This document shows, in pieces, positions 1 to 51,041 of a stretch of 51,041 nucleotides of DNA. Each line of letters opens with the position of its first letter. Position 1 is the first letter of the stretch. Under the pieces are notes generated by a model. It saw nothing but the letters and a program-made list of their open reading frames with translations, made no database searches and was not told the origin of the DNA. Source of the stretch: Methanobacteriota archaeon (GTDB taxonomy: Archaea; Halobacteriota; Methanosarcinia; Methanosarcinales; Methanosarcinaceae); contig JAENZL010000019.1 in assembly GCA_016841265.1 (NCBI GenBank), positions 2,288 to 53,328 of the forward strand, in the 5' to 3' direction. The translations under genes were made by a program, and so were the position numbers.

Positions 1-163
1 ATTCAAAATTATACTTTTCCGTGGTTGGAATTTAAATTCAAAATTGTACTGTGCCATGAGTACCGTGATTGGAATCATAAAATTCATGAATAGAAAAGAG
101 GAGATTTAATTCAAAATTATACTTTTCCGTGGTTGGAATTTAAATTCAAAATTGTACTGTGCC
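1..163. repeat. 55-bp direct repeat, two copies, with an internal 20-25 bp motif
   Basis: Positions 1-55 are repeated exactly at 109-163 (offset 108). Inside each copy a shorter motif, ATTCAAAATTRTACTKTKCC, occurs twice. A fifth degenerate version starts near 198. The array may extend left beyond the window. It lacks the uniform spacing of a CRISPR array, and its function is unknown. Confidence 0.8.
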
Positions 164-234
164 GCGATTTGCCTTTAAAAGCAAAATGGTATTGTGTTTA
201 AATTCAATTTTCACATATTGTTTTTTGGAAAAGG

Positions 235-253
235 CCGTCTGCTCCGCAGACGG
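235..253. repeat. Perfect hairpin preceded by GGAAAAGG
   Basis: CCGTCTGC and GCAGACGG form an 8-bp stem around a TCC loop, preceded by ggaaaagg. The layout (GGA-A/G-AGG, then a CCG-led stem) resembles the hairpins at 11511, 29649, 30800 and 35448, although the stem sequences differ. Confidence 0.55.
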
Positions 254-735
254 TGAGAGCGCCGGTACCTGAAGAACACATCATTAAAGGTTCATGGGAA
301 TAAGTTAATGCCGGAACAACGGTTGCTCCTTACGTATATTCCTTGAAGAAAACATGAGTGCAAGTATGCTGTTCATTTTATGTTATTCTTCTCCATTGGT
401 CATCGGTTAAGGAATTTTCTTTCCTGAAAGCTATCGATTTTGCACCGAAAGCCGACCTTATATTTTGGCCTCTTTACATGAAATCGATACCTTGTTCCAG
501 CCCACGACACTTTGAACATATTTATGAATATTATGGAAATTGAGGCGATTTGTCACGATTCCTCACTTAACCGAAGACGCATGTATTCTTCTCAGGCCAT
601 TCTATGTATGCTCTTCTGAAGCAAAGTAATAAATATGGAATTAGAGTTTATTGCAACCCCGTAAACCTGATCTCTAAAAAATCAGAACCTAAAAAACTGA
701 TCTTCAAAAAACTGATCCCCATAAAGGTGTAAACA

Positions 736-2268
736 ATGTGCGGAATTGCCGGCGCAGCAGGAACCCCGGATAGGGAACCTGAAGTGAAAAAGATGCTTGA
801 AATCCTCGGGCACAGGGGACCTGATGCCTGCGGGGTCCATACTGCAGGAGAAATCAGCATCGGGAACACCCTGCTGAAAATTACAGGGGATATGCCCCAG
901 CCCCTGATCGGAAGAGGAGCCTTTGTGCTTAACGGGGAGGCTTTTAATTTCCGGGAACTGGCATTTGAAGAGGGGATCCGGACTGATTCCGATACCGAAC
1001 TGCTTTTTTCAATGATAGAAACCCGGGTAGGGGAGGGAAAAACTCCCATTGAAGCTGTTTATTCCGTCCTTTCCCGCGTAAACGGGGACTTTGCTCTGGC
1101 ATATGCCTGCGGAAACGAACTCGTACTTGCCCGTGATCCCGTTGGGGTAAAGCCCCTTTTTTACTGCTTCAGGGATAATATGGAGCGCAGTGAGAGTTGC
1201 AAGATCACGGGGAACACGGGGAACACGGGGAACACGGGGAACACTAAAATTGCCTTTGCATCCGAAAAAAAGGCACTCCATGCCCCGGCTTTTGAAACCG
1301 AGGGGAAGGATTCCGGGTTCAAACCTTTTTCCCCGGGGCTTGTCCTGAGCATCAATGCCGAAAACGGGGGAACCGCTGAGAGGTCCCTGAAAATCCGGCC
1401 ACCTGAGAGGCGGATTTCCGAAGAACAAGAAGCTGTTTCCAGCCTCCGGGAAGCCCTTGGAAAAGCTGTGGGACTCCGTCTCACCCCCCATTCGGGAATT
1501 GCGTTTTCCGGCGGCATTGACAGTGCCCTTGTAACTGCTCTGGCCAGGAAAATAAAACCTGGCATTCCACTATATGCGGTGGGACTCCCGGGTTCCCATG
1601 ATATTAGGCAGGCAGAGTACGCGGCAGAAGCCCTGGGACTGGAGGACACCCTTATAAGCCATTTCCTTTCTCCTGAGGAAATCGAAGCCGCGGTCCCGCA
1701 GGTAATTTACGCAACCGAATCCACGGACCCTATGAAAATTTCCATCGGGCTCCCGCTCTACATAGTCTCGAAAATTGCAAAGGAAAACGGGGTAAAGGTG
1801 CTCCTTACGGGACAGGGAGCCGACGAACTTTTTGGTGGATACAGGCGGCACGAGGCTTTCCTTGAAGAAGGCGCGGATGTCCTTGACCGGGAGATCTTTT
1901 CCGACATTGAAAACATTTCCACGCTCAATCTCGAAAGGGACGACATGGTCACCATGGCAAACGCCGTGGAACTGCGGGTACCGTTTCTGGACAGGGAAGT
2001 TATAAAAGTGGGACTTGCAATCCGCCCTGAACTGAAGGTCCTGAAAACGGACGGAGGATACAGCAGGAAACACGTCCTGAGAAAAGCGGCTGAAGGGCTC
2101 CTCCCTCCCGAAATTCTCCGAAAGGAAAAGAAAGCTATGCAGTACGGGACCGGGGTCCAGAAAGTCCTGGATAAGCTTGCCCGGGATGCGGGATTTCCGA
2201 AAAAAGAAGGGAAGCACATAGAAAAATACCTGGTCACGGTTGCCAGGGAAAAGGTTTTCGAGCTTTAA
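736..2268 (+). CDS. asnB: Asparagine synthetase (glutamine-hydrolysing), AsnB family
   Basis: This 510-aa class II glutamine amidotransferase is predicted to make asparagine from aspartate, ATP and glutamine-derived ammonia in the cytosol. The sequence starts MCGIAG, so Cys2 is exposed as the N-terminal nucleophile after Met removal. The glutaminase domain covers about residues 2-200. The synthetase domain carries the PP-loop pyrophosphatase motif SGGIDS near residues 258-263 and the TGQGADELFGGY motif typical of AsnB. The start is ATG with AAGGTG seven bases upstream. A four-fold 9-bp repeat inserts Asn-Thr-Gly units near residues 159-170, in a linker region. The gene stands alone, with a 229-bp gap to the cooC-like gene. 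Other AsnB-type amidotransferases exist, so the exact acceptor is inferred. Confidence 0.88.
   Translation: MCGIAGAAGTPDREPEVKKMLEILGHRGPDACGVHTAGEISIGNTLLKITGDMPQPLIGRGAFVLNGEAFNFRELAFEEGIRTDSDTELLFSMIETRVGEGKTPIEAVYSVLSRVNGDFALAYACGNELVLARDPVGVKPLFYCFRDNMERSESCKITGNTGNTGNTGNTKIAFASEKKALHAPAFETEGKDSGFKPFSPGLVLSINAENGGTAERSLKIRPPERRISEEQEAVSSLREALGKAVGLRLTPHSGIAFSGGIDSALVTALARKIKPGIPLYAVGLPGSHDIRQAEYAAEALGLEDTLISHFLSPEEIEAAVPQVIYATESTDPMKISIGLPLYIVSKIAKENGVKVLLTGQGADELFGGYRRHEAFLEEGADVLDREIFSDIENISTLNLERDDMVTMANAVELRVPFLDREVIKVGLAIRPELKVLKTDGGYSRKHVLRKAAEGLLPPEILRKEKKAMQYGTGVQKVLDKLARDAGFPKKEGKHIEKYLVTVAREKVFEL
1209..1244 (+). repeat. 9-bp in-frame tandem repeat (4 copies) inside asnB
   Basis: GGGGAACAC is repeated four times exactly and adds four Asn-Thr-Gly units between the glutaminase and synthetase domains. 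The unit is a multiple of three, so copy-number change would keep the frame. Confidence 0.9.
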
Positions 2269-2484
2269 CCGGTTTTCGAACTTAGCCGGGGTTTAACAAG
2301 AATCAAACCGGGGTGTGAACTGCAGAAAAGAACGGGAGTTGCAGCCCCCAGGCCAGAATACCGAAACAATTTTAATTTTTCAAGGCGTCAGAGTAAAAGC
2401 AGAAGCAAATCAACAACTATAAACAGTTTAATTGTTATATCCTGCATAGAAAATTATTACATTAAATTTATAATCAAGATATCA

Positions 2485-2500
2485 GGGGGAATTCCTTATC
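2485..2500 (+). promoter_or_regulatory. Ribosome-binding site and ATC start of the cooC-like gene
   Basis: GGGGGA at 2485-2490 is followed after seven bases by ATC (2498-2500), which begins the frame ATC-AAA-ATA-GCA encoding the expected N-terminus of a CooC or MinD-type ATPase. No ATG, GTG or TTG lies in frame between the upstream stop at 2471 and the P-loop. Confidence 0.65.
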
Positions 2501-3331
2501 AAAATAGCAATTACTGGAAAAGGCGGCGTTGGAAAGACAACTTTTTCGGGCACTCTGGCAAGAATGCTTGCAAGGGACGGATACGAAGTACTGGCAATAG
2601 ACGCGGACCCGGACATGAACCTGGCGTCCTCGCTTGGGGTCGAGAACCCTCCTAGACCCCTGGCAGAGTACAAGGACCTGATCCAGGAACGGGCCGGGAC
2701 GGAAGGAGGAGCCTTTATCTACAACCCGAAAGTCGACGATGTCGCCGGCAAATACGGGGTCATCGGGCCCGATGGCGTCAGGATGCTCGTCATGGGCACG
2801 GTAGACCGTGGAGGCAGCGGGTGCATGTGCCCGGCTTCAGCTTTCCTGCGGGCTCTCCTGCGTCACCTGATGCTCAAGGATAAGAGCGCCGTGATCCTGG
2901 ATATGGAAGCCGGAATCGAGCACCTGGGAAGAGGCACTACCAGGGGCATGGATCTCATGATCGTGGTTGTGGAACCCGGGGCCAGGTCCCTGGAAACCGC
3001 AGAGAGGATCAAGAAACTTTCCTCTGAAATAGGGGTGACTAACCTCTTCGCCGTTGTAAACAAAGGCGGATCCGAGAAAGTTATTGAAATGCTCGATAAG
3101 CTCGGCATCCCGGTCCTCGGGGAAATTCCCTTCGACACCCAGCTCATGCATGCCGACCTGGAAAAGAAAGCCCCAATTGACGTAGGCGGCGAAGCCGTGG
3201 AAGCCATCGGCAAGATCAAAGAAAAGCTAATGGTAATCGTTGAAGAAATCCGGGCCGAAAAAGCGAAAGAAAAGAAAGACAAGGAAGAGGAAAAGAAAGA
3301 CAAGGAAGAGGAAAAGAAAGAAGTGAAATAA
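2498..3331 (+). CDS. cooC: CooC-like ATPase, carbon monoxide dehydrogenase nickel-insertion accessory protein
   Basis: This P-loop ATPase of the SIMIBI/MinD class is predicted to help insert nickel into CODH/acetyl-CoA synthase. With the ATC start it has 277 codons. The deviant Walker A motif GKGGVGKTT is at about residues 7-15, directly after the start; an IDADPD motif follows near 36. A Cys-x-Cys pair (Cys109, Cys111) lies in GSGCMCPAS, matching the metal/dimer motif known in CooC. The C-terminus is a Lys/Glu tail made of repeated KDKEEEK. The first ATG (2564) lies after the P-loop, so it cannot be the true start. A hairpin terminator follows, and no cdh gene is in the window, so the link to CODH rests on family resemblance. 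Confidence 0.8.
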   Translation: MKIAITGKGGVGKTTFSGTLARMLARDGYEVLAIDADPDMNLASSLGVENPPRPLAEYKDLIQERAGTEGGAFIYNPKVDDVAGKYGVIGPDGVRMLVMGTVDRGGSGCMCPASAFLRALLRHLMLKDKSAVILDMEAGIEHLGRGTTRGMDLMIVVVEPGARSLETAERIKKLSSEIGVTNLFAVVNKGGSEKVIEMLDKLGIPVLGEIPFDTQLMHADLEKKAPIDVGGEAVEAIGKIKEKLMVIVEEIRAEKAKEKKDKEEEKKDKEEEKKEVK

Positions 3332-3334
3332 AAA

Positions 3335-3362
3335 GACCGGAAAATTCCGGTCCTTCTTTTTT
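3335..3362 (+). terminator. Hairpin and T-tract terminator after the cooC-like gene
   Basis: GACCGG and CCGGTC pair around AAAATT, followed by repeated T-rich runs from about 3353 to 3400. It begins four bases after the stop codon. Confidence 0.7.
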
Positions 3363-3484
3363 ATCCTTCTTTTTTATCCTTCTTTTTTACCCTGTTTTTT
3401 TAACATTTTTCAAGCTGAATCAAACTGAAGTCAACCCTGCCCGAAGATAATTTGGGTACGATTCAGTTGATATTCAGTCGGGAT

Positions 3485-4087
3485 TCAATTAAAATGCTTA
3501 TCAGGAGAATCCTCCATTTTTCCTTCGCTGTAAAGGATGCCCAGGAGTTTCAGCTTTTTCTCTCTTATAAGGCCATCAGTCGGATCGATTTCGAGAGCCT
3601 TATCGTAACACTCAACAGCATCTTCTAACTTTCCCATAGCTTCGAAAGAAACGCCTTTCTGATACCAGGCAAAAACATCCTCGGGGTTGATTTTAAGAAC
3701 CTCGTCATAGCAGTCTACTGCTTCATCGAACTTCCCTAAATTGTTGAAGGCAAACCCCTTAAGGCACCAGATTCCCATATTATCAGGATCGATCTCAAGC
3801 GCCCTGTTGTAGCAGGCCAGGGCTTCTTCGGATTTCCCCATTCTGTCCTGAGAAAAACCTTTCTGGAGCAGGGCATCGGTACAGGCAGGGTCTAATTTCA
3901 GGGCTTCATCATAGAGCCTGAGCTTTTCGTCGTAATCATCGGCTTCTCCTGCCTTTTTTAGCAGCTGGGGGGGACTCATTACCCTGGATCCGATCTTGGA
4001 TTCTCCCTCCGGGACAGCTTTCCCGGTCTCATTTGTCCGGCTTTGTTCAATCCGGTCCTGTTCATCCATTGAATTATCTTCTGTCAT
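3485..4087 (-). CDS. TPR-repeat protein
   Basis: A soluble protein of 200 aa when started at 4087. It contains three consecutive 34-residue tetratricopeptide repeats with the usual alternation (LxxxGxxxxxxGxxEEAlxCYdxALeidP), from about residue 50 to 180. TPRs form helical scaffolds for protein-protein contacts; the partner is unknown. The 4087 ATG was chosen because GAGGG lies eight bases upstream; the in-frame ATG at 4150 would add 21 residues and lacks a Shine-Dalgarno sequence. A second, larger TPR gene lies just upstream on the same strand, and the two resemble each other in repeat sequence, so they may be diverged paralogs. Confidence 0.75.
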   Translation of the reverse strand: MTEDNSMDEQDRIEQSRTNETGKAVPEGESKIGSRVMSPPQLLKKAGEADDYDEKLRLYDEALKLDPACTDALLQKGFSQDRMGKSEEALACYNRALEIDPDNMGIWCLKGFAFNNLGKFDEAVDCYDEVLKINPEDVFAWYQKGVSFEAMGKLEDAVECYDKALEIDPTDGLIREKKLKLLGILYSEGKMEDSPDKHFN

Positions 4088-4370
4088 TGTGCAACCCTCA
4101 TGTTTCCCAAATTGGGTTCTATCAGGACCCCCGTAAAATTCATTTTCCATTTTTCATACTGTTTTTGGAATATGAATAGAGGCTTTAACTCGTGTTTCCT
4201 GAGGCTTATACATCCCGATTCTGTTATTATGGAATTATATCTGTCATGCCTTATAATAACATATTTTGAAAACAGGAATATTGAGGCAGCTTCCCGGGGA
4301 AGCGGGAAAAGTCGAGCACAAAACCCTGGTCTCGAAACGCTGCCCGAAAATGCTTACAATACGGATTGAT

Positions 4371-5588
4371 TTATTCCTGAGCTTTTCTTTTTTCCCGGCT
4401 GATTTCGGAAAGAGCCTTGAGCTTGGCTTCCTGCGCAGGAAGAAAACCCGGTTTGATTTCCAGGGCCTTATTGTAACTTTGAAGGGCTTCCCCGTACCTG
4501 TGTATTTCGGAGAGGACCAGTCCCCTGTTGTACCAGAGCCCGGGCTCGGCAGGTACGGACTCGAGAGCAAGGTCATATACATCCAGAGCTTCCTCAAAAC
4601 GCCCTAACCCGGAAAGGAGGGTGCCTTTGCACGCAAGGGCTTCCAGGTAGTCCGGCCGGATTTCGAGAGCCGAGGAGTAGGCTTCCAGGGCTTCTTCTTT
4701 CCGGCCGAGGGTTAAAAGGACTGAGCCTTTCCCTGCCCAGGCTTCGGCATAGTCGGGGTTCCTCCCGAGGATCCGGCCATAAGCCTCCAGGGCTTCTTCG
4801 TACCTGCCAAGTCTCGTAAGGAGAACTCCTTTGTTGTCCCAGGCGATCTCAAAAGCCGGTTCGAGTTTGATTGCCAGGTCATAAGCCTCAAGCGCTTCTT
4901 CCAGCCTGCCCAGCTTTCCGAGGATTACTCCCCTGTTATACCAGACCTTGTAATCATCAGGAACGATTTCCAGCACTTCCCCTGTTAACTGCAGGGCAGC
5001 TTCAAACCTTCCGGCCCTGTCAAGCAGCACGGCTTTCTGGAAAAGGGCGGTGGCATTTTCCGGGTCTTCTTGAAGCATTTCAGTGCAGGTTTTCAGCTCC
5101 CCGTAAAGCGGGAAGGAAGCGTAGAGGTCCCTGACCACCCGGAAAAGGGGCACAAGCCCGTATTCTTTGCCGTTAAACGTAAAAATGCCTGTGGAAGCCT
5201 CGTAGGAGCAGGTATCCTGCACAGGTTCCCCGGAAGCCTCATCGACAGGTTTATTCTTCCTGTCCAGAAACTCCTGAAAGAAAGAATCAAGCCAGGGAAG
5301 CGCTTTCAGGTTGAAAGGGGATTCTTCCGTGATCGAAAGTATATGCCTTATTTCTTTCCGCTGCTTTTTATTGTTCCTGGCCCAGAATACCCCTGAGATT
5401 TGCCTGAATTCGGTACAGAATTTGCGGACTGCTTCACAGGTATTCCGGGAACCTGCAGGAATGTTCAGCTCCCTGAAAGCTCCAAGTGCAGCTGCGCAGT
5501 GTTCCCTGAGGTCCTCCAGATACCGTTCCGATTTTGAACCGGCTTCACCTGCTGCTACCCCCGTTCCTGTCCCCTTTCCGTAGTTCAT
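4371..5588 (-). CDS. Multi-TPR protein with N-terminal helical domain
   Basis: A 405-aa protein. The first 150 residues are a non-repeat region with no recognised family. The rest, from about residue 170 to 390, is a run of six to seven tetratricopeptide repeats with near-identical consensus (RYEEALEAYxxaLeixPdy). No signal peptide or membrane segment is visible, so it is probably a cytosolic scaffold or co-chaperone-like protein. The start ATG is preceded by GAGAGGAAGTGAACC, a good Shine-Dalgarno match. Strong repeat similarity at DNA level suggests recent internal duplication. It sits 220 bp upstream of the smaller TPR gene and on the same strand. Confidence 0.8.
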   Translation of the reverse strand: MNYGKGTGTGVAAGEAGSKSERYLEDLREHCAAALGAFRELNIPAGSRNTCEAVRKFCTEFRQISGVFWARNNKKQRKEIRHILSITEESPFNLKALPWLDSFFQEFLDRKNKPVDEASGEPVQDTCSYEASTGIFTFNGKEYGLVPLFRVVRDLYASFPLYGELKTCTEMLQEDPENATALFQKAVLLDRAGRFEAALQLTGEVLEIVPDDYKVWYNRGVILGKLGRLEEALEAYDLAIKLEPAFEIAWDNKGVLLTRLGRYEEALEAYGRILGRNPDYAEAWAGKGSVLLTLGRKEEALEAYSSALEIRPDYLEALACKGTLLSGLGRFEEALDVYDLALESVPAEPGLWYNRGLVLSEIHRYGEALQSYNKALEIKPGFLPAQEAKLKALSEISREKRKAQE

Positions 5589-5748
5589 GGTTCACTTCCT
5601 CTCTTTCCGGATTATTCGGAACTCATTTCCCTTATTTTCCGGATAAAACTTTTTTGAAAACAACAAATTAAGTTCGGGTAAAAAAGGCAATTGAAAGATA
5701 TTTTAAGAGCTGAACAGTTTTGTTCAGCCCAGTTTTGTTCAGCCCTTT

Positions 5749-6249
5749 TTAGTGCTTGTTGAAGGGACATAGTTTGGAATTCTTACTCAAATCGGGTTTG
5801 ATTTTTCCCTTTTTCGCTACAACAAGATTCACGGCTGAGCCGGGTTTTACTTTCGTTTCCCATTTAGGGTTCTGCTGAACAACGTCCCCGAAATGGACCC
5901 CGGCTACAAAAATGCTCTTTTCGGTGATTTCCCCCACGGTCAACCCGGCATCTTCCAGTATTTTCCGAGAATGGTCAAGAGGTTTCCGTATAACATTGGG
6001 AACTTCAACGCTGTTTTCTGACTCTGTTTCCCCGGTTCCTGAGGTCTCCGGAGCGCTGACTTCACTTTCCACTCCCAGCACCTCTTCCAGCACCTCGATC
6101 GCGCCACTGATCCGGAGAAGAGTCTCATTCAGGTTCTCCCTCCGGGCTTCGAGCTCAGCAAGAGCTGTTTCAATGTCGCCCAGGATCTTTTGCCCGGACT
6201 CGTATTCGTTTCTGAGTTCCTTCAAACGCTTTTCCAACTGCGCCTTCAT
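5749..6249 (-). CDS. Coiled-coil protein with C-terminal PASTA-like domain
   Basis: A 166-aa protein. Residues 1-60 are a heptad-rich coiled coil (MKAQLEKRLKEL and onward). A short acidic linker (about 62-82) follows. Residues 83-150 fit a PASTA domain: the VPNVIRKPLDHSRKILEDAG opening, then a hydrophobic strand, VVQQNP and a closing VKPGSAVNLVVAKKG. PASTA domains bind ligands such as cell-wall fragments in bacterial kinases; in an archaeon without peptidoglycan the ligand is unknown. No signal peptide is present. The start ATG has GAGGGG about 11 bases upstream. Confidence 0.65.
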   Translation of the reverse strand: MKAQLEKRLKELRNEYESGQKILGDIETALAELEARRENLNETLLRISGAIEVLEEVLGVESEVSAPETSGTGETESENSVEVPNVIRKPLDHSRKILEDAGLTVGEITEKSIFVAGVHFGDVVQQNPKWETKVKPGSAVNLVVAKKGKIKPDLSKNSKLCPFNKH

Positions 6250-6593
6250 ATTCTTACGAACCCCTCTATTTTCAGTAAATTCAGATTTTGATACATTCCG
6301 GTTGAGCCTTTTATCAAACTTTTACTTTTATTCAATAATTCGGCTTTTTATTCAACCCTTTTGATTTTATCCGCTATACTTCCTTATCATCCAACCCATT
6401 TTAAGTTTTATATTCTTATGTACCAGTCAGAAAACTCTCCTGAAGCCCAACTAGCCCAAAGAACCCAACGAATACAATGAACCCAACGAATAGCCCAGGT
6501 AAAGGAGATGATAAAAAGAACCCTTGATTCTGATTTCTTTTTATTTGATCAGGACAAAACGTTATAGGAGAGGAATTTTCGTAAGGGGGTTAC
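6250..6593. other. Intergenic region before the DUF169 gene
   Basis: This AT-rich spacer separates divergent genes. It contains a TATA-like tttatattctta near 6407-6418 and a duplicated aacccaacgaata (about 6465 and 6484). No gene is seen. Confidence 0.5.
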
Positions 6594-7301
6594 ATTACGG
6601 AACCGGCAGATCCTGAGCAAATCGAGGAAATAAACGGATACGGAAAAGAGATAATCAAACTGCTGAAACTTGAGACATCTCCGGTCGCTGTGGGGCTCGT
6701 CCCGAAAGATGGGAAAATCCCCGAGGGGATCAAAAGGACCGAAGGGAGAATGAAGCACTGCCAGATGGTCGACCGGGTGCGAAGTTCCGGAGAAGAGTTC
6801 TATGCCCTGCTGGACGACCATGCCTGCAAAGGAGGGGCTGCAGCCCTGGGCCTCGGGTACATGCCCCCCAAACTTGCCAGCGGGGACTTTTACTACGAAA
6901 AACTGAAACATTTCAGGACTCTTGAAGCCGCCCAAAAGACGATTGAGAAAATCCCGATGATTGAAGCGGAGTCCATGGTAGGGACAATTTACGCACCCCT
7001 GGAAAGCGCAAGTTTCGTGCCGGACGTGGTGGTGATCATCTGCTCCCCGAAGCAGATGATGCTCCTGACCCAGGCAATCCTCTACAAAGAAGGGGGCAGG
7101 GTAGAGGCCGAGTTTGCAGGCAAGCAGAGCCTCTGCTCCGACGCCGTTGCCGAGCCCTACCTGAGCGGCAAGATGGGAATTACCGTGGGTTGTAGCGGAA
7201 GCCGGAAGCATACCAATATGTCGGACTCGGAACTGACCGTAGGCCTCCCTGCCAAACTTCTCAAAGACCTTGTTGAAGGGCTGAGAGTGATTATCGGGTA
7301 A
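6594..7301 (+). CDS. DUF169 family protein, starting at ATT
   Basis: A cytosolic protein of 235 codons resembling the DUF169 (COG2043) family of archaea and anaerobic bacteria, whose biochemical role is not established. The recognised features are the SPVAVGL strand near residue 30, a CQMVD motif, DHACKGGAAALGL, and the C-terminal SDAVAEPY and TVGCSGSRK segments with conserved cysteines that could bind a metal or cofactor. The usual ORF call begins at the internal GTG 6690, which cuts off 32 residues of apparently intact coding sequence. The frame opens after TAA at 6582, has GGGGGT at 6585-6590, and offers only ATT (6594) or ACG (6597) as start codons. Confidence 0.7.
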   Translation: MTEPADPEQIEEINGYGKEIIKLLKLETSPVAVGLVPKDGKIPEGIKRTEGRMKHCQMVDRVRSSGEEFYALLDDHACKGGAAALGLGYMPPKLASGDFYYEKLKHFRTLEAAQKTIEKIPMIEAESMVGTIYAPLESASFVPDVVVIICSPKQMMLLTQAILYKEGGRVEAEFAGKQSLCSDAVAEPYLSGKMGITVGCSGSRKHTNMSDSELTVGLPAKLLKDLVEGLRVIIG

Positions 7302-7470
7302 GGCCCGGGGCCGAAATAATCAGCCCCGTATAATTCCGTCTCACAAAATGCCGTAAAACAGTCCATGGGTTAAAAACCCTTATGAGTCGGCAGCAAAATC
7401 CTGGAACACGAATTTCGGACTTTAAAACTCCAGAAGCTTAGAACTCCAGAAGCTTAGAACTCCAGAAGCC

Positions 7471-8916
7471 TTAGAACCCCAGGAAATACAGGATCACAGG
7501 CAGCAAAATAACACCCATCGCGTGTGACTTTCTGACTTTCATGAACGAGGGGAGCATCCCGATCGGGGTGGAGATAAGGAAGAGGAAGAACCCGAAAAGG
7601 CCTGTAAAGAGCAAGACCATAACGGCAAGCCCGAAGAGGACGCCGGCACATAGTTTTGTATAATCGAGTTTCCGGAGCACCCGATGGGCGTTGTTTCCTA
7701 TGTAAACCGTGGAAAAGTAGGAAAACAGGGAAGCCAGGAGGACTGCGAAAAAACAGAGGAGTACGGTCGGGAGGTCGAAAGCCCCCACACCCAGGATTTC
7801 ACTTACTGCTGCCATTGCCCCGCTCCGGGTCTTTCCTATGACCAGGAAGGCTACCAGCCCAAAAATCGCATTCGAGGTGTTTACCCCGGAAACCGAGACG
7901 ATAAATTCCTTTGAGCTGGCAAGGAGTTCAGGGTCGGCTTCGGGGTCCCAGAACAGAGATGTCCCGCTTTTTCCGGTTTCGGCAGCTTTTTTAACGCCCT
8001 TCGGACCCGGATCTTTCCGGTCAAGATCTTTCCGGTCAAGATCTTTCCGGTCAAGATCTTTCCGGTCGAAATCCTCTTTTACGAAAAGCCGTGCCAGAAG
8101 AGCCGCAATGGAGGAAGAGACCCCTGGCAGCCAGGCGACAAGGGAACCTGCGGCGCTGCCCGTAAAAATTCCCCTCATGATTCTCTTTCGGGAAAGCTTC
8201 AACCCTGAAGTAGACTCCTCGGGAATTTCCGAACCCGTAAACAGGCTTATGACCAGCTGGGAAGCTCCGAAAAGCCCGCTGAGAAGGGGCAGGAGCACGG
8301 TTGCTGTCCCGAAATTGATAACCGGGGAAAGGAGACCCTCCCGGGCAAAGGCAAAGAGTCCCAGGAACCCTGTGATCAAAAACAGAAAGAGGGCAGAGAT
8401 TTTGTACCTGTATTTTGCGAGGAGGCCCTGCCCTGGCACCTGCTCCCCTTTTTCCCCGGCAAGCATTATGAAAACAACCGAAAGCAGGACCCAGGCCATG
8501 TATTCTTCCAGGAAAGGGTATGCGGCTTTGAAAAATAAGGAGAGGGGCAGCACGAAAAGGAGGGATGCAGCCACAGAACCCGCACTTCCCAGGGCTGAGA
8601 GCCGGACCGCTTCCGCCCCGGCGCCTTCGAGGAGCAGCCTGTGTCCCGGGAGGACAGCAAGGGCAGTATCCCCGTCGGGAGCTCCCAGAAATACGGAGGG
8701 AACAATGTCATGAAAAGTATGGGAGATTGCATTTGAAAGGACAGTGATTACGATGTAAAAGGGAGGAATGCCCTGGTCTGCCAGGAAGGGAGCAAAGGCT
8801 GCAAGGGCAAGGGCAAAGTTATTCGTGTGAATCCCCGGGAGAAGTCCCGAAAAGATCCCGAGCAGGTAGCCCCCGAAAACAGCGATAAAAAGTAAAGCAA
8901 AAGAAATTTCCGGCAT
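7471..8916 (-). CDS. TctA-like multi-pass membrane permease
   Basis: A 481-aa integral membrane protein with about ten to eleven hydrophobic helices. It resembles the TctA family of large permease subunits of tripartite tricarboxylate transporters, in the archaeal version found without obvious TctB/TctC partners. Typical elements are the Gly/Pro-rich GLLPGIHTNN segment near residues 23-35, FHDIVPSVFLGAPDGD near 65-80, and GSAAGSLVAWLPGVSSSIAALL near 260. A hydrophilic loop at about 283-325 holds a four-fold KDLDR repeat. The start ATG has GGGGG ten bases upstream. No binding protein is adjacent, so substrate and energy coupling are unknown. Confidence 0.75.
   Translation of the reverse strand: MPEISFALLFIAVFGGYLLGIFSGLLPGIHTNNFALALAAFAPFLADQGIPPFYIVITVLSNAISHTFHDIVPSVFLGAPDGDTALAVLPGHRLLLEGAGAEAVRLSALGSAGSVAASLLFVLPLSLFFKAAYPFLEEYMAWVLLSVVFIMLAGEKGEQVPGQGLLAKYRYKISALFLFLITGFLGLFAFAREGLLSPVINFGTATVLLPLLSGLFGASQLVISLFTGSEIPEESTSGLKLSRKRIMRGIFTGSAAGSLVAWLPGVSSSIAALLARLFVKEDFDRKDLDRKDLDRKDLDRKDPGPKGVKKAAETGKSGTSLFWDPEADPELLASSKEFIVSVSGVNTSNAIFGLVAFLVIGKTRSGAMAAVSEILGVGAFDLPTVLLCFFAVLLASLFSYFSTVYIGNNAHRVLRKLDYTKLCAGVLFGLAVMVLLFTGLFGFFLFLISTPIGMLPSFMKVRKSHAMGVILLPVILYFLGF
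8011..8070 (-). repeat. 15-bp in-frame tandem repeat (4 copies) in the TctA-like gene
   Basis: ATCTTTCCGGTCAAG is repeated four times (the last copy slightly changed). On the coding strand it gives repeated Asp-Arg-Lys-Asp-Leu units in a charged cytoplasmic-type loop. The 15-bp unit keeps the frame at any copy number. Confidence 0.9.
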
Positions 8917-8947
8917 TTAGTTTATACCCCCGATTAAGCCTGTGCCC

Positions 8948-9022
8948 CCTTGAAGTCTGCCTGTAAAGCTGTATCTCCTTAAGGTCTGCTTGCAAAGCTG
9001 TACATCCTTAAGGTCTGTCTGC
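8948..9022. repeat. 29-bp tandem repeat, 2.6 copies
   Basis: Copies begin at 8948, 8977 and 9006 with the pattern CCTTRARGTCTGCYTG followed by (T/G)(T/C)AAAGCTGTA. It lies just upstream of the TctA-like gene. Confidence 0.75.
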
Positions 9023-9661
9023 TGATCCCCCATGCAAATGTTAGCTAGTTGCGGCAGTCATTCGTGCGGCACCCCGTTACTGCGGTATCAGTTCAACCCT
9101 GGCCCTGCGGTCCCGGAATTAAGTCCCGGCTGCCGCAACTCCACATTATAGGGGGAGCAGGACCCAGTTGAAAAGCAGTTTGCCTGAATATGCGCCAAAC
9201 ATATTCAAGTTTTTTTCTATATATAGTTATTTGCGACCTTGCGAAGTGACACTTGAGTAAATTATACCGGATTTTATGATAAAAAATGCACATCGGGTAA
9301 CATAAAAAGATATGCTCCGGAATGGTTCTGGCAAGTTAAGTTAATTTGACCAAAGCCGGAAATCCGGAGGTTTCAGGGAATTTTTTGTGTATATAAAGTT
9401 TTCTATGTGTTTATGAAGTTTTTCCAAACCCGATGCCTTCCTGCCCCACACATGTAAGTAATTATAGTTGTAACTGCAAACAATTTAAGTTTCCTGATCA
9501 GATCAGTGACTTGAAAATTTTGAATGCGATTTATCACATCAAGGAAAAAGAAAAATCAATTCCATTTATGTTTTATATCTTATAGATAAAGTATTAAATG
9601 CAGTTTTAAATGCTATTATTGAATGGGGTTCATGAGAGCATTTAGCTGAAAAACAGCAGAA

Positions 9662-9822
9662 TAAGGGAATATGAGGTTCGCCATTCCTCAACCCCTTACC
9701 TCCATAGGCGATTAAGTCCCTGATGAGGGGCTGGCGAGGTGTGCCATTCCTTGCCCCCCAAGGTCAGATGGACTCAAGGCGGAAACCGGAGAAGATGAGG
9801 TTTGCCATATCCTTACTCTCCG
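9662..9822 (+). ncRNA. Three related covarying hairpins (possible structured RNA or protein-binding repeat)
   Basis: Three stem-loops share the apical sequence GAGGTNYGCCATW(T)CCTY. Hairpin 1 (9662-9698) pairs TAAGGG with CCCTTA and TGAGG with CCTCA. Hairpin 2 (9727-9759) pairs GGGG with CCCC and GGCGAGG with CCTTGCC. Hairpin 3 (9787-9822) pairs CGGAGA with TCTCCG and TGAGG with CCTTA. Outer stems differ in sequence but keep pairing, while the nine-to-ten-base loop is conserved. This indicates selection on RNA (or cruciform) structure. The strand is a guess. Confidence 0.45.
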
Positions 9823-10052
9823 ATCCAAAAATCGTCAAAACCCGTGGTAGAAGTGAGAACAACCCTCTCTCAAACTTTTTTCAATCTCACTTCTATTCCA
9901 CTCCATTTTACTTTTCTACAGTCTTTAGAATATGCAAAAATTTAGAATCTGCATTCTCTTTTTATAAGTTCACAGCAAATAGAGACCGGGGATTAATTAT
10001 CAGTTCCGGGAAATAAGCTTAAAATAAATTTCCGGCGGCTGAACTGGAATTT

Positions 10053-11219
10053 ATGGGGGAGTACATTATAGAATCCTATTTACTGTCCGAGGCCTGCGTT
10101 CTTAAACATGACTGGCGCCTCTTTGACATTGAAAAGCAGCTGAATATCCTGCGTTACATAAACCCGGTGAATGCGGGCAGGGAAAAGGCAAAGTTCCTGA
10201 GGGCATACGCCGCCGGCAAATCCTACGACCCTATCTTCGAATACGAGGAGCCGGGCCCGGAAGTCAGGGATTTTTGCAGGAAAATGGAGCGGATAAGGGG
10301 TAAACTGGAAAACTGCAGGGCTTCTTTCTTTGCTCCCGGTTACATCGAAAAAATTGACCGGCTCCGAAAACTGGCTGAACTCCTGAAGCACAGGGATTCT
10401 CCCGCTTTCGGGCCTGAGCTTGTAGCTCATTTCGGGACCCCCTCAGGAAAGGTCCTCCGGGAAGCCGGAAGAAACCTCAGGATGTTTCAGGCTGCGGACG
10501 AGCCTGAAAACCTGGACTCGGCTGCGGTGCGCAGGATTTTTGAAAACGAACTTAAGGCTTACGGCCTGGAATGGGAAGTCAGGCCCTTTCTTGAAGGCGG
10601 GGCGAAGCTGGCTGTCAACTCCACCCGGGGGGAAGTATACGTTGACCTTTCCGCCCGTTTTTCCGAAAATAGTATCAAACGATACCTTTACCATGAAATC
10701 CGTACCCACGTTTTCAGGGCTGAAAACGGGAAAAGGCAGCCCCTTACTATTTTCCTCTCCGGTTTTCCGGGCTACAGTGAAACCGAAGAAGGGCTCGCCG
10801 TCTACAACGAATACGCAAACGGCCTTCTGGACCCCGAAGCCCTCAGGAAATACAGCGCAAGGGTAATAGCAGCTTCAATGGTCCCCCATGCCTCCTTTTC
10901 TGAAATTTTTGAAGAAATGCTTCGGTACTTCCCCCCGGAAAAAGCCTACACGATTACCCAGCGGGTCAAAAGGGGAATGATAGATACATCCCTTCCCGGA
11001 GGCTACACAAAAGACTACATCTACCTGAGCGGCTTTCTGAAAGTCAGTGACTTCCTGCAAACCCAGCCCTCTAAAACCGCTGCTCTGAAAGTCCTCTACT
11101 GCGGAAAAATAGGCATTGAAAACTTTGAAATGGCCCGGGACCTGTTCGAACGGGGTGTCCTGAAAACGCCGCGCTACTCTCCAGAAATGGAGCGCCCGGC
11201 TCAGAATGCCATCCTCTGA
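10053..11219 (+). CDS. DUF1704/MATCAP-type metallopeptidase-like protein
   Basis: A 388-aa protein resembling the DUF1704 family (the QEGLA-motif proteins), whose eukaryotic members include MATCAP tubulin carboxypeptidases. It carries a zinc-peptidase-like HEIRTH motif (His214, Glu215, His219) and, about 30 residues later, EEGLAVYNEYANG, the family's third-ligand region. The archaeal substrate is unknown. No signal peptide is visible, so it is probably cytosolic. The ATG at 10053 begins within the G-rich run and has no good Shine-Dalgarno sequence of its own; an ATT at 10065 is placed five bases after GGGGG, so the start is uncertain by four residues. The gene is monocistronic. Confidence 0.72.
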   Translation: MGEYIIESYLLSEACVLKHDWRLFDIEKQLNILRYINPVNAGREKAKFLRAYAAGKSYDPIFEYEEPGPEVRDFCRKMERIRGKLENCRASFFAPGYIEKIDRLRKLAELLKHRDSPAFGPELVAHFGTPSGKVLREAGRNLRMFQAADEPENLDSAAVRRIFENELKAYGLEWEVRPFLEGGAKLAVNSTRGEVYVDLSARFSENSIKRYLYHEIRTHVFRAENGKRQPLTIFLSGFPGYSETEEGLAVYNEYANGLLDPEALRKYSARVIAASMVPHASFSEIFEEMLRYFPPEKAYTITQRVKRGMIDTSLPGGYTKDYIYLSGFLKVSDFLQTQPSKTAALKVLYCGKIGIENFEMARDLFERGVLKTPRYSPEMERPAQNAIL

Positions 11220-11288
11220 AACCTGTGATCTCCAGAACTCCCGATCTGCCTCCGAAAACCGGACTTTCCTCTCAAAAAATGCATTTCT

Positions 11289-11408
11289 CAGTCATCTGGA
11301 TGCACTTTTTGGTTATCACAATACCTTTCTTCAGTCATCTGGATGCACTTTTTGGTTATCACAATACCTTTCTTCAGTCATCTGGATGCACTTTTTGGTT
11401 ATCACAAT
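11289..11408. repeat. 43-bp tandem repeat, 2.8 copies
   Basis: Copies start at 11289, 11332 and 11375 with CAGTCATCTGGATGCACTTT and are essentially identical. The third stops after CACAAT. Its position between two convergent 3' ends suggests neutral expansion. Confidence 0.9.
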
Positions 11409-11510
11409 GCACTTCAAAACCTATTTTTTAGAATATTTCGCAAATTTAGTCGTAAGGTTGCTTCTCCGGGTGAAAAATCTGCTTCTTTTCAATTATTTTC
11501 AAGGAAAGGC

Positions 11511-11529
11511 CGCTCGCCTGCGTCGAGCG
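11511..11529. repeat. GC-rich hairpin preceded by GGAAAGG
   Basis: CGCTCG (11511-11516) pairs with CGAGCG (11524-11529) around a seven-base loop. The leading ggaaaggc resembles the other GGA(A/G)AGG hairpins in this window. It could also act as a terminator for the converging genes. Confidence 0.45.
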
Positions 11530-11616
11530 TGGGGTGGGCACGGGTTTGCCATCTAAACAGTTACTCGGATTTTTAAGACATATCTTTAAAATGGCTGGAG
11601 GTTGCAGGTCCTTTTT

Positions 11617-12915
11617 TCAAAAACAAGTCCTTACAAAGGTCCCGAAGGCTTTCATCAGGCGCAGGGAATTGCCGGAGAGCACGAGCTTTTTCAGTACGAC
11701 CGAGGGGTGGTCCATGTCCCCGTATTCCGTGATCGTTTCAAGGATTGAGGGAGTGTTCAGGGAAGCTATCAGTTCGTTCAGCTGTCTGTCTTCCAGTTTT
11801 CCTATGTGGTCATGGACTTTCATGCCGATTTCAAGCTCTTTTCCAGGCGTTTTTCGCCAGAGCCGGTCGTATTCAAAAAGTCTTCCTGAGCCGGTGTTTC
11901 CTTCAAGGGCGGCTTCGGCAGCGACTCTTCCTGCGATTTTGGCGGCAAGGGCTCCGGGATAGACTCCTCCCCCGGAGGTGGGTTTTGCCTGCCCGGCAGC
12001 GTCTCCTACTATAAGCACCCCGTCAGTTGATGTTTTTTCCGGGGGGCCAATGGGAATGCCTCCAACCACGAAATCCAGCATACCCCCACCGTACCTGGCT
12101 TTTACGTGGGGGTTCGAACAGAGGAATTTTTGCAGGCAGGAAAAGGGCGTTTCCCCCTGCCCCAGCAGTTTTGGTTCCACGGCAAGCCCGATTCTGGAAA
12201 TCTTTTCGTTCAGGGGCACGGTCCAGGCAAAAAAGCCCGGAGCCGGAGAACCCGGGAAAAGTTCGACAAAGGCGCTGTCCTCGGAGGCGTAGGGAGCTTC
12301 GACCTGGACCCCGGGGAGCACACGTTCCGGCATCCCCAGTCCCGCATACCGGGCTATCCGGCTTTTCACGCCGTCTGCTCCTATCACCACCCCCGCGTTT
12401 ATGACTTCGGGTTCGCCGTTCCTTAGGACCTTTAGTTTTACAAAAGGATCTTTTTTCCTGCCTTCTTTCCTGGCAGTTTCTTTTTCGTATTCATTTTCGG
12501 CTCTCAGGTCTGCTTTTTCGAGTCCTGAATATTCAAGTCCTGATTGTTCAAGCCCTACAGCCTTTGTTCTGAGTGAGAGCTCGACTCCCTCCTCGACTGC
12601 CAGGGTCGCCAGGGCGCGGTCGAAGTTTTTTCTGGATACAACGTAAGCCTTGGTTTGTTTCCCGTTGATTGGGAGGGACTGCCCGTCGGGAGCATGGACA
12701 AAAGCCCCTCGCACGGAATTGAACACGAACTCGTCCGAGGGCCTGACGTCGCATTCCGCAACCGCTCTTGTGCTAAGGAGCCCGGTACAGCCTACAGGCG
12801 AGCCTATGGAGGAGTGCTCTTCCACGAGGAGGACCTTTGCCCCGTGCTTTGCGGCATACCGGGCGGCAGTGGAACCCACCGGACCGGCGCCCACGACGAC
12901 TACATCATAATTCAT
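11617..12915 (-). CDS. Geranylgeranyl reductase family FAD-dependent oxidoreductase
   Basis: A 432-aa flavoprotein of the geranylgeranyl reductase family. Archaeal members saturate the isoprenoid chains of membrane lipids or of quinone-like carriers. The N-terminal dinucleotide-binding motif is VVVVGAGPVGSTAARYAAKHG (residues about 4-24), followed by the acidic end VEEHSSIG. The family motif GCTGLLS is near residues 43-49, and the second FAD motif GVLIVGDAAGQAKPTSGGGVYPG is near 315-340. Residues about 133-160 form a charged, repeat-derived insert (QSGLEYSGLEKADL). The start ATG is supported by TATA-like sequences 25-45 bp upstream. Methanosarcina carries several paralogs of this family, so lipid specificity is inferred. 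Confidence 0.82.
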   Translation of the reverse strand: MNYDVVVVGAGPVGSTAARYAAKHGAKVLLVEEHSSIGSPVGCTGLLSTRAVAECDVRPSDEFVFNSVRGAFVHAPDGQSLPINGKQTKAYVVSRKNFDRALATLAVEEGVELSLRTKAVGLEQSGLEYSGLEKADLRAENEYEKETARKEGRKKDPFVKLKVLRNGEPEVINAGVVIGADGVKSRIARYAGLGMPERVLPGVQVEAPYASEDSAFVELFPGSPAPGFFAWTVPLNEKISRIGLAVEPKLLGQGETPFSCLQKFLCSNPHVKARYGGGMLDFVVGGIPIGPPEKTSTDGVLIVGDAAGQAKPTSGGGVYPGALAAKIAGRVAAEAALEGNTGSGRLFEYDRLWRKTPGKELEIGMKVHDHIGKLEDRQLNELIASLNTPSILETITEYGDMDHPSVVLKKLVLSGNSLRLMKAFGTFVRTCF

Positions 12916-12938
12916 GCTGGACCCTTCAAATAATCTGA

Positions 12939-12964
12939 TATAAATATCAATCTCAATATATAAA
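12939..12964 (-). promoter_or_regulatory. TATA-like promoter elements of the geranylgeranyl-reductase-like gene
   Basis: On the minus strand TTTATATAT (12956-12964) and TTTATATC (12938-12945) lie 24-49 bases upstream of the ATG at 12915, consistent with an archaeal promoter and a short leader. The 171-bp spacer is shared with the divergent PP-loop gene. Confidence 0.45.
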
Positions 12965-13095
12965 TACTGGTTCTGTGTATCTTGCAGGTATTGTGCGTAT
13001 CTCAGGTAATTTGATATACCGATAAACGTATCCTTCCTGAAAAACTGAACGATAACTTACTTAACCGTTTTCTCTGAATCAGACCAGTGCTATCC

Positions 13096-15390
13096 ATGCC
13101 GCAGAAAAAAGACAAGTTCCGATCTCCTCGCCCGAAAAGGCCGGGAAATGTTCCGGGAAATAAAAGTCCCCGGCCTCATGACAAGATGACTGACAAGAAG
13201 ACTGACAAGAAGGTTCAGGCTTCAAGGAAAAAAACCCCTAATAAATTCGGCAGTTCTTCTTTTACAAAGGAGCGCAGCCAGGAAAACCGGAAAAGGCAGA
13301 AAGAGTCCTTGACTCATAAGGGACCATCCGGGAAACCATCCGGGAATAACTCAGGCAGGCGTTTTGAGTACGAAAACGACAGCATTTTCTGGTGCAGGGA
13401 GTGCAACCTGCCTTTGATAGGGGAGGAGTGCGGGATTTGCGGCACGAAAGGTTTTCCAATAACCCTCTCCCAGCCCGCCGACGTCCGTTTCTGTTCCCCC
13501 TATGAACGGGAAGTCCTGACAGAGCAGCTTCTGGCGGTTTTCGGCTGCGATCCCCTGGGGGACCGGATTCTCCTCCTTAACAAAATCCCGGGGGAGGACA
13601 AGACCGATGAAATCATCGTGGACGGGCTGCACTTCGGGGTGCTCCGCTTCGAGCTTTCGAAAATGGACTACGTGTTTGAGCCTTCCGTGGAAGGAGCAAA
13701 GTTACTCCTGCAGCACGGAGCAGGACAAAAAGTCGAACTGAAAAAGACGAAAAACAAACACCTGAACGGAAAAAACGTGGATGCCGGGCTGGTGGAGTCT
13801 TTTTCCGGGGACATGAAGGCAGGGGACTTCGTGCTCGTGACTGCGGGCAACCTTAGCGGATACGGGATTTCTTACATCAACGGTTCGGAATTTGACTCTA
13901 AAAAAGATTCAGGCGAAAAAGTCCTCCGTGTAAGAAAAATCGACAGTTCGGAGGCTTTTCTTCATAAAAAAATCCCTTCCATGACCTCCTGTATCGAGGC
14001 GAACAAAAAATATCTCCAGGCCCTCGGGAAAAATGCCATCAATGCCATCCGGGGAATTGCAAATCGGAATGAGTACAGGAAGTTGCCGGTTTACGTCTCC
14101 TTCAGCGGGGGAAAAGACAGCCTTGTGGTGCTTGACCTTACCCGGGCCGCTCTCAAGAAAAGGGAATTCAAGGCATTTTTCGTGAACACCGGGATCGAGT
14201 TTCCGGAAACGGTTGAGTTTGCCAGGGAGTATTGCCGGGAGCAGGGTGTCCCATACGAGGAAATGAATTCCGGGAATGCGTTCTGGGAGAATGTGGGCAG
14301 GTTCGGGCCCCCTGCAAAAGATTTCCGCTGGTGCTGCAAGGTCTGTAAGCTGGCGTCGGCAGGGGACATTGAGGCAGGGAAAAATGTCCGCGGGAAAGAA
14401 ACTGAAGGAGCCCTGTCCGGAGACGGACCCGAGGCATCCCGATCCGGGGCCGGAATTGAGGCATCTGCCCGCAAAGCCGGGCCCGGCGCAGACTCCGTGG
14501 CATACCTGACCGTTGACGGAAAAAGGAAGCATGAGTCTTTTTCACGGGCAAAGATCGCAGCCAGTGAAACGAACCCCTTTGTCCCGAACCAGCTCAACAT
14601 CTTCCCGGTCCGGGACTGGAGGGCGCTTGAGGTCTGGCTTTATATCCACTGGAGAGGGCTTGCCTACAACCCCCTGTATGACCAGGGCTTTGAAAGGGTC
14701 GGCTGCTGGCTCTGCCCGTCGGCCCTTGCGGCTGAATACGAAAGGGTAAAGGAACTGCACCCTGAGATGCATGAGAGGTGGAACACTTTTCTCCTTGACC
14801 GGGCAAAAAGCCTGGGCCTTTCGGAAAAGTTCGTCGAGCACGGGTTCTGGCGCTGGAAGGAGCTGCCCCCCAAGATGCTGAAACTGGCCGAAGAGCTTGG
14901 AATTTCCGTCCTTCCCGAAGAAAATGCCGAAGCTTTTGAAATCGAGGTCGTATCCGGGATCTCTCCCTGCAAGGCAGGGGGCTTTTCCGTGGAAGCCGGG
15001 GTAAAAGGGGTCAGACTGAAGGAAGCTGCCGAATTTCTGAACGTGCTCGGCCCGGTGGTCCGGGCGGAAGAACTGGGCATGCTGCTCGTAAGGACCGGGA
15101 CAGGGACTGTGAAGTTCTTTTCGAACGGGAACCTGCTGGTAAGCTCGGACACGAAAGCCAGGGCAGTTCACCTTTTTAAGGAGACTGCAAAACAGTTCGC
15201 AAGGCTTTCCCGCTGCACCGGCTGTGGGATATGTGAAAAAGCCTGTCCCGTGGGCGCTGTCGCTGTCAATGGAAATGAAGTACGCGTAAGTGATGCCTGT
15301 ATCAGGTGCGGGAAATGTACGGAAGCCTGTGTAGTGACCAGGTATTTCGACAGGCTTTTTCCGGACTTTGATGAAAAATTAAAAATCTAA
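13096..15390 (+). CDS. PAPS-reductase-like PP-loop protein with zinc ribbon and two 4Fe-4S motifs
   Basis: A 764-aa multidomain protein. A Lys/Arg-rich disordered N-terminus (about 90 residues) precedes a zinc ribbon (CRECNLPLIGEECGICG), then a PUA-like region. The PP-loop ATPase domain follows with SFSGGKDSLVVLDL at about 335-348 and the downstream CCKVCK and GCWLCP cysteines typical of phosphoadenosine phosphosulfate reductase relatives. The C-terminus has two ferredoxin motifs, CTGCGICEKACP and CIRCGKCTEAC. Archaeal proteins of this layout are annotated as PAPS reductase, but the PUA-like and zinc parts would also suit sulfur transfer to RNA. A Gly/Ala/Glu-rich insert lies between the PP-loop and the GCWLCP region. 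The in-frame GTG at 13087 could add three residues. Confidence 0.78.
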   Translation: MPQKKDKFRSPRPKRPGNVPGNKSPRPHDKMTDKKTDKKVQASRKKTPNKFGSSSFTKERSQENRKRQKESLTHKGPSGKPSGNNSGRRFEYENDSIFWCRECNLPLIGEECGICGTKGFPITLSQPADVRFCSPYEREVLTEQLLAVFGCDPLGDRILLLNKIPGEDKTDEIIVDGLHFGVLRFELSKMDYVFEPSVEGAKLLLQHGAGQKVELKKTKNKHLNGKNVDAGLVESFSGDMKAGDFVLVTAGNLSGYGISYINGSEFDSKKDSGEKVLRVRKIDSSEAFLHKKIPSMTSCIEANKKYLQALGKNAINAIRGIANRNEYRKLPVYVSFSGGKDSLVVLDLTRAALKKREFKAFFVNTGIEFPETVEFAREYCREQGVPYEEMNSGNAFWENVGRFGPPAKDFRWCCKVCKLASAGDIEAGKNVRGKETEGALSGDGPEASRSGAGIEASARKAGPGADSVAYLTVDGKRKHESFSRAKIAASETNPFVPNQLNIFPVRDWRALEVWLYIHWRGLAYNPLYDQGFERVGCWLCPSALAAEYERVKELHPEMHERWNTFLLDRAKSLGLSEKFVEHGFWRWKELPPKMLKLAEELGISVLPEENAEAFEIEVVSGISPCKAGGFSVEAGVKGVRLKEAAEFLNVLGPVVRAEELGMLLVRTGTGTVKFFSNGNLLVSSDTKARAVHLFKETAKQFARLSRCTGCGICEKACPVGAVAVNGNEVRVSDACIRCGKCTEACVVTRYFDRLFPDFDEKLKI

Positions 15391-15577
15391 GAACGCTATA
15401 TTAATACTGATTAAATACTGGTTATGAATCAGTGGGAATGCGCTAGAGGACTGGGTAGGTAGGAATACTATTATATTTTTAGATAGGTTATTATTATATT
15501 TCTCAAATGGCAGAGACTTTAGTAGAAGCGATGTTTTAAAATTGAATTACTGTACTAATTGGATTCTCATATAAATC

Positions 15578-15640
15578 CTGGTAAACTGAATTCCTGTATG
15601 GATACTGGTAAACTGAATTCCTGTATGGATACTGGTAAAT
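15578..15640. repeat. 27-bp tandem repeat, 2.3 copies
   Basis: CTGGTAAACTGAATTCCTGT is followed by ATGGATA and repeats at 15605 and partially at 15632. Confidence 0.85.
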
Positions 15641-15729
15641 AAAATCATCTTGCTGGAATGGGAAAAGTAAGCCTCTCCGGAAGAAAGTAATTATCCTGGT
15701 AAAGAAAGTCAACTACCCCTGAGCTAAAC

Positions 15730-15845
15730 AGGCTGTCCGACAATTCAATTTCAGGGCAAAATCATGTAAAAAAGAAGGCATTTAAAGCATTTAATTAGAA
15801 AAAGAAGGAATTTGAAAATTACTACTGGTAATTATCGGACAGCCT
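15730..15845. mobile_element. MITE-like element, 16-bp inverted ends, 6-bp target duplication
   Basis: The left end AGGCTGTCCGACAATT (15730-15745) matches the reverse complement of the right end (15830-15845) at 15 of 16 positions. The identical hexamer CTAAAC flanks both sides (15724-15729 and 15846-15851), as a target-site duplication should. The 116-bp element has no ORF, so it would need a transposase in trans. It sits immediately upstream of the AI-2E family gene and may have displaced or supplied promoter sequence. Confidence 0.75.
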
Positions 15846-15875
15846 CTAAACCCAGGGGTTTCCGGCTGAGGTTTT

Positions 15876-16994
15876 ATGAAGTTTAATCAACCCTATGACG
15901 GAGTTAGCCAGCTGATTGAAAGCCGCTGGAAGATCGCAGCGGCTCTGGTGATAGCTGTGCTTTTGTATTTTGCCTTTTTAATCATGATCCCTCTGGCAGA
16001 CGGGGTCGTGCTGGGGCTGGTGTTTGCTTATATTGCCAGACCTATCCGCATGAAGTTCAAAAGGTATAAGAAATTAGGGTCGCTGGTAGCCAGTACCTGC
16101 ATCTTCGTTCCCATCATATTCATTGTCGGAGCAGGTGTTGTTGAGATCCTGCACCAGATTTCCTGGATCATTGACAACCAGACTGTGGTCATAGGCGGTA
16201 TCTTTGATTTTGTGGGTGCTCTGGAAATCCCGGCGAGGTACCTCGATCAGATTAATTCGGCTGTATGGTCTCTTTTTTCCTCGCTTCTCCCTGCAATCGG
16301 GGGGATTGGAATTATTTCCTATGCCCAGAGCATAAGTTTGTTCGTAATAAATTTCATCGTTTCCATAGTCCTCTGCTATTTTCTGCTTTCTGACGGGGAC
16401 AGGCTTTACTGCGCCTTCCTTGCAGTCGTGCCTGAGGAATATCAGGGTACCGTAAACAGGTATGCATCCCACCTGGACCTGATCCTGACCGGCGTCTTCA
16501 TAGGAAACGCCTATGCGGCCCTGATCGTAAGTGTGACTTCCGTTGTGGTTTTCTATGCTTTCGGGCTCTCCCATGTGCTTGCGCTTGCAACCCTTATCTT
16601 CATGGCGTCGATAATTCCTCTCTTTGCAGGGTATATGGTGCTCGTCCCCCTGACGGTGCTGCGCTACTTTGACCAGGGTTTCGAGAGCGCGCTCATCTTC
16701 TTCGTGGTTTCCTCTCTTGTCATCTACGGCCCCCCCGAACTGATCCTCCGCCCCTACCTGACCAGTCTAAAGTCCAACATCCATCCCATGTTCCTGATGC
16801 TTGCCTTCCTGGGAGGGGCTTTTGTTGGCGGAGTTGCGGGCTTTTTTGCAGCTCCGATCCTGCTCGGGGCTCTGGTGGCAGCGTACAGGGTTTACCAGGA
16901 GACCATGCACCCCGAGCTTATGGAAAAAGCCGACCCAAACCTCAAGAACCTGGGATACAACTGTAAGAAAGAGACATGTGAAAAGGCGCCGTAA
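15876..16994 (+). CDS. AI-2E family transporter-like membrane protein
   Basis: A 372-aa integral membrane protein of the AI-2E transporter (PF01594, PerM/YdiK-like) superfamily, with about seven to eight hydrophobic segments. Family features are the N-terminal helix pair with DGVVLGLVFAYIARPI near residues 47-62, a middle soluble segment, the FLLSDGDR-type turn near 169, and the C-terminal GPPELILRPYLTSLKSNIHPMF region near 285-310. Members export small molecules or ions, some acting as Na+/H+ antiporters; quorum-signal transport should not be assumed in an archaeon. The start ATG has GAGG eight bases upstream. A MITE-like element ends 30 bp before the gene. Confidence 0.8.
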   Translation: MKFNQPYDGVSQLIESRWKIAAALVIAVLLYFAFLIMIPLADGVVLGLVFAYIARPIRMKFKRYKKLGSLVASTCIFVPIIFIVGAGVVEILHQISWIIDNQTVVIGGIFDFVGALEIPARYLDQINSAVWSLFSSLLPAIGGIGIISYAQSISLFVINFIVSIVLCYFLLSDGDRLYCAFLAVVPEEYQGTVNRYASHLDLILTGVFIGNAYAALIVSVTSVVVFYAFGLSHVLALATLIFMASIIPLFAGYMVLVPLTVLRYFDQGFESALIFFVVSSLVIYGPPELILRPYLTSLKSNIHPMFLMLAFLGGAFVGGVAGFFAAPILLGALVAAYRVYQETMHPELMEKADPNLKNLGYNCKKETCEKAP

Positions 16995-17999
16995 AGAGCT
17001 TGTGCAGTGAAGAGTCTTTTTTTTCTTTTTTTTCTTTTCCTGCAAAAGGGAAATAGTCCGGAAAAGGGGAATTTAAAGGCAAGTATGACCTGCATTTTCC
17101 TGGAAGATTGGCGCTTTGGAAAATCCGGGGAGTTACCTGAGGCCCTGAAAGCTATCGGTATTCTCCCTAACTGAGCCGGGATCCAATGATGCTATTTGAT
17201 CTGGTTTTTAATGCCGGGCAATCCCTTTTCATGAAGTTTAATTCAAAAAATTTAACGGCATTGAATATTTTTATACCTTTATAATATTCACTTTAATTAA
17301 AGTGTTTTAGGGGAGCATTGAATTTGAAGCGATTATGATATATATTTTCATGTACTTATAAAAAAACGTAGATTGAGAGTTAAAGGGTTTCCTCTCAATC
17401 TCATGGGTTGGATCATTGGTAGGAGCCGGAAAGTGGGAACATCGGGCTCCTATCCACTACTTAAATAATAATTTTCTCATCGCCTTCCTGTTTTTTCTAA
17501 CGTTTTTATTTAAAATAAAACTTGTGAGCGATTCTAAAAAAAATTTGAATCTCATGGAGTTCTATGCCGCACTTATTTTTGGCCACACAGCAAGCGATTT
17601 GATAAAATACCGTAATCTATTTTCAGTCACGGTTCTGTTGAGTTCCCTGTCTCGGGGAGTTCCTGGATCCGGAAAGTTCCTGGACCGGGGTGTACTACGT
17701 ATCATATCTTCTTCCAAAAACATCAGCGGTTTTGAATTTTGCTGGAATTTTATCGGAATTTTGCCGGAATTTTGCCGGACCCATGTCTCTGTGAACGGAA
17801 ATATTCCGGTAAAAGGGATTGCTTTATATCACTGTACGCTGTTAGCACTGTCATATATTCTTACTTCATTTTCGGAAACCTGAACAGGCCCGCTGTGCAG
17901 GCCGCATGCTCCCAAAAGGCATGCAATCAAAAAATTAATCAACAACCCTAACTTTATCTGGAACTTGACTTCAGTGGTTCCGAGAGCACAGGTGATTCA
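16995..17999. other. 1-kb intergenic region upstream of thrS
   Basis: AT-rich DNA with TATA-like stretches near 17262-17285 and 17354-17365, a hairpin at 17371-17400, and a short repeat of the type ggaattttgcc around 17740-17780. A 155-codon ORF (17416-17883, TTG start) lacks a Shine-Dalgarno sequence and shows no family pattern, so it is not called. Confidence 0.5.
17371..17400 (+). other. 9-bp stem hairpin in the thrS upstream region
   Basis: GATTGAGAG and CTCTCAATC form a perfect stem with a 12-base loop. It begins 10-15 bp after a TATA-like acttataaaaaa, so it could be the start of a small RNA or an operator-like inverted repeat. Confidence 0.35.
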
Positions 18000-19913
18000 A
18001 TGCAATTATTGCTTATTCATTCTGATTATATCGAATACGAAACCAAAAAACAGACTCCGGTAGCTGAAAAAATCGAAGACTCCTTAAAGTCCGGAAGGCT
18101 TGAAGAGGCCCTCACCGCGTTCATGGCTGTGGAGAGTGCAGACGAGACGAACCCCGAAGAAACAATCGGAAAGGCGGTCTCGGAAATCGAAAAGGTTGCA
18201 TCCCAGGTCAAGACCGACCGGATAATGCTCTATCCTTACGCTCACTTAAGCTCGGACCTTTCTTCCCCGAAAGTGGCGGTTAATGTCCTGAAAGGCATCG
18301 AAGCTGCCCTTTCCGCTAAGTATGAGGTCAAGCGCGCTCCCTTCGGCTGGTACAAGGCTTTCAAGATAAGCTGCAAGGGCCACCCCCTCTCCGAACTGTC
18401 CCGGACCATCCGGCCTGAGGGGGCAGCTCCGGCCGTATGCGGGGAAAAGGTTGTTGTAGCTGAAGAAAAGGAAGAAGTAGTTTCCGAAGCCCTGAAAGCT
18501 GAAGGTAGCGCGAGGTCTTACTGGCGCATCCTGACCCCTGACGGGGAACTCCATGAGATCGAAGGCTTCGACCTTTCTCCTTACCCGAAACTTCAGGATT
18601 TTGTGAATTATGAGATTTCCAAGAGCAGGGCAGTAAAGGAAGCCCCGCCCCATGTGGAACTCATGCGCAGGCTCGAACTTGCAGACTACGAACCGGGGTC
18701 CGATTCCGGGAACATGCGCTACTATCCCAAGGGCAGGCTCATCAAGTCCCTGATGGAAAACTACGTGCTTGATGTAGCATCCGAATTCGGGGCAATGGAA
18801 GTGGAAACTCCCCTGATGTACGACATGAACCACCCGACCCTGAAAAAATACCTGGACCGCTTCCCGGCAAGGCAGTACTCCATCGAGTCGGACAAGCGCC
18901 ACATGTTCCTGCGTTTTGCAGCCTGCTTCGGGCAGTTCCTGATGAACCACGACATGACGATCTCTTACAAGAACCTCCCCCTGAAGATGATCGAAATGAC
19001 CCGCTACAGTTTCAGGAAGGAACAGCGGGGAGAACTCGTGGGTCTCAGAAGGCTCAGGGCTTTTACAATGCCGGATATGCACTCCCTCTGCTCGGACATG
19101 GGTCAGGCCGTGGACCAGTTCATGCAGCAGTACAAGCTCTGCATCAGCGTCCTTGATAACATGGGGATCGATCTCGATGACTACGAGGTTGCAATCCGTT
19201 TCACGAAAGACTTTTACGAGTCTAACAGGGATCTGGTTAACTCCATGGTAAAAACCGTGGACAAACCCGTGCTCGTGGAAATGTGGGACACCCGTTTCTT
19301 CTACTTCGTGCTCAAGTTCGAGTTCAATTTCGTAGATGCCCTTGCCAAGGCAAGCGCCCTTTCCACCGTCCAGATCGATGTGGAAAACGCCGAACGTTAC
19401 GATATCTCTTACATTTCCTCCGAAGGCAAGGCCGAAAGGCCCACAGTACTCCACTGCTCCCCCAGTGGGGCAATCGAGCGCTGCATCTACGCCCTCCTTG
19501 AAAAAGCCGCCATGGAAACCGAAAAAGGGAAAGTACCCATGTTCCCGGTCTGGCTCTCCCCTACTCAGGTCAGGATCATCACTATCTCCGAAAAACAAAT
19601 GGACTTTGCAGAAGAAGTTTCAAAGAAGCTGGGCTGCAGGGTGGACATTGATGACAGGGAACTTTCCATCGGGAAAAAGATCAGGGAAGCTGGCAGGGAA
19701 TGGGTCCCCTATGTAGTGGTTATCGGGGATACGGAAGTCGAGGAAGGCACGATCAACGTGACCATAAGGGCCGAATCCGAACAGAAGAAGCCCATGAAAG
19801 TCCAGATGACCCCGGAAGAACTCAAAGAAAGGATCGGGGCAGAAACCGCAGGCAAGCCGTACAAAGGGCTGCCGCTTGCAAAATACCTCTCGGAAAGACC
19901 GAAGTTCCTTTAA
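18000..19913 (+). CDS. thrS: Threonyl-tRNA synthetase, archaeal type
   Basis: This 637-aa class II synthetase charges tRNA-Thr in the cytosol. Residues 1-145 match the archaeal N-terminal editing domain, related to D-aminoacyl-tRNA deacylase, which removes misattached serine; it replaces the bacterial TGS/SAD editing module. The catalytic core follows, with [17 protein letters not shown] near 240, the zinc cysteine in FAACFGQF near 310, motif 2 ([20 protein letters not shown]), the second zinc ligand in MPDMHSLC, and motif 3 ([17 protein letters not shown]). The anticodon-binding domain is about residues 525-637. The ATG has AGGTG seven bases upstream. Length fits archaeal ThrRS. It is monocistronic, with a likely terminator at the stop codon. 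Confidence 0.95.
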
Positions 19914-19927
19914 ACTTCCGGTTTTTT
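19898..19927 (+). terminator. Likely terminator after thrS
   Basis: ACCGAAG (19898-19904) pairs with CTTCCGGT (19915-19922) with one bulged base, spanning the stop codon, and is followed by a T6 run. Confidence 0.5.
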
Positions 19928-20060
19928 CCATTTTTCCCTTTATTCCTTTATAGAGCCAGGGTTAAAATGTAAGAATCCCTGCTCTTTCTTTAAGTTTTTC
20001 TTTGTAATCCGGAATAATTTATATATCTCTCCGATCAATTAATTGAATATCAGTTGTAAC

Positions 20061-20218
20061 TGAATTTTAGTTTAATTGAATCTTAGTTTAATTGAATTTT
20101 AGTTTAATTGAATTTTAGTTTAATTGAATTTTAGTTTAATTGAATTTTAGTTTAATTGAATCTTAGTTTAATTGAATCTTAGTTTAATTGAATTTTAGTT
20201 TAATTGAATCTTAGCTTA
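20061..20218. repeat. 16-bp tandem repeat, about 10 copies
   Basis: The unit TGAATTTTAGTTTAAT recurs every 16 bases with occasional T-to-C change (TGAATCTTAG). It is extremely AT-rich and lies between thrS and the helicase gene. Confidence 0.95.
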
Positions 20219-20375
20219 CTTTTGGCGATAAACCCTTGATTATACTTTCTGAATGGTATGGATAAGGGGCCGGACAGATTGTGGGATTATTTTTCAATAT
20301 TTTTCGTTTGTGTGCGGTATTAATACCGTTTACCGGAAGGCTGTTTGATAGCCTTTGCATTGATTCCAGGAAAAT

Positions 20376-20495
20376 CCCAAAAAGCATGATTCATTTAGAG
20401 AAGCGCAGGGACCCGGTGTACCGCAATTACCAGGGGGACACACGGACACGCCCAAAAAGCATGCTCCATTTAGAGAAGCGCAAGGACAGCGTATA
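20376..20495 (+). repeat. Direct repeat of about 45 bp, 75-bp offset
   Basis: 20376-20420 and 20451-20495 share CCCAAAAAGCATG, CATTTAGAGAAGCGCA and GGAC. The 75-bp offset is 25 codons, so the duplication is in frame within the 71-codon ORF and repeats the peptide PKSM(I/L)HLEKR(R/K)D. Confidence 0.8.
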
Positions 20496-20496
20496 A

Positions 20497-22797
20497 ATGA
20501 CAATTTCAGGTAAGGCCGTGGTCGGCATGGAAACCGTTGAACTGGAACCTTTACGGAAAGATAAGCAGAGGATCTTTGAAGATATCCTGCAGTATTTCGA
20601 GACTCAGCAGAGGGGCTACATCAAGGTCCCCACGGGCTGGGGAAAGACCTTCCTCTCAAAGCATATCATGAATAAATACTATGAGGAGGGAAAGTTCGTG
20701 CTTTTCCTTGTCTCGAAAAATAATCAGCTCCTGACCCAGACCTATTACGATAGGAAAAAGGACCGTCCCCTTTTCCCAAACAGTGCTATCCTTTCCTCGG
20801 CACACAAGACCGATCGAGATGAGCTTCTGAATAAACTGAAGGAATTTGAGACAAGGGAAGAGAAAGGAAATGATAAAGGGGGGATAAAAGGAAAGCAGGT
20901 GAAGGAAAGTAATGAAAACGCCGAAGGTTTTGTGCTCTTTGCTTCTCTCCAGACCGTGCTCGGAAAGCAAAGTGCGGAGATCAAAGCCCTGCTTCTGGAA
21001 TATGCCGACCTTGTGATAGTGGACGAGATCCACAATTTCATCAACAACAGGGGCAATGATTTCCTGAACGCGTTTGGGGACCGTCCCCGGGTCCTGGGGA
21101 TGACCGCGACCCCGTTCCAGGGGGTTGTGGGAAACGTCAAGTTCGTGGACGAGATTTCCGGGGACATGCGGGAGGTCTACGCTAAAAGTTTGCCCGAATG
21201 TATCCTGGACGAAGAACTGGCTAACCTGAAGTATACGATTGCCGAGAGCAGCGAAGACATCCTGGAGGTCTTTGACTTTGAAAAAGGCCTGGCAGAACTT
21301 GATCGGCAGGACCTTTTTCTGGACTGCAGCACCGCAGATAAAATTAAGAAAGTTATCAGGCGGACCGGGCTTGCAAAAGAGGTGTACGAGTCCAAAATCC
21401 GGAGGGGAAATGCAAAGACCCTGGTTTTCTGCGCCCCGGTCCGGAAACAGGTCTACGGGGTTGGCAGCGAGGGCGAGAAGATTAACGCCTTCCACGCCAA
21501 GCTCGCATCAGCAATCTTCAATGAGGAAATCGCCGCCGAAGAGTTCGAAAATGATCCGGACCCCGTACTTCCCCTGAGTTTCGACAACTACGCCGCGCCC
21601 GGGATTTTCAAGGCTGCGGCTTTTATCTCTTCGGAACTCTCAAAGGATGAACAAAAAGCCCTCCTCGAAGCTTTCAGGGACCCGGAAAAGGCTCCTTTTA
21701 TCCTCTGCACCGTGGGCATGCTGATTGAGGGCTTCGATTTTCCTGCCCTTGAAGCCCTTGTCCTCCTCAGGCCCACTCTCAGTATGCGCCTTTTCGAGCA
21801 GCAGCTAGGAAGGGTAACCCGGCTCTCCCCGGAAACGGGCAAAAAGAGGGGAAATATCTTCGAAATTGCCGACAACATCGATTCCCTCTACCAGCACTTC
21901 GGAGATGGGGTTTTCGGAGGGGAGAAAGTCGAGCAGATCCAGATGCTCCAGCCTGAAATCCGCCTTGAGGAACTCTTCTCCGAAGGGGATGCCGCCCGGG
22001 CAATCAGGGAAGGGAGAATCGAGCTGAAAAAGATCGATTTCAGTGCCGGTAAAAAAGGTCCTGGCGGGGAAAAACGTGGAGGAAAAGGTGGAGGAAAAGG
22101 GAGTGGCAGAGGTAAATCCGAAGGTTCGGAACTCGTGGAGGTCCCTGTACGCCTCCCGCCAACAGCTCTCCGGGTCAGGTATTATTCCCGCCTGCTGGCT
22201 TTGACCGAGGAAAGAGACATTGGGGCTTTTGAGAGGGAAAAACGGGAACTCATGCGCGGAGCTCTCAGGTTCAGGCTCCGGGATGCCGGGGATGCCGGGG
22301 AACTTGTCGAACTGGTCGCTTTCGTCAACAAACTCAAGCGGGAAGCCTACGAAGACCGTCGCCTTAAAGACACCTCAAGAAAGCACAAGCCAAAAGTCTT
22401 TGGGGAAGTGGAATGGCTCCTGAAACTCCAGGCCCTAAACTCCCTCAAATATTCCAGTAAACACCTATCCTATCAGGAAAAAGGCAGGATCCTGAAGACC
22501 TTGGGCTTCGAACCCGATTTCAGACGGATAGACAGCTTCCGGCTCAAATGCCTGAAAATCGGTTCCGCCCAGAAGACCCTTCCCGAACTCCTGAAAGTGC
22601 TCGGCTTCGTGCATCGCCTCTCCTCGGAAGAAACCTACCAGTTCCTGGACAAAAAGAAAAAAGAACAGTGGAAACGCGAATTCATGCCCGCGGTCTACTG
22701 GGGCTTCTGCTTCATTGAAGACTCCCCCGAGCTCAAGGAGCTATTCGAGTCCACGGAATGGGACCGCAGGGTTAAGAATATAATCAGGCAGAAATGA
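20497..22797 (+). CDS. SF2 DEAD/DEAH-box helicase
   Basis: A 766-aa superfamily 2 helicase, predicted to use ATP to translocate on or unwind nucleic acid. Visible motifs: Q-like RKDKQRIFEDI near 20-30; Walker A VPTGWGKTF near 48-56; motif II VDEIHNF near 174-180; motif III MTATPF near 201-206; and motif VI QQLGRVTRLSP near 435-445. The layout resembles the helicase part of restriction-type (ResIII) enzymes. After the helicase core comes a Gly/Lys-rich linker (GGEKRGGKGGGKGSGRGK, about 523-542) and a basic C-terminal helical region with no nuclease motif recognised. Start may be 20497 or the ATG at 20527; neither has a strong Shine-Dalgarno sequence. Its GC content matches the chromosome core rather than the AT-rich island downstream. 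Confidence 0.82.
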   Translation: MTISGKAVVGMETVELEPLRKDKQRIFEDILQYFETQQRGYIKVPTGWGKTFLSKHIMNKYYEEGKFVLFLVSKNNQLLTQTYYDRKKDRPLFPNSAILSSAHKTDRDELLNKLKEFETREEKGNDKGGIKGKQVKESNENAEGFVLFASLQTVLGKQSAEIKALLLEYADLVIVDEIHNFINNRGNDFLNAFGDRPRVLGMTATPFQGVVGNVKFVDEISGDMREVYAKSLPECILDEELANLKYTIAESSEDILEVFDFEKGLAELDRQDLFLDCSTADKIKKVIRRTGLAKEVYESKIRRGNAKTLVFCAPVRKQVYGVGSEGEKINAFHAKLASAIFNEEIAAEEFENDPDPVLPLSFDNYAAPGIFKAAAFISSELSKDEQKALLEAFRDPEKAPFILCTVGMLIEGFDFPALEALVLLRPTLSMRLFEQQLGRVTRLSPETGKKRGNIFEIADNIDSLYQHFGDGVFGGEKVEQIQMLQPEIRLEELFSEGDAARAIREGRIELKKIDFSAGKKGPGGEKRGGKGGGKGSGRGKSEGSELVEVPVRLPPTALRVRYYSRLLALTEERDIGAFEREKRELMRGALRFRLRDAGDAGELVELVAFVNKLKREAYEDRRLKDTSRKHKPKVFGEVEWLLKLQALNSLKYSSKHLSYQEKGRILKTLGFEPDFRRIDSFRLKCLKIGSAQKTLPELLKVLGFVHRLSSEETYQFLDKKKKEQWKREFMPAVYWGFCFIEDSPELKELFESTEWDRRVKNIIRQK

Positions 22798-23287
22798 AGG
22801 GCGAGGGGAGAAGTGGGTTTCAGGAAAGGAGGGTAAGGTTTTGGGCAAAAATGAGATTCAGGGCAAAAATGACCAGGCAATTAGAATTGTTCAACTGTGT
22901 ATTTTATAGATTAGTAGTAAACAGAGTCAATCATATTTTACAGAACTTTCGCTACACTGCCAAAATCAATAACTAAAAACATGAAAGGGTCATATGAACC
23001 TATCTTAGTTCCGCATTTTTAAGCACATAACTGCCGCTTGATGTCGAATTATGTGCTTAAACTTAAGCATATCGTACGCAAGGTATAATCTCTAAAACCG
23101 TAACATCCGACCTCACAGATTTGCGCAGAAATATATATGCGCCTAAAAAGGCGGAAGTTAGGATCAAGGCAAACAACTCTGGTAGGATTCAGAAAATTTC
23201 TTTCTGAATGGAGTGTCAAGAAAGAATTAAAAAGTAAATAATTTATTCATTGAAGAGAAATTCATTCATGTCTTAGGAAGTGATAGG
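22798..23287. other. Intergenic boundary before the AT-rich island
   Basis: Composition becomes AT-rich from about 22880. The region holds a 13-bp perfect inverted repeat (23018-23061), a TATA-like aaatatatat near 23128-23137, and the Shine-Dalgarno AGGAAGTGA for the next gene. No gene is seen. Confidence 0.5.
23018..23061. promoter_or_regulatory. 13-bp perfect inverted repeat upstream of the EACC1-caspase-tubulin cluster
   Basis: TTTAAGCACATAA (23018-23030) and TTATGTGCTTAAA (23049-23061) are exact reverse complements separated by 18 bases. It lies about 65 bp upstream of a TATA-like sequence and 225 bp upstream of the first island gene. It could be an operator or a terminator-like hairpin. 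Confidence 0.5.
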
Positions 23288-23716
23288 TTGGAAGAGGTTA
23301 CTGAGAATCCTGATTTTCAAATTAATATGAAATCTGATGAAGTGGAAGAGTTTTCTGAATTTTGGCAGGATCAGTGCTATAAACTGTATAGTTCAATTAA
23401 AACGAGTTTACCTGAAGGTTCAATCGAGCATACGATAAAAGGGGGAGATGAAGGAGACAGGCTTGATAGAATTGATTTGTACAGCACGTTGGTAGTTTTC
23501 GGTGTAACTTTAAAGATATTTCGCAATGTAGTTCTGGATTTTATAAAAAGCTGGCTGAAATACAGGCCTAAAGCTCAGATTATTCTTGGTTGTGAAAAAG
23601 ATCCTCAAATAATAATTGACAATTTATCTTTACCTGAATTAGAAAAGTTTCTGCAAAAAAACCAGTATCTAAAAATCTGTGAAGCTTTAAAACTATTTAG
23701 GGATTCTAAAAAGTAA
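23288..23716 (+). CDS. Small EACC1-like protein (effector-associated component)
   Basis: A 142-aa protein. Its order of elements, an acidic N-terminal helix, a mid-protein hydrophobic helix (VVFGVTLKIFRNVVLDFIKSWLKYR, about residues 75-99), a beta-hairpin rich in Ile/Val (QIILGCEKDPQIIIDN) and a closing amphipathic helix (LPELEKFLQ), resembles the EACC1 components described from prokaryotic conflict systems, which are encoded next to caspase- or trypsin-like effectors. The match is by pattern only. It starts at TTG with AGGAAGTGA just upstream; the next in-frame ATG would remove 13 residues. It ends 12 bases before the caspase gene, so the two are probably co-transcribed. AT-rich codon use sets it apart from the helicase upstream. 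Confidence 0.6.
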   Translation: MEEVTENPDFQINMKSDEVEEFSEFWQDQCYKLYSSIKTSLPEGSIEHTIKGGDEGDRLDRIDLYSTLVVFGVTLKIFRNVVLDFIKSWLKYRPKAQIILGCEKDPQIIIDNLSLPELEKFLQKNQYLKICEALKLFRDSKK

Positions 23717-23728
23717 TGGGTAAATTAC

Positions 23729-25480
23729 ATGTCTGGAAAGAGACTCGGGCTTGTAATAGGAAACAACTATCCAGGTTCAGAGAATGAGTTAAAATTTGCA
23801 GTAGCTGATGCTCTACAAATGAAAGAAGTTCTTCTGAACAAAGATATATGTGGATTTGATCAAGTTGAGAAATCCATAAATGAACCATGCTTAGAGGCAA
23901 AAATTAAAGCTGAAAAAATTTTTAGTTCAGCAGGTGCGAATGATCTAGTTTTAATTTACTTCTCAGGGCACGGGAAAAAGCTGGATTTCAATAGTGAGCT
24001 TTGCATGCTTTTTAAAGATACATGTGAAGAAGCTTTGCTGGCAACTTCCTTCACTTTTGGATTCATTAATGAAATCAGAAAATATCCTCAGTTAAGGTCA
24101 GTTGTTATAGTCCTTGATTGTTGCTACAGTGGTGTTGCTGATATTAGAGGTGATGACCTTACTGATGCTTTTAAATACTGCTCTGGAATCGGTACCGTTC
24201 TACTTACCTCAACAGGAAAAACGGGTTCCATGTCTGCAAAAGAAGATAAGGACTTGGAACATGGAGTTTTTACCCACTTCCTTCTCGAAGGTTTAGAAAC
24301 AGGTTCAGTAGCTACTAATAACGATGGATACATTTCTATCGATGACCTTTACAAGTACGCTCGCGATAAAACAACAGAAAGGTGTTCACAATCTCCTAAA
24401 ATGGGTGGAAACATCGAAGGAGACATATTCATTGGGAAAAATCCCATGAAAATTATTGAAATTGAATACAATGAAAAAAAGAGCAAATTGATACGCGAAT
24501 ATTCTGGAATGCTTAAAGCCCCTATAACGAATGTATCTTTGACGATTCTAAAGAATAAGTATTACGAACCTTCATTACTGGGACCTCACGATGTGACTAT
24601 TCTCTCCAACCTTGAATCTCTTCTGAATGGAGAAGTTTCGCCCGAAAATTACACTGATATTGTTTGTTTCTGGAAAGGCATTGGTAATGGAGCCTCTGAT
24701 CAAAAAAATTCAATTCCACAAAGCCCAATGGTTGGATTTTTTGCTGAAGAAAAAAACGAATCCCCGGAAATAGACGAAGAATACGAAACTTCTGACATAT
24801 TTACAAGTAAAACTACAGGCATGAAATTCATAAAAATTCTCGAGGGGGATTTCATGATGGGGTCAAAGGAATATCACAATGAGAAACCTGTGCATAAAGT
24901 AAAAATCACTAAACCGTTCTATTTAGGCAGGTATCCTGTGACTAAAAAACAGTGGACAAAGGTAATGGACAGCACTCCCTCACATTTTGAAGGTGGCAAT
25001 AATCCTGTTGAGCTGGTTTCTTGGGATGATGTTCAGAATTTCATCAAAAAGTTAAACCAGATGGAGAGTACTGATAAATACCGCTTGCCTTCGGAATCTG
25101 AATGGGAATATGCATGTCGTGCTGACACTACAACAATATATTACTTTGGGGATGATGAATCAAAACTTGGCGGTTATGCATGGTATTCTGGCAACTCTGG
25201 CAGAAGGACTCATCCAGTAGGTATGAAGAAACCAAATTCCTGGGGACTTTATGATATGAATGGTAATGTTTGGGAATGGGTTCAAGACATACGGCATGAT
25301 GATTACGATGGTGCTTCTTCTGACGGGAGTGCATGGGAAGATGGAAATAGTTCCCGCCGTGTGTTACGGGGCGGCAGCTGGAGCAACTTAGCTAGGGGCT
25401 GCCGGTCTGCAAGTCGCAATTACCGTCGCCACGATTACCGCAAAGATAACTTAGGTTTTCGTGTCCTTAGGGAAATTTAA
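23729..25480 (+). CDS. Caspase-like (C14) protease fused to FGE/SUMF-type domain
   Basis: A 583-aa predicted effector. Residues 1-235 form a caspase/metacaspase-like domain with RLGLVIGNNYP at the start, the catalytic histidine in YFSGHGK (His81) and the catalytic cysteine in LDCCYSG (Cys132). A helical linker covers about 240-360. Residues 365-583 are a formylglycine-generating-enzyme/C-type-lectin-fold domain (MKFIKILEGDFMMGS, RLPSESEWEYACR, GLYDMNGNVWEWVQD, RVLRGGSW, GFRVLRE). The paired cysteines expected of active FGE are not evident, so this part is probably a recognition module. The last 40 codons are more GC-rich than the rest, and the RVLRGGSW...GFR ending is the type diversified by diversity-generating retroelements in other genomes. 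No reverse transcriptase was seen here. Confidence 0.82.
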   Translation: MSGKRLGLVIGNNYPGSENELKFAVADALQMKEVLLNKDICGFDQVEKSINEPCLEAKIKAEKIFSSAGANDLVLIYFSGHGKKLDFNSELCMLFKDTCEEALLATSFTFGFINEIRKYPQLRSVVIVLDCCYSGVADIRGDDLTDAFKYCSGIGTVLLTSTGKTGSMSAKEDKDLEHGVFTHFLLEGLETGSVATNNDGYISIDDLYKYARDKTTERCSQSPKMGGNIEGDIFIGKNPMKIIEIEYNEKKSKLIREYSGMLKAPITNVSLTILKNKYYEPSLLGPHDVTILSNLESLLNGEVSPENYTDIVCFWKGIGNGASDQKNSIPQSPMVGFFAEEKNESPEIDEEYETSDIFTSKTTGMKFIKILEGDFMMGSKEYHNEKPVHKVKITKPFYLGRYPVTKKQWTKVMDSTPSHFEGGNNPVELVSWDDVQNFIKKLNQMESTDKYRLPSESEWEYACRADTTTIYYFGDDESKLGGYAWYSGNSGRRTHPVGMKKPNSWGLYDMNGNVWEWVQDIRHDDYDGASSDGSAWEDGNSSRRVLRGGSWSNLARGCRSASRNYRRHDYRKDNLGFRVLREI

Positions 25481-25783
25481 CCACTTTACACTTTACTGTG
25501 CGACAAGAAGGCTAAGCTTGATCCGGTGGTTCGAAAACCTGATGTTGCGACATTGCTAAACCTGAGGTACTGAATCAACGTGAAGGCTCTGAGTTTTATT
25601 TTTCAAATTTATGGAGGTTATTGGACAAAATCAGATAAATATACTTAGATTTTGAAAGTGTTGGCATTAATTCCTTGCTATAGCATATTCTATGCTAAAC
25701 AAATTAGAAAATTTGATTTTAGCATTTGTAATAAAACTTTAAGACACTATGCCACCACATGTGCATTATTAAGGCAACCCTAA
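25481..25783. other. Non-coding gap between the caspase gene and the small ORF
   Basis: AT-rich DNA with stops in all forward frames; only peptides of 8-17 codons can be read. No Shine-Dalgarno, hairpin or repeat stands out. A copy of the caspase gene's variable 3' end, expected for a template repeat, was looked for by eye and not found. Confidence 0.5.
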
Positions 25784-26017
25784 CTGATATTTAAATCAGA
25801 GAAATTCCTGAAGATCTCCAAACTAGCTATTGAGCATGTTAGGAATTTGAATCTTCCAGATATTTCATGCTTTCTGGGAATTCGTACATCCAGAAACCTT
25901 GAGGATTATTTAGAAATATTCATAAACATAATAAAAATTTTAAATATTTCCTTTTATGTGAGTTTTATTGATGTTGGACTGGTTTCAGACCTAATGAATA
26001 GGGTGTGTAATAAATGA
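25784..26017 (+). CDS. Possible small ORF overlapping the tubulin-like gene by ATGA
   Basis: The frame is open for 77 codons from the stop at 25781 to TGA at 26015-26017, and the TGA overlaps the next gene's ATG as ATGA, a common sign of translational coupling. The peptide is helical with alternating charged and hydrophobic residues (FLKISKLAIEHVRNLNLPD, DYLEIFINIIKILNISFY). No ATG or GTG start occurs near the 5' end and no Shine-Dalgarno sequence is clear. It may be a gene with an unusual start, the remnant of a longer gene, or chance. The coordinates give the whole open frame, not a proven start. Confidence 0.3.
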   Translation: MIFKSEKFLKISKLAIEHVRNLNLPDISCFLGIRTSRNLEDYLEIFINIIKILNISFYVSFIDVGLVSDLMNRVCNK

Positions 26018-29000
26018 CATATTTAAAATTTCCCGATTACATTTACGCGGTTGGTGGCGCAGGTAAAGAAATAATATTACATATGCTTGAGAATGAATGG
26101 ATTTTAAAAGAGATACTAAAACCAGACCCGAATCCAAATTTTTGCAAGATAATTGTCGTTGATACAGCTTTTGCTGAGGTAAATCTGGATAAACAACGTA
26201 TAATAGAAATTAAAAGAAAGAAAGATGAGATAAGGTCAGAATACCTTCATGGACTCACAGAAAAGCAAAAAATATATTGTAGAATTGGAGATCTGGAAAT
26301 TGATTATGAACTTATAACGAAGTACATGCAATCTCCTGCAAATCTTGTACGTGAAAATGTTAGAGAGAATATCTTGAAATTTACAGATGCTTCATGTTAC
26401 TGGTTAAGTGATGAAAATATTTCACCCGATTGGCACCTTAAAATAGTGGAAAGTGTAAATTCACGAAATCTGGATTTTTCAAAAGGTGTGTATAGAAAAA
26501 GAGCGATTGGAAAAGCTATTTATTATAAAGCTTTAGCTGAACGTGCATTCATGGTGGATAATCATCCGCTATCAACGATAGCTATAGTGTGTAGTTTTGG
26601 TGGAGGTACCGGTTCAGGAATTGCCATTGACTTAGCTAAAGAAATAAAAGTTAATCACCAAACTTCATGCATAACTTTATTCGGAATATTATCCACACTC
26701 AATGAAAGAGAAGATGAAAAAGCTAACTGTTGTGGAATGCTTTCGGAATTGGAATACATTAATGTAAGCGACAAAATTCTTGATGAGTCAAAAGTAAACA
26801 ATGGTTTTACTATTCAGGAAAAGAATATTTTTAAAGATATAATACTTTTACCTATTGAAGCTACAAAATACACTGGTACACAATCAGTAGACCCAGCAAC
26901 CAGTGAATTTTTGTTCCAATTTGAGGAGGCGTTTCCTTATTCATTGATAGCATATTACAGCCAATCCAGTTGTCAAGCTCCTTGTGGATATACACCCAGT
27001 TTTGCGCCTTTTACAGTAGCTATTCCTCAAGTAGTTCGTTTTAACATTAACAAAATCCGAAAAATTAAGGATGAAATCTATGAAAAAAAGAGATGTAAGG
27101 AAGCTTCTTTAGAATCAGAATATAAAATTTATGGGATGTTATATGATTTTTTCAATAAAAACTTCGTGGTAAAACAAAATCAAGAATTAGCTGATATAGA
27201 CAAACTAATTCTTTATGATGACCGGTATTATAAGTATAAGAAAATATTAGAATCCAAGTATTTTACTGAATTAAAATATAACGGCATATTCACCGAATTA
27301 GAATTTAACAACATATTGAAATTAAAGAAAATTTTAGACAAAATAAATACGAATTTTGAGGAAGAACTCGGAAATAAAAATGTTTACGAAAAAGTAGATC
27401 AGCTGATTGATACTCTCAATCACGAAATTATAGGTGAAGGAATAAATACAACACAAAATCCGGGACAGACAGATCTAGATTCTTCACTTTTCAAGATGCT
27501 TATTGATGATATTGAAATGATCAGAAAGCAAATAGAAACCTTGAGATATATAAATTCAGTTGAAGATCTTTATGTAAAAGAGGTTCTCAAATCTATCATC
27601 AGGCTTGGAGAGAAAGGCTTAGGTCACAGATTAAATATAATTGATTGTAAGCTCGGAAACCTTGAAAATGAAAAAAATGAAGAAGAGTATTCAAAGTCCC
27701 ATGTAAAATCTTTTATAGAATTTTTTAAATATGAAATAACAATTTCCATTAAGTCCGAAAATAAAAACTTAAAGGACAAATATAGAGAAAAATATTCGGA
27801 ACTTAATAGTTTGGAAGACAATTCAAATATTCTTCGTGATAATTTCGCCACACTCAATCAAGAACTTATAACTTTTGTAAGTGACGTAAATAGAATGAGT
27901 AAATCGAAAGTAGATTCAATAAACTTAGAGCCAATAAAGGGATCAGTTAAAGCTATAGAGAGTGTAATTGCGAAAAATAATTTAAAATTGGGTTTCAATG
28001 GGCAAGAGATCATCAACACCGCGAACAAAATCAAAAGCTTGAGGAAAGCAATAATAGACTCTAAAATAAAAATTAGCGTTGTTGCCCGTCTTATCCCCGG
28101 TGAAACTAGAAGTGAAAGGATCAAAAAAGAGAGTATGGAAAACCGTAAGTCGATAATGACTTCGCTAAATCGTAATGAAAATGCTAAATTAAAAGTTGAT
28201 ATAAATCATAATGAAGAGATTGAAATAATTTATACTTTTGACATTGATGATAAAATCGATGAATTAAAGACTGAAATAATTTCTGAAATTTATTCTGATG
28301 TTGAAGAAAAATTCAAAAACGCTGACATGGTCCTGTTTAAAGAATTATATGAAAGCTTAGATAATCCTGATAAAAGAAGTGACATAAATCTTGAAGACAT
28401 TATAAAATCAAATGCGGAATTCGATATAAAGATATCTGAGTTTGAGGACGCATTAACTAAGTATGATAAACAAATATTAGTATTAAATGAAAAAATTAAT
28501 ATTTACAAGGATTTGAAAAAGTTAGTTCAGGAAGTTGCTCCTTACTATAAAAAACACTCTGAATCCTTAGAGAAATATCATTCCTTTATGCTAGGGGATG
28601 GGGTACAAGAAAGTATGGAAATTTCACGGACAAATGAGAATGCAAAGTATGTATATGAAATGCAACCTCGAGATATGTTACAGGTTTTAGCACTAAACCA
28701 AGATATAAAAAAGATTGTAGAGAATCGTTTTGACAGGGAAGACTTAGTAAGAAACATTAAAAGCTCCCTAGACAAAAACGTAAGCGCAAATTACAATCTT
28801 TTCGTGTTGAATACTATTGAAAACCCCTTGAGACAATGGAATTATACTAAAATGGGTTTTTGTCTAATCAGCAAGGTAAATAGGAGAGAAATTACTCAAC
28901 CTGTTTTCGATCATGTAACCAATTTAAAAGCTAATTTCGGAATTAGTAATCAAACAAATTTGGATAGATGGATTTTAGAAAGCGGAGATGATTGGGGTGT

Positions 29001-29301
29001 AGGATTGGTGACCTTCATATCTTCGGTACCCCTTGATAACATAAGAAATTTTGTACTACCAAATGGATATTTATCAGCCTACCAAAAGAGGAAATATAGT
29101 TCAGACAAAATGAGTTTCTTCCATAGTGCATACATGCTGCAAAATGGCAAACTAATTCATCGAACTAAAATACATGATGTTAAAGATAAAGATAAAGATC
29201 TTTTCTTGATTCCACCTGAAGATCAACTAAAATTAAAGAATTTGATTTACAAAAATATTGAGGTGGAGGAGCTTCGTGATTATGCGAAGAGGGTCTCCTA
29301 A
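26014..29301 (+). CDS. Large tubulin-like (Tubulin_2-type) GTPase with coiled coils
   Basis: A 1095-aa protein. The N-terminus has a glycine-rich nucleotide-binding opening (YAVGGAGKEI, residues 11-20), a following hydrophobic strand (KIIVVDTAF), and the tubulin/FtsZ signature GGGTGSG at residues 196-202, placing it in the tubulin-like GTPase superfamily. Residues about 340-880 are Lys/Glu-rich with long helical, coiled-coil segments. Residues about 900-1095 form a separate C-terminal domain with no recognised family (GFCLISKVNRREI, DRWILESGDDWGVGLVTFISS). Such proteins are far longer than FtsZ and are sporadic in prokaryotes; polymerisation or GTP switching is inferred. It follows the EACC1-like and caspase genes on the same strand and shares their AT-rich codon use. 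Confidence 0.75.
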   Translation: MTYLKFPDYIYAVGGAGKEIILHMLENEWILKEILKPDPNPNFCKIIVVDTAFAEVNLDKQRIIEIKRKKDEIRSEYLHGLTEKQKIYCRIGDLEIDYELITKYMQSPANLVRENVRENILKFTDASCYWLSDENISPDWHLKIVESVNSRNLDFSKGVYRKRAIGKAIYYKALAERAFMVDNHPLSTIAIVCSFGGGTGSGIAIDLAKEIKVNHQTSCITLFGILSTLNEREDEKANCCGMLSELEYINVSDKILDESKVNNGFTIQEKNIFKDIILLPIEATKYTGTQSVDPATSEFLFQFEEAFPYSLIAYYSQSSCQAPCGYTPSFAPFTVAIPQVVRFNINKIRKIKDEIYEKKRCKEASLESEYKIYGMLYDFFNKNFVVKQNQELADIDKLILYDDRYYKYKKILESKYFTELKYNGIFTELEFNNILKLKKILDKINTNFEEELGNKNVYEKVDQLIDTLNHEIIGEGINTTQNPGQTDLDSSLFKMLIDDIEMIRKQIETLRYINSVEDLYVKEVLKSIIRLGEKGLGHRLNIIDCKLGNLENEKNEEEYSKSHVKSFIEFFKYEITISIKSENKNLKDKYREKYSELNSLEDNSNILRDNFATLNQELITFVSDVNRMSKSKVDSINLEPIKGSVKAIESVIAKNNLKLGFNGQEIINTANKIKSLRKAIIDSKIKISVVARLIPGETRSERIKKESMENRKSIMTSLNRNENAKLKVDINHNEEIEIIYTFDIDDKIDELKTEIISEIYSDVEEKFKNADMVLFKELYESLDNPDKRSDINLEDIIKSNAEFDIKISEFEDALTKYDKQILVLNEKINIYKDLKKLVQEVAPYYKKHSESLEKYHSFMLGDGVQESMEISRTNENAKYVYEMQPRDMLQVLALNQDIKKIVENRFDREDLVRNIKSSLDKNVSANYNLFVLNTIENPLRQWNYTKMGFCLISKVNRREITQPVFDHVTNLKANFGISNQTNLDRWILESGDDWGVGLVTFISSVPLDNIRNFVLPNGYLSAYQKRKYSSDKMSFFHSAYMLQNGKLIHRTKIHDVKDKDKDLFLIPPEDQLKLKNLIYKNIEVEELRDYAKRVS

Positions 29302-29463
29302 TTTGTTTATTTTGAAGCAGAAAATTGGGTATGGAATTCCGATCTTGAAAAGCCGGGAAGGCAGTCGGAAAAGGAGCTGAGAAAGTAGCTTGAAGGGGTA
29401 TTTGGAAAAGGTAGCTGGCAATTGAATATTTCCCTACCTGAAACCGGAATAACCGGATTAGCC

Positions 29464-29765
29464 TTCTCCAGTCGTGCTTGTCCGGACGCAGTCCGGCTTT
29501 TCCAAAACGTAATATAAAAGATAATTAAAAAGCAAAAGCGCCATCAAGAGTGCTGAAGGCTATTTTACTCGAGATCAAAAACAGAATTAATATTTAAATA
29601 TAGTTTGAATTCATATCTTTTTTATCTTAATTTCTATTTCGGAGAGGGCCGCCAGGCAAGCTGGCGGAGGCTTCTCGATCTCTCTTCAGGACAGAACGGT
29701 TTATGGGGTCGAAGAAAGCATTTACTGCAAGTTACTGGTTGCTATCTAAAATCTCCTTTTAGAAC
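29464..29765. repeat. Dispersed hairpin element, copy 1
   Basis: The core is GGAGAGGG followed by the perfect hairpin CCGCCAGGCAAGCTGGCGG (29649-29667), then a conserved tail with CAGGACAGAACGGTTTATGG, a GTCGAAGAAAGCATTTACTG-type segment and GCTATCTAAAATCTC. The tail and hairpin are nearly identical in copy 2 (30777-30925). The 5' part (GCAGTCCGGCTTTTCC onward) is shared with copy 3 (35265-35520). Confidence 0.85.
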
Positions 29766-29798
29766 TCCTTAACTCAGGTCGCCTTACCAATTTGATAA

Positions 29799-29808
29799 TT
29801 TATAAGTA
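29799..29808 (+). promoter_or_regulatory. TATA box of the DUF2971 gene
   Basis: TTTATAAGTA is centred about 28 bases upstream of the ATG at 29832. Archaeal transcription starts about 25 bases after the TATA box, so the mRNA would be leaderless or nearly so, which fits the absence of a Shine-Dalgarno sequence. Confidence 0.55.
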
Positions 29809-29831
29809 TCCTTAATTCTTATAAAAAAAGC

Positions 29832-30659
29832 ATGGAAAACAACATAATTTATCACTACTGTGGCATGGATTCATTTTTTGGAATCATAACAAATAAAAAT
29901 ATTAGATTGTCCAATGCCTATAAGACTAATGATTCTACTGAGTTAGAGTGGATATTTTCCATAATGGAAGACTCTATGACTGGTGTTTCTAAAACTGAAA
30001 TTGTATCCTCACTTCAAAAAAGTTACCGAAACTGGTTGGAAAATTATTTTAGGCCGCACATAGCCTGTTTTTCTAAAGACGGAGACTTAATGAGCCAATG
30101 GAGAGCTTATGCAAATGATGGAAAAGGCATTTCAATAGGGTTTAATAGGGAATATTTTGAATCAATTAAAATGTTGGACAACAAGGAATTTGAAATATTT
30201 GATGTAGTTTATAAACCTAAAGAACAAGAAAAATTGCTGAAGAATTTGTTTTTGACTACTATGAAAAAAAAATTGGAATTTTTGGAAGAATTAAATGGCT
30301 CTAAAGGAGATGCTAATTGTTTTGAAGAAATTATGTTTACTGGTGATCTTCTAAAATATGGAATGATATTTAAGAATGAAACCTTCTTTGAAGAAAAAGA
30401 GGTCAGATTAATTCATGGATTTGACGAAATAGCCGCAGAGCCGGATATTTTTGAATATCGAGTTACTCAAGATGATTTAATTTCTTTCGTGGAAATACCA
30501 ATTGATGTTGAAAATAGTTATCCTCCGATTAAAGAGATTATTTTAGGACCAAACTGTAAAGTGAATCCCAAATGTCTGAGGAATTTTTTAGAACAAAAAT
30601 TATCTCCTAAATCAATTAGAATAGAAATAAATAAATCAAGGTCGAGTTACAGGTCTTAA
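29832..30659 (+). CDS. DUF2971 domain protein
   Basis: A 275-aa protein of the DUF2971 family, recognised by the N-terminal IIYHYCGMDSFFGIITNKNIRLSNAYKTND segment (residues about 4-34), the middle CFSKDGDLMSQWRAYANDGKGISIGF motif (about 79-104) and the C-terminal IKEIILGPNCK strand. The family's biochemistry is not established; it is often seen in accessory and defence-rich regions. It has AT-rich codon use like the tubulin-like gene. The gene is bracketed by two near-identical repeat copies (29630-29765 and 30777-30925), so the 1.1-kb unit could have moved or could be lost by recombination. The start at 29832 is supported by the TATA spacing. Confidence 0.75.
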   Translation: MENNIIYHYCGMDSFFGIITNKNIRLSNAYKTNDSTELEWIFSIMEDSMTGVSKTEIVSSLQKSYRNWLENYFRPHIACFSKDGDLMSQWRAYANDGKGISIGFNREYFESIKMLDNKEFEIFDVVYKPKEQEKLLKNLFLTTMKKKLEFLEELNGSKGDANCFEEIMFTGDLLKYGMIFKNETFFEEKEVRLIHGFDEIAAEPDIFEYRVTQDDLISFVEIPIDVENSYPPIKEIILGPNCKVNPKCLRNFLEQKLSPKSIRIEINKSRSSYRS

Positions 30660-31125
30660 TATGTATAATGCGAAACCCTATAAAAGTATAAAATGTTCTG
30701 CTTTCATTTCCTGCCCTCAACCTTAAAGAACTTATTATCAAATGTCCCGCACTCAGTCGTATAATCCTGCAAATATATTAATTTCTATTTCGGAGAGGGC
30801 CGCCAGGCAAGCTGGCGGAGGATTCTATCTCTTTTCAGGACAGAACGGTTTATGGGGTAGAAGAAAGTATTTACTGCAAGTTACTGGTTGCTATCTAAAA
30901 TCTCTTCTTTGAACTCCTTAGCTCAGATCGTCTTTTGAATTAGTCTTTTTTCGGAATAGCTGAAATCTTCAAATGTATAGTTTGATTGTCTGGCCATAAA
31001 AAACAAGTAACATGCAGAAAATATCTGTACATTTTATTGTAATGTTAAATGTAAAAATTTGAAGTAAAATTTTACTTCTTTTCATCCAAAATTTTTATTA
31101 ATCTTTCAGTTATCGGAGGATCAAT
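30660..31125. other. Intergenic region with repeat-element copy 2
   Basis: It contains copy 2 of the dispersed element (30777-30925) and an AT-rich stretch leading to the GGAGG ribosome-binding site of the next gene. Nothing coding is seen. Confidence 0.55.
30777..30925. repeat. Dispersed hairpin element, copy 2
   Basis: It contains the same hairpin CCGCCAGGCAAGCTGGCGG (30800-30818) and the same tail as copy 1, in the same orientation, with scattered substitutions. Together with copy 1 it flanks the DUF2971 gene as a direct repeat of about 140 bp. Confidence 0.9.
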
Positions 31126-32295
31126 ATGAGTCAAAAGCTAAAAATGAGCCTGTTATTTCTTGTTTTGATTTTATTAATACAATCATTGAATGTAGCGGCT
31201 GCAGCAGCACCTGCAGAACAATGGAACAGGTCTTTTGGCGGAGGTAGTGAAGATAATTTCAGATGCGTTGAACAGACTTCAGATGGCGGGTACGTAGTTG
31301 CTGGTTCAACATATTCATACGGCAAAGGGACAAAAGGCTATCCTGATGCCTGGCTTATCAAGGTTGACAATAAGGGGGATCTGCAGTGGAATAAGACTTT
31401 CGGAGGAACGTATTTTGATGAGGGATACTTTACCCGGCAAACCTCAGATGGAGGTTATGTGTTATCGGGTTATACATTTCCTTCCGGTTATGCCGAGCCC
31501 TGGCTGGTCAGGACCGACAGGAACGGAAATGAGATGTGGAACAAGGTATCTGATGAAATCACTCACGAGGATTATCTCCAATATATGGCTGAACGTACCT
31601 CTGATGGGGGATACATAATTGGAGATACGGTTGTACATGAAATTGGAAGTTATTTCGCTTCTCTTCTAGTTGATTATGATATCAGGATAACTAAATATGA
31701 TATAAACGGCAATCAGCAATGGAATAGCACCTTTGGCAAAAACCAGAGTCTTGAAACATTAAATCCTCTATTAAATTCTGTTAAGCAGACTTCTGATGGT
31801 GGATATGTAATTGCCAGCACAACCAGGTCAAAAGAATCAAACAGTGATGATATCTGGCTTATCAAGACCGATGAATCTGGTCAGGAGCAGTGGAATAAGA
31901 CTTTCGGCGGCCCGATGGATGATGCTGCAATCTCGATTTCAATAACTTCGGACAATGGTTATGTGTTGACGGGAAGGTATAACGATTCTTTGTCTTTCGT
32001 GATAGATGGTTCTGCTTTCATACTCAAAACGGACAGTGACGGTAACCAAGAATGGCTAAAAGAGTTTACAAATTGCACGCTCTATTCCGTTCAACAGACT
32101 TCGGATGGCGGGTATGTAGCTGCTGGCGTCAAAAATGAGAATGCATGGTTGGTTAAGCTGGCAGGTGATGGAAGGAATACTGAAAATGAAGGATCATCAA
32201 TTGAATCTGATGATACATCTGACAGCGTTTTCAGCCAGATATTAAATTACATCTACGGTATGTATCAGATATCAACAATTACAATAGAATTTTAA
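31126..32295 (+). CDS. Secreted SDGGYV-repeat (beta-propeller-like) protein
   Basis: A 389-aa exported protein. Residues 1-30 form a signal peptide (Lys-rich start, then LLFLVLILLIQSL and an Ala-rich cleavage region). The mature part is built from about six to seven repeats of 45-55 residues, each with a core such as QTSDGGYVVAG followed by DAWLIKVDNKGDLQWNKTFGG, a pattern common in Methanosarcina surface proteins and consistent with a beta-propeller fold. The C-terminus has no membrane anchor or PGF-CTERM motif, so the protein may be secreted or truncated. The start ATG has GGAGG seven bases upstream. Function is unknown; surface binding is inferred. Confidence 0.75.
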   Translation: MSQKLKMSLLFLVLILLIQSLNVAAAAAPAEQWNRSFGGGSEDNFRCVEQTSDGGYVVAGSTYSYGKGTKGYPDAWLIKVDNKGDLQWNKTFGGTYFDEGYFTRQTSDGGYVLSGYTFPSGYAEPWLVRTDRNGNEMWNKVSDEITHEDYLQYMAERTSDGGYIIGDTVVHEIGSYFASLLVDYDIRITKYDINGNQQWNSTFGKNQSLETLNPLLNSVKQTSDGGYVIASTTRSKESNSDDIWLIKTDESGQEQWNKTFGGPMDDAAISISITSDNGYVLTGRYNDSLSFVIDGSAFILKTDSDGNQEWLKEFTNCTLYSVQQTSDGGYVAAGVKNENAWLVKLAGDGRNTENEGSSIESDDTSDSVFSQILNYIYGMYQISTITIEF

Positions 32296-32304
32296 AAAGC
32301 GAAA

Positions 32305-32375
32305 TCTTTTCGGGATAAAATAATCTCTTATCAGGAAAAAACAATTTTTGGGGTTGAAGAAAGCATTATACAGGG
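32305..32375. repeat. Degenerate partial copy of the dispersed element
   Basis: The sequence from AATCTCTTATCAGGAAAAAA to GGGGTTGAAGAAAGCATT corresponds to the tail of copies 1 and 2 (CTCT..TCAGGA, then GGGGTCGAAGAAAGCATT) but lacks the hairpin. Confidence 0.5.
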
Positions 32376-32465
32376 TAGGGCGGCAAAAATACACTTTATG
32401 AAAAAAAGAAAAATGAAGGAAAAAAATCATAGAGAAGGAAAGATAACTCTCGATGACTATTTTTT

Positions 32466-34973
32466 TCACTCTTTTCTTGCGAAGTAGAGAGCTCCCAGAA
32501 GACCTGAAAGTGCAAATGCAATCTCAAACCCTGGTGTCTTCTGCTCCTCATCGCTTCTTTCTTCCACGGAGTCTTCTGGCACTTCAGAAGCAGGAGGCTC
32601 TTCGGATGCATCCGTTTCTCCTTCAGGAGTGAGCGTTCCCGAGCCCGGAGACTGCTCAACTTCTTCCTCAGGTTCCTCTTTCAGGGCGGGGATTATTCTG
32701 GCTTCTCCTGTCCCGCTGCCCCCTCTGTGATATGTCGTATCCTCGGGAACAGAGGATGGGGGTACAAGCGGGAGGAAATCGATATTGTCCCCTGATTCTG
32801 CGATGCTATATGGGGAATCAGAGATCCCGTCGTTATTTTTATCGGTTGCACTTTCGGAAAAGCCCGTTCCTTCCGGGCTTGCCCAGAAGTTTCCCCCAAG
32901 GTATGGGCCACCAATGATGTTTAGGCCCGGGGCTTTTGTGGTATTCCAGCGGTTTCCGGTGTTTGTACCTTCAATATAGGTGTTGTTTGTGTTGTTGAAG
33001 TAATTGTCGTAGATGAGGTTGTTGCTGGAAAATTCCAGATAGATTCCGTAGTCGTTATTATTCACAGTGCTGCTGAAAAGAGTGTTGTAGTTACTGGATA
33101 AAGCCAGATCGATTCCGTATTCGGAGTTATTGCAAGCCTCGTTTCCGGAAACGGTGTTGTTTTCGGACTGCACCAGCACGATTCCATAGCTATTATTACA
33201 GGCTGTGTTGTTGGAAAAAGTGTTATAGTTACTGGATAAAGCCAGATAGATTCCGTACTCAGAGTTATTGCATGCCTCGTTCTTTTCCACCGTGTTATTG
33301 CTGGACGAAACCAGATATATGCCGTATCTGGAGTTATTATAGGCTGTGTTGGTGGAAACTTTGTTCCTATCGGAAGATTCCAGCCAGATGCCGTATTCGG
33401 AGTTATTAAGGGCTATGTTTCCGGAAATTGTGTTGTTTCCGGACTGTTCCAGCCCGATTCCGTAGTTATTGTTGTAGGCTGTGTTGCCAGAAACCGTGTT
33501 ATTCCCTGAATAAATCAGGGCTATTCCGCCGAAGTTTTCATAAAGTATGTTGTTCTCGAAAGTACAGTTCTCCGCACCTCCCAGATAGATCCCGGCATAA
33601 GGGTATTCAGCCCCTGTTATGTTAAAACCGCTGATCGTAACGGAATTGGAAGTTATGTTAAATACGGGCTTCCCGGGATCCGGAGCCTGAACCCCTGTAA
33701 GCCCGGACCCGCTTTCGGAACATATGGTCAGGCTCTTTGTAACTTCCACATTTTCCCGGTATGCCCCTTCCTCCACGAGAATGGTATGCCCTTCAAGAGT
33801 CCCGACATCGTCAATAGCTGCCTGGATCGAATCAAACTTCTTGCCGCTGTTTATGTTCAGGACAGGATTATTTACGGTGACTGTTATCAGGTCGCTTCCT
33901 GTTAGTCCGCCTTTGTCAGTCGCATTGGCACGGATGTAATAGTTACGGTTGTCAACTTTTGTGCTGTCCCATTCCACGTTCCAGAGGTAAGAATCTCCCA
34001 AAAAGGTGCCTGTTTCAGCCTTTCCGAGCTCATTCCAGCTCAGTCCGTCCGGGGAATATTCAAAGCTGCAGAAGTCCACGTCCCCGTCAACTGTTGTCGC
34101 GTTTACGTATATGGTTTCCGATATAACGGATCCGTTTAAGGCTTCGTTGAGCTCGACGTCCGGAGCCGAATTTTCACCTATTATGAAACTTGAGGCCTGC
34201 AGGCACAGAGGGTAGAGGTCCCTTCCTTCATACGGGGTGTCATTAATACCGTCTCCGTTTGAATCAGTACCTATGTAAGCATAGTAGTTTCCAAGGTGGC
34301 CATAGTATTCCCTGCCGCTGTAAGTATAAGTTACGGGGTCCGGAGTATTCCAGGTGATGGCCAGGTTGCTGCCAAAAGAAAAGTCCTGGATGTTCCCTGT
34401 GAAATCATTCAGGTAAATGTTTGCGCTGGAAGAATCCATCGAGATGCCCTTGATGCAGGAAGAAACCCGGTTATTGGAAAGCGTGACACCTTCGGAAGAA
34501 ATCAGGGAAATGCCACTAATTAAATAGCCATTCCCATTGTAACCATCAATTTCATTATTTTCAATCGTACAGTTTGCTCCCTCTATTTTGATACCTATGG
34601 AAGCACTGTTGCGCTTTATGGTAAATCCGCTTATACTTACCGAATTAGTCGGGTTTTTGATTGTAAATACGGGAAGACCTATCATGGGATTGTCACGGAC
34701 TATAACATCAGCTTCCGCAATGAGTGCTAAATTCTTAGCGATTTCAACGCAATCGGTATAGGTCCCGCTGTGTACGATAATTGTGTCCCCATCCCGCGCT
34801 CCGTCCACTGCATTCTGGATATTACGTATTGCACGCCCGTTGGAGTCACTGCTGGGATAAACATGAATTTCTTCTGCCGCGGCTATCCCGGTGAATATCA
34901 TAAGAACCGCTGCAATTGCTGTCAAGCAAACTATTTTCCTGTTTCTTTTTCGGATTCTTCCCTTACTTTTCAT
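32466..34973 (-). CDS. Surface parallel beta-helix (NosD-type) protein with PGF-CTERM anchor
   Basis: An 835-aa cell-surface protein. A basic N-terminus and hydrophobic signal sequence (about 1-33) precede a first right-handed beta-helix region (about 35-255, opening NIQNAVDGARDGDTIIVHSGTY). An Ig-like segment (about 265-365, SAPDVELNEALNGSVISETIYVNAT) follows. A second, longer beta-helix (about 370-700) has NosD-like repeats around NNSEYGIYLxxSSNNTV. After an acidic spacer comes TPGFEIAFALSGLLGALYFARKE, a PGF-CTERM signal of the type cleaved and lipid-anchored by archaeosortase. Near-identical 23-residue repeats show recent duplication. It is convergent with the SDGGYV protein gene. Confidence 0.85.
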   Translation of the reverse strand: MKSKGRIRKRNRKIVCLTAIAAVLMIFTGIAAAEEIHVYPSSDSNGRAIRNIQNAVDGARDGDTIIVHSGTYTDCVEIAKNLALIAEADVIVRDNPMIGLPVFTIKNPTNSVSISGFTIKRNSASIGIKIEGANCTIENNEIDGYNGNGYLISGISLISSEGVTLSNNRVSSCIKGISMDSSSANIYLNDFTGNIQDFSFGSNLAITWNTPDPVTYTYSGREYYGHLGNYYAYIGTDSNGDGINDTPYEGRDLYPLCLQASSFIIGENSAPDVELNEALNGSVISETIYVNATTVDGDVDFCSFEYSPDGLSWNELGKAETGTFLGDSYLWNVEWDSTKVDNRNYYIRANATDKGGLTGSDLITVTVNNPVLNINSGKKFDSIQAAIDDVGTLEGHTILVEEGAYRENVEVTKSLTICSESGSGLTGVQAPDPGKPVFNITSNSVTISGFNITGAEYPYAGIYLGGAENCTFENNILYENFGGIALIYSGNNTVSGNTAYNNNYGIGLEQSGNNTISGNIALNNSEYGIWLESSDRNKVSTNTAYNNSRYGIYLVSSSNNTVEKNEACNNSEYGIYLALSSNYNTFSNNTACNNSYGIVLVQSENNTVSGNEACNNSEYGIDLALSSNYNTLFSSTVNNNDYGIYLEFSSNNLIYDNYFNNTNNTYIEGTNTGNRWNTTKAPGLNIIGGPYLGGNFWASPEGTGFSESATDKNNDGISDSPYSIAESGDNIDFLPLVPPSSVPEDTTYHRGGSGTGEARIIPALKEEPEEEVEQSPGSGTLTPEGETDASEEPPASEVPEDSVEERSDEEQKTPGFEIAFALSGLLGALYFARKE

Positions 34974-35781
34974 AGGTATTCCTGCTGAAGTGTCTGCTTG
35001 TATTGTAAAAAGTGAATGAAATATCGATTTTCAAATTATTTTGAATGAAATATCGACTTTTATCTTTTTTAATGTATTAAATAATAATGAATGTTCTTAT
35101 ATTTTAATCCACGTATAATTTGTAGGTTATTTATGGGCAAAAAAATCAATCGCGGAAGCCACAAACTACATTCATCGAGAATTCTTCAGTTTTATTTTTA
35201 GGAAATTTGTACTACCTTTAAATCCTCAATATTTTTGGCCGTATCTATTTCCTTCTATTCTGCCCTGGACTATTCTTCCCCGGGTGCAGTCCGGTTTTCC
35301 TAAATCAAAGGTAAAAAGATAGGTAGAAAGTAAAAGTGACATGAGATATATAGAAAAACTTATTCAAAATTAAAAAGAGACTTAATATTTTTAGGTGTCA
35401 TGTAGTTATATATTTCCTTAATTTTTAATTTTCATTTTCGGAAAGGACCGCCAGGCAAGCTGGCGGAGGCTTTCGATCTCCTATCGGAAAAACGGTTTTA
35501 GGGGTCGATGGAATCAGTTCTGTAGTCAAAATTTATTCTTTTTGTTCTATTTTTATATTCTAAGTCCGTTTTTGGGATCCGTTTGATGAAACTTTGCTTT
35601 AGTTTTCTCTTCGTAGGCTTTATATTACTGTTTTTCACCAAAACTTTCTATGTATTTTTTATGAAATTTTACTAATAAATAAGAAAGTAAATATAAGATC
35701 AAGCTAAATTTATAACAAAAGATTATAAAAATCTTCAATATCTTTCTCAAATCTCAACAGAACTTGGGTTACTGATTCTCC
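34974..35781. other. Intergenic region with repeat-element copy 3
   Basis: An 800-bp AT-rich spacer between divergent genes. It contains copy 3 of the dispersed element (35265-35520) and AT-rich promoter-like DNA at about 35660-35740. No ORF is convincing. Confidence 0.55.
35265..35520. repeat. Dispersed hairpin element, copy 3
   Basis: GGAAAGGA is followed by the same hairpin CCGCCAGGCAAGCTGGCGG (35448-35466), then GAGGCTTTCGATCTC and a diverged tail with AACGGTTTTAGGGGTCGA. Upstream, GTGCAGTCCGGTTTTCC and AGACTTAATATTTTTAGGTG resemble the 5' part of copy 1. Confidence 0.75.
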
Positions 35782-37341
35782 ATGCCTGACAAGAAGCACC
35801 ACCATATCCCCGGTCCCATAGAAATTACCCACGAAATAGCTGAGGAAACGAAAGAAATAACTCATGAAATAGCGGAGGGAATCACCCATCTCTACTGTCC
35901 TGTAAACCTGAGGCGTCCCCCTTCCCTTAAGAACATGAGCCATCATTTGCACGAGCTCATTGAATCGAGGCTCTGGCTCAAGATCCTGCTGGGTATGTTC
36001 CTGGGGGTGGCTGTGGGACTGCTGCTCGGGCCGTTTGGGGGTTTTGTCGACCCGGGGATGGCGGAGGTCATCGGGGAATGGATCGCCCTTCCGGGGTACA
36101 TTTTCCTGGGCCTGCTGAAAATGATCGTGATCCCTCTTGTGCTTGCTTCCATCATCCTGGGGGTTGCTTCGAGCGAGAGTATGGCAGATCTTAAGAAAAC
36201 AGGCCTGTCAACTGCGCTTTACTTTATCGTGACCACGGCCATTGCGACCTGTATCGGGCTCGGGATGGCACTCTTCATCCGGCCCGGACAGTACATAAGC
36301 GGGGAGCTGCTCCAGGCTGCGATGGAAGGAGAAGCTCCCTCAACCGCGCAGGATATGGATTTTTCTTTATCGCTAGGGGACCTGCCTTCAAAGATCGGAG
36401 GGCTCCTCCCTGCTAACCCCCTGGACGCCATGGTGCAGGGGGAAATGCTGCAGGTCGTGATCATTGCTATCATAGTGGGTGTGGCCCTTGTCTCCCTGAG
36501 CAGGCGGCAGGCTGCCCCCCTGATCCACCTCCTGAACTCCGTGCAGGCGATCTGCATGACCGTGGTGAAGTGGAGCATGGCCCTTGCCCCGATTGCGGTT
36601 TTTGGGCTGCTTACCAAGTTCACCATCATGCTCGGGATAGATGCCCTGGTGGGCATGGCCGTTTACGTGGCAACGGTGCTGGCAAGCCTGGGACTCCTGA
36701 TGGGCATGAACCTGATAATAATCGCTGTCCTGGCCAGGAAGAACCCCTTCGAATTCCTGGGGGCCGTCAAGGACGTCCTCCTCCTTGCCTTTTCCACCTC
36801 AAGTTCCGCTGCCGTGATGCCGGTTTCCATCAAGACCGCCGAAGAAAAGCTGGGGGTCAGGCCTTCCATTTCCCAGTTCGTAATCCCCCTGGGCGCCACC
36901 GTGAACATGAACGGGACCGCCCTTTACCAGGGCGTTGCAACGGTCTTCCTGGCAGAAGTCTTCGGAATTCACCTGGGGCTCGGGCAGCTCGTGCTTGTTA
37001 TGGTCATGGCCGTGGCAGCCGCAATCGGCACTCCCTCGATTCCCGGGGTCGGAATAGTTATCCTGGCGATGATCCTGAGCAGCGTGGGAATCCCGACCAC
37101 CGGAATAGCCCTCATCATGGGGGTAGACCGTATCCTGGACATGACCCGTACGGCCGTAAACGTTGCCGGGGACCTGGTGACCTGCACGGTAATGGACCGC
37201 TTTATCGGAGGTAAGGTCGGGAAAGGAGACGGACTCGAAGGAGCCGAGGGTACCGCATGCATCCTTGGAGACGGGGATGACCCCAAGTTCAAGAGGGAAA
37301 AACCGGAACCTGTAGGCACGGGAGCTTCTGAAGAGGAGTGA
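35782..37341 (+). CDS. Dicarboxylate/amino acid:cation symporter (DAACS family)
   Basis: A 519-aa membrane protein of the glutamate/dicarboxylate symporter family (GltP/DctA-like), predicted to import anionic amino acids or C4-dicarboxylates with Na+ or H+. The transport core (about residues 60-470) has the serine-rich reentrant loop AFSTSSSAAVMPVSIK, the GATVNMNGTALYQ motif (usually NMDGT), AIGTPSIPGVG in the second hairpin, and DRILDMTRTAVNVAGDLV in the last helix. The N-terminus carries an extra His-rich hydrophilic region with an ITHEIAE repeat, and the C-terminus a 40-residue acidic tail. No Shine-Dalgarno precedes 35782; the in-frame ATG at 35935 would remove 51 residues and still leave the full transport core. 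Confidence 0.82.
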   Translation: MPDKKHHHIPGPIEITHEIAEETKEITHEIAEGITHLYCPVNLRRPPSLKNMSHHLHELIESRLWLKILLGMFLGVAVGLLLGPFGGFVDPGMAEVIGEWIALPGYIFLGLLKMIVIPLVLASIILGVASSESMADLKKTGLSTALYFIVTTAIATCIGLGMALFIRPGQYISGELLQAAMEGEAPSTAQDMDFSLSLGDLPSKIGGLLPANPLDAMVQGEMLQVVIIAIIVGVALVSLSRRQAAPLIHLLNSVQAICMTVVKWSMALAPIAVFGLLTKFTIMLGIDALVGMAVYVATVLASLGLLMGMNLIIIAVLARKNPFEFLGAVKDVLLLAFSTSSSAAVMPVSIKTAEEKLGVRPSISQFVIPLGATVNMNGTALYQGVATVFLAEVFGIHLGLGQLVLVMVMAVAAAIGTPSIPGVGIVILAMILSSVGIPTTGIALIMGVDRILDMTRTAVNVAGDLVTCTVMDRFIGGKVGKGDGLEGAEGTACILGDGDDPKFKREKPEPVGTGASEEE

Positions 37342-37666
37342 AAAAGGTGTAACGTGAGAGAAGTGACAGTGATCCGGGCTTCCATAAACACTAAGCGGCC
37401 TATCAGATGCCTTTTTTCCCTTATCCCTATTTTTTGAAATCAAATATAGAAGGTCTAGCGACCTTGAAGCGCTGCCAACCTCGGAGGTACTGCTAATCAT
37501 GGAGGTACTGCCAACCTCGGAAGCACTGCTAACCATGGAGGTACTGCTAATCATGGAGGTACTGCTAACTGTGGAAGCACCGGGAAAATGCTTGGCGAAG
37601 CATACAGGGCCTGTCCGGAAAAGCTGAAAATTCCAGAAATCACACCATTCTGAGTCTTTTTCGGAC
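37342..37666. other. Intergenic region between convergent genes, with 18-bp minisatellite
   Basis: Apart from the repeat array at 37465-37583 nothing is recognised. The array keeps an open frame on the minus strand only because its unit is a multiple of three. Confidence 0.5.
37465..37583. repeat. 18-bp tandem repeat, about 6.5 copies
   Basis: Units such as GGAGGTACTGCTAATCAT and GGAAGCACTGCTAACCAT follow each other at 37483, 37501, 37519, 37537, 37555 and 37573, with a diverged unit before. Two unit types alternate, which suggests a higher-order 36-54 bp duplication. Confidence 0.9.
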
Positions 37667-39427
37667 TTAGAGCCCCCTTTTCCTTATATACAGTTCGAGG
37701 GCTTTTCTTACCCTTTCCTCCTCAAGCATCCCTGTGGTCGAGGCGGTTTCAAAGAACCTTTTTGGCAGGGCCAGGTTTTCAAACTTGAACCCGAACTTCT
37801 TTTTTAATTCGTATTTTTTCCTGAATATCTCCTTTCCGAGTTCTGTCAGCTCTGCCGGGCTTCTGTAGATACCCAGGGTTGCGAGGGCTTCGGATACCAC
37901 TTCCGGGGTGTAGACGCCCCGTGCAAAGAGGCAGATGGTGAGGGCGTTGAGCATGCAGCGCAGGTCGTCTTCTTTGATTACCATGTCGACGATTTCTTCG
38001 TCCGAGAGCTCTTTGTTAAAGGCCTTCTGGTCTACGGAGTAACCGGCGTTATCTACGTGGGAATGGCGGGTGCCCATGGACAGCCCGACAATGTTTCCCA
38101 TCCCTGTGTGGTATCCCGGGATTTCCAGTCCCCCGAGCTGCATGGCAAAATCCTCTCCCCCGTATTTTTTCGAGGCAAAGACCACTCCTTTAGCCAGACT
38201 CGAGTAAAATTCGTTCGGGGCCTGGACGGTCAGCTCTATTGCCCGCATATAGGTCCTGTGGTCGCCCCATTCCAGTTTAAGTCCCAGGGTTTCTTTGGTC
38301 GATATCTTCCCAAAGGCCTGCATTTCGGTCGCCCAGGCAAGTATGACTCCCATGCTTATGACGTCCACCCCCACATTTTCGCAGGCATCAATCAGTTCAA
38401 GCACGGCTTCGGGGTTTGAAACCCCGAGGTTTGAGCCTACTGAATAGATAAGCTCGTAATCGTAAGAAATATTCAGGGTTTCATACTCGTGGGACTTGGA
38501 AAAGGGCCGCTTGAGCATTGCTACGTGAATGCAGCCGATAGGACAGCCTGCGCAGGAGACGCGGCGGATCAGGTGGTTGTCTGCAAAATGCTCCCCTGAA
38601 ATCGTTTCCGCCCCTTCGAAAGAACTCTCCTGCAGGTTCTTAGTGGGAAGCCCCTTCAATTCGTTCAGGACAAGGATGTTTTCGCTTGTGCCGAGGTTGT
38701 GGTACTTTTCCATCAGGCCTGTTTTTACAATCGTTTCATAGAGCACCTTATACATCTTCCGGTAGTCCTTGTGCCGGGGACTCCGGATTTCCTGGTCGCC
38801 TGAAATGACAATTGCTTTCAGTTTCTTTGCCCCGAGCACGGCCCCGAGCCCCAGGCGCCCGAAGTGCCTGTAGGTGTCCACGTTCACGCTTGCAAAGCTT
38901 ACCCCTCTCTCGCCTGCAAGCCCGGTCCTTATGATGCTCCGCCGACCTGCCCCTTTCTCTACCCGGCGGAGAATTTTCCCGATATCGGTAGTTGAGGAAA
39001 GCCCCCAGATTGAGGATGCGTCCTTAAAAGTTATCTCACCATTGTGAATTGCAACATAAACGGGATACTCCGACGCTCCTTTGATGACAATGGTTTCATA
39101 CCCTGCAAAACGCATGGACATTGCCAGGTGTCCGCCTGCGTAGGATTCTCCCAGTTCTCCGTTCAGGGGGGAGCGGAACATCGCGACTGTTTTCGTGCAG
39201 GTGGGATAGACCCCTGAAAGGGGGCCCGTGCTCAGGATAACGGGCATATCGGGGTCAAGAGGGCCTGTACCTTCCTTATATTCTTCGAGCATGAGTTCGG
39301 TGGCCACCCCGACACCTCCCAGGTACTTTTCATAGAGGTCCTTCCGTTCCACGATGTCATAGGTCTTGTTGCTAAGGTCCAGGTAGAGTACGCTGGTCAG
39401 GCCGGGAATTACGCTTGAACAGGCCAT
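37667..39427 (-). CDS. aor: Aldehyde ferredoxin oxidoreductase (tungsten enzyme)
   Basis: A 586-aa enzyme of the AOR family, predicted to oxidise aldehydes to carboxylates with a tungsten-bis-pterin cofactor and one 4Fe-4S cluster, passing electrons to ferredoxin in the cytosol. The N-terminal domain (about 1-210) has the family's TGPLSGVYPTCTKTV and ESYAGGHLAMSMRFAGYETIVIKG pterin-binding segments. The cluster cysteines are in CAGCPIGC (about 297-304), with the fourth expected later, probably in DDLRCMLNALTICLFARG. Length fits the family. GGAGTTGAG precedes the ATG. The gene starts 37 bp after the ferredoxin gene on the same strand, so the two are likely one transcript. Substrate specificity cannot be read from the sequence. 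Confidence 0.88.
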   Translation of the reverse strand: MACSSVIPGLTSVLYLDLSNKTYDIVERKDLYEKYLGGVGVATELMLEEYKEGTGPLDPDMPVILSTGPLSGVYPTCTKTVAMFRSPLNGELGESYAGGHLAMSMRFAGYETIVIKGASEYPVYVAIHNGEITFKDASSIWGLSSTTDIGKILRRVEKGAGRRSIIRTGLAGERGVSFASVNVDTYRHFGRLGLGAVLGAKKLKAIVISGDQEIRSPRHKDYRKMYKVLYETIVKTGLMEKYHNLGTSENILVLNELKGLPTKNLQESSFEGAETISGEHFADNHLIRRVSCAGCPIGCIHVAMLKRPFSKSHEYETLNISYDYELIYSVGSNLGVSNPEAVLELIDACENVGVDVISMGVILAWATEMQAFGKISTKETLGLKLEWGDHRTYMRAIELTVQAPNEFYSSLAKGVVFASKKYGGEDFAMQLGGLEIPGYHTGMGNIVGLSMGTRHSHVDNAGYSVDQKAFNKELSDEEIVDMVIKEDDLRCMLNALTICLFARGVYTPEVVSEALATLGIYRSPAELTELGKEIFRKKYELKKKFGFKFENLALPKRFFETASTTGMLEEERVRKALELYIRKRGL

Positions 39428-39464
39428 TATTTCTCAACTCCGGGTTTTACACTTGAACCATGCA

Positions 39465-39992
39465 TCATTTCTCAGCTCCGGATTCTGTCTTTTCCGGGGA
39501 AGCCGTTTCCTGCTGTCCCTGCCGCGGTTCCGGCAAAACTTCCTGGCTTTCTTCAGCTTCAGTATCCGTAATTATCGGTTCCCCGCTTTCATCCACTTCT
39601 ATCATTTCCAGCACGTCATGGGGGCAAAACTTAGCGCAGACCCCGCAGTGCCTGCATATGACCGCTTTCTTTCCCGAGTCAAGGTGGATTGCCCCTACCA
39701 GACAGGCGTCCATACAGTTTTCGCAGCCGTTGCAAAGCTCCTTATGGACTACCACACCCCCACCTTTGCGTTTGGTCAGCGCCCCCTGAGGGCAGGCTTT
39801 TGCACAGGGAGGGTCAATGCAGGCGTGGCAGACTATGGAAACATAGGCGCTTTCTATCCCTCCGCTTGTCTGGATATCGATCGCACTGTTTTTCAGAGAA
39901 ATCGTGTCGTAGTACGTCCGCGCACAGGCCATCATGCAGGAATAGCACCCGATGCAGCGGGCCTGGTTTGCAACCTTGAGCCTTTTTGCCAT
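39465..39992 (-). CDS. Polyferredoxin-type 4Fe-4S protein, AOR electron partner
   Basis: A 175-aa iron-sulfur protein of the HycB/DmsB-like type. Four cysteine clusters can be read: CIGCYSCMMAC (about 13-23), CHACIDPPCAKACP (about 55-68), CNGCENCMDACL (about 86-97) and CRHCGVCAKFCP (about 112-123). Together they could hold up to four 4Fe-4S centres. The last 45 residues are an acidic, Gln/Glu-rich tail. It lies directly upstream of the aldehyde ferredoxin oxidoreductase gene and is the obvious electron acceptor or shuttle for it. The start ATG has a GGGGAACTGGAG-type ribosome-binding region. No signal peptide is present. Confidence 0.85.
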   Translation of the reverse strand: MAKRLKVANQARCIGCYSCMMACARTYYDTISLKNSAIDIQTSGGIESAYVSIVCHACIDPPCAKACPQGALTKRKGGGVVVHKELCNGCENCMDACLVGAIHLDSGKKAVICRHCGVCAKFCPHDVLEMIEVDESGEPIITDTEAEESQEVLPEPRQGQQETASPEKTESGAEK

Positions 39993-40238
39993 TAGTTCCC
40001 GCTCCAGTTCCCCTATGAAGGAAAGTTCCCCATTAAGAAAAATATGTGCCCTCGGTTTATATATTATGGCATTGGGCTGGTTCGGGATATTTTCCTCTGC
40101 ACAATTCTAAAAAAACAATACTTTTTTGATTGTTGTATAAAAAGGTTGTGCTGATAGAAATCTTCACTTGAATGTATATCGAAATGTTTTTATTTGTAGA
40201 TCGCATAACTAGGATAGTGGATTCCGGTTTGTTAAACT

Positions 40239-40271
40239 ACTTATAAATAGTTATCGGAGATTTTCCGATAA
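40239..40271 (+). promoter_or_regulatory. TATA box and palindromic operator-like site for the 38-aa protein
   Basis: ACTTATAAATAG (40238-40249) is a TATA box. Directly after it TTATCGGA (40251-40258) and TCCGATAA (40264-40271) form a perfect 8-bp inverted repeat. Transcription would begin near the right arm, just before the AAGGAAGG ribosome-binding site. The palindrome is therefore placed where a repressor would block initiation. Confidence 0.5.
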
Positions 40272-40283
40272 GGAAGGTTCCCT

Positions 40284-40400
40284 ATGCAGCAAAACAAAAT
40301 GATGCAGCACGACAAAATGATGCAGCAAAACAAGGTGATTATCGGTACTTTTAGTCTACTGTTCACTCTGGTAGCGCTAATCGGATTGTACTGGGTCTGA
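40284..40400 (+). CDS. 38-aa single-span membrane protein
   Basis: A very small gene encoding a 38-residue protein. The N-terminal 17 residues are polar and repeat Met-Met-Gln and Gln-Asn-Lys units (MQQNKMMQHDKMMQQNK). The rest (VIIGTFSLLFTLVALIGLYWV) is one hydrophobic transmembrane helix reaching the C-terminus. The case for a real gene is a TATA box, a palindrome and AAGGAAGG, all at suitable spacing before the ATG. No family is recognised. Small single-span proteins often act as regulators or subunits of membrane complexes; that is inference. It is transcribed away from the AOR-ferredoxin pair, which starts 290 bp to the left. Confidence 0.6.
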   Translation: MQQNKMMQHDKMMQQNKVIIGTFSLLFTLVALIGLYWV

Positions 40401-40577
40401 CCTGAACCCTGTGGGTTTGGGTACAGAGGCTCCGGAGAAAGCAAAACTCAATTTCTTGAGTTGGATACTGCTTCCAGGTGCGTGCCTTTCCAGGCTTCCA
40501 TGAAACGCAGATGCTGATAAAAAATCCGATTTTACACGGGACCGGATATTTTCTTTGCGGTTCCAGTCAGTTACTTA

Positions 40578-40887
40578 ATGTTTGCCCTGTACACGGTATC
40601 AGGGAAGCCCGGGGTTTCCGGGATTTCTCTAAAACTTGTACAGTAGTTCCTGCTTGAAGTTAAGCTCGGCAGAGGACGTTGTTGAAAAATAGCCCCGGCC
40701 CCAGGTAGTGGAACCGAAATCGGCGTACACGTCATGCCGGGTTCGGAAAAGTCCCGGGAGTGCAGGAAGTATGAACCTGCAAGAGTTATCGATGAAAAGG
40801 TCTTGGCTGGGGGATAGCGAAAAAGGAATTTCGTCCCTTCGGTTCAGGATAACGTATTCAAACCAAAACATTTCAACCTCTTTTCCA
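40578..40887 (-). pseudogene. Possible remnant of a larger gene, frameshifted
   Basis: Minus-strand reading gives a protein-like stretch (EYVILNRRDEIPFSLSP onward to TSSAELNFKQELLYKF, stop at 40629). After the stop another frame continues with EIPETPGFPDTVYRANIK to a stop near 40578, suggesting one frameshift near the end of a former gene. The SAELNFKQELLYKF pattern loosely resembles C-terminal beta-barrel strands of bacterial surface proteins, which would be odd here; no family is claimed. At the other end it runs into the 13-bp repeat array and loses any homologous start. Confidence 0.3.
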
Positions 40888-40958
40888 TTGCTCTTTTCCA
40901 TTGCTCTTTTCCATTGCTCTTTTCCATTGCTCTTTTCCATTGCTCTTTTCCATTGCTA
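40881..40958. repeat. 13-bp tandem repeat, 6 copies
   Basis: TTTTCCATTGCTC is repeated at 13-base intervals from 40881; the sixth copy ends in A. Because 13 is not a multiple of three, the repeat cannot be stably coding. Confidence 0.95.
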
Positions 40959-41106
40959 TTGCTATCTTACCTTTTCATTTTTTCTTGTTACCTTCCATCT
41001 CCATTTTTTTAGTATATCTTTTATCTTCATTTTTAACTTCCGTTATTTCCGATTACCTCCCCGTATTTATATCAAAACGTATATAGTATCAGCCGGGTGA
41101 AGGAAA

Positions 41107-41244
41107 ATGGATAAATGTGAACATTGTGGAAAGGAGACTGACAACTTTGTTAAAATAAAAGGGAAGAAGTTCTGCACGGAATGTGCCGTGGAAGAGCAAA
41201 AAGATCTGGACCTCGACAGTCTTGGCTACAGTGCCTGCATCTGA
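41107..41244 (+). CDS. 45-aa zinc-ribbon protein
   Basis: A very small gene encoding 45 residues. It has two CxxC knuckles, CEHC at residues 4-7 and CTEC at 24-27, which can bind one zinc ion, followed by an acidic helix (EEQKDLDLD) and a final CI. The start ATG has GGTGAAGG five bases upstream and a TATA-like sequence about 40 bases upstream. The protein resembles the N-terminus of the FAD protein encoded 168 bp downstream (MAKCIKCGEEE), so the two may be functionally linked or share origin. Small zinc ribbons of this sort often bind nucleic acids or partner proteins; no function is assigned. Confidence 0.65.
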   Translation: MDKCEHCGKETDNFVKIKGKKFCTECAVEEQKDLDLDSLGYSACI

Positions 41245-41411
41245 ACCTGTCATAAAAAGGCATTTTTGAGGAAATATAATGCCCTTTCTAAAAAAATTAT
41301 ATATAATGTAATTTTTAACATATGCTGTGATTAAGGCACTTTATACAGTTGCATTAAATAATTTTATATTTTATGCGTTCCACTGTAGGTGGAATTGTGT
41401 TGTGAGTTGAG

Positions 41412-42935
41412 ATGGCCAAATGTATAAAGTGCGGTGAAGAAGAGCTTGATTCACAGAAAAAAATAGAGGTAGTTCAGGGAATGAAAAAATACGATGTAAT
41501 TGTTGTCGGAGCGGGTGTCAGTGGGCTCCTGGCTGCGCTTACGCTTTCCAAGCATGGGAAAAAGGTACTGGTTCTTGAAAAAAGCAGGTACCCTGGGGGA
41601 AACTGTAACAGCTATATGGTAGATGGCTTCCAGGTGGATACCGGAGCCCATGCCATAACCCATCTCCATGAGGGCCCCCTCAGGAGACTCATGGACAACT
41701 ACTTTGACTACCTGCCGATTTTCGAAGCCTACGGGCACTACTATGTTCGGACAGAAAATTCCTTTACCAAAGTCCCTTCAAACCTGAGGGATTTCGTTAC
41801 TTTCGACGTACTCCCCAGAAAGGACAGGCTCATGCTTTCCCAGTCGATTACGAAAGCTCTGACCCTTTCCACTTTCGGGGTGGACCTTTCGGGGCAGTCC
41901 GTGTATGATTACCTGCCAAAGAACCTTTCCAAAGATACCTATGATTTCGTGGACACTATTTCCGGCTTCCTTTCCGGCAGGTCCATGAAAGAGACTTCAG
42001 CTTACCGGATCCTTACGGGCAGCAGTTTTGTAAGGGACAGCATAACCCAGGAACAATTCGATGAAATGATCGGGAGGTTGGAACCCAGAAAAAGGCAGTC
42101 CACAGAGTCCATTCTGGCTTCCCTGCTTCCCCTTAACCTGCACTCTTCCCTCCAGGCCCGGATGAATAGGGTTTCCCAGCCCTTCACGTCCCTGGAAAGG
42201 CTTGCCACTAACAGGGTTAACTATTCCCAGGGCTATCCCAGAAAGGGCCTGAAATCCCTCCTTAACGCCATAATCTATTCTCTCCCGGACCTGGTAGAAA
42301 TCAAAACCGAGTGTGAGGTTACAGGCATCCATGTGCAGGACGGTAAGGTTACAGGCGTGGAAGCCGATGAAGCCTACTCCGCAGAAATTGTCATCTATAC
42401 CGGATTTTCAACCGAACTCCCGAATCTGATAAAGGATCTGCCTTCGGATTACCTGGAAAACCTGAAAGGGATCGTCCACAGTAAAAGCCTCACAATCTGG
42501 CTGGGCCTACAAAAAAACCTTCCTGAGTTTAACTACATCGGTTCCGAGATCTGGTTCAAGGACTTTGCTTACTGGGCAATGCCTATCAGCAACTATGACC
42601 CATCCCTTGCTCCGAAAGACAAGCAGCTCGTGGGCTTTTCCTTCGTGATCAACGAACACAGAAGCGAAAAACACGAGATCAAGAGGGCCTATGATACGAT
42701 TCATCGTGCCCTCCCGAACATCGAGCAGCAAATAGTGATGAAGCACGAGCAGATCATAATCCCCGAAAAAGCCGCAGTTACCATAGACGGAAAATTCGCA
42801 GACATCCGTACCCCTGTAAAGAACCTCTACATTGTCGGTACAGACACTGATAAGCGCAGTATGGGAATCACCAGGGCCTCCTATTCGATAATTGAACTCC
42901 TAAAAATCCTGAATGATGATGGGATACTTCACTGA
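41412..42935 (+). CDS. FAD-dependent amine-oxidase/phytoene-desaturase-type protein with CxxC N-terminus
   Basis: A 507-aa flavoprotein. The Rossmann motif VIVVGAGVSGLLAALTLSKHG begins near residue 29 and is followed by VLEKSRYPGGNCNSY, the layout of the phytoene desaturase/CrtI and amine oxidase superfamily. The C-terminal FAD segment is NLYIVGTDTDKRSMGITRASYS near 475-495. The first 23 residues (MAKCIKCGEEELDSQKK) add a single CxxC pair like half a zinc ribbon. An internal ATG at 41481, preceded by GAGGTAGTTCAGGG, would give a standard-length protein without it. Carotenoid substrates are not expected in most methanogens, so the reaction is unknown; other polyprenyl or redox roles are possible. 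A Rieske protein gene follows after a pyrimidine-rich repeat. Confidence 0.75.
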   Translation: MAKCIKCGEEELDSQKKIEVVQGMKKYDVIVVGAGVSGLLAALTLSKHGKKVLVLEKSRYPGGNCNSYMVDGFQVDTGAHAITHLHEGPLRRLMDNYFDYLPIFEAYGHYYVRTENSFTKVPSNLRDFVTFDVLPRKDRLMLSQSITKALTLSTFGVDLSGQSVYDYLPKNLSKDTYDFVDTISGFLSGRSMKETSAYRILTGSSFVRDSITQEQFDEMIGRLEPRKRQSTESILASLLPLNLHSSLQARMNRVSQPFTSLERLATNRVNYSQGYPRKGLKSLLNAIIYSLPDLVEIKTECEVTGIHVQDGKVTGVEADEAYSAEIVIYTGFSTELPNLIKDLPSDYLENLKGIVHSKSLTIWLGLQKNLPEFNYIGSEIWFKDFAYWAMPISNYDPSLAPKDKQLVGFSFVINEHRSEKHEIKRAYDTIHRALPNIEQQIVMKHEQIIIPEKAAVTIDGKFADIRTPVKNLYIVGTDTDKRSMGITRASYSIIELLKILNDDGILH

Positions 42936-43279
42936 TATGGAGCTTTTTCAGTTTCCTTTTTCAGTTTCCTTTTTCAGTTTCCTTTTTCAATCCCCTTTTT
43001 CAGTTTCCTTTTTCAGTTTCCTTTTTCAATCTCCTTTTTCAGTTTCCTTTCCCAGTTTCCTTTCCCAGTTTCCTTTCCCAGTTTCCTTTTTCAGTTTCCT
43101 TTTTCAATCTCCTTTTTCATCATCTCTCATCTTCAATCTCCTTTTTCATCATCTCTCATTTTCCGCAACCTTCATTTCAGCTTGAGCTTTTCCCTTCTCC
43201 GGCAAAAGCTTATATCGGGCTCCCCGACTAATAATAAGCAGGTAATAAAACCCCGTAAAGGGTTGAAGGTGTGTGGTAA
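42936..43279. other. Intergenic region dominated by a pyrimidine repeat
   Basis: The 13-bp array (42944-43160) fills most of this spacer. The remainder contains the ribosome-binding region of the Rieske gene. No gene is seen. Confidence 0.6.
42944..43160. repeat. 13-bp pyrimidine-rich tandem repeat
   Basis: TTTTTCAGTTTCC and variants (caatcccc, ccagtttcc, catcatctctcat) run for over 200 bases with a 13-bp period. The top strand is almost free of G, so the transcript would be C/U-rich and the DNA could form unusual structures. Confidence 0.9.
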
Positions 43280-43645
43280 ATGGTATCAGAAAAGACATCC
43301 GGAATAATTTCAGGAACCAGTGATTCATCCAGGTTTGAACCTCCCTGGCATTATGCGACTGAGGAAAGCGGATTGAAGGAAGGAAATCTTCACCTCGTGG
43401 AAATTGATGGAAAAGGCATACTCTTCATTAAAAAAGAAGATCAGATCTACGCATTTTCAAATACCTGTCCTCATGCACGCTGTCCGCTGGACAGGGGCAC
43501 ACTTGAAGCCCATGTGCTTAAGTGCATCTGCCATGGAAGGAGGTTTGACATCAGGACCGGGGAATGCCTGAACGACAGTCTTGAATTAAAGAAGGTTGAG
43601 TGGAAACTTGAAGGCGGAAAAATAGGGGTAAAGATAGAAGAATAA
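43280..43645 (+). CDS. Rieske-type 2Fe-2S ferredoxin
   Basis: A 121-aa soluble iron-sulfur protein. The two Rieske cluster motifs are present: CPHARC (Cys-x-His, near residues 62-67) and CICHGRRFD (Cys-x-x-His, near 82-90), separated by the usual spacing. The first 30 residues are polar and show no signal peptide or membrane helix, so it is a cytosolic ferredoxin-like Rieske protein rather than a bc1-complex subunit. Such proteins pass electrons to oxygenases or reductases; the flavoprotein encoded just upstream is a possible partner, though a 344-bp repeat-filled gap separates them. The ATG at 43280 is preceded by GAAGGTG. Confidence 0.85.
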   Translation: MVSEKTSGIISGTSDSSRFEPPWHYATEESGLKEGNLHLVEIDGKGILFIKKEDQIYAFSNTCPHARCPLDRGTLEAHVLKCICHGRRFDIRTGECLNDSLELKKVEWKLEGGKIGVKIEE

Positions 43646-43792
43646 TTTTTGTGCCTGATCCCGAATTATGCCTGATTCCGAAATAGAACGGGCAGGCGTA
43701 TTGTTGATCCGGAGTGTTGCCGATCAGGAGCCGGCGAGGAAACCTGTTTAGGCTTTAACTCATGGAATTTAATTTTTCAGGGAGGAAAAAAT

Positions 43793-44059
43793 ATTAGCAA
43801 TCTATCCGAAAATTCAGGGACTTTAAGCCTGGTATGCGGGCTTGTAAGCATCTTCTTTTCCCTGTCTTTCTTGCTGGGCATCGGGAGCGTGTTTTTAACA
43901 TCTTTTGCGATACCTTTTGCTTTCATAGGCATCGTTCTTGCCAGGGCACGCCTGAAAAAAGGACCTGATAGTGTAGCAAGGGCAGGACTTATTGCCAGTG
44001 TCTTTGGCTTTTTGCTGAACCTCGCTTCTTTTGCACTCTTTCTGTTGTTTTTCCGATAA
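43793..44059 (+). CDS. Small DUF4190-like membrane protein, starting at ATT
   Basis: An 88-codon protein with two hydrophobic segments: LSLVCGLVSIFFSLSFLLGIGSVFL...FAFIGIVLARARL (a hairpin with a Gly-rich turn) and AGLIASVFGFLLNLASFALFLLFF. The order, with KKGPDSVARAGLIAS between, resembles DUF4190-type proteins, whose role is unknown. The usual ORF call starts at an internal TTG (43871) inside the first membrane helix, which is implausible. Reading upstream, the frame is open to ATT at 43793, with GGAGG at 43781-43785 seven bases before it and no ATG, GTG or TTG in between. Confidence 0.6.
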   Translation: MSNLSENSGTLSLVCGLVSIFFSLSFLLGIGSVFLTSFAIPFAFIGIVLARARLKKGPDSVARAGLIASVFGFLLNLASFALFLLFFR

Positions 44060-44137
44060 ATCCCTTTACCCGGGCTTCCGGAATCGACCCATAATATATT
44101 TATATTAAGCTCTTCTTTTCTGCATTTACTAGCGTAA

Positions 44138-44150
44138 TTTATATATATAC
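44138..44150 (+). promoter_or_regulatory. TATA box upstream of mtmCB
   Basis: TTTATATATATAC lies 78-90 bases before the mtmC ATG. A leader of roughly 50 bases would follow, ending with the strong GGAGG ribosome-binding site. A second AT-rich stretch (ataatatatttatatt, about 44091-44106) lies further upstream. Confidence 0.5.
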
Positions 44151-44227
44151 ATAAAATAGGAATTAGATTCCGCAATCCTTTCGCGTAACTCAGGGTAATA
44201 CACAAAAATAAAAATGGAGGATTAAAA

Positions 44228-44881
44228 ATGGCAAACGAAGAAATTTTTGATAAACTTTGCGACTCTGTCGTTAATCAGAATATCGCAGGATGCGTACAGT
44301 TAACCCAGGAAGCTCTTTCTGCTGGAATCCCGGCACTCGATATCATCACAAAGGGCCTTTCCGTAGGGATGAAGATCATCGGAGACAAGTTTGAAGCCGC
44401 CGAAATCTTCCTGCCCCAGATAATGATGTCTGCAAAAGCAATGAGCGGTGCAATGGAAATCCTTACTCCCGAAATTGAAAAGACCAGGAAGGAAGGAGAA
44501 GAAACCGGGCTTGCAATCACTTTTGTTGCAGAAGGGGACATCCACGACATCGGACACCGCCTTGTCTCAACCATGCTCGGAGCAAATGGTTTCGATATCC
44601 TTGACCTCGGAACCGACGTCCTCAACGAGACTGTTGTGGAAGAGGCTGCAAAGCACAAGGGAGAAAAAGTCATTCTTGTAGGTTCCGCCCTTATGACCAC
44701 TTCCATGCTCGGCCAGAAGGACCTCATGGACCTGCTCAGGGAAGAAAATCTGAGAGACAGTGTAAAGTGCATGTTCGGAGGAGCCCCTGTTTCTGACGGC
44801 TGGATCGCTGAAATCGGAGCAGACGCAACCGCAGAGAACGCTGCAGAAGCCGCAAAAGTAGCTCTTGAAGTTATGAAATAA
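44228..44881 (+). CDS. mtmC: Monomethylamine corrinoid protein MtmC
   Basis: A 217-aa cytosolic corrinoid protein that accepts the methyl group of monomethylamine from MtmB and passes it, through MtbA, to coenzyme M in methanogenesis. The N-terminal helical cap domain covers about 1-90. The B12-binding Rossmann domain has the DxHxxG motif GDIHDIGHRLV, with His106 as the lower axial cobalt ligand, and downstream GxxG elements (VLVGSALMTTSM and FGGAPVSDGW). GGAGG lies seven bases before the ATG. The gene is 15 bp upstream of mtmB, forming an mtmCB operon. Assignment as MtmC rather than MtbC or MttC rests on the neighbouring mtmB. Confidence 0.93.
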   Translation: MANEEIFDKLCDSVVNQNIAGCVQLTQEALSAGIPALDIITKGLSVGMKIIGDKFEAAEIFLPQIMMSAKAMSGAMEILTPEIEKTRKEGEETGLAITFVAEGDIHDIGHRLVSTMLGANGFDILDLGTDVLNETVVEEAAKHKGEKVILVGSALMTTSMLGQKDLMDLLREENLRDSVKCMFGGAPVSDGWIAEIGADATAENAAEAAKVALEVMK

Positions 44882-44896
44882 ACGGGGGAACCACAT

Positions 44897-46273
44897 ATGA
44901 CATTCAGAAAATCATTTGATTGCTACGATTTTTACGACAGAGCAAAAGTCGGAGAGAAGTGCACCCAGGACGACTGGGACCTCATGAAAATCCCAATGAA
45001 GGCAATGGAGCTCAAACAGAAGTACGGGCTTGACTTCAAGGGAGAATTTGTCCCCACAGACAAAGAAATGATGGGAAAGCTTTTCAATGCCGGCTTTGAG
45101 ATGCTTCTGGACCTCGGTATCTACTGTACCGACACCCACAGGATCGTCAAGTACACCGAAGACGAAATCTGGGATGCACTCAACAACGTCCAGAAGGAAT
45201 TCACCCTCGGGACCGGCAGGGATGCAGTCCACGTCTCCAAGAGAGAAGTAGGCGACAAGAAGAAGCCAATTATCCAGGGAGGTCCTACCGGGTCCCCAAT
45301 CTCCGAAGACGTCTTCATGCCTGTCCACATGAGCTACGCCCTGGAAAAGGAAGTAGACACCATTGTAGACGGTGTTATGACCTCTGTCCGCGGCAAGCCT
45401 CCAATTCCGGGAAGCCCCTATGAAGTCCTGGCATCAAAGACCGAAACCAGGCTCATCAAGCAGGCAGCAGCAATGGCAGGCCGCCCAGGCATGGGCATAT
45501 AGGGCCCTGAGACCTCCCTGTCCGCTCAGGGAAACATTGCATCTGACTGCTACGGCGGCCAGATCTCCTCCGACAGCCACGAAGTCTCCCAGCTCAACGA
45601 GCTGAAGATCGACCTCGATGCAATCGCAGTTATCGCCCACTACAAAGGCAACAGCGACATCATCATGGACGAACAGATGCCAATCTTCGGCGGATACGCC
45701 GGCGGCATCGAAGAGACCACCATCGTGGACATTGCAACCCACATCAACTCAATCATCATGAGCAGCGCAAGCTGGCACCTTGACGGTCCTGTCCACATCC
45801 GCTGGGGATCCACCAACACCAGGGAAACCCTCACAATCGCAGGCTGGGCATGTGCAACTATCTCCGAGTTTACGGACATCCTCTCCGGGAACCAGTACTA
45901 CCCATGTGCAGGCCCCTGTACCGAGATGTGTCTCCTCGAAGCCTCCGCCCAGTCCATGACTGACACCGCTTCAGGCCGTGAAATCCTCTCCGGTGTGGCA
46001 GCAGCAAAGGGTGTCGTCACCGACAAGACCACAGGTATGGAAGCCAGGATGATGGGAGAAGTCGCAAGGGCAACAGCAGGCATGGAAATCGCAGAAGTCA
46101 ACGGAATCCTCGACAAGCTCGTCGGCCTCTACGAGAAGAACTATGCAAGCGCACCCGCAGGCAAGACCTTCCAGGAATGCTACGACGTTAAGACCATCAC
46201 CCCAACCGACGAATACATGCAGGTCTACGCCGGAGCAAGGAAGCAGCTCGAAGACCTCGGACTCGTCTTCTAA
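44897..46273 (+). CDS. mtmB: Monomethylamine:corrinoid methyltransferase MtmB, pyrrolysine-containing
   Basis: A 458-residue methyltransferase that transfers the methyl group of monomethylamine to the Co(I) form of MtmC. An in-frame TAG at 45500-45502 is codon 202, the position at which pyrrolysine occurs in MtmB, and the frame continues uninterrupted to TAA at 46271-46273 (FSYS-like conservation on both sides, for example AAAMAGRPGMGI before and GPETSLSAQGNIASDCYGGQ after). Automated ORF callers split it into a 201-aa and a 202-aa piece. The ribosome-binding site is GGGGG nine bases upstream of the ATG. Pyrrolysine biosynthesis and tRNA genes are not in this window. A strong terminator follows. 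Confidence 0.96.
45500..45502 (+). other. In-frame amber codon read as pyrrolysine
   Basis: TAG at codon 202 of mtmB is decoded as pyrrolysine (Pyl, O) in Methanosarcina MtmB. It is the active-site residue that is thought to bind and orient the methylamine. Confidence 0.95.
45505..45541 (+). promoter_or_regulatory. PYLIS-like stem-loop after the amber codon
   Basis: CCCTGAG (45505-45511) pairs with CTCAGGG (45535-45541), beginning two bases after the TAG. This is the position of the proposed pyrrolysine insertion element of mtmB. Its need for readthrough is debated in the literature. Confidence 0.6.
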
Positions 46274-46300
46274 ACTGATAATTTCCGAAACTTTCAGAGC

Positions 46301-46332
46301 CGGATCCGGACATCCGGATCCGAGCACCTTTT
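46301..46332 (+). terminator. Terminator of mtmCB
   Basis: CGGATCCGGA (46301-46310) and TCCGGATCCG (46313-46322) are exact reverse complements forming a tight GC-rich hairpin, followed by agcacc and a T6 run. It begins 28 bases after the mtmB stop codon. Confidence 0.8.
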
Positions 46333-46401
46333 TTCGGATCAGATTTCTGTCCTGTTGCTGTGAATAAAAAATAGATAATTGGATTATTTGAGTTCCGGAC
46401 T

Positions 46402-46585
46402 TTATTGGCTTTCCTGCTCTTTTGCCGAACCTCTGGTGCAATAATACATATATTCAGGCTCTAATTTGTTAGCTACCGCACAGCCGAGGCAAATACAGCC
46501 GTTTTTTTGCTTATGCCCCCGCTCTTGCCTATCGTCTCGAAGCAGTAGCCGTCTTTTTCCCCACTTCAGAAAAGGTAGTGAGAGG
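46402..46585 (-). pseudogene. Decayed DUF2769-type cysteine-rich protein gene
   Basis: On the minus strand three frames must be joined to read one protein: LPFLKW, then GEKDGYCFETIGKSGGISKK, then NGCICLGCAVANKLEPEYMY and YCTRGSAKEQESQ with a stop at 46402. The CxCxxC...YYCTRGSAKEQ ending matches the pattern of DUF2769 proteins of methanogens. The frame changes fall at homopolymers (GGGGAAAAA near 46556-46564 and A7 near 46502-46508). No proper start is visible. It is either a pseudogene or, less likely, a phase-variable gene or a sequencing artefact. Confidence 0.55.
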
Positions 46586-46901
46586 GTGGTACTCACAAGC
46601 GAACGGAACGGACAGGAAGAAAGGGTGAACCTATCCTTCTAAAGCAATTGTTGTGATTCTCGTGTGTGTGAAATGAGGCATCGGGGTCCGCTTGTAAGCA
46701 ACAGGTGTCTTACTACCGTATATCAATATATACACTTTTCGATTATTTCTGGAAGTTACACCGAAAGGTTTTTATTCTATATAAATTTTCACTCGAACTA
46801 AAGGGAAGCGGAAGGAAAAATCTGCCTTTTTCTTCCATGGCAAAGCTAATATCCTCACACGGCAATATTCTCATTTAAAAGTAGTATTTGGGGGATGCAG
46901 G

Positions 46902-47783
46902 ATTCTTCCGCTGGATGAAACCGAAGCTTTTGAAATGGGGATGGCTGCAGTCAATGAAGGGAGCGAAGCTGAGGTCATACAACTTCTGAATTACCTGGAT
47001 GAAATTGCGGTTAAGTATGCCGGGGAAGGCAAGGAAGCCGATACCCGGAGAATAGTTGAGTACATAAAGGGTATCGGAAGAGCGGCAGCTTTAAAACGGC
47101 TGGAAATGGCGGCTATTACCTCACTCCTGCTCCTGGCTCCGCTTGCAAAGGAAGCCTGCAGGCAGCAGATGGAAAATGCTCTTGTAAGCATTGCCCTGGC
47201 GATCGGGGAGGTTGGAAAGGCTGCGGGAGAACAGAAACTTGAGGTTCCCGCAAAAGTGGCCGCTTCCTGCCTGGGAGAGATGGGGAACACGGCTGCTTGC
47301 AGGAAACTGAAAAAAGAAACAATAGCGATTATTTTTTCACTGGGGGAGATCGGAAAAAGCGTAACCCAGCAGAAACTCGGGGACGCTGCGGAAAGCACGC
47401 TTGCCTGGCTGGGGATTGCCGGGGAGGTTGCCGCAAGCCAGAATTTTGAGAATGCCGCGCTAAATGCCGAGTTCCTCCTGCAGGAACTGGGGTCCAGGGC
47501 GATTGAAAAGGACCTGAAGAAGGCTGCCGATGCAACTGCCCGTTCCCTGGAGAGCATAGGGCGAGCTGCAGATGAGCAGGGGCTTAAAAAGGCACGTCTG
47601 CAGGCAGCATATTCCCTGGAGACGATCAAATTTGACGCCGAGGACCGCTATCTTATGAGCGCTTCCATCATTGCAGGGGTAGCTCTCCAGTATTTCGAGA
47701 ACTTTGAAACGGAAAAGGAAGAAATAAGCCGCAAGAAAACCCGTAATGTAAAGAGACGGTTCCCGGAGGGGAACGCTGAATAA
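46902..47783 (+). CDS. Alpha-helical repeat (HEAT/ARM-like) protein, likely starting at ATT
   Basis: A protein of 293 codons (282 aa from the first ATG at 46935). From about residue 50 to 250 it consists of repeats of about 33 residues, each with a pattern like AxxxAxxLGEIGKxAxxQKLExAA, forming paired helices as in HEAT or ARM scaffolds. It is acidic and soluble. It is a paralog of the next gene (47919-48758). The paralog's N-terminus (ILNEARATDLGLSSV) aligns with residues encoded upstream of 46935 (ILPLDETEAFEMGMAAV), which argues that translation begins further up. ATT at 46902 lies seven bases after GGGGG (46890-46894). Function is unknown. Confidence 0.6.
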   Translation: MLPLDETEAFEMGMAAVNEGSEAEVIQLLNYLDEIAVKYAGEGKEADTRRIVEYIKGIGRAAALKRLEMAAITSLLLLAPLAKEACRQQMENALVSIALAIGEVGKAAGEQKLEVPAKVAASCLGEMGNTAACRKLKKETIAIIFSLGEIGKSVTQQKLGDAAESTLAWLGIAGEVAASQNFENAALNAEFLLQELGSRAIEKDLKKAADATARSLESIGRAADEQGLKKARLQAAYSLETIKFDAEDRYLMSASIIAGVALQYFENFETEKEEISRKKTRNVKRRFPEGNAE

Positions 47784-47918
47784 ACTTCATACGAAGGGGA
47801 AACAGCATTTAGGAGGGATCCCGGATACCTGTATTTCCCTGTGAAGGAGCATGGAAAGCACCAGATAACCCGGTAGCCAGCTCTCTTCTGCGCCCAGTTA
47901 TTTTAAAGGGGGTTACAC

Positions 47919-48758
47919 ATGTCCATCTTGAATGAGGCCAGGGCTACAGACCTTGGTTTAAGTTCGGTTAAGGAAAAGGATGAATTGGGGGTGCTCAGGT
48001 CTATCGATTTCCTGACCGAGCGCGGGACAGAATACATAAACAAAAGGCTGGAACCCGATGCCAAGAGAGCTGTGACCTGTATAAGAAATATAGGGAACGC
48101 TGCCGCTCTTCAAAGGATGGAAGCCGGAGTTTTCATCTCCCTGACCTCCCTGGGCCGGATGGTAAAAGCTGCCAGGGGAAAGGAGATGGCAGACACAAGC
48201 CAGAGTATTTTGTATTCCCTCTGTGCAGTCGGAAGAGCTGCCGCCGGGCAGGGGATGGATACTGCGGTAAGGGTCACGGTGGCATACCTGGGAGAAATAG
48301 TTAATTCCGCCTCCCTGCAAAATAAAAAAGGTGAAGCCTTGACTGCAGCCCTGGCTCTTGGAGTACTTGGTACGAGCGTCTGCAGGAATCCCGCTTCCGG
48401 GGGTCTGGATGACGGAGGAATCATTCCCGTTATGCCGGGAATTTTACTGTCCCCCCCACCTAATGATGACGCATCCTTTATTTCGGATGATTTATCTGAA
48501 GTTTTCGGGTTTGCACTTACCCATTCCGGAAATGGAGGTTCGCAGGAAGGTGAGTCTTTGCTTTCGGAAGGTGAGGCTCAGGATGTTGAAAACGAAGCCC
48601 TTGATAATGCTGTTATCCGGGCTACCCATTCCCTTGAGACCATGAGGATCGAAACTAACGAAAAATATATGATCAGTAATATTCTTATGGCAAAAATCTC
48701 CCTTGAAGTTTTAAATTGCACCGAACTGATAAATGAAGCAGAAACCCTGGACAAATAA
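47919..48758 (+). CDS. Alpha-helical repeat protein, paralog of the preceding gene
   Basis: A 279-aa soluble protein. Residues 1-130 align with the preceding gene's product (AVTCIRNIGNAAALQRMEA and RIVEYIKGIGRAAALKRLE are equivalent) and continue with AxxxLGxMVKAARxKEM-type helical repeats. The middle (about 160-215) is diverged and includes a Pro/Gly/Asp/Ser-rich stretch (GGIIPVMPGILLSPPPNDDASF), so this copy has lost some repeats. The end (ATHSLETMRIETNEKYMISNILMAKISLEVL) again matches the paralog. The ATG has GGGGG eight bases upstream. Tandem duplication followed by divergence is the simplest history. No function is assigned. Confidence 0.7.
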   Translation: MSILNEARATDLGLSSVKEKDELGVLRSIDFLTERGTEYINKRLEPDAKRAVTCIRNIGNAAALQRMEAGVFISLTSLGRMVKAARGKEMADTSQSILYSLCAVGRAAAGQGMDTAVRVTVAYLGEIVNSASLQNKKGEALTAALALGVLGTSVCRNPASGGLDDGGIIPVMPGILLSPPPNDDASFISDDLSEVFGFALTHSGNGGSQEGESLLSEGEAQDVENEALDNAVIRATHSLETMRIETNEKYMISNILMAKISLEVLNCTELINEAETLDK

Positions 48759-49064
48759 GGTTTTTAACGTCTTTTTACGCCCTTTCAGCTGATAATCCTT
48801 CCTACATTCCGCAGATGTACACAAATGTAGAACTTATTTTGCCTATTTGGCCCATATTTCTGCAATTATGGTAATATCTACCTTTAAATTATGGCCATAT
48901 TGAGAAAATATGTGGCATTTTTGTGGGCTTCTGTGGACTTCTGTGGAAAGTGTGATGAAAAATATGAGTATAGTGACTAATTCAGTTTGTACTGTGTTTA
49001 AGGATGCGAATTTACCATTAATATAAAATAAAAATAGTTGAGTAAGAGGGTTTTAAATTTCCTC
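48759..49064. other. Intergenic region between convergent genes
   Basis: AT-rich, with a short repeat (gtgggcttctgtggacttctgtgg, about 48932-48955) and the hcp terminator at its right end. No gene is seen. Confidence 0.5.
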
Positions 49065-49068
49065 TTAC
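49042..49068 (-). terminator. Terminator of hcp
   Basis: GTAAGAGG (49042-49049) pairs with CCTCTTAC (49061-49068) around an 11-base loop that overlaps the hcp stop. On the minus strand it is followed by TCAACTATTTTTATTTT. Confidence 0.6.
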
Positions 49069-50927
49069 CTTACAAATTTGTTAACAAATGGTACATAACT
49101 AAGCCAGGATTTTCTGGTTTTCGTTTCAGGCTTTTCCACAGTTTTCTCCAGCTTCTTCTCCACATTCGGTGAGCTCTTCTGGTTGTTCTGTGGCTTCTGA
49201 TTCCCCTGAGGCTCATTCCGGGAATTTTGCGGGTTTTTTGGTTTTTTCGCAGGTTTTTCGGGCTTTTCCTCGGGCTTTTTTTCCTCGCTTTTTTCTGCGG
49301 GAGCCATGGGGAGCAGGACCTTCAGGTCTTCTTCGACGGTGCTGTTAGGCCTGATGTTGAAGTTCTCTACCAGGACATTGAGGACGTTCGGGGAGACAAA
49401 GGCCGGGAGGGTCGGGCCAAGGGTGATGTTCTTTACGCCGAGGTTCAGGAGGGCAAGGAGGACAAGGACGGCTTTTTGTTCGTACCAGGCGATGTTGTAG
49501 GAGACCGGGAGGTCGTTTATGTCCTCGAGGCCGAAGGCTTCGGCAAGTTTCTGGGCGATGACCACAAGGGAATAGCAGTCGTTACACTGGCCGGCGTCGA
49601 GCACTCTCGGGATGCCTCCGATGTCGCCAAGGTCCAGTTTGTTGTAGCGGTATTTGGCGCAGCCTGCTGTCAGGATGACCGTGTCTTTGGGGAGGGCTTT
49701 TGCGAAATCGGTGTAGTAATCCCTTTCCTTGTGCCTGCCGTCACAACCTGCCATGACCAGGAACCTGCTGATCTGCCCTGCTTTTACAGCGTCGACTATT
49801 TTATCTGCAACCGAGAGGGCTGAGGTGTGGGCAAAGCCTCCCATGATGGTCCCGCTTTCGAGCTGCTCGGGGGGTTTGCAGGTCTTTGCCTGTTTGATAA
49901 GCCTTGTGAAGTCTTTTGTGCCGTCTGCTTTCAGGGAGATGTGGGGGACCCCGTCAAAGCCCACGACGCCGGTGGTGTAGATCCGCCCGCGGTAGGAGTC
50001 TTTCGGGGGGATGATACAGTTTGTCGTTATGAGGATTGGGCCGTTGAACTTCTCAAACTCCTCGTTCTGTTTCCACCAGGCGTTTCCGTAGTTGCCTGCG
50101 AAGTTGTCGTACTTCTTAAAGGCAGGGTAGGCGTTTGCAGGCAGCATTTCCCCGTGAGTGTAGACGTCGATTCCGCTTCCTTTTGTCTGTTCCAGGAGCT
50201 GTTCGAGGTCCCGCAGGTCGTGCCCACTGATGAGGATTCCAGGCATGTCCCGGACTCCGATGTTGATTGCGGTGGGTTCCGGGGTTCCGTAGGTCTCGGT
50301 GTTTGCCTTATCGAGCAGGGCCAGCACGGAGACGCCTTTTCCTCCGCATTCCAGGACCAGGGGGATCAGGCCTTCGACTCCGAAGCGGTCGTCGGCTGTT
50401 GCTACAAGGGCTTTTTCAATGAATGCAAAGATCACGTCATCCCTGTATCCGAGTATATCGGCATGGTGGGCATAGGCAGCAAGCCCCTTCAGGCCGTAGA
50501 TCAGCAGTTCCCGGAGGGAACGGATGTCCTCGTTCTCGATGGCAAGGTAGCCGACGTCCATTTTTTTTATGCTTTCCGGGGTTACATTTGCAACCTCGGA
50601 GAGCTCTTTTTCAATAAAAAGGGGCTTCCCCGAAAGTTTCCCTTTTATGTCGTCCCGCAATTCAAACCCTTTTGCTATGAGGCTCTCAATCTCAGCCCCA
50701 TCAAAATTAGTATTCGTGAGCGTGGCAAAAAGGCTTTCAATGAGGTAGCTGTCAGTGGATTTTTCATTAAGCCCGGCTTTTCTTGCCTCTGAATTATTGA
50801 AGGCGACACTTTTGAGGACATATATCAAACTGTCCTGGAGGTCTGCAACTTCTCCCTTCTTTCCGCATACTCCGTTTTTCGTACAGCCTTCCCCGTTTAG
50901 TGCTTCCTGGCATTGGTTACAGAACAT
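49065..50927 (-). CDS. hcp: Hybrid-cluster protein / hydroxylamine reductase (Hcp, prismane) with tail
   Basis: A 620-aa iron-sulfur enzyme of the Hcp family, which reduces nitric oxide or hydroxylamine and is tied to nitrosative and oxidative stress. The N-terminal cubane motif is Cys3-x2-Cys6-x8-Cys15-x5-Cys21. Hybrid-cluster ligands are expected in the central and C-terminal domains and match visible segments such as [15 protein letters not shown] (His), TTNCIIPP (Cys), [13 protein letters not shown] and [35 protein letters not shown] (Cys). Family core ends near residue 540. The remaining 80 residues are a Lys/Pro/Asn/Glu-rich disordered tail ending in [14 protein letters not shown], not usual for Hcp. 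GAGGTTGATAAA precedes the ATG. A 16-bp array lies upstream. Confidence 0.92.
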
Positions 50928-50953
50928 TTTATCAACCTCAAACTGTTTTACAG

Positions 50954-51041
50954 TAAATCCGTTTTTTAGTGAATCCGTTTTTTAGTGAATCCGTTTTTTA
51001 GTGAATCCGTTTTTTAGTGAATCCGTTTTTTAGTGAATCCG
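50954..51041. repeat. 16-bp tandem repeat upstream of hcp, running off the window
   Basis: TGAATCCGTTTTTTAG is repeated at 16-base intervals (first copy TAAATCC...), with at least five copies before the window ends. It starts 27 bp upstream of the hcp ATG, where the promoter should be. Confidence 0.95.

Follow-up and report, generated by a model that had tools for sequence, protein, structure and literature searches.

Proteins of the FtsZl1 family, which are widespread, were described in archaea and bacteria that possess FtsZ too (Makarova & Koonin 2010, PMC2875224). They comprise ~1050 residues, with an N-terminal FtsZ-like domain that harbours the GGGTG(S/T)G motif, an extended coiled coil and a mostly helical C-terminal domain, and their genes are typically found in operons with those of membrane proteins and of a distinct GTPase. 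Their T6-H7-T7 elements could not be aligned, and the proteins were suggested to form filaments in a new manner or not at all; filament formation was left open in that description because the T7 active-site region was not found (PMC2875224). Tubulin_2 genes are also borne by the Borgs of Methanoperedens (PMC9879509, PMC12660748). As to conflict systems, a two-gene type called 'System 4' has been described (Kaur et al. 2020, PMC7159879), in which the gene for EACC1 precedes one for a caspase that is fused to a variable C-terminal domain. FtsZ/tubulin domains were reported as rare effector domains in the same study, as were tubulins in GTPase-centred conflict systems.

The window analysed here is a stretch of 51,041 nucleotides of an archaeal genome of the Methanosarcinaceae (assembly GCA_016841265.1, contig JAENZL010000019.1). 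It codes for an orphan FtsZl1 (Tubulin_2) protein, hereafter the window copy, at positions 26014-29301 of the forward strand. This type of protein is already known, and the novelty lies in its genomic context, namely its orphan state and its location in a caspase-linked insert.

Sequence features and predicted structure

The gene is an intact open reading frame that starts with ATG and codes for 1095 residues without any internal stop. Its GC content is 31%, and the probability that a frame as long as 1095 codons would be open by chance at the given GC is ~1e-39. The tubulin/FtsZ signature GGGTGSG, which the first-pass annotation of the window had placed at residues 196-202, was found by regular expression at exactly that position (26599-26619, + strand), where it forms the T4 loop between S4 and H4 in the AlphaFold2 model; its chance expectation in a protein of the same composition is 3e-7. 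The GL that precedes this motif in GLGGGTGSG is replaced by SF in the window copy. The T1 (first nucleotide-binding) loop, GGAGK, follows S1 at residues 14-18 (26053-26067, + strand), and G14, G15, A16, G17 and K18 are all unchanged across 27 aligned homologues. The core GTP-site residues are all kept in the window copy, i.e. those of GGAGK and GGGTGSG as well as D206, E231, E235 and N238.

A Pfam scan gave two matches within residues 166-254, one to Tubulin_2 (PF13809; 28.5 bits for a curated cut-off of 27, E=1.2e-6), the family with which the first-pass annotation had proposed a comparison, and one to Tubulin (PF00091; 32.0 bits, just below the cut-off of 33). In a genome search, the window copy shared 29-43% identity with archaeal FtsZl1 proteins. 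The AlphaFold2 model, built from 27 homologues, has a mean pLDDT of 75.8 and a pTM of 0.58. Modelled strands and helices alternate (residues 9-13/14-26/43-50/56-80/93-100/159-175/188-194/199-214/219-226/233-251/275-280), in the order expected of the tubulin nucleotide domain. All 50 matches listed by Foldseek against the PDB are tubulin-superfamily chains, with probabilities of 0.99-1.00. The corresponding E-values are only 1e-3 to 6e-3, with TM scores to the target of 0.28-0.39; these E-values are only ~1e-3 because the long remainder of the protein does not match. A profile search of PDB sequences placed phage TubZ at the top (4xcq, 3.2e-5), which shares an RK..G..YYK stretch with the profile, followed by CetZ/FtsZ-type chains; CetZ is also among the top fold matches. 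Unlike the window copy, TubZ and CetZ are ~360-400 residues long and have no coiled coil; they also retain the T7 loop. The earlier proposal of a tubulin-like fold was therefore borne out by structure prediction, with a predicted tubulin/FtsZ N-terminal domain and no sign in AlphaFold2 or Foldseek of a non-tubulin fold over residues 1-330. Altogether, sequence and model support the assignment of the window copy to the tubulin/FtsZ superfamily as a member of the FtsZl1 (Tubulin_2) family.

The central region of the protein (residues ~432-923; 27307-28782, + strand) is nearly all helical according to DSSP on the model, in agreement with the long coiled coils noted at first, and it corresponds to the published FtsZl1 coiled-coil segment (PMC2875224). 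The C-terminal region (residues ~946-1086; 28849-29271, + strand) is retained in relatives devoid of the coiled coil, and in the model it is alpha/beta rather than purely helical. Confidence in the model is only moderate for the S6-H7-T7 region and for the C-terminal domain. No T7-type GxxNxDxxD motif is present after the putative H7 (residues 294-315), and NxD-like matches occur only elsewhere in the protein. FtsZ_C (PF12327) was matched neither in the Pfam scan nor at this locus in the genome search. Two ordinary cell-division FtsZ genes, with frames of 384 and 400 residues, are found elsewhere in the genome and cover the division function. The distinction drawn in the first-pass annotation between this protein and cell-division FtsZ is thus upheld, and so is its length of about three times that of FtsZ. 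In contrast, its size is no anomaly, since its length and domain layout are those usual among published FtsZl1 proteins (PMC2875224), which the window copy resembles in its tubulin-type N-domain, coiled coil, similar length, lack of a recognisable T7 loop and coexistence with FtsZ.

Two Halorubrum loci (L077:5165-6847 and L079:10001-11689) code for miniature FtsZl1 proteins of ~560 residues, in which the coiled coil is deleted and the C-terminal region kept. Their T4 loop is changed to GLGGATSG, and the operon partners are absent. The model of this coiled-coil-free form gave stronger matches to tubulin, FtsZ and CetZ (47 with E<=1e-3, TM to target <=0.47), with TM scores that stay below 0.5 and with residues 315-465 poorly modelled. 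This is at most suggestive of an arrangement in which the C-terminal alpha/beta region would complete the second tubulin domain, the coiled coil being inserted into it.

Genetic context of the relatives and of the window copy

Relatives were gathered from 150 related genomes, 393 genomes of the phylum and 31 named contigs. The scan of the collection retrieved nothing with a single-protein query and 31 loci with an alignment-based query. They form two main clades. Clade A contains proteins of the ANME Methanoperedens/Ethanoperedens lineages, of haloarchaea and of a Methanohalobium plasmid, and clade B those of Methanosarcinaceae and other methanogens, including a second FtsZl1 copy of the window's own genome. 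In both clades, a gene for a multi-transmembrane protein of ~480 residues with a P-loop (e.g. GPAKSGKT) and a TKSD motif (hereafter TM-GTPase) lies after the tubulin gene, and another conserved gene comes next. The methanogen and ANME loci also have a gene for a secreted or transmembrane protein ahead of the tubulin gene. The TM-GTPase weakly resembles DO-GTPase2 (E-values of 2e-4 to 0.02, below the cut-off). In 49 of the 50 full-length archaeal relatives with enough downstream sequence to assess, its gene is the next one downstream of the tubulin gene, with a gap of -20 to +20 bp in most cases; in the exception (L125), a short transmembrane protein is followed by a separate P-loop protein.

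Unlike these family members, the window copy stands alone, without an operon. Its neighbours are EACC1-like and caspase-FGE genes upstream and a DUF2971 gene downstream, and no TM-GTPase gene adjoins it at the locus. No homologue of the clade-A TM-GTPase was found in the whole 97%-complete genome (best E-value 1.14), nor were remnants of the TM-GTPase or G4 genes detectable in the intergenic DNA. A 77-codon frame at 25784-26017, whose stop overlaps the start of the tubulin gene (ATGA), looks similar by eye to the terminal part of the secreted partner. We rejected it as a remnant of that partner, as its profile score of 0.8 bits was equalled by 676 of 5000 shuffled sequences. The simplest history suggested by these comparisons is that the window copy lost its operon partners in its own lineage, given that the operon is present in every surrounding group. 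The orphan state is the oddity that the first-pass annotation missed.

The second FtsZl1 of the genome is encoded in a complete operon (L040:4402-12016, G000:C20), in the order secreted protein, tubulin, TM-GTPase and further gene; congeners have syntenic copies of this operon. The window copy might act in trans with this resident system, as a variant or interfering subunit, since the second FtsZl1 does sit in an operon with all its partners. However, the two share no more than 18% identity over their whole length and belong to different, well-supported clades, which makes co-assembly unlikely, and we give this possibility a slim chance.

Phylogeny and origin of the insert

The window copy is part of an insert of ~6.6 kb (~22,810-29,430) with a GC content of 34%, versus 49% for the flanks. 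In two congeneric genomes, the alignment with the window extends to position 22809 and resumes at ~29431, with ~130 bp between; this empty site confirms that the gene lies in an accessory island, as initially proposed. The insert contains exactly three genes, all on one strand, which code for the EACC1-like protein, the caspase-FGE protein and the tubulin. Neither an integrase nor inverted repeats were seen at the insert, and it contains no RNA families.

In the FastTree phylogeny, the window copy groups with the Methanoperedens/Ethanoperedens copies with a support of 100 (SH-like) and a long branch of 1.17, apart from the clade-B copy of its own genome. The tree thus indicates that the window gene probably derives from the ANME (Methanoperedens/Ethanoperedens) branch and was horizontally acquired. 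Other origins were considered. A viral origin was rejected, as no relative was found in the scan of viral contigs or among phages, and so was a plasmid origin, as the matches on a Methanohalobium plasmid (NC_014254.1, M. evestigatum) and on three haloarchaeal plasmids are distant (27-37% identity). The Borgs recall the window copy in that their host group, Methanoperedens, also contains its neighbours in the tree; Borg sequences lie outside the collections compared.

Association with a putative EACC1-caspase pair

The first gene of the insert (23288-23716, + strand) codes for a small protein of 142 residues with one hydrophobic segment, which we call EACC1-like on the basis of its position and of its homologues being encoded beside caspase-FGE genes; it matched no Pfam or NCBIfam profile, including that of any named EACC1 family. 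The second gene (23729-25480, + strand) codes for a protein of 583 residues with a caspase (C14) domain (PF00656, 1.1e-12) and an FGE-sulfatase domain (PF03781, 4.7e-49), which scored 109 bits with NCBIfam caspase_w_EACC1, below the cut-off of 140. In its arrangement, the pair resembles System 4: the 5' gene codes for a small protein with a single hydrophobic segment, and the next gene for a caspase fused to FGE. It differs from System 4 in that it is archaeal, that the small protein matches no named EACC1 family and that an FtsZl1 gene is found downstream in the same insert.

Related EACC1/caspase-FGE pairs are found in other Methanosarcinaceae. The EACC1 gene adjoins the caspase-FGE gene at the examined loci with complete gene calls; the gene calls of three of the nine loci are fragmentary. 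The EACC1-caspase-FGE loci L105, L106 and L107 are broken into several short open reading frames in these calls, possibly reflecting decaying copies. A tubulin gene is absent from all nine related EACC1 loci, and we thus rejected the idea of a conserved EACC1-caspase-tubulin trio. The adjacency of the tubulin gene to the pair is not conserved, and their joint arrival in one insert is the sole positive evidence for a link.

The tubulin could still be a working third part of an anti-invader cassette, in which a membrane-tethered caspase pair would control, or be scaffolded by, a tubulin polymer. That the three genes share one strand and make up the whole insert speaks for this proposal, as do the reported FtsZ/tubulin effector domains and tubulin-containing GTPase conflict systems (PMC7159879). 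However, besides its absence from the nine related loci, no relative of the window tubulin has an EACC1- or caspase-like neighbour, a gap of 533 bp separates the caspase and tubulin genes, and the arrangement occurs in one genome only; we thus regard the cassette as quite improbable. Similarly, it is very doubtful that the orphan tubulin-like polymer was recruited into an EACC1-caspase conflict cassette of an archaeon, so that a caspase and a GTP-dependent scaffold would travel and function jointly on the 6.6 kb island, in a prokaryotic caspase-cytoskeleton pairing. The linked pair nevertheless raises the question of whether cytoskeletal proteins are drawn into conflict islands of archaea. The operon of the relatives, with its secreted or transmembrane protein, coiled-coil tubulin and membrane P-loop protein, looks like an archaeal counterpart of the GTPase-centred conflict systems. 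It differs from them in that the DO-GTPase2 match of the relatives is below the cut-off, and the window copy differs further in having no GTPase partner at its locus.

Sequence conservation and possible function

Of the 93 positions at which the other 26 sequences show no variation, the window copy deviates at 18. The sequence that ranks next in isolation deviates at 7 of 82 positions (Fisher p=0.05 versus the window copy). This comparison is biased, because a sequence whose close relatives are also in the set is unable to deviate. The constraint on the window copy may be relaxed, and the protein may no longer work normally. The window copy might even be a relic, dragged in with the insert, deprived of its operon and now decaying without function, in which case ordinary gene loss after transfer would account for it. 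The altered positions, the absence of all operon partners and the comparable lone Halorubrum copies, with their broken T4 loop and lost coiled coil, are in line with such decay. Conversely, the 1095 codons are fully open at 31% GC, and the core GTP-site residues are all retained, and hence we consider a relic unlikely.

We favour the hypothesis, to which we assign a probability of roughly 0.58, that the window copy is an FtsZl1 acquired by horizontal transfer and since orphaned, which binds GTP and self-associates, but has lost its membrane partner. The N-terminal domain would bind GTP and make the subunits associate head to tail or side by side, and the coiled coil would tie them into bundles or spacers. 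In the normal operon, the adjoining membrane-bound GTPase, rather than a self-made T7 site, would control hydrolysis or release. Without its partner, the window copy would most likely act as a cytoplasmic scaffold that is bound to GTP and switches slowly, or be inert, and would not form a dynamic division ring. A natural copy without the membrane GTPase separates the action of the tubulin part itself from that of its partner, and the Halorubrum miniature, with 560 residues and no coiled coil, represents the complementary natural deletion.

Surroundings of the insert

The DUF2971 protein encoded immediately downstream of the insert (29832-30659) weakly matches PDC-S31, a candidate defence family (3.5e-6), and clearly matches the phage family phrog_1762 (1.2e-23). 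Two good copies of a dispersed repeat of ~130-170 bp flank its gene (29623-29792 and 30774-30941), and other copies are found at 32323-32367 and 35422-35518; a search of the genome with this repeat gave 25 matches at E<=1e-3. In the congener G003, which is devoid of the DUF2971 gene, the flanks join in the repeat. Further downstream (31126-32295) lies the gene of a protein that contains repeated 'QTSDGGYV' units and is predicted to be secreted; it is present in G003 and not in G001. Upstream of the insert, an array of a tandem 16-bp unit (TAATTGAATTTTAGTT) is located at 20041-20216, between a threonyl-tRNA-synthetase-like open reading frame (18000-19913) and a helicase gene.

Follow-up and report, generated by a model that had tools for sequence, protein, structure and literature searches.

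A small membrane protein gene of Methanosarcina with a probable AUU or AUC start codon, identified by comparison of orthologs

Comparison of 14 intact orthologs indicates that a small membrane protein gene of the archaeal genus Methanosarcina very probably starts at AUU or AUC, and that this start is kept across the genus (rough probability 0.88). The gene was examined in a 51,041-nucleotide stretch of DNA (the window) from a genome that we designate G000. The original prediction, made from this one sequence, had pointed to a GGAGG followed seven bases later by an ATT in frame with an intact protein, a description that holds for a product of 88 residues ending at position 44,059. It had also called for alignment with relatives; that alignment has now been made, and it revealed the conservation of ATT/ATC, which reading of a single sequence could not show.

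All features of the start region lie on the forward strand. The Shine-Dalgarno (SD) sequence GGAGG, recognized from the sequence and from the ortholog comparison, occupies positions 43,781-43,785, and the spacer AAAAAAT (43,786-43,792) separates it from the ATT at 43,793-43,795. The gene extends from 43,793 to 44,059, with 88 codons and a TAA stop at 44,057-44,059, and its in-frame ratio of nonsynonymous to synonymous polymorphism (pN/pS) marks it as coding. The nearest in-frame stop on the 5' side is a TGA at 43,673-43,675, from which the frame is open through the ATT. Between this TGA and a TTG at 43,871-43,873 the window contains no ATG, GTG or TTG in frame. The TTG is codon 27 and falls inside the first hydrophobic stretch, just as had been predicted when it was named the sole ordinary start nearby and placed within a helix. 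It is not conserved.

When 111 genomes of the family were searched with a profile, 21 of them gave a match at E of 0.01 or below. Fourteen of them carry an intact, full-length gene, four (G064, G138, G146 and G147) have broken copies or traces only, and three (G128, G042 and G038) gave weak matches elsewhere, which were dropped. Codon 1 of the intact orthologs reads ATT in 12 cases and ATC in two (G023 and G060), and in none is it ATG, GTG, TTG or CTG. A sequencing error that turned an ATG into the ATT of the window therefore finds no backing, since ATG occurs at this position in 0/14 orthologs. The first two letters of codon 1, AT, never vary, and only T or C occurs as the third. An SD sequence precedes codon 1 in every ortholog, as GGAGG at 7 nt (10 orthologs) or 8 nt (three), or as GGGGG at 7 nt (G143). 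Of the 33 columns from -45 to -13 none is invariant; codons 2-8 have 3 invariant columns of 21, and among the third positions of codons 2-88 the count is only 8 of 87. In the broken copy of G147 the start position reads ATA. Since four genomes of the family retain broken copies or traces only, the gene is dispensable.

When the search was widened to 237 genomes, it added G083 and G095, which belong to another family, and G114 (E 0.0063), which stayed outside the comparison. In both G083 and G095 an ATG aligns, without gaps, with the column of the ATT, and this shared column, together with the 14 orthologs, identifies the ATT as the likely start codon. In a tree of the neighboring FAD protein from 18 genomes, the two ATC species fall into separate clades that also contain ATT relatives, and ATC was therefore probably gained twice and ATG never. 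The accompanying look at start codons of the neighbor genes covered only the sequence 5' of each match and gave no start for many FAD and repeat-protein rows, and the tree alone is used here. A search for relatives in viral contigs found none.

The distribution of substitutions shows that coding selection begins at codon 2 and not upstream. Within the gene pN/pS is 0.24-0.47 in frame versus 0.89 to 2.23 in the shifted frames, and it is 0.35 for codons 2-26. For codons 2-8 the ratio is 0.47 in frame versus 1.21 and 1.16 in the shifted frames, a value to be read with the fast evolution of these codons and the variation of residue 2 between orthologs in mind. On the 5' side of codon 1 the in-frame ratio is 0.84-0.91. 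Ser5 is kept in all 14 orthologs through the use of all four TCN codons. In G142, G151 and G154 the SD spacing differs by one base, which moves the SD out of frame; because such a change alters the upstream frame, the upstream region is not coding. From the SD to +15 no ATG, GTG, TTG or CTG was found in any frame of the 14 orthologs, except for a CTG at +9 or +13 in five. With its constancy as ATT or ATC in every intact ortholog and the constraint on the codons that precede the helix, the proposed ATT start is thus supported. The antisense frame is open in 8/14 orthologs and has one stop in the remaining six, and we treat it as a probable by-product of the codon pattern of the sense strand. 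The consensus RNA structure near the start (-4.8 kcal/mol) consists of many G-U pairs to distant columns and contains no convincing element.

If each species instead began translation at an ordinary codon of its own farther upstream, the ATT would merely be internal to a longer protein. Seven orthologs do have an in-frame upstream ATG, GTG or TTG (ATG at -8 in G142, GTG at -10 in G144 and G153, and TTG at -11 to -31 in the others), but the position of these codons varies, the SD sits between them and the conserved part in a frame that is not kept, and the upstream pN/pS speaks against coding there. The other seven (G000, G003, G001, G068, G023, G137 and G154) have no canonical start before the nearest stop, and in G003, G001 and G068 a TAA or TGA stands only 6-8 codons 5' of codon 1. 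For at least these seven genomes the sequences refute an ordinary upstream start, and we regard it as very improbable for the gene as a whole. Read-through of the upstream stop as pyrrolysine can be ruled out, as the nearest stops in G000, G003, G001 and G068 are TGA or TAA and not TAG. Translation might also begin within the first helix, at TTG 43,871 or a similar codon. In the window this TTG is indeed the first ordinary start, and several orthologs have a TTG at codon 11 or 27/28; the internal canonical codons, however, are not conserved. G046 has none in codons 1-88, the first in G023 is codon 54 and the first in G142 and G151 is codon 82. Moreover, constraint is already present on the codons before the helix, and no conserved SD was seen before the internal starts in the ortholog alignment. 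Orthologs that start inside the helix, which would have overturned the original prediction, were thus not found, and we give an internal start almost no credence.

A short upstream reading frame could also feed ribosomes into the gene by termination-reinitiation or frameshifting, with its stop overlapping the start as ATTAG or ATTAA. The ATT and the two bases that follow it (43,793-43,797 in the window) create such a TAG or TAA in 12/14 orthologs, and in 6/14 an out-of-frame ORF that starts at most 90 nt upstream ends exactly at the overlapping stop. The other eight orthologs lack such an ORF: that of G060 ends 3 nt later, and G046 and G143 lack any overlapping out-of-frame ORF within 90 nt. 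Where the upstream ORFs exist, their start codons and positions differ among species, and the overlapping stop is absent in both ATC orthologs. Since codon 2 encodes Ser (AGY) or Asn (AAC), the TAG or TAA is probably a by-product of the codons used. Reinitiation would itself require AUY (AUU or AUC) as a start codon, and the chance that this route accounts for the conserved site is, in our judgment, slight. Direct initiation at AUU/AUC remains the reading that we prefer.

The case rests on conservation across 14 species, as the motif is not exceptional in one genome. In 379 kb of DNA (the window and 328 kb of G003) there are 41 instances of GGAGG followed, after six to eight bases, by ATT, ATC or ATA and at least 50 open codons, and 11 of these frames, two of which belong to this gene, have no upstream canonical start. 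When the pattern was searched at up to 3 mismatches and compared with shuffles, there were 2 matches versus 5.55 expected, one of them exact, namely this site. Inside a single genome the GGAGG-ATT motif alone is no better than chance. A scan for conserved frames that extend 5' of all canonical starts, comparing the window with the syntenic 68 kb of G003, flagged 123 pairs. Owing to the close similarity of the two genomes most of these are antisense or shifted frames, and the result was set aside. A histogram of SD spacings, with small counts under a loose filter, was likewise left out of the argument.

Since ATG is absent in 14 species despite variable third positions, we lean towards the view, helped by analogy with known cases, that selection for low or regulated expression has kept the non-AUG start. 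A rival account holds that the start is non-canonical yet functionless: an ancestral ATG was lost to ATT, and the neutral change was fixed once and tolerated. It opposes selection only and leaves AUU as the start. A strong SD can partly rescue a weak start, and the loss of the gene in some species makes low demand plausible. On the other hand, with no more than 8/87 third positions invariant there was ample chance for the codon to revert to ATG or to become ATA by drift, but all 14 orthologs have T or C in third place, and we judge a purely neutral origin rather unlikely.

Initiation at this site probably works as follows. The strong SD at optimal distance would position the ribosome (30S subunit) on AUY, and the initiator tRNA would pair with the first two of the three bases, so that the first residue would presumably be Met. 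A start of this kind would keep the yield of the small membrane protein low and make it dependent on the stringency of initiation. Archaea are not known to have IF3; they use aIF1, which sets that stringency. In archaea aIF1 is reported to discriminate against non-canonical starts (PMC8211752, citing Hasenohrl 2006 and 2009; PMC6237735), and an AUY start should therefore give a low, aIF1-dependent yield. By extension, the AUU/AUC codon may be a built-in archaeal sensor of initiation stringency, through which the level or activity of aIF1 sets the amount of membrane protein, and other Methanosarcina genes may carry such starts, unseen by annotation. We offer this last idea as a tentative one, possible but doubtful.

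By these comparisons the conserved AUU/AUC start appears comparable with those of bacterial infC and sigR. According to PMC5472188, infC, the gene for IF3, starts at ATT in E. coli and at ATC in Streptomyces, and Streptomyces sigR starts at GTC in 32/34 cases and at GTT in 2, is repressed by IF3, has a strong conserved SD and was misannotated. The archaeal gene resembles infC in its conserved use of the same two codons; unlike infC, which encodes a fidelity factor and autoregulates, it specifies a small membrane protein of archaea. With sigR it has in common that a gene for something other than an initiation factor bears a genus-wide non-canonical start and a strong conserved SD. It differs from sigR in codon, domain of life and product, and whereas the sigR start was proven by stop-codon replacement, the present one is supported by comparison. 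The traits of the infC and sigR kind that we looked for are all present: a conserved start other than ATG, GTG or TTG, a strong SD at normal spacing and no usable canonical start in frame.

Within archaea, a review names AUG, GUG and UUG alone as starts in the part available to us (PMC7531240), and a literature search whose reach into subscription papers was mostly limited found no archaeal AUU start in print. The small proteome of M. mazei obtained by Ribo-seq is closest to the present case, since it belongs to the same genus and comprises numerous small proteins, absent from annotation, whose starts are unusual. As described in the accessible portion of that report, the starts are ATG, TTG, GTG and CTG and the proteins have at most 70 amino acids (PMC11456600), and so a protein of 88 amino acids with an ATT start would fall outside the catalogue. 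Gene finders assume ATG, GTG or TTG, and annotation should therefore miss or shorten this gene. An AUY start kept to genus depth would mean that ribosomes of archaea do use this codon for initiation in nature, with selection preventing a change to AUG, and the gene could serve research on archaeal translation as a natural reporter of start-codon fidelity (aIF1). Comparative alignment may in this way reveal genes missed by annotation or Ribo-seq pipelines that are limited to few start codons.

The product is a membrane protein, as predicted, although the helix count of two is probably incorrect. Hydropathy gives a short polar N-terminus and hydrophobic stretches that cover roughly residues 8-30, 30-52 and 64-88, with a charged loop at 51-63, so that three hydrophobic stretches are more probable than two helices. 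The AlphaFold model has one long and one shorter helix and is of low confidence (pLDDT 77.6, pTM 0.44). Scans of the 16 members against Pfam, and of the window protein against NCBIfam, matched no model at cutoff. DUF4190 (PF13828) was rejected: the match to residues 10-76 is weak (E 0.027, 14.6 bits versus a gathering cutoff of 35), and 5/16 members reach an E of 1 or lower, with 0.027 as the best value. EMC6 (PF07019) likewise gave no significant profile match (8/16 members with an E of 1 or lower, the best being 0.036). A translation initiation factor, as in the case of infC, is also excluded, as no such Pfam or NCBIfam family was matched and the protein is small and hydrophobic. A search of the genome revealed no paralogue.

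In 14/14 loci the membrane protein gene lies 3' of a gene for an FAD-dependent oxidoreductase of the CrtI/amine-oxidase type (41,481-42,935, forward strand), a conserved neighbor assigned by family match and gene order. The longest ORF of the latter, from 41,412, is over-extended; a conserved GAGGTAGTTTAGGGAATG-like stretch and upstream stops in relatives point to ATG 41,481 as the true start. Some bases 5' of this ATG are likewise conserved. A Rieske [2Fe-2S] ferredoxin gene (43,280-43,645, forward strand) lies between the two genes in 11/14 loci; it is partial in G142 and missing in G023, G046 and G154. This position suggests that the membrane protein may be a partner of the neighboring FAD/Rieske redox pair. 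Between the FAD and Rieske genes, at positions 42,936-43,160, units of the CTTTTTCAGTTTC type form a degenerate tandem repeat. The membrane protein gene is often 5' of mtmC-mtmB: downstream of it, in part of the loci, is a methylamine corrinoid protein gene (mtmC-like, 44,228-44,881, forward strand), and in the window mtmB, for monomethylamine methyltransferase, follows at 44,897-46,273 on the same strand. The in-frame TAG of mtmB at 45,500-45,502 is presumably a pyrrolysine codon, and ORF callers split the gene into 44,897-45,502 and a remainder after the TAG. Positions 46,935-47,783 encode a member of an alanine-rich, repeat-like protein family, of which several more copies lie downstream and which is conserved behind the locus in many genomes.

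Another gene may have a start of the same type. It lies at L065:9305-10769 (G003:C1, about 4009317), has orthologs in L068 (G000:C63) and L069 (G002), and is what we take to be a HerA/DUF87-like ATPase gene. In these three genomes of the window's genus an ATC stands 8 bases after GGAGG, there is no upstream canonical start and a stop lies 7 codons before the ATC. The first ATG is codon 67, just past a P-loop-like GKRGYGKS, and one of the three has a GTG at codon 15. In G001 and in the relatives from the neighboring genus, an ATG stands in frame a few codons farther 5'. The gene has either gained a second AUC start once the old ATG fell out of frame or undergone a frameshift, and it is a candidate for another such start unseen by annotation.
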